From Nitrosomonadaceae bacterium (GTDB lineage Bacteria > Pseudomonadota > Gammaproteobacteria > Burkholderiales > Nitrosomonadaceae): 64,000 bases of DNA. How positions within the stretch are numbered: the stretch's first letter is position 1; each line of letters starts with the position of its first letter. The notes beneath the pieces were generated by a model. That model was not told the origin of the DNA and ran no database searches. It worked only from the letters and a program-made list of their open reading frames with translations. The DNA lies in assembly GCA_030646695.1 (NCBI GenBank), contig JAUSLF010000035.1, positions 1 to 64,000 of the forward strand. Reading direction: 5' to 3'. This document shows, one piece after another, positions 1-64,000 of this stretch. A program made the translations under genes and the position numbers.

Positions 1-30
1 AAATGCGCTGGAAATTCTGATGTCATTACG

Positions 31-82
31 ATTCATCCTCATGGTAAAGTACAAAGAGATCCCTTTCGGGGTGAGGATGAAT
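31..82. repeat. 11-bp perfect inverted repeat at the window edge
   Basis: ATTCATCCTCA at 31-41 is the exact reverse complement of TGAGGATGAAT at 72-82, enclosing a loop of 30 bases that itself contains a small CCC-TTTC-GGG hairpin. It lies in the stretch before the point where CbbQ similarity starts. It could be an end of a small insertion or a fold-back at a rearrangement or assembly junction; the sequence cannot decide. Confidence 0.5.
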
Positions 83-83
83 T

Positions 84-491
84 ATGTTATTTATACCGGC
101 TGCTGGGGGATGTTTCTCCGCGATAGCGGCTTCGTTCAACCCCGGTTACCAGAGCCTGATGAAAGACCTGAAACAGTCGACCAAGCAACGCTTCGGCGCG
201 ATGGATTTCAATTATCCCGATCACGCCACTGAAACAGAAATCGTTATGCATGAAACCGGTGTGAGCGAAGCGGTGGCCGACAAACTGGTTTCGATCGCCG
301 AGCGAGCGCGCAACCTCAAAGGACACGGCCTGGATGAAGGTATTTCCACGCGCATGCTGATTTATGCCGGCAGCCTGATCGCCAAGGGTGTGAATGCGCA
401 CGCTGCCTGCCGCGTCGCGTTGGTACGTCCGATCACCGATGACCCTGACATGCGTGATGCGCTGGATGCGACCGTGACAACCTTCTTCTGA
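84..491 (+). pseudogene. cbbQ: CbbQ (MoxR-type AAA+ Rubisco activase subunit), 3' part only
   Basis: From about position 129 the translation is typical of the C-terminal half of CbbQ: SFNPGYQS, then LKQSTKQRF, the GLDEGISTRML segment, and an end in VTTFF. CbbQ is the AAA+ ring ATPase that works with CbbO to remove inhibitory sugar phosphates from Rubisco. The N-terminal half with Walker A and Walker B is missing. Upstream of 129 no frame resembles CbbQ, and the frame is closed by TGA at 78-80. The break falls at the strand just before the SxNPGYQS motif. Either the gene is truncated, or the first ~128 bases are foreign or misassembled. Without its P-loop the product could not hydrolyse ATP. 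The gene identity is secure; the truncation could be an assembly artefact. Confidence 0.75.
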
Positions 492-561
492 GAACAGATT
501 CCGGCAGTTGCTTCGCAGCAGGAAACCACGAGCGAGTAAAAAAACGGGGGCAGCATGAGGA

Positions 562-694
562 CGCCTCTAAAAATTCAAAGTTCTAAACAAGACAAGGCGG
601 GGATAAAAAATGTAGACGCTGCATATAGCCGATATGTAAGGAAACATTTTTTGTAAGCAACGAAGTATTGTGACGAAATCTGGATTTTTAGAGG
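562..694. repeat. MITE-like fold-back element between cbbQ and cbbO
   Basis: CCTCTAAAAATTCA (562-575) is matched by TGGATTTTTAGAGG (681-694), a 14-bp terminal inverted repeat with one mismatch. Inside are nested inverted pairs (AAAAAATGT at 605-613 with ACATTTTTT further right, and CATAT/ATATG). The unit is about 130 bp, AT-rich and non-coding, unlike the GC-rich genes around it, which fits a miniature inverted-repeat element. Its right end supplies the GAGGTGG just before the cbbO ATG, so it probably acts as the ribosome-binding region. Confidence 0.65.
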
Positions 695-699
695 TGGCC

Positions 700-3027
700 A
701 TGAGTATCAATCTCGACGACTACAAAGAATTACTGGAAGACCTGGAACCCGAGTCCATCGCCTTGTTGCGTGGCATTTGGCCGGAAGCCACCAAGATCTT
801 CTCCCCTCGCGGTCTGGACAATTACCTGAAAGGCGCCTCTGCGTTGCGCGGCCTGGGACGCGGACGCGGGTTGGTGGATACCTGGATCGATGAAGCCCCC
901 GAGGTGGCCAAAGAAGTGGGTGAGGATGTCGTGGGTGAGCTTGCAACTGCGGCTTTGACGCTGGCTTCAAGAACCTCAGGCGCAGTAATCGAACTCGTGC
1001 TCGCCACTGCACCCACGGCAGCCAAACGTCTGGGCGATGCACAACTGTTCCAGAAATACCTGCAATTCCTCAACATCCTGATCGCACAGGCGCCGCGCGG
1101 TGTGCGCCCCATGCTGGACAAACTGGATGTGCTGTTCGGACAACTGACCCTGGGCGGTCTGCGCCGCTGGGCATTGTGGGGCGCGCATGCGCACCGCACA
1201 AACTATGAAGAACAAATCAAGTATTTCAGCCTGGATTCCAAGGAATCGCTGGCGGTGTTACAGAGAGAACGCAAGGGCACCCTGTTCGTGGATGTACAGC
1301 GCCGTATCAACATGTATCTGCGCGCATTGTGGGCGCGGGATTTTTTTATGAAACCGACTTCCGGCGACTTCGAAACGCGCGAAGGCTACCAGCCCTTTAT
1401 CGAGGGCTATTTCATTCACCTGCCAGATGCCTATGACGCGCATGGCGATGTCGCTGCCAGCGAAGTGTATCGCGCGGCGGCAGCCCACGCTGCCGCGCAC
1501 CTGGTGGAAACGAAAACCCCCATTTCTGCCGAGGCGCTCAATCCCCTGCAGATGGCGGTGATTGCGGTGGTTGAGGACGCACGCGTCGAAGCGCTCTCGA
1601 TCCGCCGCTTTCCCGGCCTGCGCCAGATCTGGGCAGCATTGCACAGCGCTACACCGGAAATGAACACGAGCATCGGCGATTACCTTAACCGTTTGGCGCG
1701 AGCGCTGCTTGATCCGTCCTATCAGGACCATGATGCATGGGTAGCCGAAGGCCGCCTGCTGTTCGCTCGGGCACAAGGCAGACTCGACAGCCACCACCTA
1801 TCCTGGGAAATCGGTGTGCAGTTGGCACACAAGCTTAAAGACAAGAAAATTCCTTTCAACCCGCGCACCGATCAATTGACTGCACCCTATCTGGATGACA
1901 ATCGCTATTTCTGGGAGTTTGAGGAATTCGATTTTGAAAAATCACTGTCCGCCGGCTATGGCGCGCCCAAACAAGTGCGCAAGCACGTCAGTGTCATGGA
2001 ATTCGCCAACGAGGTGGAAGTAGAAGGCGCCGGCGACGACGCACAGGAAATATGGGTGATGGGAACGGAATTTTTTCCGTATGAGGATGCGGGTATTTCC
2101 TTCAATCAGTCGGAAGGCAAGGAACCGGTATCACAGCCTTACCATTATGCCGAATGGGATTATCAGATTCAGCTTGAGCGCCCTGCCTGGGTAACAGTAC
2201 AGGAGAAACGCGCCAAATCAGGTGATATGCAACTCATCGACGACATCGCCACGCAGTACCGGCGCGAGATTGCACGCATGAAATTCCTGCTCGATGCGAT
2301 GCAGCCACAAGGCGTGCAGCGCATCCGCAAACTGGAAGACGGTGATGAGATCGACCTTAACGCTGCCATCTCCTCCATGATCGACATGCGCATGGGGATG
2401 CAACCCGATCCGCGCTTCATGATGCGCTCGGTCAGAAAAATTCGCGACATTTCGGTACTGGTGCTGCTCGATCTGTCGGAATCCACCAATGAGAAAGTAG
2501 CGGGGCAGGACTTCTCGGTGCTGGATCTCACCCGCCAGGCTACCGTGCTGCTGGCTGATGCAATCAACAAGATCGGCGATCCTTTCGCCATCCATGGTTT
2601 CTGTTCCGATGGCCGCCACGATGTAGAGTATTATCGCTACAAGGATTTCGATCAGCCTTACACTGAAGTGCCCAAAGCCCGGCTGGCGGGCATGACCGGA
2701 CAACTCTCCACCCGTATGGGTGCGGCCATTCGCCATGCCAATCACCACCTCAAATTGCAGCGCTCATCCAAAAAACTGCTGCTGGTGATCACCGACGGTG
2801 AGCCGGCAGATGTGGATGTACGCGACCCGCAGTACCTGCGTTATGACACCAAGAAAGCTGTGGAAGAAGCAGGCCGTTGCGGTGTCGTCACTTATTGCAT
2901 GAGCCTCGACCCGCGCGCCGATCAATATGTGTCACGTATTTTCGGAGCGAAGAACTATATGGTAGTGGATCATGTGGAACGACTGCCGGAGAAATTGCCG
3001 TTACTTTATGCGGGGCTTACGCGATGA
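700..3027 (+). CDS. cbbO: CbbO, VWA-domain Rubisco activase subunit
   Basis: A 775-residue protein of the CbbO/NorD family. CbbO is the adaptor that couples the CbbQ ATPase ring to Rubisco and assists release of inhibitory sugar phosphates. The C-terminal von Willebrand A domain carries the metal-ion-dependent adhesion motif DLSES at residues 591-595, followed by the conserved ITDGEPAD segment, as expected for metal-dependent binding. The N-terminal two thirds are the helical domain of the family. I chose ATG at 700, with GAGGTGG before it. An in-frame GTG at 670 would add ten residues encoded by the end of the upstream fold-back element and is less likely. The gene follows cbbQ, its normal partner, and overlaps the next small gene by four bases (ATGA). 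Confidence 0.93.
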   Translation: MSINLDDYKELLEDLEPESIALLRGIWPEATKIFSPRGLDNYLKGASALRGLGRGRGLVDTWIDEAPEVAKEVGEDVVGELATAALTLASRTSGAVIELVLATAPTAAKRLGDAQLFQKYLQFLNILIAQAPRGVRPMLDKLDVLFGQLTLGGLRRWALWGAHAHRTNYEEQIKYFSLDSKESLAVLQRERKGTLFVDVQRRINMYLRALWARDFFMKPTSGDFETREGYQPFIEGYFIHLPDAYDAHGDVAASEVYRAAAAHAAAHLVETKTPISAEALNPLQMAVIAVVEDARVEALSIRRFPGLRQIWAALHSATPEMNTSIGDYLNRLARALLDPSYQDHDAWVAEGRLLFARAQGRLDSHHLSWEIGVQLAHKLKDKKIPFNPRTDQLTAPYLDDNRYFWEFEEFDFEKSLSAGYGAPKQVRKHVSVMEFANEVEVEGAGDDAQEIWVMGTEFFPYEDAGISFNQSEGKEPVSQPYHYAEWDYQIQLERPAWVTVQEKRAKSGDMQLIDDIATQYRREIARMKFLLDAMQPQGVQRIRKLEDGDEIDLNAAISSMIDMRMGMQPDPRFMMRSVRKIRDISVLVLLDLSESTNEKVAGQDFSVLDLTRQATVLLADAINKIGDPFAIHGFCSDGRHDVEYYRYKDFDQPYTEVPKARLAGMTGQLSTRMGAAIRHANHHLKLQRSSKKLLLVITDGEPADVDVRDPQYLRYDTKKAVEEAGRCGVVTYCMSLDPRADQYVSRIFGAKNYMVVDHVERLPEKLPLLYAGLTR

Positions 3028-3326
3028 CGAAACAACATTATGCGGGAATCGACCAGGATGAAAACGGGGGGCTGACACACCTTGGCCGCATAGTACGCGA
3101 TGCCTGGGTGTTCGGCATTCTGCCCGAGTCAGAAACATGTGCCGGATGGGATGGCTCGCAAATGCAGAGCCTGTATGAGCAAGTGTATGCCGCCTGGGAA
3201 CCCTATGCTCATCTACCCAGCCGGTTGCCGGAGGATCTGCAGCAGCGGCATGCACAATTTTATGCGCAGGCAATTGTCACCGCCAAGAGCGATGGCTGGG
3301 ATGCGGAACTGGGAGAAGACGACTAA
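3024..3326 (+). CDS. Small conserved-looking protein coupled to cbbO
   Basis: A 100-residue protein, acidic, starting MTKQHYAGIDQDENGG. Its ATG overlaps the cbbO stop (ATGA), implying translational coupling. It has no signal peptide or membrane segment; the middle is rich in Trp and Tyr (DAWVFGILPE, GWDGSQ, YAAWEPY) and the end is acidic (GEDD). I do not recognise a named domain. The tight coupling suggests a role with the CbbQO activase or with Rubisco, but that is inference from position only. Its stop overlaps the convergent gene at 3323 by four bases. Confidence 0.75.
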   Translation: MTKQHYAGIDQDENGGLTHLGRIVRDAWVFGILPESETCAGWDGSQMQSLYEQVYAAWEPYAHLPSRLPEDLQQRHAQFYAQAIVTAKSDGWDAELGEDD

Positions 3327-3724
3327 GGCGTAGGAAACTTGATTACCCGCGCCGGACCATCGAGCTTCGCCTTACTGGCCAAAGCCTGCAGCGCACGCGG
3401 AAACTCTGTTTGCAGACGTGCCATGATGGCCACCTGGCCGTGACGGTAATAAACGACGTCGTGCTCTACCGGTTGCTCAAGGGAAGTGCGCGCTTGGGAT
3501 CGAAAGTTGCGCCAGGCGATGTCAATCCAGCATTTGCGCTCTCCATCCAGGAATACAAACTCTTCTGCATCCAGGATGGCCAGGTATTGCATCGCGCGAA
3601 TGGGAACAAACAGGTTGCGCGTCTCACTGCGGGCAAGCAGCGTAATTGCCAGGTTATAGGTGGCAGCCGGTAGAAAGCGGGACTCATGGCTTATTTCCTG
3701 GTCGCGATAGCAGGTGATTTCCAT
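3323..3724 (-). CDS. Hypothetical protein, intact copy of a duplicated gene
   Basis: A 133-residue soluble protein starting MEITCYRDQEISHESRF, with no recognised domain, signal peptide or membrane helix. A run resembling FVPIRAMQYLAILDAEEFVF suggests a mixed alpha/beta fold. It is convergent with the small gene behind cbbO and divergent from cbbY. The coding sequence and its upstream 75 bases recur as a decayed copy at about 6530-6806, upstream of the ABC exporter. That recurrence, together with an intact frame here, argues that this is a real gene. The function is unknown. Confidence 0.65.
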   Translation of the reverse strand: MEITCYRDQEISHESRFLPAATYNLAITLLARSETRNLFVPIRAMQYLAILDAEEFVFLDGERKCWIDIAWRNFRSQARTSLEQPVEHDVVYYRHGQVAIMARLQTEFPRALQALASKAKLDGPARVIKFPTP

Positions 3725-3800
3725 TCTTGCCGATCCTTCGAAAAGCTAATTGTGCAAATTGTATAGTGATGTGTGAAAAACAGGTATACCCAAAATTCTT

Positions 3801-4562
3801 ATGGATAATTCACTACGCACGGTGATCTTTGACGTTGACGGCACTCTGGCCGATACCGAGCGTGACGGCCATCGTCTTGCCTTCAATGCCGCATTTGCGG
3901 AGTTTGGTCTTGCCTGGGACTGGGATGCCGGGCTTTATGGAAAGCTGCTGACGATTACCGGCGGCAAGGAGCGCATTCGTCATTACCTGGAAAAATATGT
4001 CCCGAACGAATTGAGCAGGAGCGGGCTGGATGACTGGATCGCGGGTTTGCACAAAGCCAAAACCAGGTATTTTGTAGCCTTGCTTGAGCGCGGTGGAATC
4101 CCGCTACGTCCCGGTGTTGCCCGCCTGATCCATGAGTTGCGCGCAGCAAACATAAAAATTGCCATTGCTACCACCACGACAGCCGAAAACGTAACCGCAT
4201 TGTTAAAGTCCGCTTTGGGAGAAGATTCCCCCGGCTGGTTTGACGTCATCGGTGCGGGTGATATCGTTCCCGGCAAAAAGCCCGCACCGGATATTTATCT
4301 GTGGGTGCTGCAACAGCTTGGACTGCTGGCGCGGCACTGCATCGCGCTGGAAGATTCAGAGAACGGACTCAAGGCCGCGCTGGCAGCCGGTCTTGACACA
4401 GTGATCACAGTCAGCGATTACACCTGCGTGCAGGATTTCAGCGGCGCGGCGCTGGTGTTGTCGGATCTGGGTGAACCGGCACAACCGTTTACCGTGCTGG
4501 CGGGAAATGCACAGGGCAGAAGATGGGTGGATGCGGAGATGCTGACCAGGTTGAATGGCTAG
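3801..4562 (+). CDS. cbbY: CbbY-type HAD phosphatase
   Basis: A 253-residue haloacid-dehalogenase (subclass IA) phosphatase. The nucleophile motif DVDGTLADTE lies at residues 11-20, the Lys motif in GKKPAPDIY near residue 157, and the acidic motif in LEDSENGLKAAL near residue 182. The cap region has WDWDAGLYGKLLTITGGKERI, the signature of the CbbY branch, which dephosphorylates xylulose-1,5-bisphosphate, a misfire product that inhibits Rubisco. Position behind cbbO supports this role over a generic beta-phosphoglucomutase. It is preceded by a 75-base intergenic region that is also found, diverged, before the ABC exporter gene at 6826. Confidence 0.88.
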   Translation: MDNSLRTVIFDVDGTLADTERDGHRLAFNAAFAEFGLAWDWDAGLYGKLLTITGGKERIRHYLEKYVPNELSRSGLDDWIAGLHKAKTRYFVALLERGGIPLRPGVARLIHELRAANIKIAIATTTTAENVTALLKSALGEDSPGWFDVIGAGDIVPGKKPAPDIYLWVLQQLGLLARHCIALEDSENGLKAALAAGLDTVITVSDYTCVQDFSGAALVLSDLGEPAQPFTVLAGNAQGRRWVDAEMLTRLNG

Positions 4563-4670
4563 GAGCTGATCTATACAGTTATCGTATCTATTTGCATTTG
4601 TGATGGAGCTGTAATCTGGAACAGGTAGTATTATAGATGGTTGCTTACTCTGACAATTCCTGACAATAAA

Positions 4671-4892
4671 ATGCCAAATCAACGCGCCGCCCGTTATTCC
4701 CGTCAAACGCTGCACTTCTTTGAAGACGTGAGGTTAGTTGTTATCGCTCTTGCCACGATATTCGCCGGTTATCAGGAAACCATGCTGATGACCAACAACG
4801 CCAGAGTTACTCTGGCGGATTTGCTGCTGATGTTTCTCTACCTGGAGGATATGGAGAAATCAGCCTCCAAGGATACCAGTCTCCGCAACTAA
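4671..4892 (+). pseudogene. PsiE-like membrane protein, 3'-truncated remnant
   Basis: The translation contains RLVVIALATIFAGYQE and then RVTLADLLLMFLYLE, which is the first half of the PsiE (phosphate-starvation-inducible E) membrane family. After YLE the similarity stops, and the frame runs 15 more unrelated codons to a stop. Only one and a half membrane helices of the usual four remain. A TTG start at 4641 is also possible; ATG at 4671 is the first ATG. It is probably a remnant, with the rest lost when purEK or its flanking duplication was arranged. The family assignment rests on these two segments only. Confidence 0.5.
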
Positions 4893-4908
4893 ACCAGCGA
4901 GGCGTTAA

Positions 4909-5400
4909 ATGAAAACACCATTAGTCGGCATCATCATGGGCAGCAACAGCGACTGGGACGTAATGCAGCATGCGGCGAGTATATTGAAGGATTTTGGCGT
5001 GCCTTATGAAACTCAGGTAGTTTCCGCCCATCGCACTCCGGACCGTATGTTCGAGTATGCGGATACCGCAATCAAGCGCGGACTCAAATGCATTATCGCT
5101 GGCGCCGGTGGCGCGGCACACCTCCCCGGGATGATCGCCGCCAAAACTACCTTGCCGGTGCTGGGTGTACCGGTTACTTCCAAGCAGCTGCAAGGCCTCG
5201 ATTCTCTTCTTTCCATCGTGCAGATGCCCAAAGGTATTCCCGTCGCCACTTTCGCCATCGGCGAGGCGGGGGCGGCAAACGCCGGTTTGTTTGCTATTGC
5301 CCTGCTGGCGCTCTCCGATCTGGCAATGGCCGAGCAGCTTGAGGCCTTCCGCAAGATGCAGGTAGAAAAGGTCGAGGCGATGACACTGTTGAAGTTATGA
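4909..5400 (+). CDS. purE: N5-carboxyaminoimidazole ribonucleotide mutase
   Basis: A 163-residue class I PurE that converts N5-CAIR to CAIR in de novo purine synthesis. It shows the phosphate- and substrate-binding start [12 protein letters not shown], the SAHRTPDRM loop with the catalytic His, and the [12 protein letters not shown] segment. Length is normal for the bacterial octameric enzyme. It overlaps purK by four bases (ATGA), the usual purEK arrangement in organisms that use the two-step PurK/PurE route. Confidence 0.97.
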
Positions 5401-6524
5401 GCATCATGCCAGGAGCGATGCTGGGTCTCCTGGGCGGTGGCCAGCTCGGACGCATGTTCGCCATGGCGGCGCAAAGCATGGGCTACCGCGTCACTGTGCT
5501 GGATCCGGCTAACGACAGTCCCGCGGGCAGCGTGGCCGACCGGCATTTGCGAGCCGATTACCTTGATAGCGATGCTTTGCGTGAGCTGGCCTCCACCTGC
5601 GCTGGTGTTACCACCGAATTTGAAAACGTGCCGGCAGAGTCGCTTAGAATTCTGGCTGAACATTGTGTCGTCAGCCCCCTTGCGGGCAGCGTAGCCATCG
5701 CCCAGGATCGCATTCTGGAGAAACAGTTTCTGGCGGCCAACGGTTTTGCGGTCACACCGTTTGCAGTGGTCCAGGACTCCAGTGAAGTACTGCCGCAAAC
5801 GCATCCGGAGCTGTTTCCCGGCATTCTCAAAGTGAGCCGCCTCGGTTACGACGGCAAGGGTCAGGCGCGGATCAGCAACGCGGCGGAGCTTGATGCGGCA
5901 TTCGCCGGCATGAAGCGGGAGCCGTGCGTACTGGAACAGTTGCTGCTGCTGGATAACGAAGTTTCGGTCGTGGTGGCGCGCGGATTTGATGGTGGGGTGG
6001 CTGCATTCCCGGCAGCGGAAAACCGTCATCGCCACGGCATTCTTGATGTCAGCATCGTTCCCGCCAGAATATCCCCAGCGATTGTCCGGGATGCATGCGA
6101 CACCGCGATCCGGGTTGCCGAGAGGCTCGACTACCACGGCGTGTTATGCGTGGAATTTTTTGTGCTGGCCGATGGCCGCCTGCTGGTAAACGAGATCGCA
6201 CCGCGCCCGCATAACAGTGGTCATTACACGCTGGATGCGTGCGTCACTTCCCAGTTCGAACAACAAGTGCGAGTACTCTGTGGCCTGCCGCTGGGCGCCA
6301 CCGCGATGCAGGGAGCGGCGGTGATGGTAAATTTGCTGGGTGATTTATGGCGGCGGGGAGAACCGAAGTGGGAAGAGGTGTTGCGGCATCCCCATGTCAA
6401 ACTGCACTTATACGGCAAGCTCGATGCCCGGCCCGGACGAAAAATGGGTCACTATACCGTGCTCGCCGAAACCACTGAAGCTGCGTTGCAGCTGGCGCTG
6501 GAAATCAAACAGTTGCTAGTATAG
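5397..6524 (+). CDS. purK: N5-carboxyaminoimidazole ribonucleotide synthase
   Basis: A 375-residue ATP-grasp enzyme that makes N5-CAIR from AIR, ATP and bicarbonate. The N-terminal pre-ATP-grasp fold starts [12 protein letters not shown]; the grasp domain has the ATP-binding strand [14 protein letters not shown] and the metal/catalytic region VLCVEFFVL through [14 protein letters not shown]. Length fits the family. It is translationally coupled to purE. The intergenic region after it holds the decayed duplicate described at 6530-6806. Confidence 0.97.
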
Positions 6525-6529
6525 TGTGC

Positions 6530-6806
6530 CGTGCTCTAGCGGCTGATCCAGGGAAATGTGTGCTTGAGAGCGAAAGTTGCGCCAGGCAATATCAATCCAG
6601 CACTTGCGCGCTCCATTCAGAAACACAAACCCTTCCGCATTCAGAATGGCACGTATCGCATCGTACGAATGGGAATAAACAGATCGCGCATCGCGCCCCG
6701 GGTGAGCAGCGTGTCAGATTGCGGGTGATTTCCTTTCCTGCCGGTCCTTCGAAAAGCCGGCTGTGCAAATTGTATAGCGATAGGCAAGAAACCGGGATAC
6801 TCAACG
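6530..6806 (-). pseudogene. Decayed duplicate of the 3323-3724 gene and its upstream region
   Basis: Bases 6530-6806 match 3463-3795 closely but with gaps. Shared stretches include AAAGTTGCGCCAGGC, ATCAATCCAGCA, GAATGGGAA, CCTTCGAAAAGC and TGTGCAAATTGTATAG. On the minus strand this corresponds to a middle portion and the upstream region of the 133-residue unknown protein. Frameshifts and deletions break the reading frame, and both protein ends are missing. The copy is in the same orientation as the intact gene, so the two form a diverged direct repeat enclosing cbbY, the psiE remnant and purEK. Confidence 0.75.
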
Positions 6807-6825
6807 TTTTCGCGAAAATAAACTG

Positions 6826-8634
6826 ATGCGTCCCACTCGTTTGGAGAAACCTGCGGCCAGTCGCAACGACTGGCAGACCATCCGCACCCTGCTGCCTTAT
6901 CTGTGGGAGTTCAAGGGCAGGGTGGCATTGGCATTGATGCTGCTGGTGATGGCCAAGCTTGCCAGTGTCGCGGTGCCGCTGGTGCTGAAAGAAATCGTCG
7001 ATGTGCTCGACCAGCCGCGGGCCATGCTGGTGTTGCCAGTGCTGCTGCTGGTGGGGTATGGGGTATTGCGCCTGTGCAGCACGCTGTTCGGCGAATTGCG
7101 CGATGCAGTATTTGCCAAGGTTACGCAGCGAGCGATCCGGCGGGTGGCCATCCGGGTGTTCGGTCATCTGCATGCGCTGTCGCTGCGCTTCCACCTGGAA
7201 CGTCAGACCGGCGGAGTGTCACGCGACATCGAACGCGGCACGCGAGGCATTTCCTTCCTGCTCAATTTCATGCTGTTCAACATCCTGCCGACACTGCTAG
7301 AAATTGGTCTGGTGGCGGCGATTCTTCTTTCCAAATATGACATCTGGTTCTCGGTGATCATTTTTGTAACACTGGTGGCCTACATCCTGTTCACCCTGTT
7401 CGTTACCGAATGGCGCATGATCTTCCGCCGCACGATGAACGATATGGACTCGAAGGCCAACACCCGCGCCATCGACAGCCTGCTGAACTATGAAACGGTA
7501 AAATATTTCGGCAATGAAGCGTGGGAGGCACGGCGCTACGATGAGCACATGCAGAAATGGGAGATTGCGGCAGTGCACAACCAGACTTCACTCGCCGCGC
7601 TCAACGCCGGCCAGAGCGCCATTATTGCAATCGGTGTGACTCTGCTGATGCTGCTGGCGGCTGACGGTGTGGTCAAAGGCACCATGTCACTCGGCGACCT
7701 GGTGCTGGTCAACGCCTTCATGCTGCAACTGTACATGCCGCTGCATTTCCTCGGCTTCGTTTATCGTGAAATCAAGCATTCACTGGCAGACATGGAAAAA
7801 ATGTTCAGCCTGCTGGCAGAAAATGAGGAGATCAAGGATAAACCGGGCGCGATCGATCTCATTGCGGGAGAGGCGGCCATTCGCTTCGAAAAAGTGAGTT
7901 TCAGCTACGATCCCAATCGCCAGATTCTGTTTGATGTGAGTTTCGATGTTCCCGTTGGCTGCAACGTGGCGGTGGTTGGGCATAGCGGGTCGGGCAAATC
8001 CACGTTGGCGCGCTTGCTGTTCCGCTTTTATGATGTGTCAGCTGGCCGTATTCTGATAAATGATCAAGATATCCGCGATGTCACTCAGAAAAGCCTGCGG
8101 GCAGCCATTGGCATCGTTCCGCAGGACACGGTACTGTTCAACGACAGCATTTATTACAACATTGCTTACGGGCGCCCCGACGCCAGCCGCGAGGAAGTAT
8201 TTGAAGCCGCCAGATCGGCACACATCCACGATTTTATCGAGAGTCTGCCGGATAAATACGAAACCACCGTGGGAGAACGCGGATTGAAACTTTCCGGTGG
8301 AGAAAAGCAGCGCGTTGCCATCGCCCGTGCAATCCTGAAGCAACCAAAGATACTCATTTTTGACGAAGCCACTTCGGCGCTGGATTCAAAATCGGAAAAA
8401 GCCATACAGGCAGAACTAAAGCGCATCGCTGCAAATCGCACCACACTCACCATCGCTCACCGCCTCTCCACCATCGCCGATGCCGATCAAATACTGATAA
8501 TGGATAAGGGCAGCATCATCGAACGTGGCAACCATCGGGAGCTGCTGGCGGCGAATGGCACCTATGCCCATATGTGGGAACTGCAACAGCAGGAAGAACA
8601 GACACGGCTGCAATTGGGGCATGACGCAGGGTAG
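6826..8634 (+). CDS. Atm1-type ABC transporter, fused membrane and ATPase domains
   Basis: A 602-residue half-transporter: membrane domain with about six helices (residues ~25-310), then an ATPase. The nucleotide-binding domain shows Walker A GHSGSGKST, signature LSGGEKQR, Walker B ILIFDEATSALD and the switch His in TIAHRLSTI. The segment ALLNYETVKYFGNE and the overall order place it in the Atm1/HMT (ABCB7-like) family, inner-membrane exporters linked to glutathione-conjugated metal or sulfur compounds. The substrate here is inferred from family only. It acts as a homodimer. The gene stands alone, downstream of the decayed duplicate whose upstream region resembles that of cbbY. Confidence 0.9.
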   Translation: MRPTRLEKPAASRNDWQTIRTLLPYLWEFKGRVALALMLLVMAKLASVAVPLVLKEIVDVLDQPRAMLVLPVLLLVGYGVLRLCSTLFGELRDAVFAKVTQRAIRRVAIRVFGHLHALSLRFHLERQTGGVSRDIERGTRGISFLLNFMLFNILPTLLEIGLVAAILLSKYDIWFSVIIFVTLVAYILFTLFVTEWRMIFRRTMNDMDSKANTRAIDSLLNYETVKYFGNEAWEARRYDEHMQKWEIAAVHNQTSLAALNAGQSAIIAIGVTLLMLLAADGVVKGTMSLGDLVLVNAFMLQLYMPLHFLGFVYREIKHSLADMEKMFSLLAENEEIKDKPGAIDLIAGEAAIRFEKVSFSYDPNRQILFDVSFDVPVGCNVAVVGHSGSGKSTLARLLFRFYDVSAGRILINDQDIRDVTQKSLRAAIGIVPQDTVLFNDSIYYNIAYGRPDASREEVFEAARSAHIHDFIESLPDKYETTVGERGLKLSGGEKQRVAIARAILKQPKILIFDEATSALDSKSEKAIQAELKRIAANRTTLTIAHRLSTIADADQILIMDKGSIIERGNHRELLAANGTYAHMWELQQQEEQTRLQLGHDAG

Positions 8635-8650
8635 AAAGCGGATATAAGGA

Positions 8651-8704
8651 ACTTTATATGGGCGCCTCCCGGGGAGATCCACGGAGGACTTATTCAGAGA
8701 TTCC
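8651..8704. repeat. Dispersed repeat fragment with an IS-end-like sequence
   Basis: CTTTATATGG-GC-GCCTCCCGG (about 8652-8673) recurs as CTTTATATGG-AT-GCCTCCCGG at 38978-38998. It is followed at 8686-8704 by GGACTTATTCAGAGATTCC, which resembles GGACTTGTTCAGCGGTTCC at 39164-39182 and looks like a solitary terminal repeat of an IS5-type element. No transposase is present. It is a small remnant between two convergent genes. Confidence 0.45.
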
Positions 8705-8751
8705 CTAGGCTTCGCCCAGCCCGTCGCCGTACCAACAGCAGATTTTGTGGT

Positions 8752-9573
8752 TTATCTGGAATTCTCGGGCAGGCGTTCCACCACAGTCACATTGGATGTG
8801 GATGGCCCTTGGACTTTTGACTCGCTCAGAAGATCTTCGTCGATTTTGCGGCGTGGTGGGTTGCCGTCATATATTAGACTGCGGCGCCGCTGCAGGTAGG
8901 CATCGCGCAGGAATTCATACTTATCCAGCGCGGCTTCCTCCAGCGTCTTATCCGTATCCAGCAGAACCGCACGCTGATCGGCTAGTCTCGTTCCTGCGAC
9001 CGCCGGACCGATAAAAGGAGCAACAAAGAAGCTGCCCACAAAGACAGGGTCGAAGCCTAAGTCCACCACGAGCCCACCAGTATCACGCAGTGAACTGGGC
9101 CCTAAAATAGGTAGTACCAGGTAAGGCCCGCTGGGAACACCGTAATAGCCCAAAGTCTGGCCAAAATCTTCATTGCGCTTTTCCAGACCGATGTCACTGG
9201 CCAGGTCAATTATCCCCCCCAAGCCAACGGTGGAGTTAACTATGATCCGCCCGCCGCTGGTCGCCGCATTTGCAAACTTGAGCTGCAGAAGACTATTGAC
9301 CATCACCCCTATGTCGCCGAAGTTGGAACGAACATTGCCGACCATTGACCGGATGGGGCCGGGTATCACCACCTTGTAGCCCTTTGCCACTGGTTCTAAA
9401 AAATAATCATCAAGCTTTTCATTAAACTTGTATACGGCACGGTTGCCAGATTCATACGGATCTTGCCGGGTAAATTCCGGAGAGTTTTCCTGGATCTGGG
9501 TCGTGGCGCAACCGGTGAGAACAAATCCCAGCAGTAGCAGGACAGGAAGCTTGAAGGGTGCAAGGCGGCTCAT
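8752..9573 (-). CDS. mlaA: MlaA (VacJ) outer-membrane lipoprotein, lipid asymmetry
   Basis: About 273 residues. It starts at the ATG that gives MSRLAPFKLPVLLLLGF followed by lipobox LTGC, so it is a lipoprotein; an upstream ATG at 9624 would bury the signal peptide. The body is typical MlaA: DPYESGNRAVYKFNEKLD near the N-terminus, then FGDIGVMVNSLLQLK, DFGQTLGYYGV and GPYLVLPILGPSSLRD. MlaA forms a ring in the outer membrane and extracts surface phospholipids for transport back by MlaFEDB. Those partners are not in this window. It lies downstream of murJ on the same strand with a gap of about 165 bases. Confidence 0.93.
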   Translation of the reverse strand: MSRLAPFKLPVLLLLGFVLTGCATTQIQENSPEFTRQDPYESGNRAVYKFNEKLDDYFLEPVAKGYKVVIPGPIRSMVGNVRSNFGDIGVMVNSLLQLKFANAATSGGRIIVNSTVGLGGIIDLASDIGLEKRNEDFGQTLGYYGVPSGPYLVLPILGPSSLRDTGGLVVDLGFDPVFVGSFFVAPFIGPAVAGTRLADQRAVLLDTDKTLEEAALDKYEFLRDAYLQRRRSLIYDGNPPRRKIDEDLLSESKVQGPSTSNVTVVERLPENSR

Positions 9574-9739
9574 ATTCAGGATGTTCCAGTTGGTTGATAC
9601 AGTCAAAGGGTAAAATCTTGCCACAAATACACGGCGGATTCAACCTTGAGATGCAATTTGTTAATACAAAGCAATAATATCGACCTTCTGCATGCGTATG
9701 GTTTGTTATCAGCCGTACTGGCCGAAGCTTTACCCCAAT

Positions 9740-11278
9740 TTACTCCATCCCGCGTTTGGCAAACTCCCTGAGACGGAAACCGAGCAGCCAGAGTGTGGCA
9801 AAGTAACTTGCCGCACCAAGCATCACTGCCCAAGTCAGCCATATGGCCCGATCTGTCGCGGAGCTCGCCAGCCACGATGCATCCCTGCCCGTGGCAAACC
9901 ACAGCGCCACCCCCATCACCGCCAGCGCCAACAGCACTTTAAGAAAGAAAAACATCCAGCCCGGCTGTGGCTGATAGATTTTATGGCTGCGCAACTTGTA
10001 GTAAAGCAGTCCGGCGTTGAGACACGCGCCCAGACCGATGGCCAGCGCCAGCCCGGCATGACGCAACGGTATGATAAACGCAAGATTCATCAACTGGGTG
10101 GCGACGAGGGTGATGACGGCGATTTTCACTGGTGTCCTGATATTTTGCCGCGCATAAAACCCGGGGGCCAGCACCTTCACCAGGATCAGTCCCACCAGTC
10201 CCACACTGTAGGCCACTAACGCGTCACGCGTCATCCACACATCATTAGCGGAAAATTCTCCGTGATAAAACAGGGTGGCAATCAGCGGAGTGGCAAGTAA
10301 CGCCAGTGCCAGCGCTGCAGGCAGTGTCAATAGTACGGTCAGGCGCAGGCCCCAGTCCAACAGCCGGGAATACTCTTCGATACTATTATCAACATAATGC
10401 CGGGATAACGATGGCAGCAATACAGTCCCCAGCGCGACACCCAGCAAACCGGCGGGGAATTCCATCAATCGATCGGCATAGTAAAGCCACGACACACTGC
10501 CGGTGACAAGGAACGAGGCGAATATGGTATTGATCAGCAAGCTGATCTGACCGACCGACACGCCAAACACCGCCGGCCCCATTTGTTTAAGTACACGCCA
10601 TGCGCCGGCATCGCCGGATCTCAGACGTAGCCGCGGCATCATTTTGATGCGCATCAGAAACGGCACCTGGAAAGCGAGTTGCAGCACGCCGCCAATAAGT
10701 ACTGCCCAGGCCAGCGCCAGCACCGGTGTATCCAGTAGCGGCGCAAGCCATAGGGCGCAGCCGATGAATGACAAATTCAGCAGCGCAGGGGTTACTGCAG
10801 GCACGGAAAATTTACCGTAAGTATTGAGTATGCCCCCTGCCAGCGCTACCAGCGAGATGAACAAAATGTAGGGGAATGTGATGCGCAGCAGTTCGACTGT
10901 CAGCGCAAATTTCTGCGGGCTGGCGGAAAACCCCGGTGCGCTCACATAGATCAGAAGCGGCGCGGCAATCACGCCAATCAGCGTAACCACGAACAACGCA
11001 ATACCCAGCAGCGTCGCAACATGATCGACAAGATCTTGCGTTTCCGCCGGCGTGCGACTGCTCTTATATTCTGCAAGTATCGGTACAAATGCCTGCGAAA
11101 ATGCGCCCTCGGCGAATATGCGGCGCAACAGATTGGGAATACGAAAGGCAACGAAAAATGCATCGGTGGCAATGCCCGCGCCAAAAATACGGGCAATCAA
11201 CACATCGCGCACGAACCCGAGAATGCGGGATACCAGAGTCATGCCGCTGACGGTAGCGAGGGTTCTGAGCAGATTCAT
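9740..11278 (-). CDS. murJ: Lipid II flippase MurJ (MviN)
   Basis: A 512-residue integral membrane protein with about 14 helices, of the MOP exporter superfamily. It opens [20 protein letters not shown] and continues [11 protein letters not shown], the conserved MurJ start; later landmarks are [17 protein letters not shown] and the inner segment [14 protein letters not shown]. It moves lipid II across the inner membrane for peptidoglycan assembly. It is divergent from rpsT, a pairing common in beta- and gammaproteobacteria, with a 197-base region between them that carries the rpsT promoter. Confidence 0.96.
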
Positions 11279-11404
11279 GGGGGAGTATGTTACCCTGAAT
11301 ACTCTTACCGGTTCACATGATTAGGCGATAATCTGGTCAGTTTCCTACTCCTGCTCTGCGGGTGATGACCCGCCGATTGTTCATCCGCACCCCTTTATTT
11401 CTCC

Positions 11405-11433
11405 TTGCAAGATGCTGCGAATAAACGTAGAAT
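11405..11433 (+). promoter_or_regulatory. Sigma-70-type promoter of rpsT
   Basis: TTGCAA at 11405-11410, a 17-base spacer, and TAGAAT at 11428-11433 form a good sigma-70 promoter. It lies 42 bases upstream of the rpsT ATG. A GAGGAATC stretch just before the start provides the ribosome-binding site. Confidence 0.65.
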
Positions 11434-11475
11434 CCGCGTCTTATCAGCAATATTCGAATGAATTGAGGAATCTTC

Positions 11476-11739
11476 ATGGCCAATAGCGCCCAAGCCAGAA
11501 AACGTGCAAGGCAAACCGTTAAGCAACGCGATCACAACACCAGCCTGCGTTCAGAATTGCGCACCGCGATCAAGCATGTGAGAAAGGCTGTTGAGACCGG
11601 CGACAAAACCGCAGCACAAGCCGCATTCAAAGCTTCCATTAGCACTGTGGACTCGATCGCCGATAAGCGGATCATCCACAAGAACAAGGCTTCACGCCAC
11701 AAGAGCCGCCTGTCCGCCGCTATCAAGGCAATGGCCTGA
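11476..11739 (+). CDS. rpsT: 30S ribosomal protein S20
   Basis: An 87-residue, strongly basic, helical protein starting [13 protein letters not shown], the classic S20 N-terminus. It continues [15 protein letters not shown] and ends with [20 protein letters not shown]20 binds 16S rRNA early in 30S assembly. It has its own promoter upstream and a strong Rho-independent terminator just after the stop, so it is a single-gene unit divergent from murJ. Confidence 0.98.
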
Positions 11740-11756
11740 TCCGGCCAGCCGCATAA

Positions 11757-11787
11757 AAAAAGCCCGGACATTTCCGGGCTTTTTTGT
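11757..11787 (+). terminator. Rho-independent terminator of rpsT
   Basis: AGCCCGGA pairs perfectly with TCCGGGCT around a four-base loop, preceded by an A-run and followed by TTTTTG. It begins 18 bases after the rpsT stop. Confidence 0.92.
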
Positions 11788-11998
11788 TTCCCACATCCCC
11801 TCGCATCCGCGCCGTCGCACCGCCCTTCCAGAAACCTGCGAAACTATGCTCGTGAGCGACGAATCCCAATTCATCGCTATTTTGCTGCCAACCACATCCA
11901 ACGCGCTTTATGCGCGGCATTCCTTGAAACCCTTTTCAGAGCTTGCAATCACCGGTGTTTTGGCGCATAAAACCATTTTTGAAATGGGTTAGTGCCAC

Positions 11999-13978
11999 AT
12001 GAAAAAACCAGTCAGCCGGATACTCGTCATCAATGATGAAAAACTGGTGCTAAAGGAACTCATCAAGGGGTTGAACGCTGCTGCCAAATCCCTGGAAAAT
12101 CCATTGGGTATCAGTTTCATTGGCGTCACCACTGCGCACGAGTCGCTGCAAGCAATCGAGGCGGACGGCGATATTCAGGCGGTGGTGGTGGACGACACGC
12201 TTTATACCCTGAAGAACGCAGAAAAGGGTTCCCGCAGTCTGCAAATGACGGCGCTGGAGCTGGTACAGAAAATTAATCGTTTCCGTCCCGAACTGAATAT
12301 CTACATTCTGATCGCGCAGGAACAAGAAGATGAAGTGGTGGACGCACTCTTTTCCGAAACGGTGGATGGCTATTTCTACCGCGAGGAACGTGATTACCGT
12401 GGCATGTACCGTATTCTCAACGCCCAACTGCAGGAAAAAGCGCGCACACCGTTTTATGATCAGCTTAAGAATTATGTGTTAATGGCGAAGGATGCCTGGC
12501 ACACGCCCGGGCATTCCTCCGGCGATTCGTTACGCGACAGTCCCTGGACCAACGATTTCTACGAGTTCTTTGGTGAGCATATTTTCCGTGCCGACTTGTC
12601 CGTGTCGGTGCCGATGCTCGACTCGCTGATGGAACCTACTGGCGTGATTGCGGAAGCACAGAAAATTGCGGCCAAGGCGTTCGGTGCGCGGCGTACATTT
12701 TTCGCCACCAACGGCACTTCCACCGCCAACAAGGTGATATTCCAGACTCTGCTTGCCCCCGGCGAGAAATTGCTGCTAGATCGCAACTGCCACAAGTCAG
12801 TGCATCATGGCGTCGTACTATCTGGTGCTCATCCGATTTATCTCGACTCGTCGGTCAACAAGAAATTCAGTGTTTACGGGCCAGTACCGAAACAGACCCT
12901 GCTCAATGCCATTGAAAAACATCCAGACGCACGGGTGCTGATACTGACCAATTGTACTTATGATGGTCTGCGCTACGATTTATCGCCCATCATCCAGGCG
13001 GCACACGCTAAAGGCATCAAGGTCATTATCGACGAAGCCTGGTACGGCTTCGCCCGCTTCCATCCAGCCTTCCGCCCCACCGCACTGGAAGCAGGCGCAG
13101 ATTATGCCACCCAGAGTACACACAAAGTGCTGTCAGCCTTTTCCCAGTCCAGCATGATCCACGTCAATGATCCTGATTTCAACGAACATTTGTTCCGCGA
13201 GAATTTCAACATGCATACTTCCACCAGCCCGCAGTACAGCATGATTGCAAGCCTCGATGTGGCGCGCAAGCAGGCGATGCTGGAAGGGTACAAACTGCTC
13301 TCACGTACACTGGAACTGGCAAAAGAAGTGCGCATGCAAATCAATTCCACCGGGGTATTCCGGGTATTGGAGCTGCCCGATCTGCTGCCTGATGAAGTGA
13401 AGCATGACAATATTCAACTCGACCCCACCAAGGTCACAGTGGACATTTCCCGCTGCGGCTACACCGTGGAAGAATTGATTCAGGAATTGTTCGAGCGTTA
13501 TAACATCCAGGTGGAGAAATCCACTTTCAACACCCTCACCCTGCTATTCACCATCGGCACCACCCGCAGCAAAGTCTCGCGCCTGTACGACGCACTGATG
13601 CGTATCGCCCGTGAGGGCCGCGCTCCACGCCGGCTCTACCAGAGTCCGCAGATCCCATACTTTACCGACTTGAAATATCTGCCACGCGACGCATTCTACT
13701 GCGGCGGCGAACTGATGCCATTGCTGGACGAGCAGGAACAGGAGAACACCCATCTGACCGGCAGAGTGTGTGCCGATCAGATCACACCCTACCCTCCTGG
13801 CATACCCGTGCTGGTACCGGGACAAACCATTACTCAGGATGTCATACACTATCTGGTGTGCATGCTGCGCTCACAGAAACGAGTCGAGGTGCACGGAATC
13901 GTTTACGACGGCTACCTGCCATGCCTGAGACTGTTAACCCTCCCCGAGGAAAAAGGCTTGAAAAAGTTGGTCAAATAG
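11999..13978 (+). CDS. Orn/Lys/Arg decarboxylase, class I (probable arginine decarboxylase)
   Basis: A 659-residue PLP enzyme with three parts: an N-terminal receiver-like wing domain (residues 1-140, opening ILVINDEKLVLKEL), the aminotransferase-fold core, and a C-terminal domain. The PLP Lys sits in STHKVLSAFSQ near residue 378, with DEAWYGFARFHP just before it and DAWHTPGHSSGDS earlier, all hallmarks of bacterial biosynthetic/inducible Arg-Lys-Orn decarboxylases. Substrate choice cannot be read from motifs. Arginine is favoured because the arg genes follow directly. It would feed polyamine synthesis or acid resistance. A hairpin terminator lies between it and argD, so they are probably separate or attenuated transcripts. 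Confidence 0.85.
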   Translation: MKKPVSRILVINDEKLVLKELIKGLNAAAKSLENPLGISFIGVTTAHESLQAIEADGDIQAVVVDDTLYTLKNAEKGSRSLQMTALELVQKINRFRPELNIYILIAQEQEDEVVDALFSETVDGYFYREERDYRGMYRILNAQLQEKARTPFYDQLKNYVLMAKDAWHTPGHSSGDSLRDSPWTNDFYEFFGEHIFRADLSVSVPMLDSLMEPTGVIAEAQKIAAKAFGARRTFFATNGTSTANKVIFQTLLAPGEKLLLDRNCHKSVHHGVVLSGAHPIYLDSSVNKKFSVYGPVPKQTLLNAIEKHPDARVLILTNCTYDGLRYDLSPIIQAAHAKGIKVIIDEAWYGFARFHPAFRPTALEAGADYATQSTHKVLSAFSQSSMIHVNDPDFNEHLFRENFNMHTSTSPQYSMIASLDVARKQAMLEGYKLLSRTLELAKEVRMQINSTGVFRVLELPDLLPDEVKHDNIQLDPTKVTVDISRCGYTVEELIQELFERYNIQVEKSTFNTLTLLFTIGTTRSKVSRLYDALMRIAREGRAPRRLYQSPQIPYFTDLKYLPRDAFYCGGELMPLLDEQEQENTHLTGRVCADQITPYPPGIPVLVPGQTITQDVIHYLVCMLRSQKRVEVHGIVYDGYLPCLRLLTLPEEKGLKKLVK

Positions 13979-14008
13979 GTAAAGATGACTGGCGCACAAC
14001 AAACAATT

Positions 14009-14040
14009 CACGGCGGCTGATGCCGCCGTGTTTCATTCTT
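14009..14040 (+). terminator. Hairpin terminator between the decarboxylase and argD
   Basis: CACGGCGGC (14009-14017) and GCCGCCGTG (14022-14030) form a perfect nine-pair stem with a TGAT loop, followed by the T-rich TTTCATTCTT. The tail is a weak U-tract, so termination may be partial. argD starts 37 bases after the stem. Confidence 0.7.
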
Positions 14041-14066
14041 GCTCTGGAAAAACCGGGTATTAACTT

Positions 14067-15239
14067 ATGTCAAATCTGATGAACACTTACTCGCAGCTAC
14101 CCGTCACCTTCGTCAAAGGTGACGGCGTGTGGCTGTGGGACGACAACGGCAAATGCTATCTTGATGCGCTTGCTGGTGTTGCCGTATGTGGTCTGGGGCA
14201 TTGTCACCCGGAGCTGGTGAAAGCAATTTGCGAGCAAGCCAGAACGCTGATCCATACTTCCAATCTTTACCATATCGGCAAACAGGAACAACTGGCCAGC
14301 AAGCTGGCTATTCTGTCAGGCATGGATAACGCCTTCTTCTGCAATTCGGGCGCAGAAGCAAACGAAGCCGCAATCAAGCTGGCAAGGCTGTATGGCCATA
14401 ACAAAGGCATAGACCTGCCCACCATCGTGGTGATGGAAAAATCCTTTCACGGCCGTACCATGGCGACTTTGACCGCAAGCGGCAATCGCAAGGTGCAGGC
14501 TGGTTTTGAACCGCTACTCACCGGCTTTGCGCGAGTTCCATACAATGACCTGGAAGCGGTGGCGCAAGTGGCCGTGCATAACAAGAATGTGGTCGCCATC
14601 CTGGTCGAACCGTATCAAGGCGAAGGTGGCGTCAATGTACCGCAGGCGCACTATCTGCAAGGTCTGCGCCATCTGTGCGACCAGCATGGCTGGCTGCTTA
14701 TGCTGGACGAGGTACAATGCGGCATTGGTCGCAGCGGCAAATGGTTCGCCTTCCAGCACAGCAGCATCTTCCCCGATGTGATGACGCTGGCCAAGGGCTT
14801 GGGCTCTGGTGTAGCCATCGGCGCTTGCCTCGCGAAAGGTGTCGCAGCGGAGGTGTTCAAGCCGGGTAATCACGCCTCCACTTTCGGCGGCAACCCGTTA
14901 GCCTGTACTGCGGCGCTCACCACGCTGAATGTAATCGAAAGAGATGACCTAATACGTAACGCAATGGAATTAGGCGATTTCATGCGTAGCGCGTTCAAGG
15001 CACAGCTGGCTGACGTGGCTGGTATCACGCAGATTCGTGGCCAAGGATTGATGATCGGTATCGAGCTTTCCAGGCCTTGCGGCGAACTGGTGAAGGAAGC
15101 ATTGAAACAAGGGCTGCTGATCAACGTGACTTCAGATAAAGTAGTGCGCCTGCTCCCGCCACTGGTGATGCAGCGGGCTGAAGCGGAGCAGGTAGTAAAT
15201 GCCGTATCAGCGCTGGTGAAAGAATTTCTAAAAACGTGA
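14067..15239 (+). CDS. argD: Acetylornithine aminotransferase
   Basis: A 390-residue class III aminotransferase that converts N-acetylglutamate semialdehyde to N-acetylornithine, using glutamate as amino donor and PLP. Motifs: GAEANEAAIKLAR, the FHGRTMATL segment, LDEVQCGIGR with the PLP-contacting Asp, and the lysine in TLAKGLGSGVAIG. The substrate-binding NHASTFGGNPLA segment matches ArgD. It is followed by argF and argG on the same strand, giving arginine synthesis from acetylornithine onward apart from deacetylation and argH, which are not in the window. Confidence 0.95.
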   Translation: MSNLMNTYSQLPVTFVKGDGVWLWDDNGKCYLDALAGVAVCGLGHCHPELVKAICEQARTLIHTSNLYHIGKQEQLASKLAILSGMDNAFFCNSGAEANEAAIKLARLYGHNKGIDLPTIVVMEKSFHGRTMATLTASGNRKVQAGFEPLLTGFARVPYNDLEAVAQVAVHNKNVVAILVEPYQGEGGVNVPQAHYLQGLRHLCDQHGWLLMLDEVQCGIGRSGKWFAFQHSSIFPDVMTLAKGLGSGVAIGACLAKGVAAEVFKPGNHASTFGGNPLACTAALTTLNVIERDDLIRNAMELGDFMRSAFKAQLADVAGITQIRGQGLMIGIELSRPCGELVKEALKQGLLINVTSDKVVRLLPPLVMQRAEAEQVVNAVSALVKEFLKT

Positions 15240-15330
15240 AGACCAGGGGATGGCAGGACAGACCGCCCTGCAGCCCATAGTCTCTTTTGTGAACGGGTGC
15301 ACCCACCCCGCTTATTTCATTGCGCCCAGC

Positions 15331-16245
15331 ATGCAACTCAAACACTTTTTACAATTCAATGACTTCACCCGCGAGGAATTCGAGCATCTGTTCGAACGCG
15401 CGCGCTGGATCAAGCACGAATTCAAGCAATACCGGCGCTACTGGCCGCTGGAAGACCGTACCCTGGCGATGATTTTCGACAAGCATTCGACTCGTACGCG
15501 CTTGTCGTTCGAAGCCGGCATGCATCAACTGGGCGGTACGGCGATTTATCTCTCCACTCGCGATACTCAACTGGGGCGCGGCGAGCCGGTGGAAGACGCA
15601 GCGCGGGTGATTTCGCGCATGGTGGATATCGTCATGATCCGCACTTATGAGCACGACATCATCGAGCGCTTTGCCGCGCATTCGCGGGTGCCGGTGATCA
15701 ACGGCCTGACTGACGAGTATCATCCCTGTCAGATCATGGGCGATATTTTTACTTTCATTGAGCAACGCGGCAGCATCGCTGGCAAGACAGTGGCATGGAT
15801 CGGCGATTCCAACAACGTCTGCAATACCTGGCTGCAAGCAGCAGAAGTATTTGATTTCAACGTGCATGTCTCCACTCCACCCGGCTACGAAGTCGAACCA
15901 GAGCGGGCCGGGCTTTACGGCACCGACCACTACGAAGAATTTCCCAATCCGCATGATGCGGTGAAAGATGCCGATCTCATTACCACCGACGTATGGACCA
16001 GTATGGGTTTTGAGGCCGAAACCGAGGAACGGAAAAAGGATTTCGCCGACTTCCGTGTGGATGCCGAAATGATGTCCTGTACCAAGAAAGAGACGTTATT
16101 CATGCACTGCCTACCTGCGCATCGCGGTGAAGAAGTGGCGGCGGAAGTCATCGATGGGCCGCAATCGGTTGTGTGGGACGAAGCGGAGAACCGGCTGCAC
16201 ACGCAGAAGGCGCTGATGGAATATCTGCTGTTGGGAAAGATATAA
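15331..16245 (+). CDS. argF: Ornithine carbamoyltransferase
   Basis: 304 residues. The carbamoyl-phosphate site KHSTRTRLSF is near residue 53, the HPCQIMGD-type motif (YHPCQIMGD) follows, and the ornithine-binding HCLPAHRGEEV is near residue 260. It makes citrulline from ornithine and carbamoyl phosphate. I chose ATG at 15331 (MQLKHFLQFNDF), which gives the family length. The frame is open upstream to 15250, but those 27 codons have no family counterpart. The gene lies 91 bases after argD and 39 before argG. Confidence 0.95.
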   Translation: MQLKHFLQFNDFTREEFEHLFERARWIKHEFKQYRRYWPLEDRTLAMIFDKHSTRTRLSFEAGMHQLGGTAIYLSTRDTQLGRGEPVEDAARVISRMVDIVMIRTYEHDIIERFAAHSRVPVINGLTDEYHPCQIMGDIFTFIEQRGSIAGKTVAWIGDSNNVCNTWLQAAEVFDFNVHVSTPPGYEVEPERAGLYGTDHYEEFPNPHDAVKDADLITTDVWTSMGFEAETEERKKDFADFRVDAEMMSCTKKETLFMHCLPAHRGEEVAAEVIDGPQSVVWDEAENRLHTQKALMEYLLLGKI

Positions 16246-16284
16246 AGCGATCCTGCAAAGGGTGCAGTTCAACAAGGATCAAGC

Positions 16285-17526
16285 ATGAAAAAAATCAAGC
16301 AAACCGGTTTGTCCGAAGTGCGCAAGGTAGTGCTGGCCTTTTCCGGCGGGCTGGATACTTCAGTGATACTGAAATGGCTGCAGGACACCTATCAGTGTGA
16401 GATCGTCACTTTCACCGCAGATATCGGTCAAGGCGAGGAAGTGGAACCCGCCCGTGCCAAGGCGAAACAACTGGGCGTGAAGGAAATTTTCATCGAAGAT
16501 CTGCGCGAAGAGTTTGTGCGTGATTACGTATTTCCCATGTTCCGCGCCAACACTATTTATGAGGGTGAATACCTGCTGGGCACCAGTATCGCCCGTCCGC
16601 TGATCGCCAAACGACAAATTGAAATCGCACGTAAAACAAAAGCGGATGCGGTTTCGCATGGTGCGACCGGCAAGGGCAACGATCAGGTGCGCTTTGAACT
16701 TGGTTACTATGCGTTACAACCCGACATCCGCGTGATCGCACCGTGGCGCGAATGGGATCTTACATCGCGCGAGAAACTTTTGAAATACGCGGAACAACAC
16801 GGCATCCCGGTGGAAATGAAGAAAAAAGGCGGCTCGCCTTACAGCATGGATGCCAACCTGCTGCATATTTCCTATGAGGGCCGCGTGCTGGAAGATCCGG
16901 CCCAGGAACCGGAAGAATCGATGTGGCGCTGGAGTGTGTCGCCAGAGCAGGCACCCGACCAGGCCGAATACCTTGACCTGGAATTCAGACAAGGCGACAT
17001 CATTGCGTTAAACGGCAAGAAGCTCTCGCCTGCAAGCGTACTTGCCAAACTTAACCAATTGGGCGGCAAGCACGGCATCGGCCGTCTGGATCTGGTCGAG
17101 AACCGCTATGTTGGCATGAAATCACGTGGCTGTTATGAGACCCCTGGTGGCACTATCATGCTGCGCGCCCATCGCGCCATCGAATCCATCACTCTCGACC
17201 GGGAAGTGGCACATTTGAAGGATGACCTGATGCCACGCTACGCCACGCTGATTTACAATGGCTACTGGTGGAGTCCGGAACGTGAAATGCTGCAAACCAT
17301 GATTGATGCCTCACAAACCCATGTAAATGGCTGGGTGCGGGTAAAGCTCTACAAAGGCAATGTGATCGTGGTTGGACGGGATTCCAAGACCGATTCGCTG
17401 TTCGACCCCAACATCGCCACTTTCGAAGAAGACAAAGGCGCCTATAACCAGGCGGATGCGGCGGGGTTCATCAAGCTGAATGCACTACGGATGCGCATCG
17501 CAGCGAATCTGAAAAACAGAAAATAA
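16285..17526 (+). CDS. argG: Argininosuccinate synthase
   Basis: A 413-residue protein with the pyrophosphatase P-loop AFSGGLDTS near residue 17, [15 protein letters not shown], and the conserved tail including YETPGGTIM. It joins citrulline and aspartate with ATP in the seventh step of arginine synthesis. Length is that of the long beta/gammaproteobacterial type. The start is ATG 16285 after AAGGATCAAGC. It is the third gene of the argDFG run; argH is absent here. Confidence 0.97.
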
Positions 17527-17564
17527 TTGTTGGGCCGCTCAATTATGCCTAAGGAGAAAACGTC

Positions 17565-18050
17565 ATGCCGTCATTCGACATAGTTTCCGAGGTTGACAAG
17601 CAAGAAATCAGAAATGCGCTTGACCAGGTGAACAAGGAAGTCAGCACTCGCTTTGATTTCAAGGGATCGGATGCGCGCGTGGAACAGGCTGATTACAAGC
17701 TCACGATTTTTGCTGACGACGAATTCAAACTAGGCCAGGTGCTGGACATCCTGATGGCCAAGCTTGCCAAGCGCGGCGTTGATGTGCGCTGTCTGGACAA
17801 GGGTGAAGTAGAAAAAATCAGCGGCAACAAAGTTAAACAGCAGATCACGGTGAAAACCGGCGTGGAAACTGAATTAGCGAAGAAAATCATCAGGCTCATC
17901 AAGGACAGCAAACTCAAGGTACAGGGCAGCATCCAGGGTGAAGCGGTGCGTGTTTCAGGCGCAAAGCGCGACATCTTGCAGGAAGCAATACAACTGATAA
18001 AGAAATCCATTACCGAATTTCCGCTGCAGTTCCAGAATTTCCGGGAATGA
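17565..18050 (+). CDS. yajQ: YajQ family nucleotide-binding protein
   Basis: 161 residues starting [21 protein letters not shown], the conserved YajQ opening, with [12 protein letters not shown] and a C-terminal [15 protein letters not shown]. Two ferredoxin-like domains are expected. Members bind nucleotides, and one homologue binds cyclic di-GMP and modulates transcription; here the ligand is unknown. A strong AAGGAGAAAA site precedes the ATG. It follows argG by 38 bases, possibly co-transcribed, and converges with the amidotransferase gene. Confidence 0.95.
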
Positions 18051-18076
18051 CTTGCTGATCTGTCGCAGTAAAACCA

Positions 18077-18778
18077 TTACACCAAACCGGTAACCCATTT
18101 AATATACAAGTGCCGGGCGATCCCATTTAATGCCGCTACCCGGTTAGCCATATCCTGTTGCATCGCTTCCGCCGATTGCACTGGCGGCCAGGAACCGCCG
18201 CTGGTTTCTCCGCTACCTACTTCACACCAGGCTTTCACCATCTCTTCGGTCATTTCCACATGGCACTGCATTGCCAGGTGCTTGCCCAGCGCAAACGCCT
18301 GGTTCTCGCAATAGCGGCTCGACAGCAAGCGGGTTGCAGCAACGGGAAGCGTAAAGGTCTCGCCGTGCCAGTGAAATGCCTCAAATACTGACAGATCGCC
18401 GAACCATTCGCGGGCAATGGGATTATCCGCCACGCTGACTTCACCCCAGCCGAATTCCTTGACCGGACTCCTGCTCACCACACCACCCAAGGCTCTTACC
18501 ATCAACTGTCCGCCGAGACAGTGGCCCAATACCGGAATATCACCAGCCACCGCCTGCCTGATCAGCGCCAGTGCGGGCGCAATCCAGGGCAGATCATCGT
18601 TTACGCTCATGGGTCCGCCCATGAACACCAGTCCGCTGAATTGACCGGTAGCGGCGGGGAGCGTCTCGCCGGCGTCGATTTTGACGAGCCGCCATGGGAT
18701 AGCATGCGCGTCCAGAAATGTGGCCAAATAACCCGGGCCTTCAATGGGAGAATGTCTGAAAATTACAACCGGCTTCAT
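18077..18778 (-). CDS. Class I glutamine amidotransferase-like protein
   Basis: About 233 residues from the ATG giving MKPVVIFRHSPIEGPGYL; an open frame extends to 18841 but adds no family sequence. The triad glutaminase fold is evident: oxyanion region LVFMGGPMSVND, nucleophile elbow GHCLGGQ, and the AFHWHGETF region. It resembles stand-alone GMP-synthase-like amidotransferases rather than GuaA, since no synthetase domain is present. The target of the released ammonia, or possibly a gamma-glutamyl hydrolase role, is unknown. It lies 16 bases after mltF on the same strand, probably one transcript. Confidence 0.85.
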   Translation of the reverse strand: MKPVVIFRHSPIEGPGYLATFLDAHAIPWRLVKIDAGETLPAATGQFSGLVFMGGPMSVNDDLPWIAPALALIRQAVAGDIPVLGHCLGGQLMVRALGGVVSRSPVKEFGWGEVSVADNPIAREWFGDLSVFEAFHWHGETFTLPVAATRLLSSRYCENQAFALGKHLAMQCHVEMTEEMVKAWCEVGSGETSGGSWPPVQSAEAMQQDMANRVAALNGIARHLYIKWVTGLV

Positions 18779-18794
18779 TAGACTCCCTGATACT

Positions 18795-20198
18795 TTAATT
18801 CCGGCTATGACGGAGCGGGCCAGTTGCTTCAGTAGCCGCAAAATTATGTGAATAAGGACGTTCGTATCGCAGCAGAATATCGTGGTAGGTCCGGACGGAT
18901 TCCGTCAGGATGACCGCCTCGCCACCGCGGGCGTAGCCATGCTTCAGATTATCGAAATATTGACTGTGGCTCAGTAGCGGCAATATTTTTTTCAAGTCCA
19001 CCCATGAATCCGGGCTCGATCCCAGGCGCTGCGCCAGAATGCGCGCATCTTCCACGTGACCATAACCCAGGTTGTACGCAGCCAATGCGATCCAGGTGCG
19101 ATCGGGTTCTGCGATACGCGGCGGCAGCATTTCCTTCAGCAGCAACAGGTAACGCGCGCCAGCGAGTATGCTCTGCCGCGCATCGAGGCGGTCAGTCACT
19201 TTCATCCGGTCGGCGGTGCTCTCTGTCAGCATCATGATGCCACGTACATTGGTGAACGAAGTTGCCAGCCGGTCCCAGTGGGACTCCTTGTAGGCCAGTG
19301 CCGCGATCAAACGCCAGTCGATTCCCGTCAATTCCTCGGCTTGGTGAAAATGGGCGCGCAAATCCGGCAGGGTCGTGCGCATTTTCCCCAGGATACCGCC
19401 CACGTCCATCTGATCCAGCCGCTGGATATGGCCGTAATACCGGTCAAGCAGGCGTTTCAAAGTGCCATCCTGTTCGATTCGTTTAAAAAATTTCTGCACC
19501 TTTTCCAGTAGCTCTACGTCCTCGTTTGGAGAAAACGCCCACGCCTTACCGGTTTCATCGCCTAAATTAAAAGCTGTAGCCAGATTGGGATAGAAATTTT
19601 TTGCCAGATTGATCTGGGTGGAGTCAGCGACGGCATAGTCGATTCTGCCTTCTGCCAGTTTTTCCAGCAGTTCCTCAGCGGGGATATCCACTACATTCCA
19701 TTTTAAGCCGGGAACCTGTTGCTTTACTTCATTCAGCCGCTCAGCATGTGACGTTCCGGCCGCTATCTCAATATTTCTTCCGGCAAGGTACTGGATACTT
19801 CTGGGCTTGGGGTAATCCGTGTTATAGGCCACTTGAGGTTGTGTACGCTGATAGACTGGACCGAAACGAGCGCCTGATCCATGCTTGTCAGTAACATTCA
19901 AGCCGGCAGCGAAGTGCCCCTGCATATTTTCCAGAGCCAATAGCGCTTGGCTCAATCCTGACATCACTTTAAATCTTACCTCTACACCCAATTCGGTGGC
20001 GAATTCAGAAACCAGATCGAACTCCAGTCCGGCATAACTGCCGTCGGAATTTTCATAATAGGTATCGGGACTATTAACCGTAATGACCACCAACGCATCC
20101 GTCTTGCCTAGTGGTGACACCGGCTTCTCATGCGAATCACAAGCGGCGAGCACCAGCCCACAAAAAACAAATGCGAAAAATGAAAGGAAGATGCGCAT
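18795..20198 (-). CDS. mltF: Membrane-bound lytic transglycosylase F
   Basis: About 467 residues. The start giving MRIFLSFFAFVFCGLVLAAC places a lipobox-like LAAC at the signal peptide end, so it is anchored to the outer membrane. The N-terminal half is a periplasmic solute-binding (SBP3-like) domain with YAGLEFDLVSEFA and AVADSTQINLA. The C-terminal half is the SLT lysozyme-like domain with the catalytic Glu in ALAYKESHWD and the WIALAAYNLGYGHV segment. It cleaves peptidoglycan to 1,6-anhydro muropeptides. Length and domain order match MltF. The gene is divergent from tRNA-Ser. Confidence 0.94.
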   Translation of the reverse strand: MRIFLSFFAFVFCGLVLAACDSHEKPVSPLGKTDALVVITVNSPDTYYENSDGSYAGLEFDLVSEFATELGVEVRFKVMSGLSQALLALENMQGHFAAGLNVTDKHGSGARFGPVYQRTQPQVAYNTDYPKPRSIQYLAGRNIEIAAGTSHAERLNEVKQQVPGLKWNVVDIPAEELLEKLAEGRIDYAVADSTQINLAKNFYPNLATAFNLGDETGKAWAFSPNEDVELLEKVQKFFKRIEQDGTLKRLLDRYYGHIQRLDQMDVGGILGKMRTTLPDLRAHFHQAEELTGIDWRLIAALAYKESHWDRLATSFTNVRGIMMLTESTADRMKVTDRLDARQSILAGARYLLLLKEMLPPRIAEPDRTWIALAAYNLGYGHVEDARILAQRLGSSPDSWVDLKKILPLLSHSQYFDNLKHGYARGGEAVILTESVRTYHDILLRYERPYSHNFAATEATGPLRHSRN

Positions 20199-20291
20199 AG
20201 GATAGAAATGAGTGGGATACCGGGACATTCTGCCATGTTTTTGCCACGAACAAGGGCAGGATAAACTGGTAAAATATTCAACCTCAAAAAT

Positions 20292-20384
20292 GGAGAGGTA
20301 CCGAAGTGGCCATAACGGCGCTGACTCGAAATCAGATGGTCAGGGTAACCTGGCACGTGGGTTCGAATCCCACCCTCTCCGCCA
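20292..20384 (+). tRNA. tRNA-Ser (anticodon CGA)
   Basis: Acceptor stem GGAGAGG pairs with CCTCTCC, followed by discriminator G and encoded CCA (20382-20384). The T arm is GTGGG-TTCGAAT-CCCAC. The anticodon loop CTCGAAA gives CGA, reading UCG. The long variable arm (CAGGGTAACCTG) is the class II type expected for serine. The defence genes begin 80 bases after its 3' end. I saw no second copy of the tRNA 3' end in the window. Confidence 0.97.
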
Positions 20385-20464
20385 AATCAACATCCATACG
20401 GTTAAAGTAGCGCCTTTGGCCTCCATCCCGGTATAGTGACTGCCCTCCCCCTTATGGGCGCCTC

Positions 20465-21985
20465 ATGTTTGAACAAGCCTTCAGAAATATCGACGACATC
20501 CTGCGCAAGGAATCCGGCTGCACTACTGAACTGGATTACACCGAACAGACCTCGTGGCTGCTGTTCCTGAAATATCTCGATGGGCTGGAGCAGGACAAGG
20601 CCACCGAAGCCGCGCTGGACGGCAAGAAATACGCCCACATCCTTGATAAGCCTTATCGCTGGGAAAGCTGGGCCGCCCCCAAGGGCAAGGACGGCAAGCT
20701 CGATCACAACACCGCGCTGACCGGCGACGACCTGCGCGACTTCGTCAATCAGAAGCTTTTCCCCTACCTGCACGGCTTCAAACAGAAAGCCAGCGGACCG
20801 GACACCATCGAATACAAGATCGGCGAAATCTTCGGCGAGATCAAGAACAAGATTTCCAGCGGCTACAACCTGCGCGAGATCATCGACCACATCGACGAGC
20901 TGCGCTTCCGCTCCCAGACCGAAAAGCACGAACTGTCGCACCTCTACGAAGCCAAGATCAAGAACATGGGCAACGCCGGGCGCAATGGCGGCGAGTATTA
21001 CACCCCGCGCGCGCTCATACGCGCCATGGTGCAGGTGGTGAACCCCAAGATAGGCGAGCGCATCTACGATGGAGCGTGCGGCTCGGCAGGCTTCCTGTGC
21101 GAAGCGTTCGATTACCTCCGCTCACGGTCCCTGAGCAATGCCGAAGGGCTCACTACCAAAGACCTCACCACGCTCCAGACCCGCACCTTCTACGGCAAGG
21201 AAAAGAAGTCGCTGGCCTACGTGATGGCGATCATGAACATGATCCTGCACGGCATCGATGCGCCCAACATCGTCCACACCAACACGCTGACTGAAAACCT
21301 AGCCGACATTCAGGAGAAAGATCGCTACGACGTGGTGCTGGCCAATCCGCCCTTCGGCGGCAAGGAGCGCAAGGAAGTGCAGCAGAACTTCCCGATCCGC
21401 ACCGGCGAGACCGCTTTCCTGTTCCTGCAGCACTTCATCAAAATGCTCAAGGCAGGCGGGCGCGGCGGCGTGGTCATCAAGAACACTTTTCTCTCCAACA
21501 CCGATAATGCTTCCGTGAGCCTGCGTAAGCTGCTGCTGGAAAGCTGCAACCTGCACACCGTACTGGACTGTCCCGGCGGCACCTTCCAGGGCGCGGGCGT
21601 GAAGACCGTGGTGCTGTTCTTCGACAAAGGCGCGCCCACCCTCCGGCATGGCTCAGGGCAGGCGCGCAAGGTCTGGTATTACCAGCTCGACCCCGGCCGC
21701 AACCTCGGCAAGACCAACCCGCTCAACGACGCCGACCTCGCCGAGTTCGTCAAGCTGCAAAAGACCTTCGCCGACTCGCCCAAGAGCTGGTCTGTTGATA
21801 CCCATGCCCTGAGCGAAGTCGAAGGGTTCGACCTGTCGGTGAAGAACCCGAACGGCGGCGAGGCCATCACGCACCGCAGCCCGCAGGCAATCATGGACGA
21901 AATCGCCGCACTGGACGCCAAGAGTGCGGAAGTGCTGGGGAATATCAGGCATGCCCTGAGCCTGTCGAACGGGGCGCTGCTATGA
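20465..21985 (+). CDS. hsdM: Type I restriction-modification DNA methylase subunit (HsdM)
   Basis: 506 residues. The N-terminal helical HsdM_N domain opens MFEQAFRNIDDILRK. The catalytic domain has the SAM-binding motif in YDGACGSAGFLCEAF and the N6-adenine motif NPPFGG near residue 299. It methylates adenine at the site chosen by HsdS and also forms the core of the restriction complex. Unusually, the C-terminal half contains three in-frame repeat-derived peptides: LRHGSGQA after DKGAPT, HALSEVEG in place of a family loop, and HALSLSNG just before the end. Each is encoded by a copy of the GAGCCTGTCGAAG-type palindromic repeat. They lie outside the catalytic motifs. Start ATG 20465 fits the family. 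Confidence 0.95.
   Translation: MFEQAFRNIDDILRKESGCTTELDYTEQTSWLLFLKYLDGLEQDKATEAALDGKKYAHILDKPYRWESWAAPKGKDGKLDHNTALTGDDLRDFVNQKLFPYLHGFKQKASGPDTIEYKIGEIFGEIKNKISSGYNLREIIDHIDELRFRSQTEKHELSHLYEAKIKNMGNAGRNGGEYYTPRALIRAMVQVVNPKIGERIYDGACGSAGFLCEAFDYLRSRSLSNAEGLTTKDLTTLQTRTFYGKEKKSLAYVMAIMNMILHGIDAPNIVHTNTLTENLADIQEKDRYDVVLANPPFGGKERKEVQQNFPIRTGETAFLFLQHFIKMLKAGGRGGVVIKNTFLSNTDNASVSLRKLLLESCNLHTVLDCPGGTFQGAGVKTVVLFFDKGAPTLRHGSGQARKVWYYQLDPGRNLGKTNPLNDADLAEFVKLQKTFADSPKSWSVDTHALSEVEGFDLSVKNPNGGEAITHRSPQAIMDEIAALDAKSAEVLGNIRHALSLSNGALL
21639..21663 (-). repeat. Palindromic repeat, family B, in frame inside hsdM (copy 1)
   Basis: CTCCGGCATGGCTCAGGGCAGG is a diverged copy of the TTCGACAGGCTCAGG unit, opposite in orientation to the two copies further downstream. 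It inserts about eight residues (LRHGSGQA) between GAPT and RKVWYY. Confidence 0.6.
21806..21826 (+). repeat. Palindromic repeat, family B, in frame inside hsdM (copy 2)
   Basis: The unit GCCCTGAGCGAAGTCGAAGG, encoding ALSEVEG, is a clean family-B copy. It interrupts a surface loop of HsdM between WSVDTH and FDLSVKNPN. Confidence 0.75.
21953..21975 (+). repeat. Palindromic repeat, family B, at the hsdM 3' end (copy 3)
   Basis: GCCCTGAGCCTGTCGAACGG lies five codons before the hsdM stop and encodes ALSLSNG. The expected family C-terminus (ILGNIRALL-like) is split into NIRH and ALL around it. Confidence 0.75.
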
Positions 21986-22007
21986 GAAAAACTCAAACCT
22001 TCCCGTT

Positions 22008-22053
22008 CGTCATTCCCGCCTTCTCCGTCGTTCCCGCGAATGCGGGAACCCAG
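22008..22053 (+). repeat. Palindromic repeats, family A, upstream of the GIY-YIG gene
   Basis: A full copy at 22026-22053 has the core TTCCCGCGAATGCGGGAA flanked by CGTCG and CCCAG. A partial copy CGTCATTCCCGCC sits at 22008-22020. The 28-base full copy is identical to the one at 22373-22400 on the other side of the GIY-YIG gene. The repeats fill most of the hsdM-to-GIY-YIG gap. Confidence 0.85.
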
Positions 22054-22082
22054 CAATTAAAAAATGTGGTGATGGTTTTCCT

Positions 22083-22466
22083 ATGAAAAGTCCTGCTGTT
22101 TACATGCTTGCGAGTGGGCAAAACGGCACGCTCTATATCGGCGTAACCTCCGATCTCATCAAGCGGGTCTGGCAGCATAGGGAAAGCGTGGTCGATGGGT
22201 TTACCAAAAAATATGGCGTGAAAATGCTGGTGTGGTATGAGCAACATGAAACCATGGAGAGTGCCATCTGCAAAGAAAAGGCCATGAAAAAATGGCTGCG
22301 GAAATGGAAGCTCGCAACGATTGAAAAGACCAATCCACATTGGCTCGATTTGTGGCCTGAAATAACCGGCCCCGTCGTTCCCGCGAATGCGGGAACCCAG
22401 CAAACTGACAACGATCTGGATTCCCGCCTACGCGGGAATGACGGCTCTTTGGGTGGTGCGCGATGA
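22083..22466 (+). CDS. GIY-YIG nuclease-family protein inside the hsd operon
   Basis: 127 residues. The first ~95 are a stand-alone GIY-YIG (URI) domain of the COG2827 type: AVYMLASG supplies the GIY strand, GTLYIGVTSDLIKRV the YIG strand and catalytic Arg, WQHRES a conserved His, and KEKAMKKWLRKWK the helix with Glu and Lys. The last ~30 residues (from about PVVPANAGTQ to the end) are simply the translation of two family-A palindromic repeats. The stop overlaps the hsdS ATG by four bases, so the repeat-encoded tail couples it to hsdS. Members of this family are predicted endonucleases with poorly known roles. Here it is flanked on both sides by the same palindrome, which suggests a mobile nuclease-repeat unit inserted between hsdM and hsdS. 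Confidence 0.88.
   Translation: MKSPAVYMLASGQNGTLYIGVTSDLIKRVWQHRESVVDGFTKKYGVKMLVWYEQHETMESAICKEKAMKKWLRKWKLATIEKTNPHWLDLWPEITGPVVPANAGTQQTDNDLDSRLRGNDGSLGGAR
22373..22443. repeat. Inverted pair of family-A palindromic repeats
   Basis: Copy 22373-22400 is identical to 22026-22053. Copy 22416-22443 (CTGGATTCCCGCC...GCGGGAATGACG) is the same family in the opposite orientation. The pair forms a BIME-like arrangement with a 15-base spacer and lies within the last codons of the GIY-YIG gene, just before hsdS. Confidence 0.85.
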
Positions 22467-23653
22467 AGGCAGGGTGGCAGACAAAGAAGCTTGGCGAGCT
22501 GTTGGAGGTTCAAAACGGCTATGCCTTCAGCAGCAAAGACTATTCGGACTCTGGGCACTTTGTGATGCGCATCGGTAACGTCCAAAATGGTTATGTTTCC
22601 TTAGCTGACCCGAAGTTCATCAAATTGCCCGCCGACGGTGCGCTAGAACGATTCATTCTCTCGGAGGGCGACATTCTGGTTTCACTCACGGGCAATGTCG
22701 GGCGAGTCGGCGTGATACAGAAAAAACATCTTCCGGCCGCCTTAAACCAGCGTGTCGCCAGAATCAGCATTCGCAAGGATTCACTAGCCATTAGAGAACT
22801 GCTGTTGTTCTTTCTTTTCTCGGATTGGTTTCGAGAAGAACTCACGGTCGCTGGGCACGGCGCGGCCCAACAAAATGTTTCAACAAAGGACCTTGTCGAG
22901 ATTCAGATTCCCATCCCTCCGCTACACGAACAGCAGCGGATCGTCGGTATCCTCGACCAAGCGTTTGACGGCATCGCCACCGCCAAAGCCAGCGCCGAAA
23001 AGAATCTGCAAAATGCCCGCGCCCTATTCGAAAGCCACCTGCAATCCGTTTTCACTCAGCGCGGCGAAGGGTGGATGGAGAAGACGTTTGGCGAAGTCTA
23101 TGACGTTCGCGACGGAACTCACGACTCGCCAAAATACCACGCGACCGGCTACCCGCTCATCACGTCGAAGAATCTGAAACGCAAAGGACTATCGTTCGAC
23201 GATGTGAAACTGGTCAGCAAACAGGATTACAACAAGATCAACGAGCGCAGCGCAGTCCACAAAGGCGACGTGTTACTCGCGATGATCGGAACGATTGGCA
23301 ATCCAACGCTCGTTGAGGTCGAACCAAATTTCGCGATAAAGAACGTCGCGCTATTCAAGATCCCGAGCGGGCAGAGCGGCGCGTTCCTGAAACATTACTT
23401 GGATTCAGGTTGGGTCATTTCAAAGATGGTGAAGGAAGCCAAGGGCACGACGCAAAAATTCGTTGGCCTCGGTTATCTTCGTGGTTTTCCAATCAATGTG
23501 CCGCTGCTTGCGACACAACTCGAAGTTGTCGAAAAGCTCGACGACCTCCACGCAAAAACCCAACGCCTCGAATCTCTCTACCAGCAAAAGCTCGCCGCGC
23601 TGGAGGCGTTGAAAAAGTCGCTGCTGCATCAGGCTTTCTCGGGGGAGTTGTGA
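22463..23653 (+). CDS. hsdS: Type I restriction-modification specificity subunit (HsdS)
   Basis: 396 residues with the usual two half-repeats. Target-recognition domain 1 (residues ~1-155) opens WQTKKLGELLEVQNGYAF and ends at the conserved IPIPPLHEQQRIVGIL. A coiled-coil spacer (ILDQAFDGIATAKASAEKNL) follows, then recognition domain 2 (WMEKTFGEVYDVRDGT to FPINVPLLATQ) and a second coiled coil ending in LLHQAFSGEL. It sets the bipartite DNA target for HsdM and HsdR. The last ~95 bases recur, fused to an hsdR-like start, at 24334-24444, marking past recombination here. Confidence 0.95.
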   Translation: MKAGWQTKKLGELLEVQNGYAFSSKDYSDSGHFVMRIGNVQNGYVSLADPKFIKLPADGALERFILSEGDILVSLTGNVGRVGVIQKKHLPAALNQRVARISIRKDSLAIRELLLFFLFSDWFREELTVAGHGAAQQNVSTKDLVEIQIPIPPLHEQQRIVGILDQAFDGIATAKASAEKNLQNARALFESHLQSVFTQRGEGWMEKTFGEVYDVRDGTHDSPKYHATGYPLITSKNLKRKGLSFDDVKLVSKQDYNKINERSAVHKGDVLLAMIGTIGNPTLVEVEPNFAIKNVALFKIPSGQSGAFLKHYLDSGWVISKMVKEAKGTTQKFVGLGYLRGFPINVPLLATQLEVVEKLDDLHAKTQRLESLYQQKLAALEALKKSLLHQAFSGEL

Positions 23654-23701
23654 ACAACCTCAGTTGTCCTATCAAGTCCGGCATGACGTGCGCTGAAGGT
23701 G

Positions 23702-23743
23702 TTGCATGTAACAAAAAACTGGTTACTATGTGTTTCATGTAAC
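23702..23743 (+). promoter_or_regulatory. Promoter and repeated motif before the toxin-antitoxin pair
   Basis: TTGCAT (23702-23707), a 16-base spacer and TACTAT (23724-23729) form a plausible sigma-70 promoter. CATGTAAC occurs at 23705-23712 and 23736-23743, flanking the -10, with a related GGTTACTATG between. These could be operator half-sites for autoregulation by the antitoxin. GGAGGT follows eight bases before the ATG. Confidence 0.5.
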
Positions 23744-23763
23744 GCTGAATGTTGGAGGTAATC

Positions 23764-23976
23764 ATGAAAGCAAGTACATCGGCGCAAGTGCAGAAGCATC
23801 GCGCTGCGCTGCGGGCTTCCGGGCTGCGTCCGGTGCAGATTTGGGTGCCGGATACGCGGCGCGCAGGCTTTGTTGAGGAGTGCCGCCGCCAGTCGCAGCT
23901 TGTGCAGGGCGATGTGCATGAACGGGAAGCTGCGGATTGGCTTGAGGCAGTAGCCGACCGCGAAGACTGGCAATGA
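23764..23976 (+). CDS. MazE-type antitoxin (DUF3018-like)
   Basis: 70 residues from the ATG after GGAGGTAATC. The sequence KHRAALRASGLRPVQIWVPD, then TRRAGFVEECRRQSQLV, is the hallmark of the short antitoxins of the DUF3018 type that accompany MazF/PemK toxins. The N-terminal half should bind DNA and autoregulate; the acidic, Trp-rich end (REAADWLEAVADREDW) should occupy the toxin. It overlaps the toxin gene by four bases (ATGA), a standard toxin-antitoxin arrangement. Confidence 0.88.
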   Translation: MKASTSAQVQKHRAALRASGLRPVQIWVPDTRRAGFVEECRRQSQLVQGDVHEREAADWLEAVADREDWQ

Positions 23977-24296
23977 GGCGTGGCGATCTGGTGACGGTGG
24001 CCTTGCAAGGCGATCTTGGCAGACCGCGCCCAGCGCTGGTCATGCAATCCGATCTGTTCGATACGCATTCTTCCATAACGATTTTGCCGGTAACTAGCGA
24101 ATTGCGCGATGCACCGTTGTTTCGCATTGCCGTGAATCCTAATGAATTAAACGGTCTAGTCAGACCTTCGCAGGTGATGGTGGATAAGCCGCAATCCATC
24201 GCGCACGAAAAGATCGGAGCGGTAATAGGTCGCCTGGACGATGAGACGATGTTGGCGGTGAATCGGGCGCTGGCGGTTTTCTTGGGATTCGCTTGA
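23973..24296 (+). CDS. MazF/PemK-type mRNA interferase toxin
   Basis: 107 residues of the PemK/MazF fold: start MRRGDLVTVALQGDLGRPRPAL with the conserved R-x-R-P-A segment, ILPVTSEL in the core, and SQVMVDKPQSIAHEKIG, the strand with the usual catalytic surroundings. Family members cleave mRNA at short motifs and are neutralised by MazE. It is coupled to the antitoxin. The pair sits between hsdS and fic, where it could stabilise the restriction locus by addiction. Confidence 0.9.
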   Translation: MRRGDLVTVALQGDLGRPRPALVMQSDLFDTHSSITILPVTSELRDAPLFRIAVNPNELNGLVRPSQVMVDKPQSIAHEKIGAVIGRLDDETMLAVNRALAVFLGFA

Positions 24297-24333
24297 CGGA
24301 TAACTTGACTCATACTTGACACATTGTGAACCA

Positions 24334-24444
24334 GTGAACGAAGCCGAAACCCAACGCCTCGAATCCCTCTACCAGCGCAAACTCACCGCGCTGGAGGCGT
24401 TGAAAAAGTCGCTGCTGCACCAAGCTTTCAATGGAAAGCTATGA
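24334..24444 (+). pseudogene. Scar: hsdR 5' end fused to hsdS 3' end
   Basis: GTGAACGAAGCCGAAACCC (24334-24352) matches the first 18 bases after the A of the hsdR ATG (25911 onward). It runs directly into CAACGCCTCGAATC and the rest of the hsdS C-terminal coding end (compare 23560-23653), finishing with LLHQAF and a TGA at 24442-24444. The switch lies within the shared bases AAACCC, as expected for a microhomology join. Only about 36 codons remain, so it is not a working subunit. Confidence 0.8.
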
Positions 24445-24466
24445 CGGCAATAGCCCGCCAATTATT

Positions 24467-24493
24467 CATACTTGTTTTATAGAAACAAGTATG
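24467..24493. promoter_or_regulatory. 11-bp palindrome upstream of fic, probable operator
   Basis: CATACTTGTTT (24467-24477) and AAACAAGTATG (24483-24493) form a perfect inverted repeat around TATAG. There is no following U-tract, so a terminator is unlikely. It is 49 bases upstream of the fic ATG. The Fic protein ends in a winged-helix-like segment, so self-repression is plausible. Confidence 0.55.
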
Positions 24494-24542
24494 AGAAACT
24501 TGGCGACTACGCTAGTGTTCTATTTTTACTTGGATATTTTCA

Positions 24543-25907
24543 ATGCGATTACCGGTAGCACCCCCGAGTTTTGAAGCCCTGTTGAGCGATACGGTCGCGC
24601 AAGGGGCGGATGAATTGTGTCGGGTGCTCGGCGCCTTTACCGAAGTGGACATGCAAGGCCGCTACCTGCACTGGGACAAAATGCGACATCGTCCCCCGCC
24701 CGAAGGTTTTAGCTCAGAACAATGGTGGCTGGGCGTCAAGATGGCCCGGCGCATGAACTATAAGTCGCTACCCCTGCGAGACAAACGAAATCTGGCATTT
24801 TGCTACTGCTTGCCAGCGATCGTGCAAAAAGAATTGCATTGGTTGGACCGGCACGCGTCCGGTTCGATTCAGGCCGAAGAGGCGATCACCGATCCGCAAA
24901 TGCGGAATACCTATTTGATTAGCAGCCTAATCGAGGAAGCCATCAGCTCCAGCCAACTGGAGGGCGCGTCAACCACACAAAACGTGGCCAAGGAAATGAT
25001 TCGTCAGGGGCGCACACCGCGTAACAAAAGCGAGCAGATGGTCATCAACAACTATCAGGCGATGCATTTTATTCGTGAATACAAGAACGAGCCGTTGACA
25101 CCATCATTGGTGTTTGAGCTTCAACGTATGCTGACCCAAAGCACCTTGGATAATGAAGATCAGGCGGGGCGATTCCGTCGCGTGAACGAAGACATCAAAG
25201 TGATGGACAACGTCAGCCACATCGTACTGCATGAGCCGCCACCCGCGCATGAATTGCCTAACCGTATGCAGGCGCTGTGCGATTTTTCCAATACCGACAC
25301 AATGCAATCCGGCAATGCAGGTACCTTTTTGCATCCCGTAATAAAAGCCATCGTGTTGCATTTTATGCTGGGCTACGATCACCCATTTTGTGATGGAAAC
25401 GGCAGAACAGCGCGCGCCTTGTTCTATTGGGCGATGGCAAAGCAAGGCTACTGGCTGGCGGAGTTTATTTCAATCTCGCATATCATTAAGCAAAGCCCGG
25501 CGCAGTACGGCCAGGCATATCTGTACACGGAAACCGACGACAACGATTTGACCTACTTTTTGGTTTATCAACTGGATGTGATTCATAAAGCGGTTACCGC
25601 TTTGCATGAGTTTCTGCACAAGAAAGTTCGCGATATTAACGAAGCCGAAAAGATGCTGACACAGAACGCGTACTTGAAGGATCGACTGAACTTCCGGCAG
25701 TTGACACTGCTGCGCCATGCCCTGAAGCATCCGCGTTTCGCTTACGTAATCGAGGAACATCAACGCTCCCACGGGATCTCGTATGATGTGGCACGTAAAG
25801 ACCTCCTGTTTATGGCAGATGAGCTAAAACTGCTGACCAAAACTAAAGACGGAAAACGTTATCTGTTTGTAGCCCCTGAAGATCTTGAGCTGAGAATTTG
25901 CAAATAA
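24543..25907 (+). CDS. Fic-domain protein (AMPylase-type) with N-terminal inhibitory motif
   Basis: 454 residues. The Fic core motif HPFCDGNGRTAR lies near residue 280 and contains the catalytic His and the phosphate-binding Gly-Asn-Gly-Arg. An inhibitory helix motif SSQLEG (S-x-x-x-E-G) is near residue 140, N-terminal to the core, so this is a class II Fic that should be autoinhibited by its Glu. The C-terminal part (KHPRFAYVIEEHQRSHGISYDVARKD, described by its ends) reads as a winged helix. Fic enzymes transfer AMP, UMP or phosphate groups to proteins; the target is unknown. The gene sits between the toxin-antitoxin pair and hsdR, two bases before the hsdR ATG, so they are likely co-transcribed. 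Confidence 0.93.
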   Translation: MRLPVAPPSFEALLSDTVAQGADELCRVLGAFTEVDMQGRYLHWDKMRHRPPPEGFSSEQWWLGVKMARRMNYKSLPLRDKRNLAFCYCLPAIVQKELHWLDRHASGSIQAEEAITDPQMRNTYLISSLIEEAISSSQLEGASTTQNVAKEMIRQGRTPRNKSEQMVINNYQAMHFIREYKNEPLTPSLVFELQRMLTQSTLDNEDQAGRFRRVNEDIKVMDNVSHIVLHEPPPAHELPNRMQALCDFSNTDTMQSGNAGTFLHPVIKAIVLHFMLGYDHPFCDGNGRTARALFYWAMAKQGYWLAEFISISHIIKQSPAQYGQAYLYTETDDNDLTYFLVYQLDVIHKAVTALHEFLHKKVRDINEAEKMLTQNAYLKDRLNFRQLTLLRHALKHPRFAYVIEEHQRSHGISYDVARKDLLFMADELKLLTKTKDGKRYLFVAPEDLELRICK

Positions 25908-25909
25908 AG

Positions 25910-28615
25910 ATGAACGAAGCCGAAACCCGCGCCGAACACATCGACCCTGCGCTCAAGGCGGCAGGCTGGGGGGTGGTCGAGGGCAGCCGCATCCGCCGCG
26001 AGATCATCACCCTTGGCCGCCTGCAAGACGCCGGACAACGTGCCAAACCGGAAATTGCCGATTACGTGCTGGTGTACCGTAATCGCAAACTGGCCGTGGT
26101 TGAGGCGAAAGCCTGGGATAAGCCCTATACCGAAGGGGTCGCGCAGGCCAAAGCGTATGCCGGCAAAATGGCCATCCGCTACACCTACGCCACCAACGGC
26201 CAGAAAATTTACGGCATCGACATGCAGACGGGGCATGAGGGGGATGTGGCCGCTTTTCCCTCACCGGATGAATTATGGGCGATGACCTTCGCCGAAGCGA
26301 ACGCATGGCGCGACCGTTTCGCCGCCGTGCCGTTCGAGGACAAGGGTGGCTCGCATCCCGGCCGCTACTACCAAGACATCGCCGTCGAGCGGGTGATGGA
26401 AGCCATTGCGGAAGATCAGATGCGCATCCTGCTCACGCTGGCTACCGGCACCGGCAAGACTTTCATCGCTTTCCAGATCGCCTGGAAGCTGTTTCATAGC
26501 CGCTGGAACCTCAATCGCGACGCGGGGCGCAGACCGCGCATCCTGTTCCTGGCTGATCGCAACATCCTCGCCAACCAAGCCTACAACGCCTTCTCCACCT
26601 TTCCCGAAGATGCGCTGGTGCGGATCGCGCCAGAAGATATCCGCAAGAAGGGGCGTGTCCCCAAGAACGGCAGCATCTTCTTCACCATCTTTCAGACTTT
26701 CATGGCTTCGGCAGGCTCAGCCACCGGGCCTCAGTCTAACGTGGAGACGCATTTTGATGAAATATCCGAGATCAAGGATGCCTTTGGCTACATGTATCTC
26801 CTCGAATGCGCAGATGGGAGCCTTTACACGGGGAGCACTACAAACCTGCGAGCGCGTCTACAGCAGCACAATGATCAAGAAGGTGCACGGCACACGGCTA
26901 CACGCGGGCCGGTCAAACTCATCTATTACGAGACCTTCGACCGCATTGATGAGGCATTTGCCCGGGAAAAGCAGGTGCAAGGTTGGGGCAGAGAGAAAAA
27001 GGCCGCGCTGACCAAAGGCAACATCGATCTCCTCAAACAATTGTCACGGGGCAGATCGGTCCCTGAGCCTGTTGAAGCGGCGGTCCCCGAGCCTGTCGAA
27101 GCGGCGGTCCCAGAGCCTGTCGAGGGGTATTTTGGTGACTACCCGCCGGACTTCTTTGATTTCATCATCATTGATGAGTGCCATCGTGGCGGAGCGAATG
27201 ATGAAAGCAACTGGCGCGACATCCTGGAGTATTTTGCCCCCGCCGTGCAGCTTGGCCTGACCGCCACGCCCAAGCGCAAGGACAACGTGGATACCTATGC
27301 CTACTTCGGCGAGCCGGTGTATGTCTACTCGCTCAAGGAAGGCATCAATGACGGTTTTCTCACCCCATTCCGCGTCAGGCAATATGCCACGACGCTGGAC
27401 GAGTACGTTTACACCTCCGATGACAAACTGGTCGAAGGCGAAATCGAGGCTGGCAAACTTTACGAAGAAAAAGATTTCAACTGCAGCATTGAAATCGTCG
27501 AGCGTGAAAAGTACCGCGTCAAACTTTTCATGGAGAGCATCGACCAGCGCGAAAAAACGCTGGTGTTCTGCGCCAACCAGGGGCATGCCTTGCTGGTGCG
27601 GGATTTGATCAATCAGACCAAGACCGTTACCGACCCGTGCTACTGCGTGCGTGTCACCGCCGATGACGGCGAACGTGGCGAGCAATTCCTGCGGGATTTC
27701 CAGGACAACGAAAAAACCATACCCACCATTCTGACCACCTCACAGAAACTCTCTACCGGCGTGGATGCCCGCAACATTCGCAATATCGTGCTGCTGCGGC
27801 CGATCAATTCCATGATCGAATTCAAGCAGATTATCGGACGCGGCACACGCCTGTATGACGGCAAGGATTACTTCACGATCTACGACTTCGTGAAAGCACA
27901 TCACCATTTCAGCGACGCGGAGTGGGATGGCGAACCGCTTGAGCCGGAAGCGAAGGAAGCCTGGCCGGTGCTCGCGCTGCGTCCGCCTGCCGAGGCACGA
28001 GAACCGGCGGCGGAATACCAGAAGCGGGAGAAAATCAAGGTCAAACTCGCCGACGGCAAGGCGCGCACCATTCAGCACATCATGGTCACGACCTTCTGGG
28101 GGCAGGATGGCAAACCACTTTCTGCGGCTGAATTTCTCAACATCCTGTTTGGCGACTTGCCGGAATTCTTCAAGGATGAAGACGAGTTGCGTGCGATCTG
28201 GAGCATGCCCGACACCCGCAAAAAACTGCTGGACGGTTTGGCTGAAAAGGGCTTTGGCAAAGATCAACTGGCCGAGATGCAGAAAATCATCGACGCCGAA
28301 AACAGCGATCTATTCGACGTGCTGGCGCACGTGGCCTTTGCCCTGGTACCGCTTACCCGCGAGGAGCGCGCTGCCCAGGCGATAGCGCTCATCAGCACGC
28401 ACTTCAACCATAAACAGCAGGTCTTTCTCGACTTTGTGTTGTCGCACTACGTCAGTGTCGGCGTGGAAGAACTCGATCAGGCAAAACTGACGCCGCTGCT
28501 GCGTCTGAAATATCACGACTCGATTGCCGATGCCGTGGCTGACCTCGGCAAGCCGGATGAGATTGGCAGGGTGTTCAGCGGCTTCCAGAAATATCTTTAC
28601 CAGGAAACAGCTTGA
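25910..28615 (+). CDS. hsdR: Type I restriction enzyme HsdR with an inserted GIY-YIG domain
   Basis: 901 residues from ATG 25910, the start that opens MNEAETRAEHIDPALKAAGW. The N-terminal nuclease domain has the PD-ExK pieces IADYVLVYRN and VVEAKAWD. The SF2 translocase follows with Walker A ATGTGKT near residue 180, DEAD-type IIIDECHRGG near residue 417, TATPKRKDN, and motif VI QIIGRGTRLYD near 640. A C-terminal helical region completes it. HsdR translocates and cuts unmethylated DNA. Between FMA and YFGDYPP, where relatives run almost directly on, about 140 residues (~265-406) are inserted: a GIY-YIG domain and a tail of palindrome-encoded VPEPVEA repeats. The frame is intact, so the fusion could be made. 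Whether translocase function survives is unknown. Confidence 0.93.
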   Translation: MNEAETRAEHIDPALKAAGWGVVEGSRIRREIITLGRLQDAGQRAKPEIADYVLVYRNRKLAVVEAKAWDKPYTEGVAQAKAYAGKMAIRYTYATNGQKIYGIDMQTGHEGDVAAFPSPDELWAMTFAEANAWRDRFAAVPFEDKGGSHPGRYYQDIAVERVMEAIAEDQMRILLTLATGTGKTFIAFQIAWKLFHSRWNLNRDAGRRPRILFLADRNILANQAYNAFSTFPEDALVRIAPEDIRKKGRVPKNGSIFFTIFQTFMASAGSATGPQSNVETHFDEISEIKDAFGYMYLLECADGSLYTGSTTNLRARLQQHNDQEGARHTATRGPVKLIYYETFDRIDEAFAREKQVQGWGREKKAALTKGNIDLLKQLSRGRSVPEPVEAAVPEPVEAAVPEPVEGYFGDYPPDFFDFIIIDECHRGGANDESNWRDILEYFAPAVQLGLTATPKRKDNVDTYAYFGEPVYVYSLKEGINDGFLTPFRVRQYATTLDEYVYTSDDKLVEGEIEAGKLYEEKDFNCSIEIVEREKYRVKLFMESIDQREKTLVFCANQGHALLVRDLINQTKTVTDPCYCVRVTADDGERGEQFLRDFQDNEKTIPTILTTSQKLSTGVDARNIRNIVLLRPINSMIEFKQIIGRGTRLYDGKDYFTIYDFVKAHHHFSDAEWDGEPLEPEAKEAWPVLALRPPAEAREPAAEYQKREKIKVKLADGKARTIQHIMVTTFWGQDGKPLSAAEFLNILFGDLPEFFKDEDELRAIWSMPDTRKKLLDGLAEKGFGKDQLAEMQKIIDAENSDLFDVLAHVAFALVPLTREERAAQAIALISTHFNHKQQVFLDFVLSHYVSVGVEELDQAKLTPLLRLKYHDSIADAVADLGKPDEIGRVFSGFQKYLYQETA
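26704..27127 (+). mobile_element. Putative GIY-YIG/palindrome unit inserted in hsdR
   Basis: Left boundary: CTTCGGCAGGCTCAGCC (26706-26722), a family-B repeat in inverted orientation. Middle: a GIY-YIG domain with FGYMYLLECADGSLYTGS, then TTNLRARLQQHN, and the EAFAREKQVQGW helix carrying the catalytic Glu. Right boundary: three tandem family-B repeats. The unit keeps the hsdR frame. Its repeat-nuclease-repeat structure parallels the separate unit at 22008-22443, but with a different repeat family. No recombinase is present, so mobility is inferred. Confidence 0.6.
27058..27127 (+). repeat. Three tandem 24-bp family-B repeats in hsdR
   Basis: Units begin at 27058, 27082 and 27106, each like GGTCCC(T/C/A)GAGCCTGT(T/C)GAAG. 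They encode VPEPVEAA, VPEPVEAA and VPEPVEG. The period is exactly 24 bases, so each unit adds eight codons and preserves the frame. Confidence 0.9.
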
Positions 28616-28713
28616 TTGCATGCATAAGTTCGCCGCCACTGCAAGTCAGGTTGCTGCTGGTGATACGTTTGATGGCGCGGCATCGGAAAAGCAAATATGG
28701 GAGGTTGTACAAT

Positions 28714-28842
28714 GTGCGTAAAGCTATCTTGATGATGCTACTGGCTGTTGTTGTGAGTAGTAGTGCGATGGCGGAGTGGGTTTTGGTTAGCGGTAGTGAA
28801 ACCGGTGGCATTGCCGCACACGCCGATCCCACCAGTCGCTAG
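28714..28842 (+). pseudogene. Remnant of a secreted surface-adhesin-E-like protein
   Basis: From GTG 28714 (after GGGAGGTTGTAC) the translation is a clear signal peptide, ILMMLLAVVVSSSAMA, followed by EWVLVSGSETGG and HADPTS, then a stop. Signal peptide plus EWVLV and a Tyr/His-ADP element resembles the start of small surface-adhesin E-type proteins, which are usually well over 100 residues. Only 42 codons remain, so it is most likely a 3'-truncated remnant. The family assignment is tentative. It converges with and abuts the phytase-like gene. Confidence 0.4.
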
Positions 28843-30017
28843 TCTGAAGATACCGGAGTGATCTGCAGAGCGACAAATTGTGTGAATTGCCGGCTGCTGA
28901 AGTTATTGTCGGATACAAGAATCAGCGTCGCTTTGCCCTCGAACTCGGGGCCGAAGGTGATCCCTTCAATATTATCGAGTGCCAGAGTTGACCCATCGTC
29001 TTGTTTCAGCTCGGACAGATCAAGCAACAGAGTCTTGGTCACAGCTTTGAAGTTTTGACCGGCTATCGATTCAAGCCCGGAGACATTAGTGGCACTTCTT
29101 GCATCGACGTAAAACAGGCGGATGGTTTTGCCGGTAACCGGCGTGCCGGGCGTCTGCGCACCGAGCGCATAGGAGCGTTCGACGGCGATGAACTGGCGAT
29201 CACCGACGGCAAGCATATCCGTCAGCCCGTTAGTGGCATATAGACCTGGCACAATTGGCGCGACGGCAACCGGCTCTACCTCATACACATACTCGGCGCC
29301 GGGCAACCCGGTGGTAATATCGAAGGACAGGATGCGTGCGCGCGATCCATTACCCACAGCGGCGGGCGGACTGTCCTGTGTCAAGCCGTTTTCAGTGGCA
29401 GTGTACAACGTGTTGCCATCTTTCGAGATGGTCAGGCTTTCGAAAGCCAGGTTGTCATGAATGCCTTTGTCACCCGATCTGAGTCCGTGTGTAGAACCGG
29501 ATGGGTGATAATAATCGGGTACGGCGAAGTCGCGTACATGGTTGCCGTCGAGGCTCATCTCGCGCACGACGGGATTCCGGTACCCGGCACGGCTGCGCCG
29601 GCCTTCATCGCTCCAGTAAATCTTGTTGCGAGAGCGATCAAAGCGCAGCCCTTCGGGATCCACCGTGTTTCTCGTAAAGGCGCCGCCATCCGGCTGCTGG
29701 ATGGTCGTAACCGCGCTGAAGCTCACACCGGCGTAACCGGGCTTGGATGAACGTTGAAACTTTGCGAGATCCAGGCTCAATTCATAAAAGCGCGCCGGGT
29801 TGATACTGCTGCGGTCGTCGCTGATGGCAAAGTACTGGCCGCTATTCGCGTTGTAATCCAGGGAAGAAAGGCCGCCCACAACGGTGCCATCAAAAGTTGT
29901 GCCGCTGGGCACAATCTGCTGGCCCAGATAACCCAGGACGAAACCGCCCGCCTGAACTGGCAAAGCCAGTGAGCAGACGGCAGCAACGATGACGCAAATT
30001 TTTCGAATAAAATTCAA
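28839..30017 (-). CDS. Secreted phytase-like esterase (PF13449-type beta-propeller)
   Basis: About 392 residues. Signal peptide IRKICVIVAAVCSLALPVQA with cleavage before GGF. The mature protein has the propeller landmarks GLSSLDYNANSGQYFAISDD, VDPEGLRFD, FESLTISKDG and LDNIEGITFGP, which define the esterase-like family related to phytase. It is predicted to be periplasmic or secreted; the substrate is unknown. No ATG is available: TTG at 30017 follows AAGAGG at a good distance, and TTG at 30038 is an alternative. The 3' end abuts the adhesin remnant. It is divergent from djlA. Confidence 0.82.
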   Translation of the reverse strand: MNFIRKICVIVAAVCSLALPVQAGGFVLGYLGQQIVPSGTTFDGTVVGGLSSLDYNANSGQYFAISDDRSSINPARFYELSLDLAKFQRSSKPGYAGVSFSAVTTIQQPDGGAFTRNTVDPEGLRFDRSRNKIYWSDEGRRSRAGYRNPVVREMSLDGNHVRDFAVPDYYHPSGSTHGLRSGDKGIHDNLAFESLTISKDGNTLYTATENGLTQDSPPAAVGNGSRARILSFDITTGLPGAEYVYEVEPVAVAPIVPGLYATNGLTDMLAVGDRQFIAVERSYALGAQTPGTPVTGKTIRLFYVDARSATNVSGLESIAGQNFKAVTKTLLLDLSELKQDDGSTLALDNIEGITFGPEFEGKATLILVSDNNFSSRQFTQFVALQITPVSSD

Positions 30018-30099
30018 TAGCAAACCTCTTGCTCCCAAAGTGGCGCTGGTGCAGGTCAGGTTATAATCGATTCTTTCACATGCAATCTCAGGAGTTACT

Positions 30100-30873
30100 T
30101 TGTTTAAACTCGTTGGCGCCCTGATAGGGTATTACTTCCTCGGAATTCCCGGGGCATTTATTGGTTATTTCCTGGGAAGTATGGTTGACCGTTATAGCGC
30201 TTACGGTATGGGCGGCGTTAACCCGCTCAGCAGAGGTCAGCGCCAGACAGTTTTTCTTGAAACTGTTTTTATTTTAATGGGGAAACTGGCTAAAGCAGAT
30301 GGCCATATATCGAAAGATGAGATTGAGCATGTCGAACAGTTTATTCAGAAACTGGGAATGTCTGCTGAGCATAGACAACAAGCAATTGTTCTTTTTGAAC
30401 GAGGAACCGCCCCAGACTTTGATTTTGAGCCGAACTTAAGGAAATTTATGGCTATTTGCGGCCATACGCATAGCCTGAAACAAATATTGCTGGTCTATCT
30501 CATTGTCATGGCTCTGTCTGATGGACGCATTGATTCGGCTGAAGAGCGCTTGCTGATAGATATTGCCCGTCATCTTGGTTATGACCAGGCTGCATTCCAG
30601 CATATGCTGGATATGATTTTAAACCAGTCGCACTTTGCTGGCGGTCAAGCGACCTCTGCCACCGCTTTGGAGGATGCTTATAAAGCGTTAGGTGTGAGCA
30701 AGGAAAGTAGCGACCAGGAAGTCAAACGGGCTTATCGCAAATTAATCAGCCAATATCACCCTGACAAGTTAATGGGCCAGGGTGTTCCAGAAGACATGAT
30801 TGCTGTGGCTACCAAGCAAGCGCAGGAAGTGCAGGTCGCTTATGATTTGATTAAAAAAAGTCGGAAACAATAG
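30100..30873 (+). CDS. djlA: DjlA-type membrane-anchored DnaJ co-chaperone
   Basis: 257 residues with the DjlA order. One N-terminal glycine-rich membrane helix (LIGYYFLGIPGAFIGYF) is followed by a TerB-like helical domain (residues ~50-180, with LAKADGHISKDEIE and ALSDGRIDSAEERLL). The C-terminal J domain has the HPD motif in QYHPDKL near residue 223. It stimulates DnaK ATPase at the inner membrane and is linked to envelope stress. The start is TTG at 30100 after CAGGAG; no ATG fits. The base composition is more AT-rich than most neighbours. Confidence 0.92.
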   Translation: MFKLVGALIGYYFLGIPGAFIGYFLGSMVDRYSAYGMGGVNPLSRGQRQTVFLETVFILMGKLAKADGHISKDEIEHVEQFIQKLGMSAEHRQQAIVLFERGTAPDFDFEPNLRKFMAICGHTHSLKQILLVYLIVMALSDGRIDSAEERLLIDIARHLGYDQAAFQHMLDMILNQSHFAGGQATSATALEDAYKALGVSKESSDQEVKRAYRKLISQYHPDKLMGQGVPEDMIAVATKQAQEVQVAYDLIKKSRKQ

Positions 30874-30916
30874 CCGCTGTTAATGGAAATTCAATTCATT
30901 ATGTCCGGCGGCCGTT

Positions 30917-31090
30917 TCAACTTATTGGGATGATGCCTGCATATGCGAACCCATCCCGTTCAATAGTCTCGCCAACACTGGCTGGGATCGGTCTGCGAAA
31001 CATGGGGGCGTCCACAACGACCGTGTGAATTTCGCCATTCTCTCCACAAGGGTCGCTGCCTTGCGGAAGCTCCGCAATCAAGCCTCTTGA
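30917..31090 (-). pseudogene. C-terminal fragment of a Dph6-like (DUF71) ATP pyrophosphatase
   Basis: On the minus strand an open stretch reads LIAELPQGSDPCGENGE, then IHTVVVDAPMFRRPIP, VGETIERDGFAYAGIIP, ending in a stop at 30917. The CGENGE(I/F)HT signature and the following strand are characteristic of the C-terminus of the diphthine-ammonia-ligase/DUF71 family. Upstream the frame is closed by a stop within ten codons and no further similarity is seen, so only about 55 of some 220 residues remain. This explains about half of the 375-base gap between djlA and the lipoprotein gene; I see nothing in the rest. Confidence 0.6.
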
Positions 31091-31248
31091 TCATTTGCGC
31101 CCGGCAAAGGGTGAAGTCAGTTTTGGGTGGCTGTCATCCCCGTAGCAAATACCCCCACTGGCAAAACCTTGTTCCTCGATTGAATCATGCATTTATACTA
31201 CAATCCTTAAATCCATAAGCCTGACGACACCTCACTCAAGCAACCAAT

Positions 31249-32469
31249 ATGAAAATATGGCACATGAATACCCTTCATCCTCCATGTCCACTGCGCTTGC
31301 CGCTGTGCCTCCTGGCCTTGTTCGTACTCTCCGGCTGTGTATCGCCCATGGCGCTCAACCGCGCAGTCATAGCTTATGATGAAGCCGTCACCGATGCCGG
31401 GTCCCAACAACTGCTGATCAATATCGTCCGTGCTCATCACCGTCGGCCCATTCATTTCACCGGGGTTTCGAATATCGCAGCCACCTTTAATTTTCACGTG
31501 AATGCGGGAGCTACTCCCGCGCTGGGGGGACTCGCCGGGACGACAATGATGCCGATATTTGGCGGAAGCGTTTCGGAAAACCCCACCATCAGCATCGTCC
31601 CGATCGAAGGGGAAGAATTCACCAGACGGCTCCTCACGCCGTTTCAGCAAAGCAAGCTTACCCTGCTGCTCCGTCAACGCTTCGATATCGATCTCTTGCT
31701 GCGGCTGATGGCGCAGGAAGTGCGCCTACAGCACTCTGAACAGCAGAGCGCCTATCGCAACACCCCCTCGGATCGACCCGGTTACGAGATATTTCGTCGC
31801 GTGGTGCTGCACCTTTCAGCCATTCAGGATCAAAACCAACTCTACGCCGAACCGCTGCCCCTCGTACGCACCTGGACCATCCCCGCCAGCTCGATTGAAG
31901 GGGAAGGGTTTCAGGCCCTGCAGAAAGATTTTGTTGTGTCCTACAACCAGCAGGACAATACCTATACGCTCCGCAAACAAGTGCCAGGACCGATTCTCAT
32001 CACCAACTACGATCCCCATACTCTATCCTCCGAAGAACGTGCGCAGTTGAACAACCTGGAGGAAGACTGGAATACCAACGATGTTGCCTTCGATATCCGC
32101 CCCGGCCATCCCGGCGGGGAATGGCCCATCAAAGGAGCTTTCCGGCTCAGGAGCTTCCACTCGATTCTCGGTTTCCTCGGCAGCGCTCTCGGCACAGAGC
32201 CGGAGTTTCACGTCGAAAAAGACCCGCGAACCCCACCCATCCGCGGAAACGAAAACCCTGACACCACAATGGAACTGATCGTATCGGATTCGCCCCTCCC
32301 GAAAGCCGACCTCTCGATCCGCTCGCACGGTCGGTATTACGCGGTAAACACCACGGGGCCGCTCGCCCGCTGGAACCGGGATGCTTTCCAGTTGTTGTCC
32401 CTCTTGTTTCAAATGACCGTCACCGACATGCCGCGCACCGGCGTGCCAGGTATTACCATCGCCAAGTAG
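31249..32469 (+). CDS. Unknown lipoprotein of about 400 residues
   Basis: 406 residues. A basic/hydrophobic signal peptide (LRLPLCLLALFVLSGC) ends in a lipobox with Cys near residue 29, so it is an anchored lipoprotein. The second residue after Cys is not Asp, which favours the outer membrane. The mature part starts VSPMALNRAVIAYDEAV, with SQQLLINIVRAHHRRP and a Gly/Ala-rich stretch, and ends in TVTDMPRTGVPGITIAK. I do not recognise a named domain. Such proteins are often single-gene units. An upstream TATACTACAATCC at about 31194 could be a -10 region. It stands alone, flanked by long gene-poor stretches. Confidence 0.8.
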   Translation: MKIWHMNTLHPPCPLRLPLCLLALFVLSGCVSPMALNRAVIAYDEAVTDAGSQQLLINIVRAHHRRPIHFTGVSNIAATFNFHVNAGATPALGGLAGTTMMPIFGGSVSENPTISIVPIEGEEFTRRLLTPFQQSKLTLLLRQRFDIDLLLRLMAQEVRLQHSEQQSAYRNTPSDRPGYEIFRRVVLHLSAIQDQNQLYAEPLPLVRTWTIPASSIEGEGFQALQKDFVVSYNQQDNTYTLRKQVPGPILITNYDPHTLSSEERAQLNNLEEDWNTNDVAFDIRPGHPGGEWPIKGAFRLRSFHSILGFLGSALGTEPEFHVEKDPRTPPIRGNENPDTTMELIVSDSPLPKADLSIRSHGRYYAVNTTGPLARWNRDAFQLLSLLFQMTVTDMPRTGVPGITIAK

Positions 32470-33160
32470 CCCATTCCTTCCAAAGTTGCTGGAGGTATGT
32501 GCTTATGAATGCCTACAAACCGGGGGTAATTAGCTGATCGCCATGGTTATTTCCTAGTACTCAGATTTATCTCTTCGGGTACGCCAGTATCAAATTTGAA
32601 TAACGATAATTTATCCGAACTGACGAGCCAACATGATAACAACGCGAATAATGACCGGCACAACTGGGATCTTCAGCGCATGGCTGACAGCAATCAATGA
32701 GTAATGTTGCTCCCGCAAGGAGTTGCTCCTGGTATGGCAACATTCTTTTATTGCATCACGCTATTAATTCAAACATCGGCGAGTACTGTAAGGTAGATGC
32801 TGACCCATTGCTGCCCCTTGGGATTGACGCCCTCAAGTCGACGACAGCCCCGCCATGACTTGCTTCAGCGGGCTTCTTATTCCCCCTTTCAGACTGAGCC
32901 ACTATCTGCAGATGCGAACGTCTGCATCTATTGGGTATAATCAGCAGTTGCCTCTCTCGAAAGAAAGGGTATCGAACCAAAAATATGTGGTGGCTTTTGT
33001 AGCCGAATAACACAAAGCCCTTATCGATGCGGGTTTATGGCTCCATTGTGAATGTCACCCCCCCGACATACGGTAGATTTTATTTGATGGATAACATCGG
33101 TTTTAGCCGGCGTTTCAGTTGGCCCGCAAACCGGTACGAAAATTCAACCAAGGAGTATCT
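32470..33160. other. Gene-poor region, about 690 bases
   Basis: I find no gene I can support. A TTG-started frame of 34 codons (about 32597-32701, Asn-rich) and an unconvincing minus-strand frame at 32756-33013 are the only open stretches of note. GACTTGCTTCAGCGGG near 32857-32872 weakly resembles the IS-end-like sequence at 39164-39182. The end of the region holds the AAGGAG site of the next gene. Confidence 0.4.
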
Positions 33161-33598
33161 GTGAGCATGAGATCCATAGGTGTTGCATTTATCGCGTTCG
33201 TCTTGGCCTGGCCGGTTGCTGCCTGGTCGCAGCAGCCAAAGCCACAATCACAGCAACCAACGCAGCCGTTAATGAGCGGTGATGGCTGGCGTCTTGTCCG
33301 CTCGGTACAGCTTGGAACTACAGGCAAATACATCCATATGGTGCTGATCGATGCGAAACGTGATGCCGATAAAGCTGTTTATGGCTCCGCGCTCCGCAGC
33401 CTCTGCCGATCCGAGCCTGATTTCTGCAGGGTGCGATTCTGGAACGCGGCACGCAATGTACCCGAAACAATTACCTTCACCGAATCCCAGTTCAAAACAC
33501 TGCGAGCCGAATATATACTTAACCGTGCAGGGGGTATCGAGGAGCTGCGTTATGCCTGTACGGTCGCACCCGACAATAAGCAATGCTTTTCGCATTGA
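33161..33598 (+). CDS. Small exported protein of unknown function
   Basis: About 145 residues from GTG 33161, five bases after AAGGAG; ATG at 33167 is an alternative. Signal peptide MRSIGVAFIAFVLAWPVAAW with cleavage near WSQQ. A Gln/Pro linker follows (QPKPQSQQPTQP), then a small alpha/beta region with four Cys (SLCRSEPDFCRVRFW, ELRYACTV, DNKQCFSH), likely two disulfides in the periplasm. No family recognised. It precedes the RidA gene by 97 bases. Confidence 0.65.
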   Translation: MSMRSIGVAFIAFVLAWPVAAWSQQPKPQSQQPTQPLMSGDGWRLVRSVQLGTTGKYIHMVLIDAKRDADKAVYGSALRSLCRSEPDFCRVRFWNAARNVPETITFTESQFKTLRAEYILNRAGGIEELRYACTVAPDNKQCFSH

Positions 33599-33695
33599 TG
33601 AATGCAAAAATTTATCTGTTGCCCTCTTTTACTTTGGCAGCAGTGGCGGGATAATTGGCTATCATTAAAATTACGCTTAATACAGGGAACATTTC

Positions 33696-34085
33696 ATGCC
33701 GCGCAGGTTAATAAGTTCAGGTTCCACGTTTGAACAGGAAATTGGCTATTCACGGGCTGTTGTAGAAGGCGACTGGATTTTCGTCTCCGGCACGACCGGG
33801 TTCGACTACAGCAAAATGACCATCTCTAATGATCTGCTGGAGCAAACCGAGCAATGCTTCAGGAACATTGAGATGGCATTGAACGAAGCTGGGGCAAGTT
33901 TGCGGGATACTGTCCGGGTAACTTACGTGCTGCCGGACGCTGCGGATTTCCCCAAGTGCTGGCCAGTTATGCGCAAGTATCTTGGAGAAGTCAGGCCTGC
34001 GGCAATGATGCTCGCGGCTGGCTTATCCGACCCGCGCATGCGAATCGAAATCCAAGTGACCGCCCACCGTGGCTCCGGGACTTGA
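33696..34085 (+). CDS. RidA/YjgF/YER057c family protein
   Basis: 129 residues. Typical RidA-fold features: SRAVVEGDWIFVSGTTGFD, QCFRNIEMALNEAGAS, VRVTYVLPDAADFP, and PAAMMLAAGLSDPRMRIEIQVTA with the conserved Arg and Glu. The protein should form trimers. RidA itself hydrolyses enamine/imine intermediates, but this looks like one of the divergent subfamilies (the usual RP-x-R-x-x-V is here RPAAMML), so the reaction is uncertain. It precedes the TIR-like gene by 69 bases on the same strand. Confidence 0.85.
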   Translation: MPRRLISSGSTFEQEIGYSRAVVEGDWIFVSGTTGFDYSKMTISNDLLEQTEQCFRNIEMALNEAGASLRDTVRVTYVLPDAADFPKCWPVMRKYLGEVRPAAMMLAAGLSDPRMRIEIQVTAHRGSGT

Positions 34086-34154
34086 TGTAATGAATGCGGT
34101 TCCAAGTTTGTAATTTGTTGCTGCCGACAACCCCCACTCCAAGGAGAAAAGCAA

Positions 34155-34538
34155 ATGGCTAAAACGAACACCGTCTTTATCAGTTTTGCGCTCAAGGATA
34201 CCAAGTACCGCGATCAACTGCTCGAGCAATTGAACAAGGAACAAACGACTTTCTCGTTTGTCGATATGCCCATCAAGCAGTCATGGGAGCCTAGCTGGAA
34301 AGAAGACTGCCGGAATAAAGTTACCGCTTGTGATGGTGCGATAGCGCTGATTACGCATCACCTCCTCAGGGCGGATGGCCAGCAGTGGGAACTGCGTTGC
34401 GCCTACGACGCCAGGATGCCGGTACTGCTACTTCAGGGAGATTCTGAAAAACTTCCGGGCAGACTCCCCGAAGTGGGTGACCGCGATATCGAGGCGTGGA
34501 CTTGGTCCAATATTTCGTCATTCCTCAACAGACTCTAG
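34155..34538 (+). CDS. TIR-like domain protein (MTH538/ThsB-type)
   Basis: 127 residues made almost entirely of a TIR-like fold: KTNTVFISFALKDTKYRDQL at the N-terminus, then SWEPSWKEDCRNKVTACDGAIALIT, and QQWELRCAYDARMPVLLL, in which the Glu after Trp is in the place of the usual NADase/signal-synthase Glu. Such stand-alone TIR proteins occur in anti-phage systems of the Thoeris type, where they make a cyclic ADP-ribose-like signal for an effector. No ThsA-like effector is adjacent, so the defence role is an inference. An AAGGAGAAAA site precedes the ATG. Confidence 0.82.
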   Translation: MAKTNTVFISFALKDTKYRDQLLEQLNKEQTTFSFVDMPIKQSWEPSWKEDCRNKVTACDGAIALITHHLLRADGQQWELRCAYDARMPVLLLQGDSEKLPGRLPEVGDRDIEAWTWSNISSFLNRL

Positions 34539-34617
34539 CACGCAGGCTGTAGAGCTCAGTCGCGCGTAAGGAACGGCCACCCAGGTTAGCAATGTAATCG
34601 CATAGCCGCTTGTCAGC

Positions 34618-34652
34618 CCGGGGTACCGCTCCTTACCGAGTGTGGGTACCCT
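34618..34652. terminator. Stem-loop at the end of the exporter operon
   Basis: GGGGTACC and GGGTACCCTCCCC form an inverted repeat between the TIR-like gene and the 3' end of the minus-strand exporter operon. There is no clear U-tract on either strand, so its role as a terminator is only possible. Confidence 0.35.
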
Positions 34653-34660
34653 CCCCAGTG

Positions 34661-35860
34661 TTATTCATCTCGCAACGCCTCGACTGGATCCAACCGGGCT
34701 GCGCGCATGGCCGGGACGACCCCGGCAGCAAGACCAATCAGCACCGACACCCCCAATGCGCCCAGCACGTAATCCCATGGCGTGCTCACCGGCAGGCCGC
34801 TCACCAGAGTCTTCAACAACCAGGCGAGTCCTGTGCCTACAGCCAGCCCAACCAATCCGCCCAGGGTGGACAGCACGGTGGATTCCATCAAAAACAGGAT
34901 GCGGATACGTGCCCGCGTGGCACCCAAGGCAGTGAGCAGGCCGATCTCGGTGACGCGTTCGGCAACGGCGATGTGCATCAGCGTGACCATGCCCACCGCC
35001 CCTACCAATAGCGAGACCCCACCCAACGCGGCGACGGCGAAAGTCAGCACATCCAGCACGGTACCCAGGGTATCGAGCATTTGCTGTTGCGGCCTGAGGG
35101 TAAAATCCTCGCGCCCGTGCCTGGCGACAAGGATGCGGCGGGCGTCGTCGATGACGGCCTGTAATGGCGCTCCGGGCAGATAGGCAATCTGAATTTCCAT
35201 TACTCCGGTGCGATTGAAAATTTCCAGTGCGCGCGCGGTGGGAATGTAGACAGTGTCGTCGAGATCGAATCCCAGCACCTGCCCCTTGGACTCCATCACG
35301 CCGATGATGCGAAAACGCGATGCGCCCACTTGCACACTGGCACCCAGCGGGTTGGTGTTGCCAAATAATTCGGCGCGCGTTTTGGATCCCAGCACGGCAT
35401 AGGCGCGCGGGTTACGCGGATCATCCGCAGGCAGAAACTGGCCGATCGCCACCTTCATGTTGAACGCACGCGCAAAATCGGGACCTTCTCCAAGAACGCT
35501 GACACGCCGACTGAGGCCAGCAACCCGGATTTCCGCGTTGCCCATTAAACCGGCATTGGTGTATTGGGCATAGCGGGAAGCCTTCAGTGCCACTGCATCC
35601 TCGACGGTGAGCGGCCGCGCGCTGCTGATCGCACCCACCGATGCCCCATGGGTGCTGGTTTTTCCGGGATTGATGCTGAGGATGTTGGTGCCGAACTGGG
35701 TGAATTCGGCCAGCACGAAGCGCTGGATGCCTTCACCGATTGAAGTCAGCAGGATCACCGCCGCAATCCCTATTGCGATTCCCGATGCGGATAAAAGAGT
35801 GCGTAAGCGGTGAGCAGTGAGCGCGCGCATAGCGAAATGCAGAGTGTCGATGGTATTCAT
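34661..35860 (-). CDS. MacB-like ABC permease (second of two)
   Basis: 399 residues from the ATG giving MNTIDTLHFAMRALTAHRLRT. One N-terminal helix (LLSASGIAIGIAAVILL) is followed by a large periplasmic domain (MacB_PCD-like) and a C-terminal FtsX-type block of three helices, with the stalk motif EIGLLTALGATRARI and the ending ARLDPVEALRDE. This is the membrane subunit of a type VII (MacB/LolE-like) exporter. It lacks its own ATPase domain. It overlaps the upstream permease gene by four bases. Confidence 0.9.
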   Translation of the reverse strand: MNTIDTLHFAMRALTAHRLRTLLSASGIAIGIAAVILLTSIGEGIQRFVLAEFTQFGTNILSINPGKTSTHGASVGAISSARPLTVEDAVALKASRYAQYTNAGLMGNAEIRVAGLSRRVSVLGEGPDFARAFNMKVAIGQFLPADDPRNPRAYAVLGSKTRAELFGNTNPLGASVQVGASRFRIIGVMESKGQVLGFDLDDTVYIPTARALEIFNRTGVMEIQIAYLPGAPLQAVIDDARRILVARHGREDFTLRPQQQMLDTLGTVLDVLTFAVAALGGVSLLVGAVGMVTLMHIAVAERVTEIGLLTALGATRARIRILFLMESTVLSTLGGLVGLAVGTGLAWLLKTLVSGLPVSTPWDYVLGALGVSVLIGLAAGVVPAMRAARLDPVEALRDE

Positions 35861-37059
35861 CTTCCTGCGAGCGCTTTTACCGGGTCGAGTTGCGCCGCGC
35901 GTGCGGCCGGCAGGAGGCTGGCAAGAATACCGGTCACGAATGCAATGGTGACTCCCGCAATACTGGCCCACACGGGTGGCCAGGCAGGCAACTGGGGATA
36001 GACAAGGCGGATCAACAGGCTGCCGAATTGTCCCAGTACAAACCCGAGAACGGCGCCCGCCAGCGATAGCCACAGCGCCTCGGCAAAGAACAGCAGCCGG
36101 ATATCGGCGGAGGGTGCGCCGATGGCTTTCAGCAAGCCGATTTCCGAGGTGCGCTGGCTCACCGCCACCAGCATCACATTCATCACCAGAATACCGGCTA
36201 CAGCCAGGCTGATGGCGGCAATTCCCGCCACGCCGAGCGTCAGCGCCCGCAGAATGCGATCAAAAGTGGCAAGCACGGCGTCTTGCGTGATGACGGTGAC
36301 GTCATCTTCGCCATCGTGACGCCGCTTCAGTGTATCGCGTATCGCTTCCTTGGCAGATACAATGTCGCTGCGGCTTCTGGCCTCAACCAGGATACGGAAC
36401 AGCGATGCGGTGTTGAATAGCGCCTGGGCATGATCGATCGGGATGATGACGAGCTCATCGGAATTGAAGCCCATCGACTCGCCCTGGACAGCGAGCACAC
36501 CCGATACCAGAAAACGCCGGTCGCCGAGCCTCACTCGCTGGCCGACAACGTTGCCGTGAGGGAAGAACTCCTGGGCGAGTGTTGCACCGAGAATGATTTG
36601 CGCACTGTACTCTGCGCCCTGTGCAAGAAAGCTGCCTTGCGCAAGATTCATATGCCGTATTGGCAGCAGATCCGCCGTACTACCGAGCACGGTAACTTCG
36701 CGCAAACGGCTGGCAGCGGCGAGTTCTACAACCCCGACATTAAGCGGTGCATAGCGCTTGACTTGCGACAGTTGACCAACAAATCGGGCATCTTCCAGCG
36801 TTAGGTCGCGGGGGGTTTGCGCGAGCACCGCACCCGGAAATCCGCCTGCAGTTTCGGCACGCCCCGGCAAGACAATGATCAGATTGGTTCCAATCGATGA
36901 GAATTTTCCAACCACATAGCGGCGCGCACCATCGCCCAGTGCGGTCAGCACCACCACCGCCGCCACGCCCAACGCCATCGCCAGGACGATGAGCAGAGAA
37001 CGGGTCCGGTAACTCACCACGCTACTGAGAGAGAGATGCAGCGTATCGCGCAGCTTCAT
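35857..37059 (-). CDS. MacB-like ABC permease (first of two)
   Basis: 400 residues with the same plan as its downstream neighbour: N-terminal helix (SLLIVLAMALGVAAVVVLTALG), periplasmic core, and three C-terminal helices with SEIGLLKAIGAPSADIRLLF and the ending AAQLDPVKALAGR. Two different permeases with one ATPase suggest a heterodimeric exporter, unlike homodimeric MacB. It overlaps the ATPase gene by four bases upstream and the second permease gene by four bases downstream. Confidence 0.9.
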   Translation of the reverse strand: MKLRDTLHLSLSSVVSYRTRSLLIVLAMALGVAAVVVLTALGDGARRYVVGKFSSIGTNLIIVLPGRAETAGGFPGAVLAQTPRDLTLEDARFVGQLSQVKRYAPLNVGVVELAAASRLREVTVLGSTADLLPIRHMNLAQGSFLAQGAEYSAQIILGATLAQEFFPHGNVVGQRVRLGDRRFLVSGVLAVQGESMGFNSDELVIIPIDHAQALFNTASLFRILVEARSRSDIVSAKEAIRDTLKRRHDGEDDVTVITQDAVLATFDRILRALTLGVAGIAAISLAVAGILVMNVMLVAVSQRTSEIGLLKAIGAPSADIRLLFFAEALWLSLAGAVLGFVLGQFGSLLIRLVYPQLPAWPPVWASIAGVTIAFVTGILASLLPAARAAQLDPVKALAGR

Positions 37060-37727
37060 TTCTCATCCGCCACGATTTCGCCGTCACGCATGGCGATATG
37101 GCGATGTGCGCGCGCACCCAGTTCACGGTCGTGGGTAACGAGTATGAGCGTGGTTCCTGCATGGTGCAGTCCTTCCAGCAGCGCCATGACTTCGGCGCCA
37201 ATGTGGTGGTCAAGATTGCCGGTGGGCTCATCCGCCAGCAAGGCAGTCGGTCGCAGGATGGTGGCGCGCGCAATGGCCACGCGCTGACGCTGACCGCCGG
37301 ACAATTCCGCCGGACGGTGCTGGGCGCGGTCGCGCAGATCAAAACCCAGCAGCGCTTCATCCACGCGCGCTTTCCGCTCGGTCGGGGCAATGCCCGCAAG
37401 TATCAGCGGTAGCTCGATATTTTCTGCCGCAGTTAACCGCGGCACAAGGTGAAACGACTGGAACACAAAGCCGATTTTTTCCCTGCGCACACACGCCTGT
37501 TCGGTCTCGGATAGATCGGTGACGTCCCTGCCATCGAGTTCGTAGCGCCCGCTGTTGGGCCGGTCGAGCAATCCAAGGACGTTCAGCAGGGTGGTTTTGC
37601 CGGAACCCGACGGCCCCATGATGGAGACGTATTCACCCGATGCAATTTCCAGGTTAATCCCGCTCAGCGCGCGTACATCCTGATCGCCCATGCGGAATAC
37701 GCGTGTGATGGCAGTCAGATGGATCAC
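37056..37727 (-). CDS. ABC transporter ATPase (MacB/LolD type)
   Basis: 223 residues: Walker A GPSGSGKTT near residue 38, Q-loop in FVFQSFHLVPRLTAAENIELP, signature LSGGQRQRVAIAR near residue 143, Walker B ALLADEPTGNLD, and the switch His in VTHD. The FQSFHLVP segment and short length are typical of LolD/MacB ATPases, which power mechanotransmission rather than substrate translocation through the membrane domain. The gene is translationally coupled to the adaptor gene before it and to the first permease gene after it. Confidence 0.93.
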   Translation of the reverse strand: MIHLTAITRVFRMGDQDVRALSGINLEIASGEYVSIMGPSGSGKTTLLNVLGLLDRPNSGRYELDGRDVTDLSETEQACVRREKIGFVFQSFHLVPRLTAAENIELPLILAGIAPTERKARVDEALLGFDLRDRAQHRPAELSGGQRQRVAIARATILRPTALLADEPTGNLDHHIGAEVMALLEGLHHAGTTLILVTHDRELGARAHRHIAMRDGEIVADEK

Positions 37728-38878
37728 GGTTTTGGGGGTTTTTGTTTGACCTGCACGCCGGCTGTTACTCCATCCTGATCAGACGACAGCAACACCCGTT
37801 CATCCACATTCAAGCCGCCGGTAACTTCGGTAAACGCCCAGTTGGCGAGGCCGGTTTGCAAGCCACGTTCCTGCAGTTTATGGTCCGCGCCCAGCGCCAG
37901 CACTTTGCCGCCTTGCCGGATCGCCTGGGTCGGCACGCGCAGCACATTGTCGCGCCGCTCGACGACGACTTCGACATCGGCACTATATCCCACCAGTAAC
38001 GGAAGTTGCGGCGGCTCTTCGAAATCCACTTCGACGTCCACTGTGCGCGCCTGTTTTTCAACCTCGGTAACATAGGGCGCGATACGTCGCACTCTTCCGG
38101 CAAAAGTCTGACCAGGGAGAGCGTCGAGCGTGACGCGTGCAAGTTGTCCGGCTTTTAATTTGGGCGCATCGACTTCATCCATCGGCGCGCTCACGTACAG
38201 ACAGGTGTCGTCGATTAGATCTATCGCAGGCGGTGTGGGAATTCCCGGTGGCGAAGGCGTGGCATATTCGCCCAGCTCACCGGTGATACGCGCCACAATG
38301 CCGGCAAACGGCGCGGCCAGAACCGTTCGTTCCAGTCCGGCTTGGGTCACCTGGATCTGGGCTTGCGCGCGCTTTACATCCGACGCGGCAGCATCACAAC
38401 TGGCTTGGCGGGCACGTGCCTCGGCATCCACAGTCTCGCCCCGCTGCGGACTGACAAAACCTTGAGCGGCAAGTTGCTGGGTGCGTTCGGATTCACGGCG
38501 TGCATTGTCCGCGACGATACAGACCTCACGGCGGCGCTCCTCGGCCATGGTGAGTTGCCGCCGTACCAGTTCACGCTGGGCGGAAAGATCGGTGTTCCAC
38601 AACTCCAGCAGTACCTGCCCCTGCTGCACCCGCTCACCCTCCTTCACCCAGAGTTTGACGATCTGCCCTCCTGCCGCAGGCGCAAGCTTGGCACGGCGGC
38701 ACGCCTTGATGGTTCCGGCACGGGTATTCACCACCGTCGCCTCCACTAAGCCGCGCTCGATTGTGGCAAGTTCGACTTCTATCGGTTCGGGACGGGTTGC
38801 AAACCAGCTCGCATAAGCCAGCACGGCCACAACCAGGGCAATGATTCCAAGACGGGACAGGGATTTTGTTTTTGGCAT
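37724..38878 (-). CDS. Periplasmic adaptor (membrane-fusion) protein of the exporter
   Basis: 384 residues, first gene of the operon. One N-terminal membrane anchor (LGIIALVVAVLAYASWFA), then the lipoyl half (KLAPAAGGQIVKLWVKEGERVQQGQVLLEL), an alpha-helical hairpin with REL/ERRREV and AQGFVSPQ, the second lipoyl half (LERTVLAAPFAGIVARI), and beta-barrel domains. This MacA/HlyD-type protein would link the ATPase-permease complex to an outer-membrane channel, not encoded here. All four genes overlap by four bases, so they form one tightly coupled operon. Confidence 0.9.
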   Translation of the reverse strand: MPKTKSLSRLGIIALVVAVLAYASWFATRPEPIEVELATIERGLVEATVVNTRAGTIKACRRAKLAPAAGGQIVKLWVKEGERVQQGQVLLELWNTDLSAQRELVRRQLTMAEERRREVCIVADNARRESERTQQLAAQGFVSPQRGETVDAEARARQASCDAAASDVKRAQAQIQVTQAGLERTVLAAPFAGIVARITGELGEYATPSPPGIPTPPAIDLIDDTCLYVSAPMDEVDAPKLKAGQLARVTLDALPGQTFAGRVRRIAPYVTEVEKQARTVDVEVDFEEPPQLPLLVGYSADVEVVVERRDNVLRVPTQAIRQGGKVLALGADHKLQERGLQTGLANWAFTEVTGGLNVDERVLLSSDQDGVTAGVQVKQKPPKP

Positions 38879-39356
38879 AACAAGTAGCGGGGATTACGTT
38901 GGCGACAATGTAACATTCGACCATGCTTAATAGAAGTATTTCCGCCTGTATCACTTGGTATGGGGCTTGAGGAATCGCTTTATATGGATGCCTCCCGGAG
39001 ATCAAGCGATTTAGCATGTTGGTTTCAGGTGTAGGTCGCAGTCTTATATCCGGCCTGTTGTTGCAGGCGCTCTGCGATGTCAGGCTCGTAGCGAAGGGAA
39101 TGGCCATTCGCGTCCTCTCCTTTCGTGTATCCCATCCCACAAAGCCGCCATCGCGCCCGCATGGGACTTGTTCAGCGGTTCCATAAAGGCAGAAAATAGG
39201 ATGAAAAGGTACCGTTGTTCCAGAACGATATCCCACAAATTTCTCCTAGAATTGATATAAAGTTCTTCCCCTATCTCACGATTTTTGTTAGCTTATCCGG
39301 AATAGGTTCCAAAATCCGCGAACGGCGGATGAGTTTTCTCAAGCGGAGCAAGAAAA
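38879..39356. other. Intergenic region with dispersed repeat pieces
   Basis: This 478-base region is divergent between the exporter operon and the PBP7-like gene. It contains a hairpin AATCGCTT (38973) / AAGCGATT (39004) that encloses the CTTTATATGG-AT-GCCTCCCGG repeat shared with 8652-8673. GGACTTGTTCAGCGGTTCC at 39164-39182 resembles an insertion-sequence end. Between them a minus-strand stretch (about 39050-39150) reads MGYTKGEDANGHSLRYEPD and onward without stops to about 39032, and may be a gene fragment. No gene is supported. Confidence 0.45.
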
Positions 39357-40187
39357 ATGAACAAAGTAATCCTCGCGCTGAGCATCATGTTTGTGTTTAC
39401 CAGTAGTGCCTTTGCGCAGCAGGGGGGGCTGAATCTCAAATCCCGCGCCGCACTGATTTTCGACGCACAGCAAGGGCGCGCTATCTATAGCAAGAATACA
39501 GATGCCATCATGCCGATCGCTTCCATTACCAAGCTGATGACAGCAATGGTAGTGCTGGATGCGCAACTGCCGCTGACCGAGGAAATCGCCATTGATTCTG
39601 CTGACATTGATGTCCTCAAGAACACCCGCTCGCGTTTGCGGGTGGGAGCCAGTCTTACCCGCCAGCAACTGCTGCGACTGGCACTGATGTCTTCCGAGAA
39701 TCGCGCGGCGGCAGCGTTGGGACGCGCCTATCCCGGCGGCATCGAAGCATTCGTTGCAGCGATGAATGACAAGGCATTTGAACTTGGTATGGGTAACAGT
39801 TACTTTGTCGACTCCACCGGATTGAGCAGTACCAACGTTTCCACTGCGCGTGATTTGGTAAAAATGGTTGAAGCCGCGTATGGCTATGACCTCATCCGTA
39901 AGTTTTCCACTACCAGCGCGCATGCGGTGGAACTCTCTGATGACGGACCCAGTATGCGGTTCATCAACTCCAATAATCTGGTGCGTAGTGGGAACTGGCA
40001 GATTGGCGTATCAAAGACAGGCTTTCTCAGCGAGGCCGGGCGCTGCTTGGTAATGCAGGCGAACATAACCGGCAAGCCAGTTATCATCGTACTACTTGAT
40101 TCAAACGGAAAGAACACCCGCAGCGGTGACGCCAACCGTATCAAGAAATGGATGGAAACCAGTCTCGCTCGCAAACGCAGCAGCTAA
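39357..40187 (+). CDS. pbpG: D-alanyl-D-alanine endopeptidase (PBP7-type)
   Basis: 276 residues. Signal peptide VILALSIMFVFTSSAFAQ. The three penicillin-binding motifs are present: SITK (S-x-x-K) near residue 56, SEN (S-x-N) near 113, and KTG near 221. The short length without a C-terminal domain and the sequence AALIFDAQQGRAIYSKN fit the PbpG/PBP7 group that cleaves D-Ala-meso-DAP crosslinks in the periplasm. ATG 39357 follows CGGAGCAAGAAAA. It is a single gene, followed by 144 bases before the convergent antiporter gene. Confidence 0.92.
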   Translation: MNKVILALSIMFVFTSSAFAQQGGLNLKSRAALIFDAQQGRAIYSKNTDAIMPIASITKLMTAMVVLDAQLPLTEEIAIDSADIDVLKNTRSRLRVGASLTRQQLLRLALMSSENRAAAALGRAYPGGIEAFVAAMNDKAFELGMGNSYFVDSTGLSSTNVSTARDLVKMVEAAYGYDLIRKFSTTSAHAVELSDDGPSMRFINSNNLVRSGNWQIGVSKTGFLSEAGRCLVMQANITGKPVIIVLLDSNGKNTRSGDANRIKKWMETSLARKRSS

Positions 40188-40331
40188 ACGATCCTCTCCA
40201 GTAGCGATCTTCTCCGGCCAGCAGCACATTGCCCTTCAACTTGCTAGCAGCGTCTGCACGCTGTCAGAAGCACCTACTTTTCCATTTTGTTACATCCCCG
40301 TTGGCATCGCCCACAATACCATCGAGACAGA

Positions 40332-41588
40332 TCAAAGCAACTGAAATGCAAGGACAGCAACCAATGTGGGTGGCAGCGCGGCAGCCAGCAGACCCAGAGG
40401 ATGGATCGCTTCATCCTCGAACGAACCTTTGAGGATGGAAAAGCCTGCCGGGTTGGGGGCATTAGCGATGACTGTCAAGCCGCCACCGGTGACCGCCCCG
40501 GCAACGAGCGAATACTTGAACTCGGCACTGGTCCCGTCCAGCAGAGAACCCAGATAAGTAAGCGCCGCATTGTCAGTGATCGCAGTGAGCAAGGTAGCGC
40601 CGAAATAGAGTGTAGTGCTGTCCATTCCAACCAGCATGGGTTGCAGCCACCATTTCTGCTGCCCTCCCAGGACAACCAGACCCGCAAGGAAGAAAGCGAC
40701 CAGCAATCCTTCGCGCAGGATCAACCGGTCCTGGAAACGCTCATAGGCGTGAGCAAAGCCGAGAAAGAACAACAGCAGACCCATGAAGATCACCGGGTAA
40801 TGGGCGAACACCACCACCCCAGCCAGGAAAAACAGATGTACGCACACCACTGGCAGGGGGACGCCGATTTTCTCAGATCGCTCTTCACTCTGCATTTTTG
40901 ACAATTCGCGCTGGAACAGCAAGGTGGCCGCTAAGGCATTTACCAGCACCGCCAGCGCAGCTTTCCAGCCAAAAGTGGTAAACATGAAGGTAATATCCCA
41001 GCCCCACTTGCCAGCCACCATCAGTACCGGTGGTGCAGCATAGGGTGTCAGCGTTCCGCCGATCGAGATGTTGACGAACAGCACACCGAGGGTGACATAT
41101 TTGAGCCGGGTCGAGATTCCCTTGGAGTAGTAGCGTTCAAACAAAATCAGCGCGGCCAGCGTCATGGCTGCCGGCTCGGTGATGAAGGAACCCAGCAGCG
41201 GCACAAACGATAAGGTAATGAAGTAGAACGCCTTCTCGCGCGACCAGGGAATGAGCCGCGCGATCGCCTCGACGCTGAGCTTCGCAAATTGCAGGATCGG
41301 CCGGCTGCCCGCAATCACCATGATGACGAATACGAACATCGGCTCGATAAAACTCTGCTGGTCAAGGTAAGCAATGGCAGCCAGCTTGCCATCTATGAGC
41401 ATCATTGCCACGATCAGCACCATCGCCCAGAATCCAAACACCACCTCGACCTCGCCCAACAAGTGCCAGATGCCGGCGTGGGCTGGCTGTGTATGGGCCA
41501 GATGCTCGAAGAACTTGGTTGAGAAAGTGTGAATGACTGCAACGCCGAATAGCACTGCACCGATTATTTCTATTGGGATAGGATTCAT
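40332..41588 (-). CDS. Putative Na+/H+ antiporter (PF07399-type)
   Basis: 418 residues, about 11 membrane helices. It begins MNPIPIEIIGAVLFGVAVIH, with FIEPMFVFVIMVIAGSRPI, a conserved FITEPAAMTLAALIL and LFVNISIGGTLTPYAAPPVLMVA, and near the end LTAITDNAALTYLGSLL and TGGGLTVIANAPNPAG. These are the features of the putative Na+/H+ antiporter family related to NhaD/ArsB-type transporters. Ion specificity is inferred from family. It is a stand-alone gene on the minus strand. Confidence 0.85.
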   Translation of the reverse strand: MNPIPIEIIGAVLFGVAVIHTFSTKFFEHLAHTQPAHAGIWHLLGEVEVVFGFWAMVLIVAMMLIDGKLAAIAYLDQQSFIEPMFVFVIMVIAGSRPILQFAKLSVEAIARLIPWSREKAFYFITLSFVPLLGSFITEPAAMTLAALILFERYYSKGISTRLKYVTLGVLFVNISIGGTLTPYAAPPVLMVAGKWGWDITFMFTTFGWKAALAVLVNALAATLLFQRELSKMQSEERSEKIGVPLPVVCVHLFFLAGVVVFAHYPVIFMGLLLFFLGFAHAYERFQDRLILREGLLVAFFLAGLVVLGGQQKWWLQPMLVGMDSTTLYFGATLLTAITDNAALTYLGSLLDGTSAEFKYSLVAGAVTGGGLTVIANAPNPAGFSILKGSFEDEAIHPLGLLAAALPPTLVAVLAFQLL

Positions 41589-41725
41589 TTACAAGTTAAC
41601 GCTCTGGTTTGCTGTTGGTGCGCGCAGCAACTGCTGCCTGTGAGTAAGTGGACTGCAAGTATTTTGCAATTCAGGCTCGGCCAGAAGTTTGCCGTTCAAT
41701 GGGGGGTTGCTGAGCGGGCCGCGTT

Positions 41726-41807
41726 GATGGACTAAACATACCGGGCATGATACTTGAAAGTCCATGGTTCTGGAAACATCAGCCACTATCAAACCTGACT
41801 CAGCATA
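41726..41807. repeat. Direct repeat copy 1 flanking the DUF454 gene
   Basis: About 82 bases (GGACTAAACATA..., GATACTTGA-AGT, TCTGGAAA-A, CAAACCTGA) recur with about three-quarters identity at 42338-42421, in the same orientation. It lies between the antiporter and DUF454 genes. Confidence 0.7.
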
Positions 41808-41826
41808 CAGGAACAATGATGTGAGG

Positions 41827-42285
41827 CTAATTCTGCTTATAACTGGTATCTGCATCTCTCACCGGTATGCGCCAGATAAACACCGCCAAGACAATTCCCA
41901 GCATAGCCAGCATCACCTGCTGCCAGACATCCGGCATCAGCAGGATCGAACTGCCGAATGACAATGCCATCAGCAAATATACCCAGCGCTTGACCCGGCG
42001 CGGGATGCTGTGGTGCTCGCGCCATTCGCGGATGAGCGGGCCGGCAAACCGGTTAGCCAGCAACCGGTCATGAAAGTGTTCCGAGCCGCGGGCAAAGCAG
42101 GCAGCAGCCAGCAGCACGAAGGGGGTGGTGGGTAATACCGGCAGCACCGCACCCAATACAGCCAGCACCAGGGCGACAATGCCCAGCGCCAGGTACAGAC
42201 CGCGCGCCAAACGTGAATCATGCAGACGTATTGAACTCATCCCCCGCTCACCCGGTTGCGTTTCCTCGTTCAAGCGTTCCTGCAT
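41827..42285 (-). CDS. DUF454 (YbaN-like) inner-membrane protein
   Basis: 152 residues. The DUF454 signature GIVALVLAVLGAVLPVLPTTPF is near residue 35, followed by LLAAACFARGSEHFHDRLL and a second pair of helices (WVYLLMALSFGSSILL, VMLAMLGIVLAVFIW). Three to four membrane helices are predicted. Function is unknown. ATG 42285 gives 15 extra residues compared with an internal ATG at 42240; either is possible. The gene is bracketed by a pair of diverged 85-base direct repeats. Confidence 0.85.
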   Translation of the reverse strand: MQERLNEETQPGERGMSSIRLHDSRLARGLYLALGIVALVLAVLGAVLPVLPTTPFVLLAAACFARGSEHFHDRLLANRFAGPLIREWREHHSIPRRVKRWVYLLMALSFGSSILLMPDVWQQVMLAMLGIVLAVFIWRIPVRDADTSYKQN

Positions 42286-42337
42286 GTTCGCGTCCTCAAT
42301 CTAATCGGTTACAGCGGGTTGGGCTTGATCGGGCTGT

Positions 42338-42421
42338 GATGACGGACTAAACATAGCGAGTATAATACTTGAGAGTTTGGGACTCTGGAAATACTGATTC
42401 TTGCCAAACCTGATCCGGGCA
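42338..42421. repeat. Direct repeat copy 2 flanking the DUF454 gene
   Basis: This is the counterpart of 41726-41807. This copy contains GCGAGTATAATACTTG, so it could act as a -10 element for the FKBP gene; the first copy has CATGATACTTG instead. The pair may result from duplication of an upstream region during insertion of the DUF454 gene. Confidence 0.7.
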
Positions 42422-42522
42422 TGGGTCGACTCGTTTCCAGCAGCAAAGAGCTGATTGGTGGTGAAATCGTGGCTCGTCCACGATCATAATTTAATTATTT
42501 CAATTTATTTTTTGAGGTGACC

Positions 42523-42987
42523 ATGTCTAAAGTAAACACCCTGCTTAATTTGAGCGTCTTCATTCTGGGTATGACTTTGCTGCCCCAGGCCGCATTTTCC
42601 CAAACCAAGCAGGGAACAACTGGCGTGACCGAACTCGTAAAATCCGAGGTCATAATAGGAACGGGTGAAGAAGCAACCGTCGGTAAAATGGCTGAGGTTC
42701 ATTATACAGGCTGGCTTTTCGACCCGGCTGGGCCGCTGAATAAAGGTAAAAAATTTGACAGCTCACGCGACCGTAATAGTCCATTCTCATTTCTGCTGGG
42801 AGCAGGGCGGGTGATCAAGGGCTGGGACAAGGGCGTTGTTGGCATGAAGATTGGTGGGCGGCGGATGCTGATTGTCCCCCCGTCAATGGCTTATGGTGCT
42901 ACTGGTGCCGGCGGCGTGATTCCACCGAATGCGACCTTGATTTTCGACGTTGAGCTGCTCAGCCTGCGTCAAGGAGCCACGCACTGA
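42523..42987 (+). CDS. Exported FKBP-type peptidyl-prolyl isomerase
   Basis: 154 residues. The start ATG 42523 follows GAGGTGACC. Signal peptide [20 protein letters not shown], then one FKBP domain: [70 protein letters not shown] and IFDVELL, with the active-site aromatic and Asp residues present. It should catalyse proline isomerisation in the periplasm. It is followed by sucC after 55 bases; the two may or may not share a transcript. Confidence 0.93.
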
Positions 42988-43042
42988 GCATCAAGGACAA
43001 AGCAACACATGGCAGCGGGCAAGGCGCGGTAACGGGAACAAC

Positions 43043-44209
43043 ATGAAAATACACGAGTACCAGGCCAAGGAAATTCTGCGCGAATTTGGCGTTGCCACCC
43101 CGCGCGGAATCGCCTGCTTCAGTGTTGATCAGGCAGTGGCGGCTGCCAGCAAACTGGGTGGTAGCGTGTGGGCAGTGAAAGCACAGATTCACGCTGGCGG
43201 ACGCGGTAAGGGCGGCGGGGTAAAAGTGGCAAGGTCGCTCGACGAAGTGAGGCAGCTTGCCGCGAAAATACTGGGCATGACACTCATCACCCACCAGACA
43301 GGCGCGCAAGGGCAAGTTGTGCGGCGGCTTCTGCTCGAGCAGGGTGCCGACATCAAGAAGGAGTTGTACATCGGCATGGTGGTAGACCGCAGCAGCCAGC
43401 GCGTGTGCCTGATGGCGAGTTCCGAGGGCGGCATGGATATTGAACAGGTCGCCGCCATCACGCCGGAAAAGATTCACAAAGTATTAATCGGCCCGCTGAC
43501 GGGATTGACCGATCAGGATGCCGACGACATCGTCCGCAAGATTGGCGTTGCCGAATCCACCGTGACCGAAACGCGGGCCTTGCTGCAAAACTTGTACCGG
43601 GCTTTTGACGGCACCGATGCATCGCTGGTTGAAATCAATCCATTGATACTTACCGCTGACGATCATGTTCTCGCGCTCGATGCGAAAATGAATTTTGACG
43701 ACAACGCGCTGTTCCGTCACCCCGAAATCGCCGCCTTGCGCGATCTGGACGAAGAAGACCCGGCGGAGATCGAAGCATCCAAATATGGTCTTTCCTACAT
43801 TTCGCTGGACGGCAATATCGGCTGTCTGGTCAACGGCGCAGGACTGGCGATGGCAACCATGGATATCATCAAGCTCTATGGCGGCAGTCCCGCTAATTTT
43901 CTCGATGTTGGTGGTGGCGCCACCGCCGAGAAGGTAGCTGAGGCGTTCAAGCTGATGCTGCGCAACCCGAAGCTGCAAGCCATCCTGGTAAATATATTCG
44001 GCGGCATCATGAAATGCGATGTGATTGCCGAAGGCGTGGTGGCGGCAGCGCGGGAAGTACAACTCAGCGTGCCGCTGGTGGTGCGTCTCGAAGGTACCAA
44101 TGTGGATCTGGGCAAGAAAATCCTGGCCGAATCCGGATTGCCGATCATTTCGGCGAGCAATATGGCGGATGCTGCAGAAAAGGCTGTCACGGCAGCGATG
44201 GGAGTGTAG
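43043..44209 (+). CDS. sucC: Succinyl-CoA synthetase beta subunit
   Basis: 388 residues from [17 protein letters not shown], the family start; the frame is open upstream to 42950 but those codons overlap the FKBP gene. The ATP-grasp region includes [18 protein letters not shown] and [10 protein letters not shown], and the C-terminal part has [17 protein letters not shown] and [11 protein letters not shown]. It forms succinyl-CoA or succinate plus nucleoside triphosphate in the TCA cycle, paired with SucD, which follows after two bases. Confidence 0.97.
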
Positions 44210-44211
44210 TC

Positions 44212-45099
44212 ATGGCTATCCTGATAGACAAGAACACCCGCGTCATGACCCAGGGCATTACCGGCAAGACCGGGCAATTTCACACCCGCATGTGCCGCGA
44301 CTATGCCAATGGGAAGAATTGTTTTGTTGCCGGAGTGAATCCGAAGAAACCGGGCGAGGATTTTGAGGGCATCCCGATCTATGCCACCGTCAAGGAGGCG
44401 AAGCAGGCCAGCGGCGCCACTGTTTCGGTGATTTACGTACCGCCGCCGTTCGCCGCCGCCGCGATTGATGAAGCAGTGGAAGCGGAGCTGGACCTGGTGA
44501 TCTGCATTACTGAAGGCATTCCGGTACGCGACATGCTGCGCACCCGCTACAAAATGCAGGGGCGGAAAACCCGGCTGATCGGCCCCAACTGCCCCGGCAT
44601 CATCACCCCCGATGAAATCAAGATCGGCATCATGCCCGGACACATTCATAAAAAAGGTCGGATCGGGGTGGTTTCACGCTCCGGCACGCTGACTTATGAG
44701 GCTGTCGGACAGCTCACTGCGCTGGGTCTGGGGCAGTCTTCATGTGTCGGCATCGGCGGCGATCCGATCAATGGCCTGAAGCATCTGGATGTGCTGCGCC
44801 TGTTCAACGATGACCCTGAAACCGATGCGGTGGTGATGGTAGGCGAGATCGGCGGCAGCGATGAGGAAGCCTGCGCGCGCTGGATCAAGGATAATATGAA
44901 GAAGCCCGTGGTCGGCTTCATCGCCGGTATCACGGCCCCTCCGGGCAAACGCATGGGCCATGCGGGTGCGATCATTTCCGGCGGTCAGGGCGGCGCGGAT
45001 ACCAAGCTGGCGGTGATGGAAGAATGCGGCATACATATCACGCGCAACCCCGCTGAAATGGGCCGTGTTATGCAGAAGATACTGGGGAGTAGTAAGTAG
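44212..45099 (+). CDS. sucD: Succinyl-CoA synthetase alpha subunit
   Basis: 295 residues. CoA-binding Rossmann start [40 protein letters not shown], the [10 protein letters not shown] segment, and the phosphohistidine loop in [13 protein letters not shown], where His is phosphorylated during catalysis. It forms the alpha2beta2 or alpha-beta enzyme with SucC. Oddly, its last codons (LGSSK and stop) lie inside a low-complexity AGTAAGTAGG-type repeat, so the C-terminus has been rewritten by repeat insertion without obvious harm. Confidence 0.97.
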
Positions 45100-45155
45100 G
45101 GAGTAGGAAGTGGGGGCTGGGTTTTTCCACTCACCACTTACCACTTACCATTTTT
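45087..45155. repeat. Low-complexity fold-back repeat at the sucD end
   Basis: GAGTAGTAAGTAGGGAGTAG and GAAGTGGGG on the left mirror CCACTCACCACTTACCACTTACC on the right, giving an imperfect hairpin that ends in a T-run (CCATTTTT). It includes the sucD stop codon and may also serve as its terminator. A similar style of repeat follows the GspE gene at 51300-51380. Confidence 0.65.
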
Positions 45156-45167
45156 AAAGGGTTTTTA

Positions 45168-45905
45168 ATGTTAGAAATGCTTGTAACCAGCTCGTTCTGG
45201 GTAGATGTACTGAAGATCATCATGATCGATATACTGCTGTCGGGCGACAATGCGGTGGTCATCGCGTTAGCTTGCCGCAATCTGCCCCCGGCGCAACGTC
45301 AAAAGGGTATTTTGTTCGGCATGGCAGGAGCCGTCGGGCTGCGCATCGTGCTGACCTTTTTTGCGGTCAGCCTGCTGTCGTTGCCTTATCTGAAACTGGT
45401 AGGCGCCATGCTGCTGATCTGGATAGGAATCAAGCTGATCCTGCCCGAAGACGAGCACGATGAAAACAGTATCAAGGCGGATGCGCGGCTGATCGGTGCG
45501 ATCAAGACCATCATCATTGCCGACTTCGTGATGAGTCTGGATAACGTGTTGGGTGTGGCTGCGGCGGCCAAGGGCAACGTGCCGCTGCTGGTGTTCGGCT
45601 TGCTGATCAGCATACCGCTGATCGCCTGGAGCAGCCAGCTGGTGCTGAAGTTGATAGATCGTTTTCCTTATATCATCTATGCTGGTGGTGCGCTGTTAGG
45701 TTATGTGGCGGGTGAAATGCTGGTGGCTGAAGCGTTGTTTGCGCCGCTGCTGGAAGCTCGGCATTACTTGCACTGGCTGGTTCCGGCTGGTTGTGCGGTA
45801 CTGGTGCTGGTAACAGGCCAGTGGCTGGCGATGCGCAAGGTCGCGGCGAGTGAAGTTGTCAATCTGGTTGATGGCCAATCCGTCATGCCGGGCAAACAAG
45901 ACTAA
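45168..45905 (+). CDS. TerC/YjbE-family membrane protein
   Basis: 245 residues with seven to eight membrane helices. The TerC signature DILLSGDNAVVIALA is near residue 22, with a paired IIIADFVMSLDNVLGVAAAA near residue 115; the acidic residues in these two repeats form the metal site of the family. Members export Mn2+ or support tellurite and metal homeostasis; substrate here is inferred. No yybP-ykoY riboswitch is evident in the short upstream gap. UspA follows after nine bases. Confidence 0.9.
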   Translation: MLEMLVTSSFWVDVLKIIMIDILLSGDNAVVIALACRNLPPAQRQKGILFGMAGAVGLRIVLTFFAVSLLSLPYLKLVGAMLLIWIGIKLILPEDEHDENSIKADARLIGAIKTIIIADFVMSLDNVLGVAAAAKGNVPLLVFGLLISIPLIAWSSQLVLKLIDRFPYIIYAGGALLGYVAGEMLVAEALFAPLLEARHYLHWLVPAGCAVLVLVTGQWLAMRKVAASEVVNLVDGQSVMPGKQD

Positions 45906-45914
45906 GGAAATGCG

Positions 45915-46340
45915 ATGAAATTACTGATTCCACTCGATGGTTCGACCAATGCCCAGCGTGTGGTCGATTACGTCATCAGTCACCAGGACATGTTTCGTGA
46001 GAAGCCACAACTGTTGTTGCTTAACGTGCAATGGAAGGTTGCGACGGGTAACGTCAAGTTATTCATCAATCAGGACACCATCAATGATTACTACCGCGAA
46101 CAGGGTCTGGCAGCGCTGCAGCCGGCACGCAATGCTCTGGATGTGGCGCAGCTTCCCTACCAGTATCACATCAGTGTTGGCACGCCTGCCGAATCCATCG
46201 CACAATATGCACGAGAGCAGGATGTGGATCAGATTGTGATGTGCAGGCAGGGGCAAGGTGGATTGCAACTGTTATTGTTAGGTTCCGTGGTGGCTAAGGT
46301 GTTGCATCTGGCTGAGTGTCCGGTGTTGCTGGTCAAATAA
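45915..46340 (+). CDS. Universal stress protein (UspA family)
   Basis: 141 residues of the Usp fold: start MKLLIPLDGSTNAQRVVDYVI, a middle VGTPAESIAQYAREQDVDQIVM, and the C-terminal nucleotide-loop region RQGQGGLQLLLLGSVVAKVL ending CPVLLVK. The G-x2-G-x9-GS pattern of ATP-binding Usp proteins is approximated. It is cytoplasmic. It lies between terC and the PP2C gene with gaps of about ten bases, so the three are likely one operon. Confidence 0.92.
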   Translation: MKLLIPLDGSTNAQRVVDYVISHQDMFREKPQLLLLNVQWKVATGNVKLFINQDTINDYYREQGLAALQPARNALDVAQLPYQYHISVGTPAESIAQYAREQDVDQIVMCRQGQGGLQLLLLGSVVAKVLHLAECPVLLVK

Positions 46341-46350
46341 AGGTTCACTT

Positions 46351-47178
46351 ATGAAATTGGAAGAAGCGCTGGAAATCGTAGCTCTGACTAATTCGGGCAT
46401 GGTGCGTGCGCACAACGAGGATAGTATCGCCACGGAGGCGGCTTGCGGTCTGGTGGTATTGGCCGATGGCATGGGTGGCTACAACGCCGGAGAAGTCGCG
46501 AGCGGGATTGCGGTCGAGGTCACCATGTCCGAAATCACTCAGCCGCTGCAAAAATCCAGCCCAATCAAGCGGGATGAGGAAACCGGGGAAGAATTGGCCG
46601 TTGCGTTGCTGGGCCGCAGCATACACAAGGCCAATGCCTCGATCTACCAGGCAGCAAAGAGTCATACACAGTATGCCGGAATGGGCACGACCATTGTTTC
46701 AGCGTTGTTTTATGATAACCGCGTGGTGGTTGGGCACGTCGGCGATTCGCGCCTGTATCGTTTGCGCGGAGAGACGCTGGTGTCGATTACCCGCGACCAC
46801 TCCTTGCTGCAGGAGCAGATAGATTGCGGGATGATCAGCATCGAGAATGCGCGTCATTCGCAAAACAAGAATCTGGTGACGCGTGCAGTCGGCATCGATG
46901 CCGAATTGATTCCGGAAATTCATCTGCATGATGTGCAGGTAGGTGATATTTACCTGCTCTGTTCAGATGGGCTGAACGACATGGTGGAAGACGACGATAT
47001 TCAAGGCATACTGTATGCGATGCAAGGCAATTTGCCGCTTGCAGCCGAGCAGTTAATCCAGACCGCGAACGACAATGGCGGTCGCGACAATGTTTCGGTG
47101 ATCCTGGTCAAGGTAAAACATGATTTTGCTCAGCCGCGCAGTTGGCTGGCAGGGTTGATCGATTGGTTCAAGGAATAA
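46351..47178 (+). CDS. PP2C-type Ser/Thr protein phosphatase
   Basis: 275 residues. All PP2C metal motifs are present: RAHNEDSIATE, VVLADGMGGYNAGEVA, GMGTTIVSALF, VGHVGDSRLYRL, VTRAVG and LLCSDGLNDMV with the late GGRDNVSVILV. It removes phosphate from Ser/Thr in Mn/Mg-dependent fashion. No Ser/Thr kinase lies next to it, although an FHA-domain (phosphothreonine-binding) gene follows after 13 bases. The kinase, if any, is elsewhere; the RIO kinase at 61-62 kb is an unlikely partner. Confidence 0.94.
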   Translation: MKLEEALEIVALTNSGMVRAHNEDSIATEAACGLVVLADGMGGYNAGEVASGIAVEVTMSEITQPLQKSSPIKRDEETGEELAVALLGRSIHKANASIYQAAKSHTQYAGMGTTIVSALFYDNRVVVGHVGDSRLYRLRGETLVSITRDHSLLQEQIDCGMISIENARHSQNKNLVTRAVGIDAELIPEIHLHDVQVGDIYLLCSDGLNDMVEDDDIQGILYAMQGNLPLAAEQLIQTANDNGGRDNVSVILVKVKHDFAQPRSWLAGLIDWFKE

Positions 47179-47191
47179 GAGGAACACAACT

Positions 47192-47950
47192 ATGACCGCA
47201 AAATTGATCATGAGCCTGGACGGGGTACTCATTCAGGAATATCCCCTGAGTAAGGACCGTATGACGATAGGCCGCAAACCTGACAATGACATTGTCATCA
47301 ACAACCTCGCCGTGAGTAGCCAGCATGCGGCGATCGTCACTATCGGGCATGATTCATTCATGGAGGATCTCGATAGTACCAATGGATTGACTGTGAACGG
47401 GGTGCCTACCAAAAAACACTTTTTGCATAACAACGATGTCATTGAAATCGGCAAGTACATGCTGAAATATTTGAGCGATCATGTCAGCCAGACAAGTGCC
47501 GCCGATTTTGAAAAGACCATGATTTTGCGTGCGCCCCTGGTTTCATATAAAGCGCCTGCTGAGAAATCGGGAGACACAGGTTTCTTTCAGAAAGGTCATG
47601 CAGCAGAGCCTGAAATTAAAGCTGAAGTGAAGCCGGAGCCCCTTCCTCAAGTGGACGCAGTTCCTGTCGCAGCACCGCGTCCGGTAACACTTGCCGCAAT
47701 CCAGATTCTGAATGGTCCGAATGCAGGCAAGGAGCTTGATTTGGTGAAAGGCCTCACGACCCTGGGTAAGCCGGGTGTGCAGGTGGCGGTGTTGACAAGA
47801 CGTCCTCAGGGTTTCTTTATCACTCATGTGGAGGGTGCGAGTTATCCTTCTGTGAATGGTCAGGTTCTGGGCGGACAGCCGCATCAGTTGCAGGATCACG
47901 ATTTGATCGAACTGGCTGGCATCAAGATGGAGTTTTATTTCAAAAACTAA
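47192..47950 (+). CDS. FHA-domain protein, probably two FHA domains
   Basis: 252 residues. FHA domain 1 at residues ~20-90 has the phosphothreonine-binding pattern MTIGRKPDNDIVI, then VSSQHAAI and DLDSTNGLTVNG. A linker of about 70 residues rich in Lys, Glu and Pro follows. Residues ~165-250 (IQILNGPNAGKELDL, LTTLGKPGVQVAVL, YPSVNGQVL, HDLIELAGIKMEFYF) read as a second, less canonical FHA fold lacking the usual Arg-Ser pair. It would recognise phosphorylated partners, antagonised by the upstream phosphatase. It is cytoplasmic. Confidence 0.88.
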   Translation: MTAKLIMSLDGVLIQEYPLSKDRMTIGRKPDNDIVINNLAVSSQHAAIVTIGHDSFMEDLDSTNGLTVNGVPTKKHFLHNNDVIEIGKYMLKYLSDHVSQTSAADFEKTMILRAPLVSYKAPAEKSGDTGFFQKGHAAEPEIKAEVKPEPLPQVDAVPVAAPRPVTLAAIQILNGPNAGKELDLVKGLTTLGKPGVQVAVLTRRPQGFFITHVEGASYPSVNGQVLGGQPHQLQDHDLIELAGIKMEFYFKN

Positions 47951-48002
47951 CTCGGGAGAGCCGGTATTTGAGGCTCACTGAAATTGCGAAGAATGGTCAA
48001 GT

Positions 48003-48767
48003 ATGCGGCTTAGAGTGTTGGGTTGTAGTGGCGGGATAGGTGGCAGTCTGCACACCACTTCGTTTTTGATCGATCATGACATCCTGATCGATGCAGGTAC
48101 GGGCGTAGGTGAACTCAGCCTGACCGAACTGAGTCAGATCGACCATGTGTTCATCACGCATTCGCATATGGATCACATCTGTAGTCTGCCTTTGCTGCTG
48201 GACAGCGTCTGGGGAATGCGCAGCCATCCTGTGACGGTGTACGCAACGGAAGCGACCCTGGAAATCCTCAAGCAGCATATTTTTAACTGGAAAATTTGGC
48301 CGGATTTCAGTGAAATTCCTAATTCGCAACATCCCGTCATGCGCTATCAGGCTATTGCGTTGGGGGAAGCGGTCGACTTGCAGGGGCGCCTGATTACTGC
48401 CATACCGGCCAATCACACTGTTCCTGCTGTGGGGTATCACCTGGACAGCGGTGTTGAGAGCCTGGTGTTCAGCGGCGATACCTATATCAATGACAGCTTG
48501 TGGGCCGTGGTCAACGGGATTGCGAATTTACGCTACCTGATCATAGAAACTGCCTTTTCCAACGGTGAAATGGAATTGGCTTTTCTTGCCAAACACTTAT
48601 GCCCGAGTCTGCTGGCGGATGAATTGGCCAAATATAACGGGGATGCAGAAATATTTATCACGCATTTGAAGCCCGATGAGGGTGAGCTGATCATGCGTGA
48701 AATCGAGGCCTGTGTGAGTGGCAGAACTCCAAAAATGCTAATCAATAATCAAGAGATTAAATTCTAG
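48003..48767 (+). CDS. Metallo-beta-lactamase-fold phosphodiesterase (PDE class II-like)
   Basis: 254 residues. Start MRLRVLGCSGGIGG, then the metal motif THSHMDHICSLPL near residue 60 (H-x-H-x-D-H), an ANHTVPAVGYHL His later, FSGDTYIND with the bridging Asp, and a last His in ITHLKPDEGE. The pattern resembles class II cyclic-nucleotide phosphodiesterases more than tRNase Z. Substrate is not provable; cAMP is a fair guess given the neighbours in signalling. It lies 52 bases behind the FHA gene. Confidence 0.82.
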   Translation: MRLRVLGCSGGIGGSLHTTSFLIDHDILIDAGTGVGELSLTELSQIDHVFITHSHMDHICSLPLLLDSVWGMRSHPVTVYATEATLEILKQHIFNWKIWPDFSEIPNSQHPVMRYQAIALGEAVDLQGRLITAIPANHTVPAVGYHLDSGVESLVFSGDTYINDSLWAVVNGIANLRYLIIETAFSNGEMELAFLAKHLCPSLLADELAKYNGDAEIFITHLKPDEGELIMREIEACVSGRTPKMLINNQEIKF

Positions 48768-48904
48768 TTCGCCTATTGTTAATCGTCCGCTTTGCCAGTA
48801 AAGCAGCAGGTTGAGGCTGAGGATTATATGGCGCGGGTAAAACGGTTCTGGTTGGCGAATGATGGCCGGTGTCAGCACGGCCGAGAGGTACTACAGGAGC
48901 AGGA

Positions 48905-51286
48905 ATGAAGTCAGCAGCAAATAATGACGATGATATGAGTGCCAGGCTTGAGTTCACCAAGAATCTCAACCATGTCACCAACAAGATACATGCCACCAGC
49001 AATATCGATGAGATTATGCTGGATGTCAGTAAGGATATCTGCGCCCTGTTCAATGCCGACAGGCTGACTATCTACGTCGTGGGCGATGACAATGTCTCGC
49101 TGATTTCCAAGGTCAAGACTGGTTTGAATTCCTTCAAAGACCTCAAGTTGCCGATTGCAGAGCAGAGCGTGGCCGGTTATGTGGCGGTCAACAGGAAATT
49201 GCTCAATATCAAGGATGTCTACGATGAGCAGGAATTGGCCAGCTATAGCTCGCATCTGCGTTTTCTGCAGGAAGTAGACAGGCGTACCGGATATCGTACC
49301 AAGCAGATGCTGGTGGCGCCGATACTGGATGTACATAGCGGTGATCTGGTGGGGGTAATTCAGGTAATCAATAACAAGGCCGGAATTCCTTTTTCGGCAC
49401 TGGTTGAAGAAGGTGTGCATGAATTGGCACAGACCATGGCGGTGGCATTGCGCCAGCGCCAGGAAAAAGCCACCGTCAAAACCAAATACGATTATCTGGT
49501 GTCGGATGCCGTGTTGTCTGCCGCTGAGTTTGAGTTGGCAGCACGCACCGCACGGCGCAAAGGCGTGGATATCGAGGATGTGCTGCTCGACGAATTTCAG
49601 GTCAGTGTCGCCCCGTTGGGTAAAGCATTGTCCAGTTTCTTCGGGGTGGCATACGAACCATTCAAGGCGGATCGCATCAAGCCGGCTGACCTGTTGCGCA
49701 ATTTGAAGCGAGAGTATGTCGAGAGCAGCCACTGGTTGCCGATAGAGGAAACGCAAGAGGGCGTGGTGATCCTTACGACCGACCCTGAACGTATTCAGAC
49801 GTCCCGTGTAGTGAACAACATCTTCCCCAGGAACAGGCTGGTCTACAAGGTTTGCTCGCAACGCGAGTTCAAACAAACCCTGGATGCGTTTTACGGCAGC
49901 GGCAAGGGTGATTCATCAGGCGGCATCGCCATGGATGAATCCTCGATGGATGATTTGCTGTCCAGCCTGGGGGGTGATGACGAAGAAAATATTTCTGTCA
50001 CCCAGGACGATGTCAATGCGGCGGCCGACAACGAGCTGGTCAAGCTGGTCAACAAGATCATTGTGGATGCCTATCGGATGGGCGCGTCTGATATTCACGT
50101 CGAGCCGCAACCGGGCAAGGGTAAGACACAGATACGGCTGCGCAAGGATGGATCGCTACTCAACTATATCGAGGTGCCATCTACTTATCGCAATGCGCTG
50201 GTCACGCGCATCAAGATCATGTGCGATCTGGATATATCCGAGAAGCGCAAGCCGCAGGATGGCAAGATCAAGTTCAAGAAATTCGGCCCGCTGGACATCG
50301 AGTTGCGTGTGGCTACCATACCCTCGCAGGGCGGCGTGGAAGATGTGGTGATGCGTATTCTCGCATCCGGCGAGCCGTTGCCGCTGGAGAAGATGGGTTT
50401 CTCGGCGCGTAACAATGAGCTGATCCAGAGTACGGTCAGCAAACCTTATGGATTATTTTTCGTGTGCGGTCCGACCGGTTCCGGTAAGACCACCACGCTG
50501 CATTCGATCCTTAAATACATCAACAAGCCGGAAACCAAGATATGGACGGCGGAAGACCCTGTGGAAATCACCCAGAAGGGCCTGCGCCAGGTACAGATCA
50601 ACAAGAAGGCAGGGCTGGATTTTCCGACCATCATGCGCGCCTTTTTGCGTGCCGATCCGGACGTGATCATGGTCGGTGAAATGCGCGACAAGGAAACCGT
50701 CTCCATCGGTATTGAAGCCTCGCTGACGGGCCATCTGGTATTTGCCACCCTGCATACCAACAGTGCGCCCGAGTCTATTCTGCGTCTGCTCGATATGGGA
50801 ATGGACCCGTTCAACTTCGCGGATGCGCTGTTGGGGATACTGGCACAGCGACTGGCCAAGCGTTTGTGCAGCGATTGCAAGAAGCCGCATATTGCGACAG
50901 ATGATGAAATGCAAGCCTTTCTGACCGAATACAGCGAAGAGCTGAAACATACCGTGATCTGGAAGAAGGATCCGATTGCGGCCAGCCAGGCGCTGTATGA
51001 CCAATGGATCCAGATGTTTGCCAATGACAAGAAGCAATTCACGCTTTACAGCCCGGTGGGCTGTGAGAAATGTGCCGGTACCGGCTATCGTGGACGGGTG
51101 GGCTTGCATGAATTGCTGATCGGCAGCGACACTGTGAAGAAAGCCATACAGGAACGCGCGCGTGTCGCCGAGCTGCTGGCCATCGCGCTGGACGAGGGTA
51201 TGCACACCCTGAAACAGGACGGTATGGAAAAGGTGTTGCAAGGCATCACCGATATGCACCAGATACGCGCTGTATGTATCAAGTAA
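48905..51286 (+). CDS. GspE/PilB-family ATPase with N-terminal GAF domain
   Basis: 793 residues from ATG 48905 after AGGAGCAGGA. Residues ~15-190 form a GAF sensor domain (DISKDICALFNADRLTIYVV-like region). Residues ~195-340 are the N-terminal region typical of type II/IV ATPases. The ATPase follows: Walker A GPTGSGKTTT near residue 522, Asp box and His box around TATLHTNS-like FATLHTNSAPES, Walker B DPDVIMVGEMRD near 586. A zinc-type four-Cys module (CSDCKKP...GCEKCAGTGYRG) has about 60 residues between its halves. It would power pilus or secretion assembly. The GAF fusion is unusual and suggests ligand control. No gspF/pilC lies adjacent. Confidence 0.88.
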   Translation: MKSAANNDDDMSARLEFTKNLNHVTNKIHATSNIDEIMLDVSKDICALFNADRLTIYVVGDDNVSLISKVKTGLNSFKDLKLPIAEQSVAGYVAVNRKLLNIKDVYDEQELASYSSHLRFLQEVDRRTGYRTKQMLVAPILDVHSGDLVGVIQVINNKAGIPFSALVEEGVHELAQTMAVALRQRQEKATVKTKYDYLVSDAVLSAAEFELAARTARRKGVDIEDVLLDEFQVSVAPLGKALSSFFGVAYEPFKADRIKPADLLRNLKREYVESSHWLPIEETQEGVVILTTDPERIQTSRVVNNIFPRNRLVYKVCSQREFKQTLDAFYGSGKGDSSGGIAMDESSMDDLLSSLGGDDEENISVTQDDVNAAADNELVKLVNKIIVDAYRMGASDIHVEPQPGKGKTQIRLRKDGSLLNYIEVPSTYRNALVTRIKIMCDLDISEKRKPQDGKIKFKKFGPLDIELRVATIPSQGGVEDVVMRILASGEPLPLEKMGFSARNNELIQSTVSKPYGLFFVCGPTGSGKTTTLHSILKYINKPETKIWTAEDPVEITQKGLRQVQINKKAGLDFPTIMRAFLRADPDVIMVGEMRDKETVSIGIEASLTGHLVFATLHTNSAPESILRLLDMGMDPFNFADALLGILAQRLAKRLCSDCKKPHIATDDEMQAFLTEYSEELKHTVIWKKDPIAASQALYDQWIQMFANDKKQFTLYSPVGCEKCAGTGYRGRVGLHELLIGSDTVKKAIQERARVAELLAIALDEGMHTLKQDGMEKVLQGITDMHQIRAVCIK

Positions 51287-51299
51287 GGCAGTTGCTAGA

Positions 51300-51380
51300 C
51301 ATTAGTCGCTAGTCTGTAGTCGGCTTTGTCTGCTTCGCGGGTTTGCTAATAGCTAATGACTATCGACTAATAACTAACTT
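51300..51380. repeat. Low-complexity fold-back repeat after the GspE-type gene
   Basis: CATTAGTCGCTAGTCTGTAG on the left and GCTAATGACTATCGACTAATAAC on the right are made of permuted CTAGT/TAATGACT words and can fold on each other around GGCTTTGTCTGC. It fills the gap between the ATPase gene and the HD-GYP gene and resembles in style the repeat at 45087-45155. Confidence 0.55.
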
Positions 51381-51385
51381 TTATT

Positions 51386-53023
51386 ATGCCCGTCACCACG
51401 AACCTGATTGCACGACTGCAAGAGCTCAACGAGATCGGTATCGCGTTGTCGCGTCAGCATGACATCAACAGCTTGCTGGAAATGATTCTGGAGGCGGCCA
51501 AGCGGATTACCCATGCCGATGCCGGTACGCTTTATCTGCACGATCCGGAATACCAGATGTTGCACTTCGGGATTGTGCGCACCGATACGTTGAACATCAA
51601 GATGGGCGGCACCAGCGGCGTGCCGATTACTTTTTTTCCGATCCATCTGTACGATGCGGATGGGCAGCCCAATCACGCGATGGTGGTGAGCCATTCGGCG
51701 CTGAGCCGCGAAACGGTGAACATTCCGGATGCCTACTCGGCGATAGGCTACGATTTTTCCGGCACCAAGAGTTTTGATGCCAAGACCGGTTACCATTCCC
51801 GATCCTTTCTGACTGTGCCGATGGTCGATCACGAACGTGACGTCATCGGCGTGTTGCAGCTTATCAACGCGCTGGATCGCGACTCCGGCGCAATCGTGCC
51901 GTTTTCAGAGGACGATCAGCAACTGGTCGAATCTCTCTCATCTCAGGCGGCCATTGCACTGACCAACCGTCGTCTCATCAAGCAGATGGAGGAGCTGTTC
52001 GAGGCATTCATCCAGCTGATCAATACCGCGATTGACGACAAGTCGCCTTACACCGGCGGGCATTGTGCACGCGTACCCGTGCTGACGATGATGCTGGCCG
52101 AGGCGGTTACCCGTACCCGCCAGGGGCCGTTTAAAAATTTTGTGATGAACGATGACGACAGGCAGGAGTTAAAAATTGCCAGCCTGTTGCATGACTGCGG
52201 AAAAATCACCACGCCGGTGCATGTGGTGGATAAGCCGACCAAGTTGCACACGCTATTTGATCGTATCGAGCTGCTCGATACCCGCTTTGAGGTGCTCCGC
52301 CGCGACGCTGAAATCAAGATGCTGCGCGCCCTAGCTCAGGATTCAGGATGCAGGATGCAGGATGCAGAAAAAACTTCAATTTGCGCGGAATACGAGGCGC
52401 ATATCCAGCAGCTGGATGATGACCGCGAATTCCTGCGGCAATGCAATATAGGCGTCGAGAAAATGCCTGAAGCAGCGCAGCTGCGCGTGCGGCTAATCGC
52501 CGCTTACCCGTGGCGAGACAGCGAAGGGAAGACGACCGGGTTTTTGAGCTGCGATGAGGTCGAGAACCTGACGATATGTTCCGGCACGCTGAACGCCGCC
52601 GAGCGCGAAATCATCAATCATCACATCAATGTCACCATCAAGATGCTCGAATCATTGCCCTGGCCGAAACACCTGAAAAATGTGCCTGAATACGCCGGCG
52701 GACATCACGAGCGCGTCGATGGGAAAGGGTATCCGCGCGGCCTGACCCGCGATCAGATGACGCTGCAGGCCAGAGTCATGGGAATCGCCGACATATTTGA
52801 GGCGCTGACAGCCAAAGACAGGCCTTACAAGGCAGGCAAGACACTGTCCGAGTCGCTGATAATACTCGGGCAGTTCAAGCTGGGGGGGCATATCGACCCT
52901 GACTTGTTCGATGTGTTTATCCGTGAAAAAGTCTACCTGGACTATGCCCGCCAATTTCTCGCACCCGAACAGATCGACGAAGTCGACCTGAGCCAGATTC
53001 CGGGTGTGAATCTGGACGAATAG
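51386..53023 (+). CDS. GAF plus HD-GYP domain protein (c-di-GMP phosphodiesterase-like)
   Basis: 545 residues. A GAF domain (residues ~10-180, ADAGTLYLHDPEYQMLHFGIV) precedes an HD-GYP domain. HD motif LLHDCGKI near residue 269, the TPVHVVDKPTK segment after it, and the GYP motif GKGYPRGL near residue 448 are all present, as are HHINVTIKML and later ALTAKDRPYKAGK. HD-GYP enzymes hydrolyse cyclic di-GMP. Between HD and GYP lies an expanded loop with a repeat-encoded stretch SGCRMQDAEK. Its position between the GAF-GspE ATPase and pilA suggests control of pili by a nucleotide second messenger. Confidence 0.9.
   Translation: MPVTTNLIARLQELNEIGIALSRQHDINSLLEMILEAAKRITHADAGTLYLHDPEYQMLHFGIVRTDTLNIKMGGTSGVPITFFPIHLYDADGQPNHAMVVSHSALSRETVNIPDAYSAIGYDFSGTKSFDAKTGYHSRSFLTVPMVDHERDVIGVLQLINALDRDSGAIVPFSEDDQQLVESLSSQAAIALTNRRLIKQMEELFEAFIQLINTAIDDKSPYTGGHCARVPVLTMMLAEAVTRTRQGPFKNFVMNDDDRQELKIASLLHDCGKITTPVHVVDKPTKLHTLFDRIELLDTRFEVLRRDAEIKMLRALAQDSGCRMQDAEKTSICAEYEAHIQQLDDDREFLRQCNIGVEKMPEAAQLRVRLIAAYPWRDSEGKTTGFLSCDEVENLTICSGTLNAAEREIINHHINVTIKMLESLPWPKHLKNVPEYAGGHHERVDGKGYPRGLTRDQMTLQARVMGIADIFEALTAKDRPYKAGKTLSESLIILGQFKLGGHIDPDLFDVFIREKVYLDYARQFLAPEQIDEVDLSQIPGVNLDE
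52338..52367 (+). repeat. In-frame heptamer repeat inside the HD-GYP gene
   Basis: AGGATTC is followed by three copies of AGGATGC (CAGGATGCAGGATGCAGGAT...), encoding QDSGCRMQDAEK. Seven-base units change frame with each copy, but the run as a whole keeps the gene open. Confidence 0.85.
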
Positions 53024-53050
53024 GTGGCGCACTTGTTGCTGGTCACGAAC

Positions 53051-53084
53051 TGACGAATTTCGTCACCTGACTGACGAAATTCGG
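53051..53084. promoter_or_regulatory. Inverted-repeat sites upstream of the pilA promoter
   Basis: TGACGAATTTCGTCA (53051-53065) is a perfect palindrome with one extra half-site TGACGAAATTCGG at 53072. It lies 65-100 bases upstream of the sigma-54 -24 element, the usual distance for enhancer-binding proteins such as PilR. The assignment to PilR is an inference. Confidence 0.45.
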
Positions 53085-53149
53085 TTATAACGCCTTGCCG
53101 GTTTGTTTTTAATTATCAATTATCCCTTATTAATTATCAATTTATAATG

Positions 53150-53166
53150 TTGGCATGGCTATTGCT
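53150..53166 (+). promoter_or_regulatory. Sigma-54 promoter of pilA
   Basis: TTGGCATGGCTATTGCT matches the -24/-12 consensus (GG and GC ten bases apart). It is 77 bases upstream of the pilA ATG. Sigma-54/PilR control is standard for type IV major pilin genes. Confidence 0.82.
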
Positions 53167-53242
53167 TATGTATAAGCAAGGCGAATCGGTATCCAAGCCA
53201 GTTTTGCCGAAAGATTAATTTAACTTTAAACAGGAGCTCCAA

Positions 53243-53686
53243 ATGAAAAAAGTACAAAAAGGTTTTACCCTGATCGAATTGATGATCGTTGTAGCGATTA
53301 TCGGTATTCTGGCAGCTGTTGCGATCCCGGCTTACCAGGATTACATTGTTAAGGCCAAGTTGTCTAAAGTAGCCGCATCTGTTGACCCTGTTAAATTGGC
53401 CGTGGCGATGTATTTCCAAGAACAGGGTTCTATGCCTTCAGCAAGCAATGCGTGGACGAGCTTGGGTTTGCCCGCTGCTGGACCTACGCTGGCTAACGAA
53501 ATAACCTCGATCACTAATACTTTAACCACTGGCGCACTTGTCGTGACCCTGCAAAACGTCAAGAGTGGAATTGATACAACGACTATCACTATGACCCCGA
53601 GCACAACAGCCGGTCAGACTGGTATAACTTGGACTAATACCTGTACGAGTACTGATGCAATCCTGAAGAAATATTTCGTCTGCTAA
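53243..53686 (+). CDS. pilA: Type IV major pilin (PilA)
   Basis: 147 residues. Class III leader MKKVQKG, with cleavage and N-methylation at Phe in [17 protein letters not shown]; the Glu at +5 is present. The helix continues [18 protein letters not shown]. The head domain is rich in Thr and Ser, and two Cys (NTCTSTD and the final VC) would form the D-loop disulfide. It polymerises into the pilus for adhesion and twitching. It has its own sigma-54 promoter and terminator. An AGGAGCTCCAA site precedes the ATG. The next gene may modify it. Confidence 0.96.
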
Positions 53687-53719
53687 TTAGCAGATTTGCA
53701 GCTGTTTTTAATGCAGCAG

Positions 53720-53745
53720 GCCCCTCTTCGGAGGGGCTTTTTTAT
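53720..53745 (+). terminator. Rho-independent terminator of pilA
   Basis: GCCCCTC-TTCG-GAGGGGC forms a stable tetraloop hairpin followed by TTTTTTATT, 33 bases after the pilA stop. It separates pilA from the next gene, which is only 27 bases further on. Confidence 0.93.
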
Positions 53746-53763
53746 TCGGGTCAGGACAAAAAC

Positions 53764-55461
53764 ATGAATTACCGCGCAACGTTATTGAACTATTTTCGCC
53801 AGCGCAATCGGGGTTGGATGCTCTCGCTGTTCGCTGCGGTGTGCATCGTCTATTTGCCGTTCCTTGGCAGCCCGTTTGTATTCGATGATCTGCCTTGCTT
53901 TTCCAGCAATTTAATTGACCACTATACGCATTCGCTATTCCAATTTGAACTGCGCTGGTTGCCTTATGCCAGCCTGGCCTGGACCTCTGCCATCTTCAGC
54001 GATGTGATACCGCATTTCTTCCGCCTGGGTAATATGCTGCTGCACGCGGCCAATGTCATCCTGCTGTTTTTTCTGTTGCGCCAACTGGTTACGGCTGCAA
54101 TTCCGGAAGTTGAGAAAACTTCAACAGTCACGTGGGGCGCCTGGTTCGGCGCACTGATCTTTGCGTGCCATCCGGTGGCGGTTTATGCGGTCGGTTATCT
54201 GGTTGAGCGCAGCATCCTGATGGCGACGCTGTTTTCCCTGGTTGCGCAATTAGCCTATTTGCGCGGATTGCTGACCGGGCAGAAGCGCTGGCTTGCGCTG
54301 GCGGTGATCGGTTATTTCCTTGCATGTTTTTCCAAGGAGCACAGCGTGATGCTACCCGCCTTGCTGGCGGCGCAAACTATTCTGCTGCGCGTGGATGGTG
54401 GCGATGCTGTCAGCTCGCTGCGCGCGAAAATCATTGCCGGAAAAGGGGCACTATGGTCAACATGGACGGCGCTCATAGCAATTGCGGTGTTTGTAGTGTT
54501 GCTCTCGAAGGGGGTGCTGGGCGTTCCCTATGAACCAATGGCGGCCTATTCGTTCGAGCAAATGGGTGTGTTCGCGAGCGGGCGCATGATGCATTTGCTT
54601 AGCGCATTGACGCAGGCCGGATTGTTTTTCAAATACCTGCTGCTGTGGTGGATGCCCAACCCGGCATGGATGTCGGTGGATATGCGCGAGAATTTTATTG
54701 TTTCCTGGTCGGCGTGGCAGGGTTGGCTGGGGGGGGGCGCTTTTATGGCGTATGGTGCGCTGGGTGGCTGGTTGTTGTCGCGTTCCAGATGGATGGGGCT
54801 CGCCGGGCTGGCGCTGCTGTACCCGTGGTTGCAGTTCATAGTGGAGTTCTCCTCCATTCGTGTGCAGGAGCCTTTTGTGCTCTACCGCAGCTATTTGTGG
54901 ATGCCCGGCATGATGCTGTTCTTCCCGTTGTTGCTGGCTAAACCTGTCAAGAGCTTAGTCGAAGGGTTGCCCGGCCGCAGGACACTACTTGGGCTGGGAT
55001 TGGTGGTGCTGTTGCTCGTGCCTCTGGCCTGGAACCGGCTGTGGGTGTTCGCCGACACCTATCGCCTGTGGAATGATGCTGCGCTGTTGCTACGTAGCGA
55101 ACGTGAAACGGGTGCGGATCGGATTTACTATAATCGCGGTAATGCTGAATTGGCGGCTCAGAAATGGGACGATGCCATTGCGGATTTCCAACGGGCAGTC
55201 ACACTGAGTCCGAAACTCGCACCGGTTCACTACGCGCTTGGTGTGGCCTACATCAATTTGAAACGCAATCAGGATGCACTCGCACAATTCGATGCGGCGA
55301 TCGCGCTCAAGCCGGATGATGCGAGCTATTATTATGCCAAGGGGATAACACTGAAACGGCTGCATCAGGATGACATTGCCATGCGGCAGATGGAAAAAAG
55401 TTGCGAACTGAAAAATATGCTGGCTTGCGCGATTGTTCAAATGAGGCCGGGCAAAAAATAG
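53764..55461 (+). CDS. Polytopic GT-C-like membrane protein with C-terminal TPRs
   Basis: 565 residues. About ten membrane helices (residues ~18-430) start after a short cytosolic end; an early loop holds the acidic motif GSPFVFDDLPCF, the position of the catalytic Asp in GT-C sugar transferases, and HPVAVYAVGYLVERSILMA follows. The C-terminus has TPR units (YYNRGNAELAAQKWDDAIAD, VHYALGVAYINLKRNQDALA). The layout resembles TMTC-type and pilin-modifying (TfpW-like) glycosyltransferases. Location directly after pilA suggests pilin glycosylation. Sugar and donor are unknown. The frame stays open for about 80 codons after its amber stop. Confidence 0.75.
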   Translation: MNYRATLLNYFRQRNRGWMLSLFAAVCIVYLPFLGSPFVFDDLPCFSSNLIDHYTHSLFQFELRWLPYASLAWTSAIFSDVIPHFFRLGNMLLHAANVILLFFLLRQLVTAAIPEVEKTSTVTWGAWFGALIFACHPVAVYAVGYLVERSILMATLFSLVAQLAYLRGLLTGQKRWLALAVIGYFLACFSKEHSVMLPALLAAQTILLRVDGGDAVSSLRAKIIAGKGALWSTWTALIAIAVFVVLLSKGVLGVPYEPMAAYSFEQMGVFASGRMMHLLSALTQAGLFFKYLLLWWMPNPAWMSVDMRENFIVSWSAWQGWLGGGAFMAYGALGGWLLSRSRWMGLAGLALLYPWLQFIVEFSSIRVQEPFVLYRSYLWMPGMMLFFPLLLAKPVKSLVEGLPGRRTLLGLGLVVLLLVPLAWNRLWVFADTYRLWNDAALLLRSERETGADRIYYNRGNAELAAQKWDDAIADFQRAVTLSPKLAPVHYALGVAYINLKRNQDALAQFDAAIALKPDDASYYYAKGITLKRLHQDDIAMRQMEKSCELKNMLACAIVQMRPGKK

Positions 55462-55705
55462 CGAGCCCGGCTGGATTACTCGCAAGGACACTGGGGGCTG
55501 GTTGCGCCTGGGCAATACTGTGAATATGCTGGCCGTGCCGCAACCTTTGAGGCGAGTGGGCGTTGGCCTGATGCGATCGTCGACTGCAAGGCGGCCTGCC
55601 TGCCGGCAAACGATGGGTGCGATAGAATCAGCCTTGTCGGGCAGCTGAAAAAACAATCTGTATCATCGCGATTCAATTTCGCAGCAACAATACAGGACGG
55701 AAAAT
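55462..55705 (+). other. Open stretch in frame after the amber stop
   Basis: The 244 bases between the TPR membrane protein and the response regulator stay open in the same frame after TAG (55459-55461). The translation is Cys-rich and coding-like (GHWGLVAPGQYCEYAGRAAT, WPDAIVDCKAACLP, NDGCDRISLVG). It has no ATG. It may be a lost C-terminal extension or chance; I favour neither. The last part carries the leader of the response regulator gene. Confidence 0.3.
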
Positions 55706-56371
55706 ATGCGCGTACTACTCGTAGAAGATGACCCGATTGTGGCTGATAGCCTGATACGCATCCTGCGCCGATCCAATTATGTGGTGACCCACGAAGCCAA
55801 TGGCCGTCGGGCCGATCATTTACTGACCGTGCAGCAATACGAACTGGTGATTCTGGATATGGGCCTGCCGGATATGGACGGGGCTGAAATTTTGCGCCGT
55901 TTGCGTCATCGCGACGTGAAAGTGCCGGTGTTGATATTGACGGCGCGGGATAAAGTGGAAGACCGCGTGCAGGGGCTGGACTTCGGGGCGGATGATTATC
56001 TGGCAAAACCATTCGACTTGCTCGAGCTTGAAGCCAGAATAAGGGCGTTGCTGCGGCGCGGACAGTCAGCCAGCAGCGCTACATTACAGATTGGCGAGTT
56101 GTGTCTGGACACTGTCGGGCACCGTGCCACGCTGAACGGTGAGCCGCTGGAATTATCGGCGCGCGAGTTGAGTGTGCTGGAAATCCTGATGTTGCGTGCC
56201 GGGCGGGTGGTGAGCAAGGAATTGCTCAGCGATCAGATGTCGGATCTGGGCGAGGAAATGAGTATCAACGCCATCGAGGTGTATGTGCATCGATTGCGCA
56301 AAAAGATCGAGGCGGGCAATGTAAGCATCCGTACTTTGCGTGGCCTGGGCTATTTGATGGAAAAACCATGA
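55706..56371 (+). CDS. OmpR-family response regulator
   Basis: 221 residues. The receiver domain has the acidic pocket EDDP, phospho-acceptor Asp in LVILDMGLPDMDG at residue 51, and Lys in DYLAKPFD near 101. The C-terminal winged helix includes LELSARELSVLEILMLRAG and IEVYVHRLRKKIE, then RTLRGLGYLME. It is closest in style to QseB/TctD regulators. It overlaps the sensor kinase gene by four bases (ATGA). Targets are unknown. Confidence 0.95.
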   Translation: MRVLLVEDDPIVADSLIRILRRSNYVVTHEANGRRADHLLTVQQYELVILDMGLPDMDGAEILRRLRHRDVKVPVLILTARDKVEDRVQGLDFGADDYLAKPFDLLELEARIRALLRRGQSASSATLQIGELCLDTVGHRATLNGEPLELSARELSVLEILMLRAGRVVSKELLSDQMSDLGEEMSINAIEVYVHRLRKKIEAGNVSIRTLRGLGYLMEKP

Positions 56372-57765
56372 CGCTTTATAAGGGGTGGTTTGACTCCGGT
56401 ACTTTGCGCCAGAAATTGCTTTGTTGGGTGCTGGGTCCGATGTTGGTACTGCTGATATTGAACGTTGCGTTGATCTACAAATTCGGTCATGACAGCGCAG
56501 AGCGCAGGCATGACCGGTTTTTGAATGACACCAGCAAGATATTGCTGGATCAGTTGCGCACCAGTGAAGGCCAGGTGGAATTTAACATTCATAGCGGCGC
56601 GTTAAACATACTGTCAGCAGATAAAAAAGACCAGGTGTATTACTCACTCAGCGGGTATCAACAAGAATTCCACTTCGGCGCTGCCGATTTGCCGCTGCCA
56701 GCCGAGCGCCTGAGCGATGCGCCCGTCTATTACTCGGCTGAGTATGCGGGACATCCGGTGCGCATGATGGCGGCCATCCTGCCGGAGAGCGATGTTGCAA
56801 GCGGACGCGTCGTCGTTGTGATGGCCAAAACGCTGGTGCTGTACCATGAACGTGCTCAGGAGTGGATGTGGCGTGTGCTGCCTTCCCAGGTTTTGTTATT
56901 GCTGTTTGCAGGTTTTATGGTGTGGTGGGGGGTCGGGCGCGGATTGCGACCGTTATTGCAATTGCGCGATGAGGTGATGAGCCGCTCGTCACAGGACTTG
57001 AGTCCTTTGCCGGAAAACGAAGTCGTCACCGAGATCAGGCCACTGATTCATAGTGTTAATGGATTGATGGAGCGTTTAGATGAATCTCTGGTATTGAAGC
57101 GCCGATTTATCGCCGATGCCGCGCATCAATTGCGTACGCCACTCACAGGGCTCAAAGCGCAGGCGGAGTTGGCGCTGCGCCTGGATGATCCGGTTGAGAT
57201 TCGGTATTCATTGTTACAGATGCGCCATGCGACCGATCACGCCGCGCATCTGGCGAATCAACTGCTGCTATTGGCGCGCGCCGAACCCGGCACGGTAAAG
57301 CAGGATAGCAAGACTAAACATGATTTGGCGGCGCTGGCGAGAAATACCACGGAATATTGGGTGCCAAGATCATTGTATAAAAATATAGACTTGGGTTTTG
57401 AAGACTCGGACGGTGATTGCCGCATCACGGGTAATGGCGTTTTGCTGGCGGAAATGTTGAACAACCTGATTGATAACGCGTTGCGTTATACCAGGGCGGG
57501 CGGACAAGTTACCGTGAGGATCAGGCGCGATGACGCGACTGTTGTTCTGGAGGTGGAAGACGACGGCCCGGGTATACCGGAGGCTGAGCGCGAGCGGGTG
57601 TTTGAACGATTTTATCGCGCGTTGGGAACCAACCAGGAAGGTTGCGGGCTTGGTTTATCCATCGTGCGCGAAATCGCGGATCTTCACCATGCCAAGGTTC
57701 ACTTGTTGTCCGGCGCAGAAGGCATCGGCACGCTGTTCAGCATATCTTTTCATGCAGCAAGTTAG
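56368..57765 (+). CDS. Sensor histidine kinase (TctE/QseC-like)
   Basis: 465 residues. Two membrane helices (LLCWVLGPMLVLLILNVALIY and QVLLLLFAGFMVWWGVG) bound a periplasmic 2CSK_N-type sensor domain of about 120 residues. A HAMP-like linker, then the dimerisation helix with phospho-acceptor His in DAAHQLRTPLTGLKAQ near residue 253, and the ATPase with NNLIDNALRYT, DDGPGIPEAE and GCGLGLSIVREI. It phosphorylates the upstream response regulator. The domain style suggests sensing of an organic acid or similar small molecule, but this is only by analogy. Confidence 0.93.
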   Translation: MTLYKGWFDSGTLRQKLLCWVLGPMLVLLILNVALIYKFGHDSAERRHDRFLNDTSKILLDQLRTSEGQVEFNIHSGALNILSADKKDQVYYSLSGYQQEFHFGAADLPLPAERLSDAPVYYSAEYAGHPVRMMAAILPESDVASGRVVVVMAKTLVLYHERAQEWMWRVLPSQVLLLLFAGFMVWWGVGRGLRPLLQLRDEVMSRSSQDLSPLPENEVVTEIRPLIHSVNGLMERLDESLVLKRRFIADAAHQLRTPLTGLKAQAELALRLDDPVEIRYSLLQMRHATDHAAHLANQLLLLARAEPGTVKQDSKTKHDLAALARNTTEYWVPRSLYKNIDLGFEDSDGDCRITGNGVLLAEMLNNLIDNALRYTRAGGQVTVRIRRDDATVVLEVEDDGPGIPEAERERVFERFYRALGTNQEGCGLGLSIVREIADLHHAKVHLLSGAEGIGTLFSISFHAAS

Positions 57766-57834
57766 TGTTGGAAAAATTGGCTCCTTGCCGCTTCGTAAGC
57801 GATAATCCCGCACCTGAATTTACTGGAGTCTTGC

Positions 57835-59616
57835 ATGTGCGGCATTTGTGGTGAATTGCGCTTCGATCAATCTGCCCCGGATATGGATGCGCTGCGGCGT
57901 ATGACGGGACGCCTCAACCTGCGCGGCCCGGATCACGAAGGGTACTACAGTGACGGCGCGCTGGCGTTCGGTCATCGTCGCCTGGCGATTATCGACCTCT
58001 CATCGGATGCCGATCAGCCGATGGTGGACGAAGCGTTGCATCTCGCGCTGGTGTTCAACGGCACGATCTACAACTACAAAGAATTGCGCGCGGAGCTTGT
58101 CGAGATGGGTTATACCTTCTTCTCCGAGGGTGACAGCGAGGTGATCATCAAGGCCTATCACGCCTGGGGGGAGCATTGCGTGCAGCGCTTATATGGCATG
58201 TTTGCTTTCGCAATCTGGGATAAGCGCACCAAGACATTGTTTCTCGCGCGCGACCGGCTGGGCATCAAGCCGCTGTATCACACGCTGGATGGTGCGCGGC
58301 TGCGCTTCGCGTCCACGCCGCAAGCCTTGCTGGCGGGCGGGGGGGTGGATGTCCGCCTTGACCCGGTGGCGCTGCATCAGCATTTCACGCTGCACGGCGT
58401 GGTGCCGGCACCCAGAACCATCCTGCAGGGCATCAGGAAATTACCTCCCGCGCACACGTTAAGTTTTACGGCTTCGGGCGAAGTGGTGCAGCGTTGTTAC
58501 TGGCAGCTCGATGCGACCCGTCCTGAGCAAACGTTCTCGGAGCAGGATTGGCTGGATGCCGTGCGTATCGTTTTGCGCCGTGCAGTCGAACGCCATCGGC
58601 TGGCGGCAGATGTGCCGGTGGGCGTGCTTCTCTCAGGCGGTCTCGATTCCAGTCTGCTGGTCGGATTGCTTGCCGATCATGTGGATGAATTGAATACGTT
58701 TTCGATCGGTTTCGAGGCGGTGGCGGGCGAGCAGGCTGACGAATTCGAATACTCAGATTTAGTATCGAAAGAATTTAACACGCGCCACCACAAGTATTCG
58801 CTGGCCAACGCCGAGGTGCTCAAACGCCTGCCGGAAGCGATTGCCCAGATGTCCGAACCGATGCCAAGCTACGACGCGACGGCTTTCTATCTGCTGGGCG
58901 AGCGGGTATCGACTGACGTCAAGGTCGTGCTGGCGGGGCAGGGGGCGGACGAGGTGTTCGGCGGTTACTTCTGGTATCCGCTGATGGACGCCGAAAAGGG
59001 CACGCCGCTCGAGCGTTTTTCGCGGCATTATTTCGACCGCGACCATGCCGAATACCTGGAGATGATGACTGACCGCTACGCCGTGCCCGATGTCACCGCC
59101 GAATGGGTGGAAGAGCAGTTGCAACAGCCGGGTGCGGATGAGTTCCTGGATCAGGTGCTGAGGCTGGATGTGACGCGTCTGATGGTCGATGATCCGGTCA
59201 AGCGCGTGGACAACATGACGATGGCCTGGGGACTGGAAGCGCGTGTGCCGTTTATCGACCATGAACTGGTGGAGCTGGCAGCGAAGATGCCGCCGTCGTT
59301 GAAACTCAAGGAGGGCGGCAAGTTCCCGCTCAAGGCGGTGGCGCGCGGGCTGATTCCCGATGCGGTGATCGACCGTGCCAAGGGTTATTTTCCGGTGCCA
59401 GCGCTCAAATATGTGCGCGGCGAGTTCCTGGAACGGATGCGCACCATCTTAAATTCAGAAGCCTGCATCGGTCGCGGCCTGTATCGGCGCAGTTATGTCG
59501 AAAAACTGCTGGCCGACCCGGAAGCACACCTGACGCGCATTCAAGGCAGCAAGCTGTGGCATCTGGCGCTGCTGGAGTGGTGGCTGCAGATCAATGTCGA
59601 CACGGTCAACAGTTGA
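57835..59616 (+). CDS. AsnB-type amidotransferase, probably for N-acetylglutaminylglutamine amide
   Basis: 593 residues. N-terminal glutaminase with the nucleophile Cys2 (MCGICGELRFD) and LRGPDHEGYYSDGALAFGHR; C-terminal AMP-forming amidase domain with the P-loop LLSGGLDSSL near residue 268. The motif MSEPMPSYDATAFYLL, the GQGADEVFGGYFWYP segment and the end LTRIQGSKLWHLALLEWWLQ fit the subgroup that makes the osmolyte NAGGN rather than free asparagine. The expected partner ngg (synthase) is not adjacent. A stand-alone asparagine synthetase remains possible. Confidence 0.78.
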   Translation: MCGICGELRFDQSAPDMDALRRMTGRLNLRGPDHEGYYSDGALAFGHRRLAIIDLSSDADQPMVDEALHLALVFNGTIYNYKELRAELVEMGYTFFSEGDSEVIIKAYHAWGEHCVQRLYGMFAFAIWDKRTKTLFLARDRLGIKPLYHTLDGARLRFASTPQALLAGGGVDVRLDPVALHQHFTLHGVVPAPRTILQGIRKLPPAHTLSFTASGEVVQRCYWQLDATRPEQTFSEQDWLDAVRIVLRRAVERHRLAADVPVGVLLSGGLDSSLLVGLLADHVDELNTFSIGFEAVAGEQADEFEYSDLVSKEFNTRHHKYSLANAEVLKRLPEAIAQMSEPMPSYDATAFYLLGERVSTDVKVVLAGQGADEVFGGYFWYPLMDAEKGTPLERFSRHYFDRDHAEYLEMMTDRYAVPDVTAEWVEEQLQQPGADEFLDQVLRLDVTRLMVDDPVKRVDNMTMAWGLEARVPFIDHELVELAAKMPPSLKLKEGGKFPLKAVARGLIPDAVIDRAKGYFPVPALKYVRGEFLERMRTILNSEACIGRGLYRRSYVEKLLADPEAHLTRIQGSKLWHLALLEWWLQINVDTVNS

Positions 59617-59641
59617 TAATTGACAATTGATGGTGAAAGCC

Positions 59642-59995
59642 ATGCAAGAAAATGTCGTCAAGGAGAAATCGTTTAGCTTTGCGTTGTGAATCGTAAAGCT
59701 GTATCGGTTTCTAACTGAAGAGCGGCGGGAATTTGTGTTGAGCCGGCAATTGCTGCGCAGCGGTACCGCTATTGGCGCATTGGTAAGGGAAGCTGAACAG
59801 GCTGAGAGCCATGCTGATTTCATTCATAAAATGGCCATTGCGCTGAAAGAAGCCAATGAGTCGGCGTACTGGATCGATCTGCTTAATCAGTCCGGCTACA
59901 TTGATATAAATGGTTATGAATCCATTTATCCCGAGATCATCGAGCTGCTTAAACTACTCACCGCTATCATTAAATCATCGAAAGGCAATACTTAA
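59642..59995 (+). pseudogene. Four-helix-bundle (23S rRNA IVP-like) protein with an in-frame stop
   Basis: From ATG 59642 the translation reads MQENVVKEKSFSFAL, then TGA at 59687-59689, then continues in the same frame IVKLYRFLTEERREFVLSRQ to LLKLLTAIIKSS and a stop at 59995. Relatives have an Arg (often CGA) exactly where the TGA stands, so a single C-to-T change explains the break. Translation from an internal TTG at 59735 would yield only the last three helices. The family (four helix bundle, S23/IVP-like) is small and of unclear function. The gene is flanked on both sides by TAATTGACAATT-type repeats. Confidence 0.8.
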
Positions 59996-59997
59996 AA

Positions 59998-60060
59998 CAA
60001 TGGATAATTGACAATGAAAAATTGACAACTATCAATTGTCAGTTATCAATTATTCATTGT
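59998..60060. repeat. AT-rich fold-back repeat between convergent genes
   Basis: ACAATGGATAATTGACAATG on the left mirrors CAATTGTCAGTTATCAATTA and TTCATTG on the right. Related TAATTGACAATTGAT lies at 59616-59631 and TAATTATCAATTATCCC at 53110-53126. The hairpin lies just before the 3' end of the methyltransferase gene and could terminate it. Confidence 0.6.
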
Positions 60061-61215
60061 TTTTCCCAGCCGCCACAATGAGGTGAGTTCAGCCGCTCGT
60101 GCGGCATACAGCGGGTCGTTGGTGTCCGAGGCTCTCGGGTGATGCGGCTTCACATCGATTTTCCCCAGCACCTGCAAGCCTGCCGCCGCGATCGTTGCCA
60201 GCAGCTCGTCGCGGGTGCGCAGTCCGAGATGTTCGGCCAGATCGGAGAGGATCAGCCAGCCCTCTCCGCCCGGTTCCAGATGGGCGGCAAGTCCGCCCAA
60301 AAAACCGTTCAACATGCGGCTCTCAGGGTCGAATACCGCGTACTCAAGCGGCGAGCTGGGTCTGGCAGGAACCCACGGCGGATTGCACACGATCAAGGCG
60401 GCATGCCCCTCAGGAAACAGATCGGCTTCTACTATGTCGACCTGATCAGCCAACCCTAACCTCGTTAAATTTTCGCGCGCACAGGCAAGCGCGCGCAGGT
60501 CCTGGTCGGTCGCAACGATGCGTTTGATGCCATGGCGTGCCAGCACGGCGGCCAGCACGCCGGTACCTGTGCCGATGTCGAACGCGACGGATTGAGTCCT
60601 GGTCAGCAGAGGCAAGGGCGTATCGTTGACCAGGCTCACATATTCTCCGCGTATCGGTGCGAATACGCCGTAATGCGGGTGTATGCGCGCGTCCAGAGCA
60701 GGAATTTGTACGCCATTTTTGCGCCACTCGTGGGCGCCTATCAGTCCCAGCAGTCCGCGCAACGATAAGACGTAGGGTTGCCCGTCGTCTATGCCGTAGG
60801 CTTCGCTGCAGGCTGCGCGCACATCGGGTGCGCGGCGCAACGGGATGCTGTGATCGCTATTGAACGGCAGCAGCAGCATATTCAATGTGCGGGAACGCTG
60901 CGATTGCGCCTGACGATGCAGATGAAACGCATCCTTTGGTGTGGCAGGTTTGTTTTTGGCCTTGCGCGGTTTTTCATCGGCGCGCCGCGCCATTGCCTGC
61001 AGCAACTGACGCGCGTTCTGATAATCCCCCCGCCACAGCAGTGCGGTGCCTTCGCATGCCAGACGGTATGCCGCGTCTGCGGTCATGCGATCGTCGGCAA
61101 TTACGACGCGCTTCGGGGGCGGCGTGCCGGACTCAGATCGCCAATGGGCGGATTGATCTATGCCGGACTCATTCCAGTTAATGACAGGACGGTTAATTGT
61201 AGAAATAGCGTTCAT
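60046..61215 (-). CDS. SAM-dependent methyltransferase (small-domain type)
   Basis: 389 residues. The C-terminal two thirds are a class I Rossmann methyltransferase: motif I AFDIGTGTGVLAAVLA near residue 218, ATDQDLRALACARENL as motif II, and IVCNPPWVPA, an N-P-P-W motif of N-methyltransferases acting on amide or amino nitrogen (PrmC/RlmF-like group). The N-terminal ~130 residues carry an Arg/Lys-rich region (RRADEKPRKAKNKPATPKD). Target (RNA or protein) is not known. It is directly followed by the RIO-kinase gene upstream on the same strand (one-base spacing), so they form an operon with the GTPase gene. Confidence 0.83.
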   Translation of the reverse strand: MNAISTINRPVINWNESGIDQSAHWRSESGTPPPKRVVIADDRMTADAAYRLACEGTALLWRGDYQNARQLLQAMARRADEKPRKAKNKPATPKDAFHLHRQAQSQRSRTLNMLLLPFNSDHSIPLRRAPDVRAACSEAYGIDDGQPYVLSLRGLLGLIGAHEWRKNGVQIPALDARIHPHYGVFAPIRGEYVSLVNDTPLPLLTRTQSVAFDIGTGTGVLAAVLARHGIKRIVATDQDLRALACARENLTRLGLADQVDIVEADLFPEGHAALIVCNPPWVPARPSSPLEYAVFDPESRMLNGFLGGLAAHLEPGGEGWLILSDLAEHLGLRTRDELLATIAAAGLQVLGKIDVKPHHPRASDTNDPLYAARAAELTSLWRLGKTMNN

Positions 61216-62076
61216 CTACCGGCCTTCTTCTCTCTTGATTTGCTGATAGCGCAGTTTTGCTTCGTGATCGTCGCGTGCGGAGGTGATTTCGCGCATCACA
61301 GAATTAACATCGGCGGCTTCTTCGTTTTGCTGGAAGTGTCCGGTCAACGGCGTGTCGGGGAGCAATTCGCCGCGCTGATAGATCGCCCATATTTCCTTTG
61401 CGTACTGTGTGTCCATCAGTTCGGGTGCGAACTGGCCGAAGTAATTGGCCAGATTTTCGACGTCGCGATCCAGCATGCGGCTGGCATTGTTGTTCGCGGC
61501 TGCATCCACCGCCTGCGGCAGGTCGATGATGACCGGGCCATGAGCGTCGACCAAAATATTGAATTCGGACAGGTCGCCGTGAATGATGCCGGCGCACAGC
61601 ATCAGCACCACTTGCCTGATCAGTATCGCGTGAAATTCCAGAGCCTGTTCGCGGCTCAGTTCAAGGTCATTGAGTCTTGGAGCTGCAGCGCCGTTTTCAT
61701 CGGCCACCAGTTCCATCAGCAGTACGCCTTCGTAGAAACCGAAGGGATGCGGCACGCGCACCCCGGCAGCCGCGAGCTTGTATAACGCATCGACTTCGGT
61801 GCGCTGCCAGGCGGCTTCCTGCTCTTTTCGACCATAGCGCGAACCTTTTTCCATCGCGCGTGCCTGGCGGCTGTTTTTAACCTTGCGGCCTTCGGTGTAG
61901 TGAACCGCCTGATGGAAGCCGCGCTGGTTGGCTTCCTTGTAAACTTTTGCGCAACGAATCTCGTCGCCGCACTGTACGACATACACAGTCGCTTCTTTGC
62001 CGCTCATCAGCTGGCGCATGACCTGATCTACCAGGCCGTCCTCGACGAGTGGTTCGATTCTTTTCGGGGTTTTCAT
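61216..62076 (-). CDS. RIO-family protein kinase
   Basis: 286 residues. RIO features: nucleotide loop SGKEATVYVVQ near residue 25, Lys in IRCAKVYKE, catalytic loop GIIHGDLSEFNILV near residue 163, and metal-binding IIDLPQAVD. It belongs to the bacterial RIO1-like group (PA4780 type). Substrate is unknown; autophosphorylation is usual. It overlaps the GTPase gene by four bases upstream and abuts the methyltransferase gene downstream. Association with two likely RNA- or ribosome-related enzymes supports a translation-linked role, by inference. Confidence 0.92.
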   Translation of the reverse strand: MKTPKRIEPLVEDGLVDQVMRQLMSGKEATVYVVQCGDEIRCAKVYKEANQRGFHQAVHYTEGRKVKNSRQARAMEKGSRYGRKEQEAAWQRTEVDALYKLAAAGVRVPHPFGFYEGVLLMELVADENGAAAPRLNDLELSREQALEFHAILIRQVVLMLCAGIIHGDLSEFNILVDAHGPVIIDLPQAVDAAANNNASRMLDRDVENLANYFGQFAPELMDTQYAKEIWAIYQRGELLPDTPLTGHFQQNEEAADVNSVMREITSARDDHEAKLRYQQIKREEGR

Positions 62077-63023
62077 TCGTCTGCCAGATGTTGGTCTGTC
62101 AGGTACACGGTCGGATCGCCGCGCAGCGAGTGAATTCGCGGTTTTACAGGATTCTCCAGCGCATTTTTGATCATCGCCTCACGTGACGATGGGGATTCCA
62201 GGCTGATGCGGCCCAGTTTTCCGGCACGATATTCAGTCAGCAGAATGATCGATGCTTTTTCGAGATCCAGTTCTCCGCCACGGCCCTTGATCAGGCAACC
62301 ACGCCTTTTGGCAACGGCTTCGATCACGCCCACGCCATCCATGCCGGTCGTGTCAAAACCGAAGCGTTCAGCTAACCGTTCCGGATAGCGCGCCAGCAGG
62401 TTGTTGGCGAGATGCTCGGCGATCTCCTCCTCGATGACGGCATTGCGTCCGATGGCATGAATCGCAGCGAGGATAAAACCGTCTTCGTCGTGTTCGATTT
62501 TCGGCCACATCAGGCCGGGGGAGTCGGTCAGCGTCATGTGATCGTTGATCTTGTGGCATTGCTGCGACTTGGTGACGGCGGGCTCATCGCCCACAGCGGC
62601 GACGCGGCGTTTGAGCAGCATATTCATCAGCGTGGATTTGCCGACGTTGGGGATGCCCATGATCATCAGGCGCAGCGGCTTGTGGGGGCTGTCGCGATGT
62701 GGCGCCAGCGGGTGGCATAGCTTCGGGACGCGGGCCGCATCCGTGGCGCTCTTGCAACTCAAAGCGACCGCTTTCACGCCCGGCTGTTTGTTGTAGAAGT
62801 CCAGCCATTCCTGCGTAGTGACAGGATCAGCCAGATCGATTTTGTTGAGTATTTTCAGGCAAGGACGCTGACGGTGCTCGCGTAGCTCCCTGATCATCGG
62901 GTTGCAACTCGCCTCGGGTGCGCGCGCATCCAGCACTTCGATGATGACGTCGGTAAATTCCATCGTTTCGGCGGCTTTTCTGCGCGCCGAGGTCATGTGA
63001 CCCGGAAACCATTGTATTGCCAT
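62073..63023 (-). CDS. Circularly permuted GTPase, YlqF/RbgA-like
   Basis: 316 residues with G motifs in permuted order: G4 LKILNKIDLAD near residue 58, then G1 IMGIPNVGKST near residue 120, then G3 TDSPGLMWP near residue 167. It starts MAIQWFPGHMTSARRKA, the typical YlqF opening. RbgA-type proteins bind the late 50S intermediate and aid its maturation. A C-terminal helical domain is present. It is the first gene of the three-gene minus-strand operon. Confidence 0.93.
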   Translation of the reverse strand: MAIQWFPGHMTSARRKAAETMEFTDVIIEVLDARAPEASCNPMIRELREHRQRPCLKILNKIDLADPVTTQEWLDFYNKQPGVKAVALSCKSATDAARVPKLCHPLAPHRDSPHKPLRLMIMGIPNVGKSTLMNMLLKRRVAAVGDEPAVTKSQQCHKINDHMTLTDSPGLMWPKIEHDEDGFILAAIHAIGRNAVIEEEIAEHLANNLLARYPERLAERFGFDTTGMDGVGVIEAVAKRRGCLIKGRGGELDLEKASIILLTEYRAGKLGRISLESPSSREAMIKNALENPVKPRIHSLRGDPTVYLTDQHLADE

Positions 63024-63062
63024 AATAACTTTGAGCCTTGAAAATTATTCGAGAAAAAGCAG

Positions 63063-63202
63063 TTGTCCACGAAATACACGAGAAAACACGAAAATTCAGA
63101 CAGATACCTCGATTTCGATCTTCATGTTGCTGGTGAGTTGCAGTATAGACGCAGATTGTTGATTTATTTAGTGTCTTTCGTGATTTTCGTGGACGAAAAA
63201 GG
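63063..63202. repeat. Inverted CACGAAA repeat in an intergenic region
   Basis: TGTCCACGAAATACACGAGAAAACACGAAAATT (63063-63095, in pieces TCCACGAAA, ACACGA, CACGAAAA) is mirrored by GTGTCTTTCGTGATTTTCGTGGACGAAAA (63171-63199). It forms a long hairpin over ~70 intervening bases. It lies between the GTPase start and the pseudouridine synthase stop and may separate their transcripts. Confidence 0.75.
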
Positions 63203-63205
63203 TTT

Positions 63206-63937
63206 TTAGGTTTGCTTGGTGAACGGCGCTGTTAGCAGCGCCAGTTGTGCAGCATCCAGATAACACCATTCGCCGGGCGCCAAGCCCAGTTCGTCAAGCT
63301 TCAGGTTGCCGATCTGCGAGCGGTTTAGCGCAGTGCAATGATTGTCGGCTGCCGCCAGCATGCGCTTAACCTGATGATATTTGCCCTGCTCCAGCACGAT
63401 CTCCAGATGATTTGCATCTATCATCCGGCAAGTTTCCGCAGCCAGCGGCGCGGGTTCGTCGTGTAACTTAACGCCTTTTAACAAGCGTTCGATCAATTCT
63501 GGCGTCACCGGGTCCTGGGTTGCGGCGACATAGACCTTGGGTACGTGATGCTTCGGTGATGACTGGGTATGTATGAATGCGCCGTCATCAGACATCAACA
63601 ATAACCCTGTGGTGTCGTGATCCAGGCGTCCGACAGGCTGCACGTCGCGCCGTGTGAATTGATCAGGCAGGATGGTCAGCACGCCGGGATGATGGCTGGG
63701 TTTGCGTGAACATTCAATATTGGCCGGCTTGTTCAGTGCGACATAGATATGCTCGCGATAAATCCACGGCTCGTCTAAAACCGTGAATTCCAGCCCGTCG
63801 GTTTCAAGCGGGGTATTCGTGTCGGTAATAACGTTGCCCGCGATGCTGATTTCACCGGCGGCTATCAATTGTCGGCACCACTTGCGTGTGCCAAATCCTT
63901 GCGTATGCAGGATGCGATCCAGGGTTAATTTACTCAT
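63206..63937 (-). CDS. rsuA: RsuA/RluB-family pseudouridine synthase
   Basis: 243 residues. An N-terminal S4 RNA-binding domain (LDRILHTQGFGTRKWCRQLIAAGEI, shown by its ends) is followed by the catalytic domain with HIYVALNKPANIECS, the catalytic Asp in GRLDHDTTGLLLMSDDG near residue 104, and VLEQGKYHQVKRMLAA near the end. Length and the single S4 domain fit RsuA (16S rRNA position 516) better than the longer RluB; RluE/F are alternatives. It is probably a single gene, upstream of the three-gene operon and on the same strand. Confidence 0.85.
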   Translation of the reverse strand: MSKLTLDRILHTQGFGTRKWCRQLIAAGEISIAGNVITDTNTPLETDGLEFTVLDEPWIYREHIYVALNKPANIECSRKPSHHPGVLTILPDQFTRRDVQPVGRLDHDTTGLLLMSDDGAFIHTQSSPKHHVPKVYVAATQDPVTPELIERLLKGVKLHDEPAPLAAETCRMIDANHLEIVLEQGKYHQVKRMLAAADNHCTALNRSQIGNLKLDELGLAPGEWCYLDAAQLALLTAPFTKQT

Positions 63938-64000
63938 GCAGCGATTTTAACAGACTCGGGGTGGTCGCGCCCTGAAGGCTGATGGTAAGACAGGGTGGAT

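Follow-up and report, generated by a model that had tools for sequence, protein, structure and literature searches.

Background

A family of GIY-YIG enzymes named Ssn, site-specific nucleases of single-stranded DNA, was reportedly described together with its repeat in Neisseria in a Nature Communications paper of 2025. REP sequences of the CGTC-1 type are defined in passages of PMC3733652 by an 8-bp stem, a 4-nt loop, a CGTC tag and a CCA tail. The CGTC REPs were said there, in 2013, to be without a transposase, and these passages do not settle whether CGTC repeats, dRS3 of Neisseria among them, are made or spread by an enzyme, or by which one. Finally, a GIY-YIG inserted in the HsdR protein MCA0838 of Methylococcus capsulatus is mentioned in a section of PMC1564403, from which our description of the GIY-YIG motif is also taken.

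An operon hosting two nuclease-repeat units

The window, by which we mean the whole stretch of 64 kb that was analysed, contains an EcoAI-type restriction-modification operon hosting two nuclease-repeat units, with every gene from hsdM through hsdR on the + strand. Downstream of hsdM (20465-21985; N6_Mtase, 200 bits) lies unit A (21986..22462, 477 bp from the hsdM stop to the hsdS start), with the free-standing gene of GIY-YIG nuclease A (22083-22466, 127 aa). It is followed by hsdS (22463-23653, Methylase_S match), mazE/mazF-like genes (23764-24296), fic (24543-25907) and an hsdR of the EcoAI family (25913-28615; NF046051, 793 bits). The latter is split by unit B (26705..27127), an in-frame insertion delimited by comparison with empty homologues, in which GIY-YIG domain B occupies positions 26786-26998.

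Both nucleases match profile PF01541 (47.9 bits for nuclease A and 61.7 bits for domain B, with a cut-off of 22.6), which is the sole Pfam match of nuclease A. The latter retains the GIY and YIG motifs, the central Arg and the C-terminal Glu that characterize a GIY-YIG domain, and Y7, Y18, G20, R28, H32 and E65 are invariant in all 13 aligned sequences, the window's included. With its structure model (pLDDT 88.9), Foldseek gave weak matches only, GIY-YIG folds being on top (best 1zg2, E 0.0023), and a sequence search of the PDB returned nothing under E 0.01 (best 0.029).

Two repeat families

Family A comprises three units in the window, at 22026-22053 and 22373-22400 on the - strand and at 22416-22443 on the + strand. 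Each is made up of 28 bp, CTGG-stem8-loop4-stem8-GACG; the first has the stem GTTCCCGC, which is identical in the second, and the third has the stem ATTCCCGC, the C-stem form of the unit being CTGG-ATTCCCGC-loop-GCGGGAAT-GACG. Allowing at most one mismatch, these are 3 matches in 64 kb for 0.02 expected, and nine copies are present in the 2.16-Mb genome, where the reversed control pattern gave 0. The original prediction had associated this family with the free-standing nuclease, and three palindromes do indeed accompany this gene in the stretch that separates hsdM from hsdS.

Units picked by their flanks alone were paired at all 8 stem positions in 24 of 26 cases near genes on the clade-A side; for control genes the figure was 2 of 10. 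Two-sided changes were seen at five of the eight pairs, and the covariation score reached 0.467, compared with 0.155 for shuffled data (0 of 500 shuffles as high). This pattern shows that the 8-bp stem, the 4-nt loop and the unpaired CTGG/GACG flanks are kept through compensatory changes, which would be equally expected from a dyad recognised in duplex DNA. Only the flank-anchored unit separates repeat-side genes from controls: the best-hairpin score did not differ between them (medians 11.8 and 12.1, p 0.63), because most flanks give some hairpin.

Family B copies are CTGAGCCTGTCGAAG-like. One lies at the 3' end of hsdM (21956-21970, + strand), another to the left of domain B (26706-26720, - strand), and three follow on its right at 24-bp spacing (27063-27077, 27087-27101 and 27111-27125, + strand, the last with 2 mismatches). 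Up to three mismatches, the window contains 7 matches for 1.5 expected, a number reached by 1 of 100 shuffles; up to one mismatch, the whole genome contains 8 copies, against 1 for the reversed control.

Both families had been described as palindromes. Family A folds as a single strand (five folds, z from -3.0 to -4.3), but single copies of family B in the window do not (z -1.4 to +1.0, six folds), so that B is not a palindrome family there. Nevertheless, the copies around domain B form an inverted pair (26705-26726 and 27057-27078, 82% complementary), and in other members of the order 2 bp enclose the 15-nt core, pairing more often than expected from column composition. The inverted copies agree with the proposed association of family B with the domain inside HsdR. 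However, the copy in hsdM lies within 400 bp of nuclease A, and the two repeat families are therefore not cleanly separated by gene.

As to the REP-like nature of the repeats, family A has all the structural features of a CGTC-1 REP, known as dRS3 in Neisseria (passages of PMC3733652), and unit A is a CGTC-1 REP (dRS3-type) unit between hsdM and hsdS. It does not have the high copy number of that type: with 9 copies in the genome, family A has the CGTC-1 make-up without being an abundant family here. In contrast to classical REPs, both families are scarce here, the genome having 8-9 copies of each.

Insertion sites at the junction and in the HsdR loop

Sequence comparison brings up related operons in which each of the two insertion sites is vacant. 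Unit A is absent where the hsdS start of relatives overlaps the hsdM stop; in the window, ATGA flanks it on both sides, and the C-terminal tail of nuclease A is encoded by repeat DNA. G000, G038 and G497 carry the nuclease A gene at the hsdM-hsdS junction, L301 has it ahead of hsdS, and seven junctions lack it (G115, G135, G173, G187, G295, G106 and G046).

Unit B is a second nuclease clade with the TGAGCYTGTCGAA repeat, lodged in-frame in the HsdR helicase loop. Its domain sits in the loop ahead of the DECH motif, around residue 264, with repeats on both sides; the unit lies between FQTFM and YFGDYPP, where empty homologues have only a short loop, SGP...P. Identity to the same HsdR domain in G115, G266, G173 and G295 is 63-69% at the amino acid level. 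Among 18 close homologues, the loop holds nuclease B in 5, a doublet of A repeats without any nuclease in 2 (G038 and G046), and is empty in 11. The same helicase spot is thus occupied in-frame by two repeat families, with and without a nuclease. G173 (with B) and G135 (empty) are sisters on the HsdR tree, whose starred branches cannot be reconciled with fewer than 3 changes of B (G266 was left out of this tree, and G295 only half filled). For HsdR carrying the insert, AlphaFold gave a model of unusable quality (pLDDT 50.9).

Could the nucleases be functional parts of the restriction system, domain B as an extra cutting arm of HsdR and nuclease A as a regulator beside HsdS? Both frames are open within one restriction-modification operon, and the recurrence of nuclease A at the junction would fit such a role. 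We nevertheless find this unlikely, given that 13 of the 18 close hsdR loci are without nuclease B, that the seven junctions above lack nuclease A, and that nuclease A is matched by no PADLOC model.

A homing-type process is also considered, whereby the GIY-YIG in HsdR would cut an uninterrupted hsdR and be copied in by repair, the repeats being remnants of insertion. GIY-YIG is a known homing fold, presence and absence are seen in-frame at one codon site even between sister species, and the GIY-YIG of another HsdR is termed very recently inserted in a section of PMC1564403. Such a process is rendered improbable by the nuclease-free A doublets that occupy the same loop, by relatives of domain B that lie outside hsdR with the same repeats nearby (L118, L029 and L038), and by the class-level HsdR homologues, none of 29 having the domain in the loop (tblastn, loops judged by eye).

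Each nuclease clade with its own repeat

A tree was made from 101 small GIY-YIGs, in which nuclease B forms a clade separate from A. The repeat labels on it can be explained by 16 changes, whereas shuffled labels took 38.6 and none of 200 shuffles came out as low. This tree is split by a branch with SH-aLRT 99 into 41 rows, of which 37 have repeats, and 60 rows, of which 55 have none. Across 150 genomes, at least 5 copies of A were found in 11 of 21 clade-A genomes and 13 of 129 others (p 2.4e-5), and at least 1 copy of B in all 9 clade-B genomes and 31 of 141 others (p 3e-6). The crossed combinations, clade A with repeat B and clade B with repeat A, were weaker (p between 0.04 and 0.01), and an association of B repeats with A's more distant relatives had p 0.006. 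Taken as a whole, repeats and proteins co-diverge only weakly, with a Mantel r of 0.25 (p 0.04, n=18) and, in a larger test, of 0.11 (p 0.04, n=68). These comparisons show each nuclease clade going with its own repeat. The matching of nuclease clades and repeat families anticipated in the original prediction is thus borne out by the label changes, by the association in 150 genomes, by the 68 of 80 named clade-A loci that have a family A unit within 500 bp among the matches listed, and by the residue-base relation presented below.

The clade-A gene of Neisseria gonorrhoeae, which we take to be the published Ssn, is 65% identical to nuclease A and has 6 repeat A units within 500 bp; its genome contains 137 copies of the repeat, in a range of 128-137 per N. 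gonorrhoeae genome. Locus L340 holds a homologue of nuclease A from Dechloromonas denitrificans.

It may be objected that small GIY-YIGs are ordinary repair genes, and that palindromes gather next to them as at any gene end. REPs do lie mainly downstream of coding regions (passages of PMC3733652), and the nuclease is absent from many repeat-rich genomes: the matching one is missing in 13 of the 24 genomes that have five or more A repeats, and in 14 of the 20 that have five or more B repeats. However, in the same sample no such repeats were found at 55 of 60 GIY-YIGs of the other clade, nor at any of 15 UvrC loci, and at the named clade-A loci, among the matches listed, 168 units were near (within 500 bp) and 8 farther out, a 40-fold enrichment by density. 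Together with the residue-base relation, this largely refutes the objection, to which we give very little credence.

Residue 70 and stem base 6

In clade A, the residue at position 70 goes with the base at position 6 of the stem: K with C, E or D with G, and A or V with A. This rule was correct at 59 of 61 discovery loci, both misses being ties in the stem call, and was fixed in writing before the held-out class sample. In that sample, a unit was present, by the definition used, at 31 of 66 loci, and 17 of those 31 had a residue covered by the rule (K in 13). The prediction was right at 16 of these 17 loci, compared with a shuffled mean of 9.8 and with 12 of 17 for always guessing C; two of the 16 right calls were ties, and without ties the score was 14 of 15. 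All four non-K residues were predicted correctly. Matched pairs of C- and G-stem loci were concordant in 40 cases, reversed in 0 and neither in 6. The clade-A tree is poorly resolved, and its starred branches offer only 2 independent pairs for testing the code, of which an average of 1.9 agree with it. K70 K72 goes with T stems in L432 and L141, and many C-stem repeats occur without K70, in G140 (residue G70, 123 copies), G026 and G024.

Comparison across loci thus shows residue 70 (with 72) of clade-A nucleases covarying with stem base pair 6, which suggests that one amino acid of this family reads one letter of its partner repeat, and supports sequence-specific recognition of the repeat. Nuclease A has K70 and L72, and its structure model places residue 70 in the turn behind the helix that bears E65. 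The relation makes the pairing of nuclease and repeat directly testable, and would let repeat specificity be predicted from protein sequence.

Proposed explanation

We consider it likely that the window holds two units of one general kind, a small Ssn-like GIY-YIG nuclease with its own short repeat, in one restriction-modification operon; cleavage and mobilisation we infer from comparative evidence. The nuclease would bind its own repeat sequence-specifically, residue 70 contacting the nucleotide that pairs with stem base 6 (G for Lys, C for Glu or Asp, T for Ala or Val). It would nick the repeat, most likely when single-stranded and folded, during replication or in DNA taken up, and the cut ends would be copied or recombined. 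Repeats could spread in this way whether or not the nuclease gene accompanies them, much as REPs do around RAYTs.

A broader scenario is put forward tentatively, as one we lean slightly against. Ssn-like GIY-YIGs may be the missing partners that spread CGTC-type REPs, the hairpin being read by a code from residues 70/72 to stem base 6 and specificity being switched jointly, while units or bare doublets enter loops of host proteins in-frame, for example the HsdR motor.

Overall, the observation behind the original prediction is partly confirmed and its interpretation partly supported. Its claim of an undescribed system is not supported, because of the Ssn family reportedly described in Neisseria and of the GIY-YIG insertion reported for another HsdR (a section of PMC1564403). 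What looks new is the residue-base code, the candidate partner for CGTC REPs, and the entry of two repeat families into one helicase loop. A literature search found no paper on the nuclease-repeat pairing in the library covered, which does not imply that the pairing is unpublished.

Comparison with known systems

Like Ssn, nuclease A is a small GIY-YIG gene beside a dRS3-type repeat. The kinship concerns nuclease A only, through its identity to the Neisseria gene and the shared repeat type, and the window differs in having few repeat copies and two clades in one restriction-modification operon, one of them inside HsdR. The nearest solved sequence relatives of domain B are UPF0213, or YhbQ-like, proteins (1zg2 and 1ywl), which by general likeness would belong with the 60 tree rows mostly devoid of flanking repeats.

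Family A shares with CGTC-1/dRS3 repeats the 8-bp stem and 4-nt loop, with unpaired CGTC at one end and the CCA tail at the other (passages of PMC3733652). The same passages (Di Nocera et al. 2013) find no partner enzyme, whereas here a GIY-YIG gene is a frequent neighbour. The REP-RAYT system, or REPtron, likewise combines a repeat with a single adjoining gene and repeat-specific matching (passages of PMC3733652). RAYTs, however, are HUH tyrosine transposases, whereas the enzymes of the window are GIY-YIG nucleases; nuclease A, with its single Pfam match, is not a RAYT and could only resemble one in its way of working. MCA0838 also carries a GIY-YIG domain within a type I HsdR, missing from a close homologue, but its insertion lies at about residue 800 (a section of PMC1564403), whereas that of the window lies near residue 264 and is flanked by repeats.

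The restriction operon and its insertion sites

The stretch, contig C6 of a 2.16-Mb assembly (81 contigs, 89% complete), carries a type I restriction-modification operon with hsdM, GIY-YIG gene A (22083-22466), hsdS, a MazE/MazF-like pair, a Fic protein gene and hsdR, inside which lies GIY-YIG domain B (26786-26998). A genome search found four GIY-YIG matches: nuclease A, domain B and, on contig C3, a 92-aa frame and a 621-aa frame that reads as UvrC, a name given by likeness. The 98 bp at the 3' end of hsdS (23556-23653) have a second copy, 86% identical, behind the mazEF-like pair (24347-24444). A comparable piece of hsdS occurs in the operon of a related genome, G173, together with a MazF 83% identical, so that the toxin pair may travel within such operons. 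An inverted repeat with 27-nt arms, 74% complementary, lies upstream of fic (24451-24509).

Nuclease A occupies the hsdM-hsdS junction in the source genome (G000) and in the related genomes G038 and G497; at locus L301 it lies upstream of hsdS, at a contig start. No gene separates the hsdM stop from the hsdS start in G115, G135, G173, G187, G295, G106 and G046, and the spacing is wider, without a nuclease A match, in G241, G193 and G146; the remaining stretches compared were uninformative. The 477-bp insert of the window is bordered on both sides by ATGA; these four bases may have been duplicated, or may just be the overlapping stop and start codons.

The second site is the HsdR loop between FQTFM and YFGEYPPDFFDF. 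Among 18 close homologues it is empty in 11, contains nuclease B in five (G000, G115, G266, G173, G295) and contains a translated family A doublet, without nuclease, in two (G038, and G046 with one unit altered). Neither nuclease B nor the doublet was found in the loops of 12 more distant homologues, nor in those of 29 class-level homologues, judged by eye. In the HsdR tree, built with the insert excluded, G266 missing and G295 half filled, supported branches force at least three changes of B state, and G173 (with B) and G135 (empty) are sisters; such changes fit equally well with B having been gained several times, lost, or exchanged through recombination. In these alignments, both junction and loop appear in occupied and unoccupied forms.

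Structure of the repeats

Gene A is surrounded by three family A units, which fold as hairpins. When units were selected by their flanks alone (CTGG-N20-GACG, pairing ignored), 26 matches were found in 11 of 31 clade-A-side loci, 24 of them pairing at 8/8 positions; the 75 control loci gave 10 matches, spread over 8 loci, with two pairing fully. Across 17 distinct units, 99.3% of cells are pairing and two-sided changes occur at five of the eight stem pairs (equalled in 10 of 500 shuffles). Covariation scores 0.467, compared with 0.155 when shuffled (0 of 500 as high) and at most 0.088 when slid. Such compensatory counts would equally be expected from a dyad in duplex DNA. The flanks, which are unpaired and asymmetric, argue for a family A target that is oriented and hairpin-like. 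Other repeat types (longer loops, TCGCAATGAC, CGTCTTTGCGA and others) lie beside relatives of nuclease A at loci L149, L134, L145 and L171, and are perhaps further families with codes of their own.

Domain B is flanked by inverted family B copies, one on the left and three on the right at 24-bp spacing, and an additional copy lies within the hsdM 3' end. The original prediction had called this family palindromic too, a description that does not suit the window, where single copies fail to fold. In 37 copies taken from 29 loci elsewhere, the conserved core is closed by two base pairs present at frequencies of 0.78 and 0.73, where column composition predicts 0.49 and 0.31. Because these pairs exceed column composition while the window copies fail to fold singly, family B is at best a large conserved loop closed by a short stem. 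In G115, an 18-bp B unit (VPEPVA repeats) forms a long array that keeps the reading frame of hsdR (L189:13531-13800) and has grown in tandem around a 100-N assembly gap.

Nuclease clades and repeat families

A tree was built from 101 GIY-YIG domains, comprising small loci with flanks among the matches listed from 150 genomes of the order, plus three added. Loci were labelled by an A or B motif within 400 bp, another de novo repeat within 350 bp, or none; those with both motifs, the window nuclease A among them, took the commoner. The labels change 16 times on this tree, against a shuffled mean of 38.6 (0 of 200 shuffles as low), a match that bears out the predicted pairing of each family with its own nuclease. 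One branch (SH-aLRT 99, from a quick tree with a long-branch warning on locus L139) splits 41 rows, 37 with repeats, from a YhbQ-like clade of 60 rows, 55 without. The 15 UvrC loci are all without a repeat label.

Of the 150 genomes, 21 have clade A, and 11 of these carry at least five A repeats, compared with 13 of the remaining 129; at least one B repeat is present in 9 of 9 clade-B genomes, compared with 31 of the remaining 141. Cross pairings (clade A with B repeats, clade B with A repeats) are weaker yet present, at p 0.04 to 0.01; B repeats also go with more distant relatives of nuclease A (p 0.006). Exceptions are numerous: a clade-A gene is missing from 13 of the 24 genomes with at least five A repeats, a clade-B gene from 14 of the 20 with at least five B repeats, and the exact A pattern, in which stem base 6 must be C, from 6 of the 21 clade-A genomes.

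A search with 13 clade-A proteins gave 580 candidates, of which the best 80 formed a named set; their record titles point to several phyla. A unit (GG-N20-GAC with at least 7/8 stem pairs) lies within 500 bp of the gene in 68 of these 80 loci. This near zone holds 168 units and the outer parts of the same loci (up to 1500 bp) hold 8, a 40-fold difference in density. The stricter CTGG-N20-GACG, pairing not required, gave 116 near (93 pairing 8/8) against 20 far (3 pairing 8/8). The set includes Neisseria gonorrhoeae (protein 65% identical, six units near), and the TTCCCGCNNNNGCGGGAA pattern has 137 and 128 copies in two N. gonorrhoeae genomes, against 0 for the reversed control. The N. gonorrhoeae records NZ_CP119140.1 and NZ_CP119142.1 (2.17 Mb) are classed as plasmids in PLSDB; their lengths look like chromosomes. 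Nuclease clade and repeat family are thus paired in these samples.

Residue 70 and stem base 6

In the 68 unit-bearing loci of the best 80, residue 70 (nuclease A numbering) is by far the most informative about stem base 6: z reaches 23 when C is set against G, and 16 over the four bases together. Residue 72 comes second. Lys goes with C in 31 loci (A in 1, T in 1), Glu/Asp with G in 24 of 24, Ala/Val with A in 4 of 4, Asn with G in 2 and C in 2, Gly with G in 2 and Leu with T in 1; both Lys misses are ties, and with ties removed 59 of 59 loci fit the rule. Across the stem from base 6, the Lys enzymes have G, the Glu/Asp enzymes C and the Ala/Val enzymes T, which is plausible on chemical grounds. 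In the nuclease A model (pLDDT 88.9), residues 70-72 lie in the turn after the helix bearing conserved E65.

The rule was fixed in writing before a class-level sample was drawn, of which 68 of 80 non-window matches were read; dropping two identical to discovery proteins left 66, near relatives being kept. A unit is present in 31 of these, 17 with a residue covered by the rule, and 16 of the 17 are right (shuffled mean 9.8, maximum 15 in 20,000), or 14 of 15 minus two ties. Lys makes up 13 of the 17, so a constant guess of C scores 12; the Glu, Asp and Ala loci are right in 4 of 4. The sole miss and L141 of the order set both combine K70 K72 with a T stem; this pair of residues may therefore read C or T. 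Asn, outside the rule, has a G stem in 9 of 10 class-sample loci. The order sample, inspected before the rule, gave 9 of 10 right. In the three sets combined (113 distinct loci), 46 nearest C/G-stem pairs comprise 40 concordant, 0 reversed and 6 neither, counting Glu, Asp, Asn and Gly as G readers, which is broader than the written rule.

A genuine weak point of the code is phylogeny. On the best clade-A tree the stem changes 11 times and the residue 12 times, but few branches are supported, and on these only two independent pairs test the code. Genome-wide, C-stem copies are more numerous in the nine K70 genomes than in 10 others (p 0.04; exceptions G140, G026 and G024). Across these loci, residue 70 covaries with stem base 6. 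A literature search, not by the code's name, found no statement of a residue-base code.

Relation to known systems

The comparison establishes pairing, conserved structure, residue-base covariation, and presence or absence at two sites. In the mechanism that we propose, the nuclease would recognise its own repeat specifically and would nick it, most likely in single-stranded form, and the repeats would spread. Nuclease A is by kinship presumably a member of the Ssn family reported in 2025 (Nat Commun), and would on that ground be predicted to cut single strands. Nuclease B is of another clade. For a GIY-YIG domain in HsdR there is precedent: in PMC1564403, an HsdR also has GIY-YIG, like the window HsdR with domain B.
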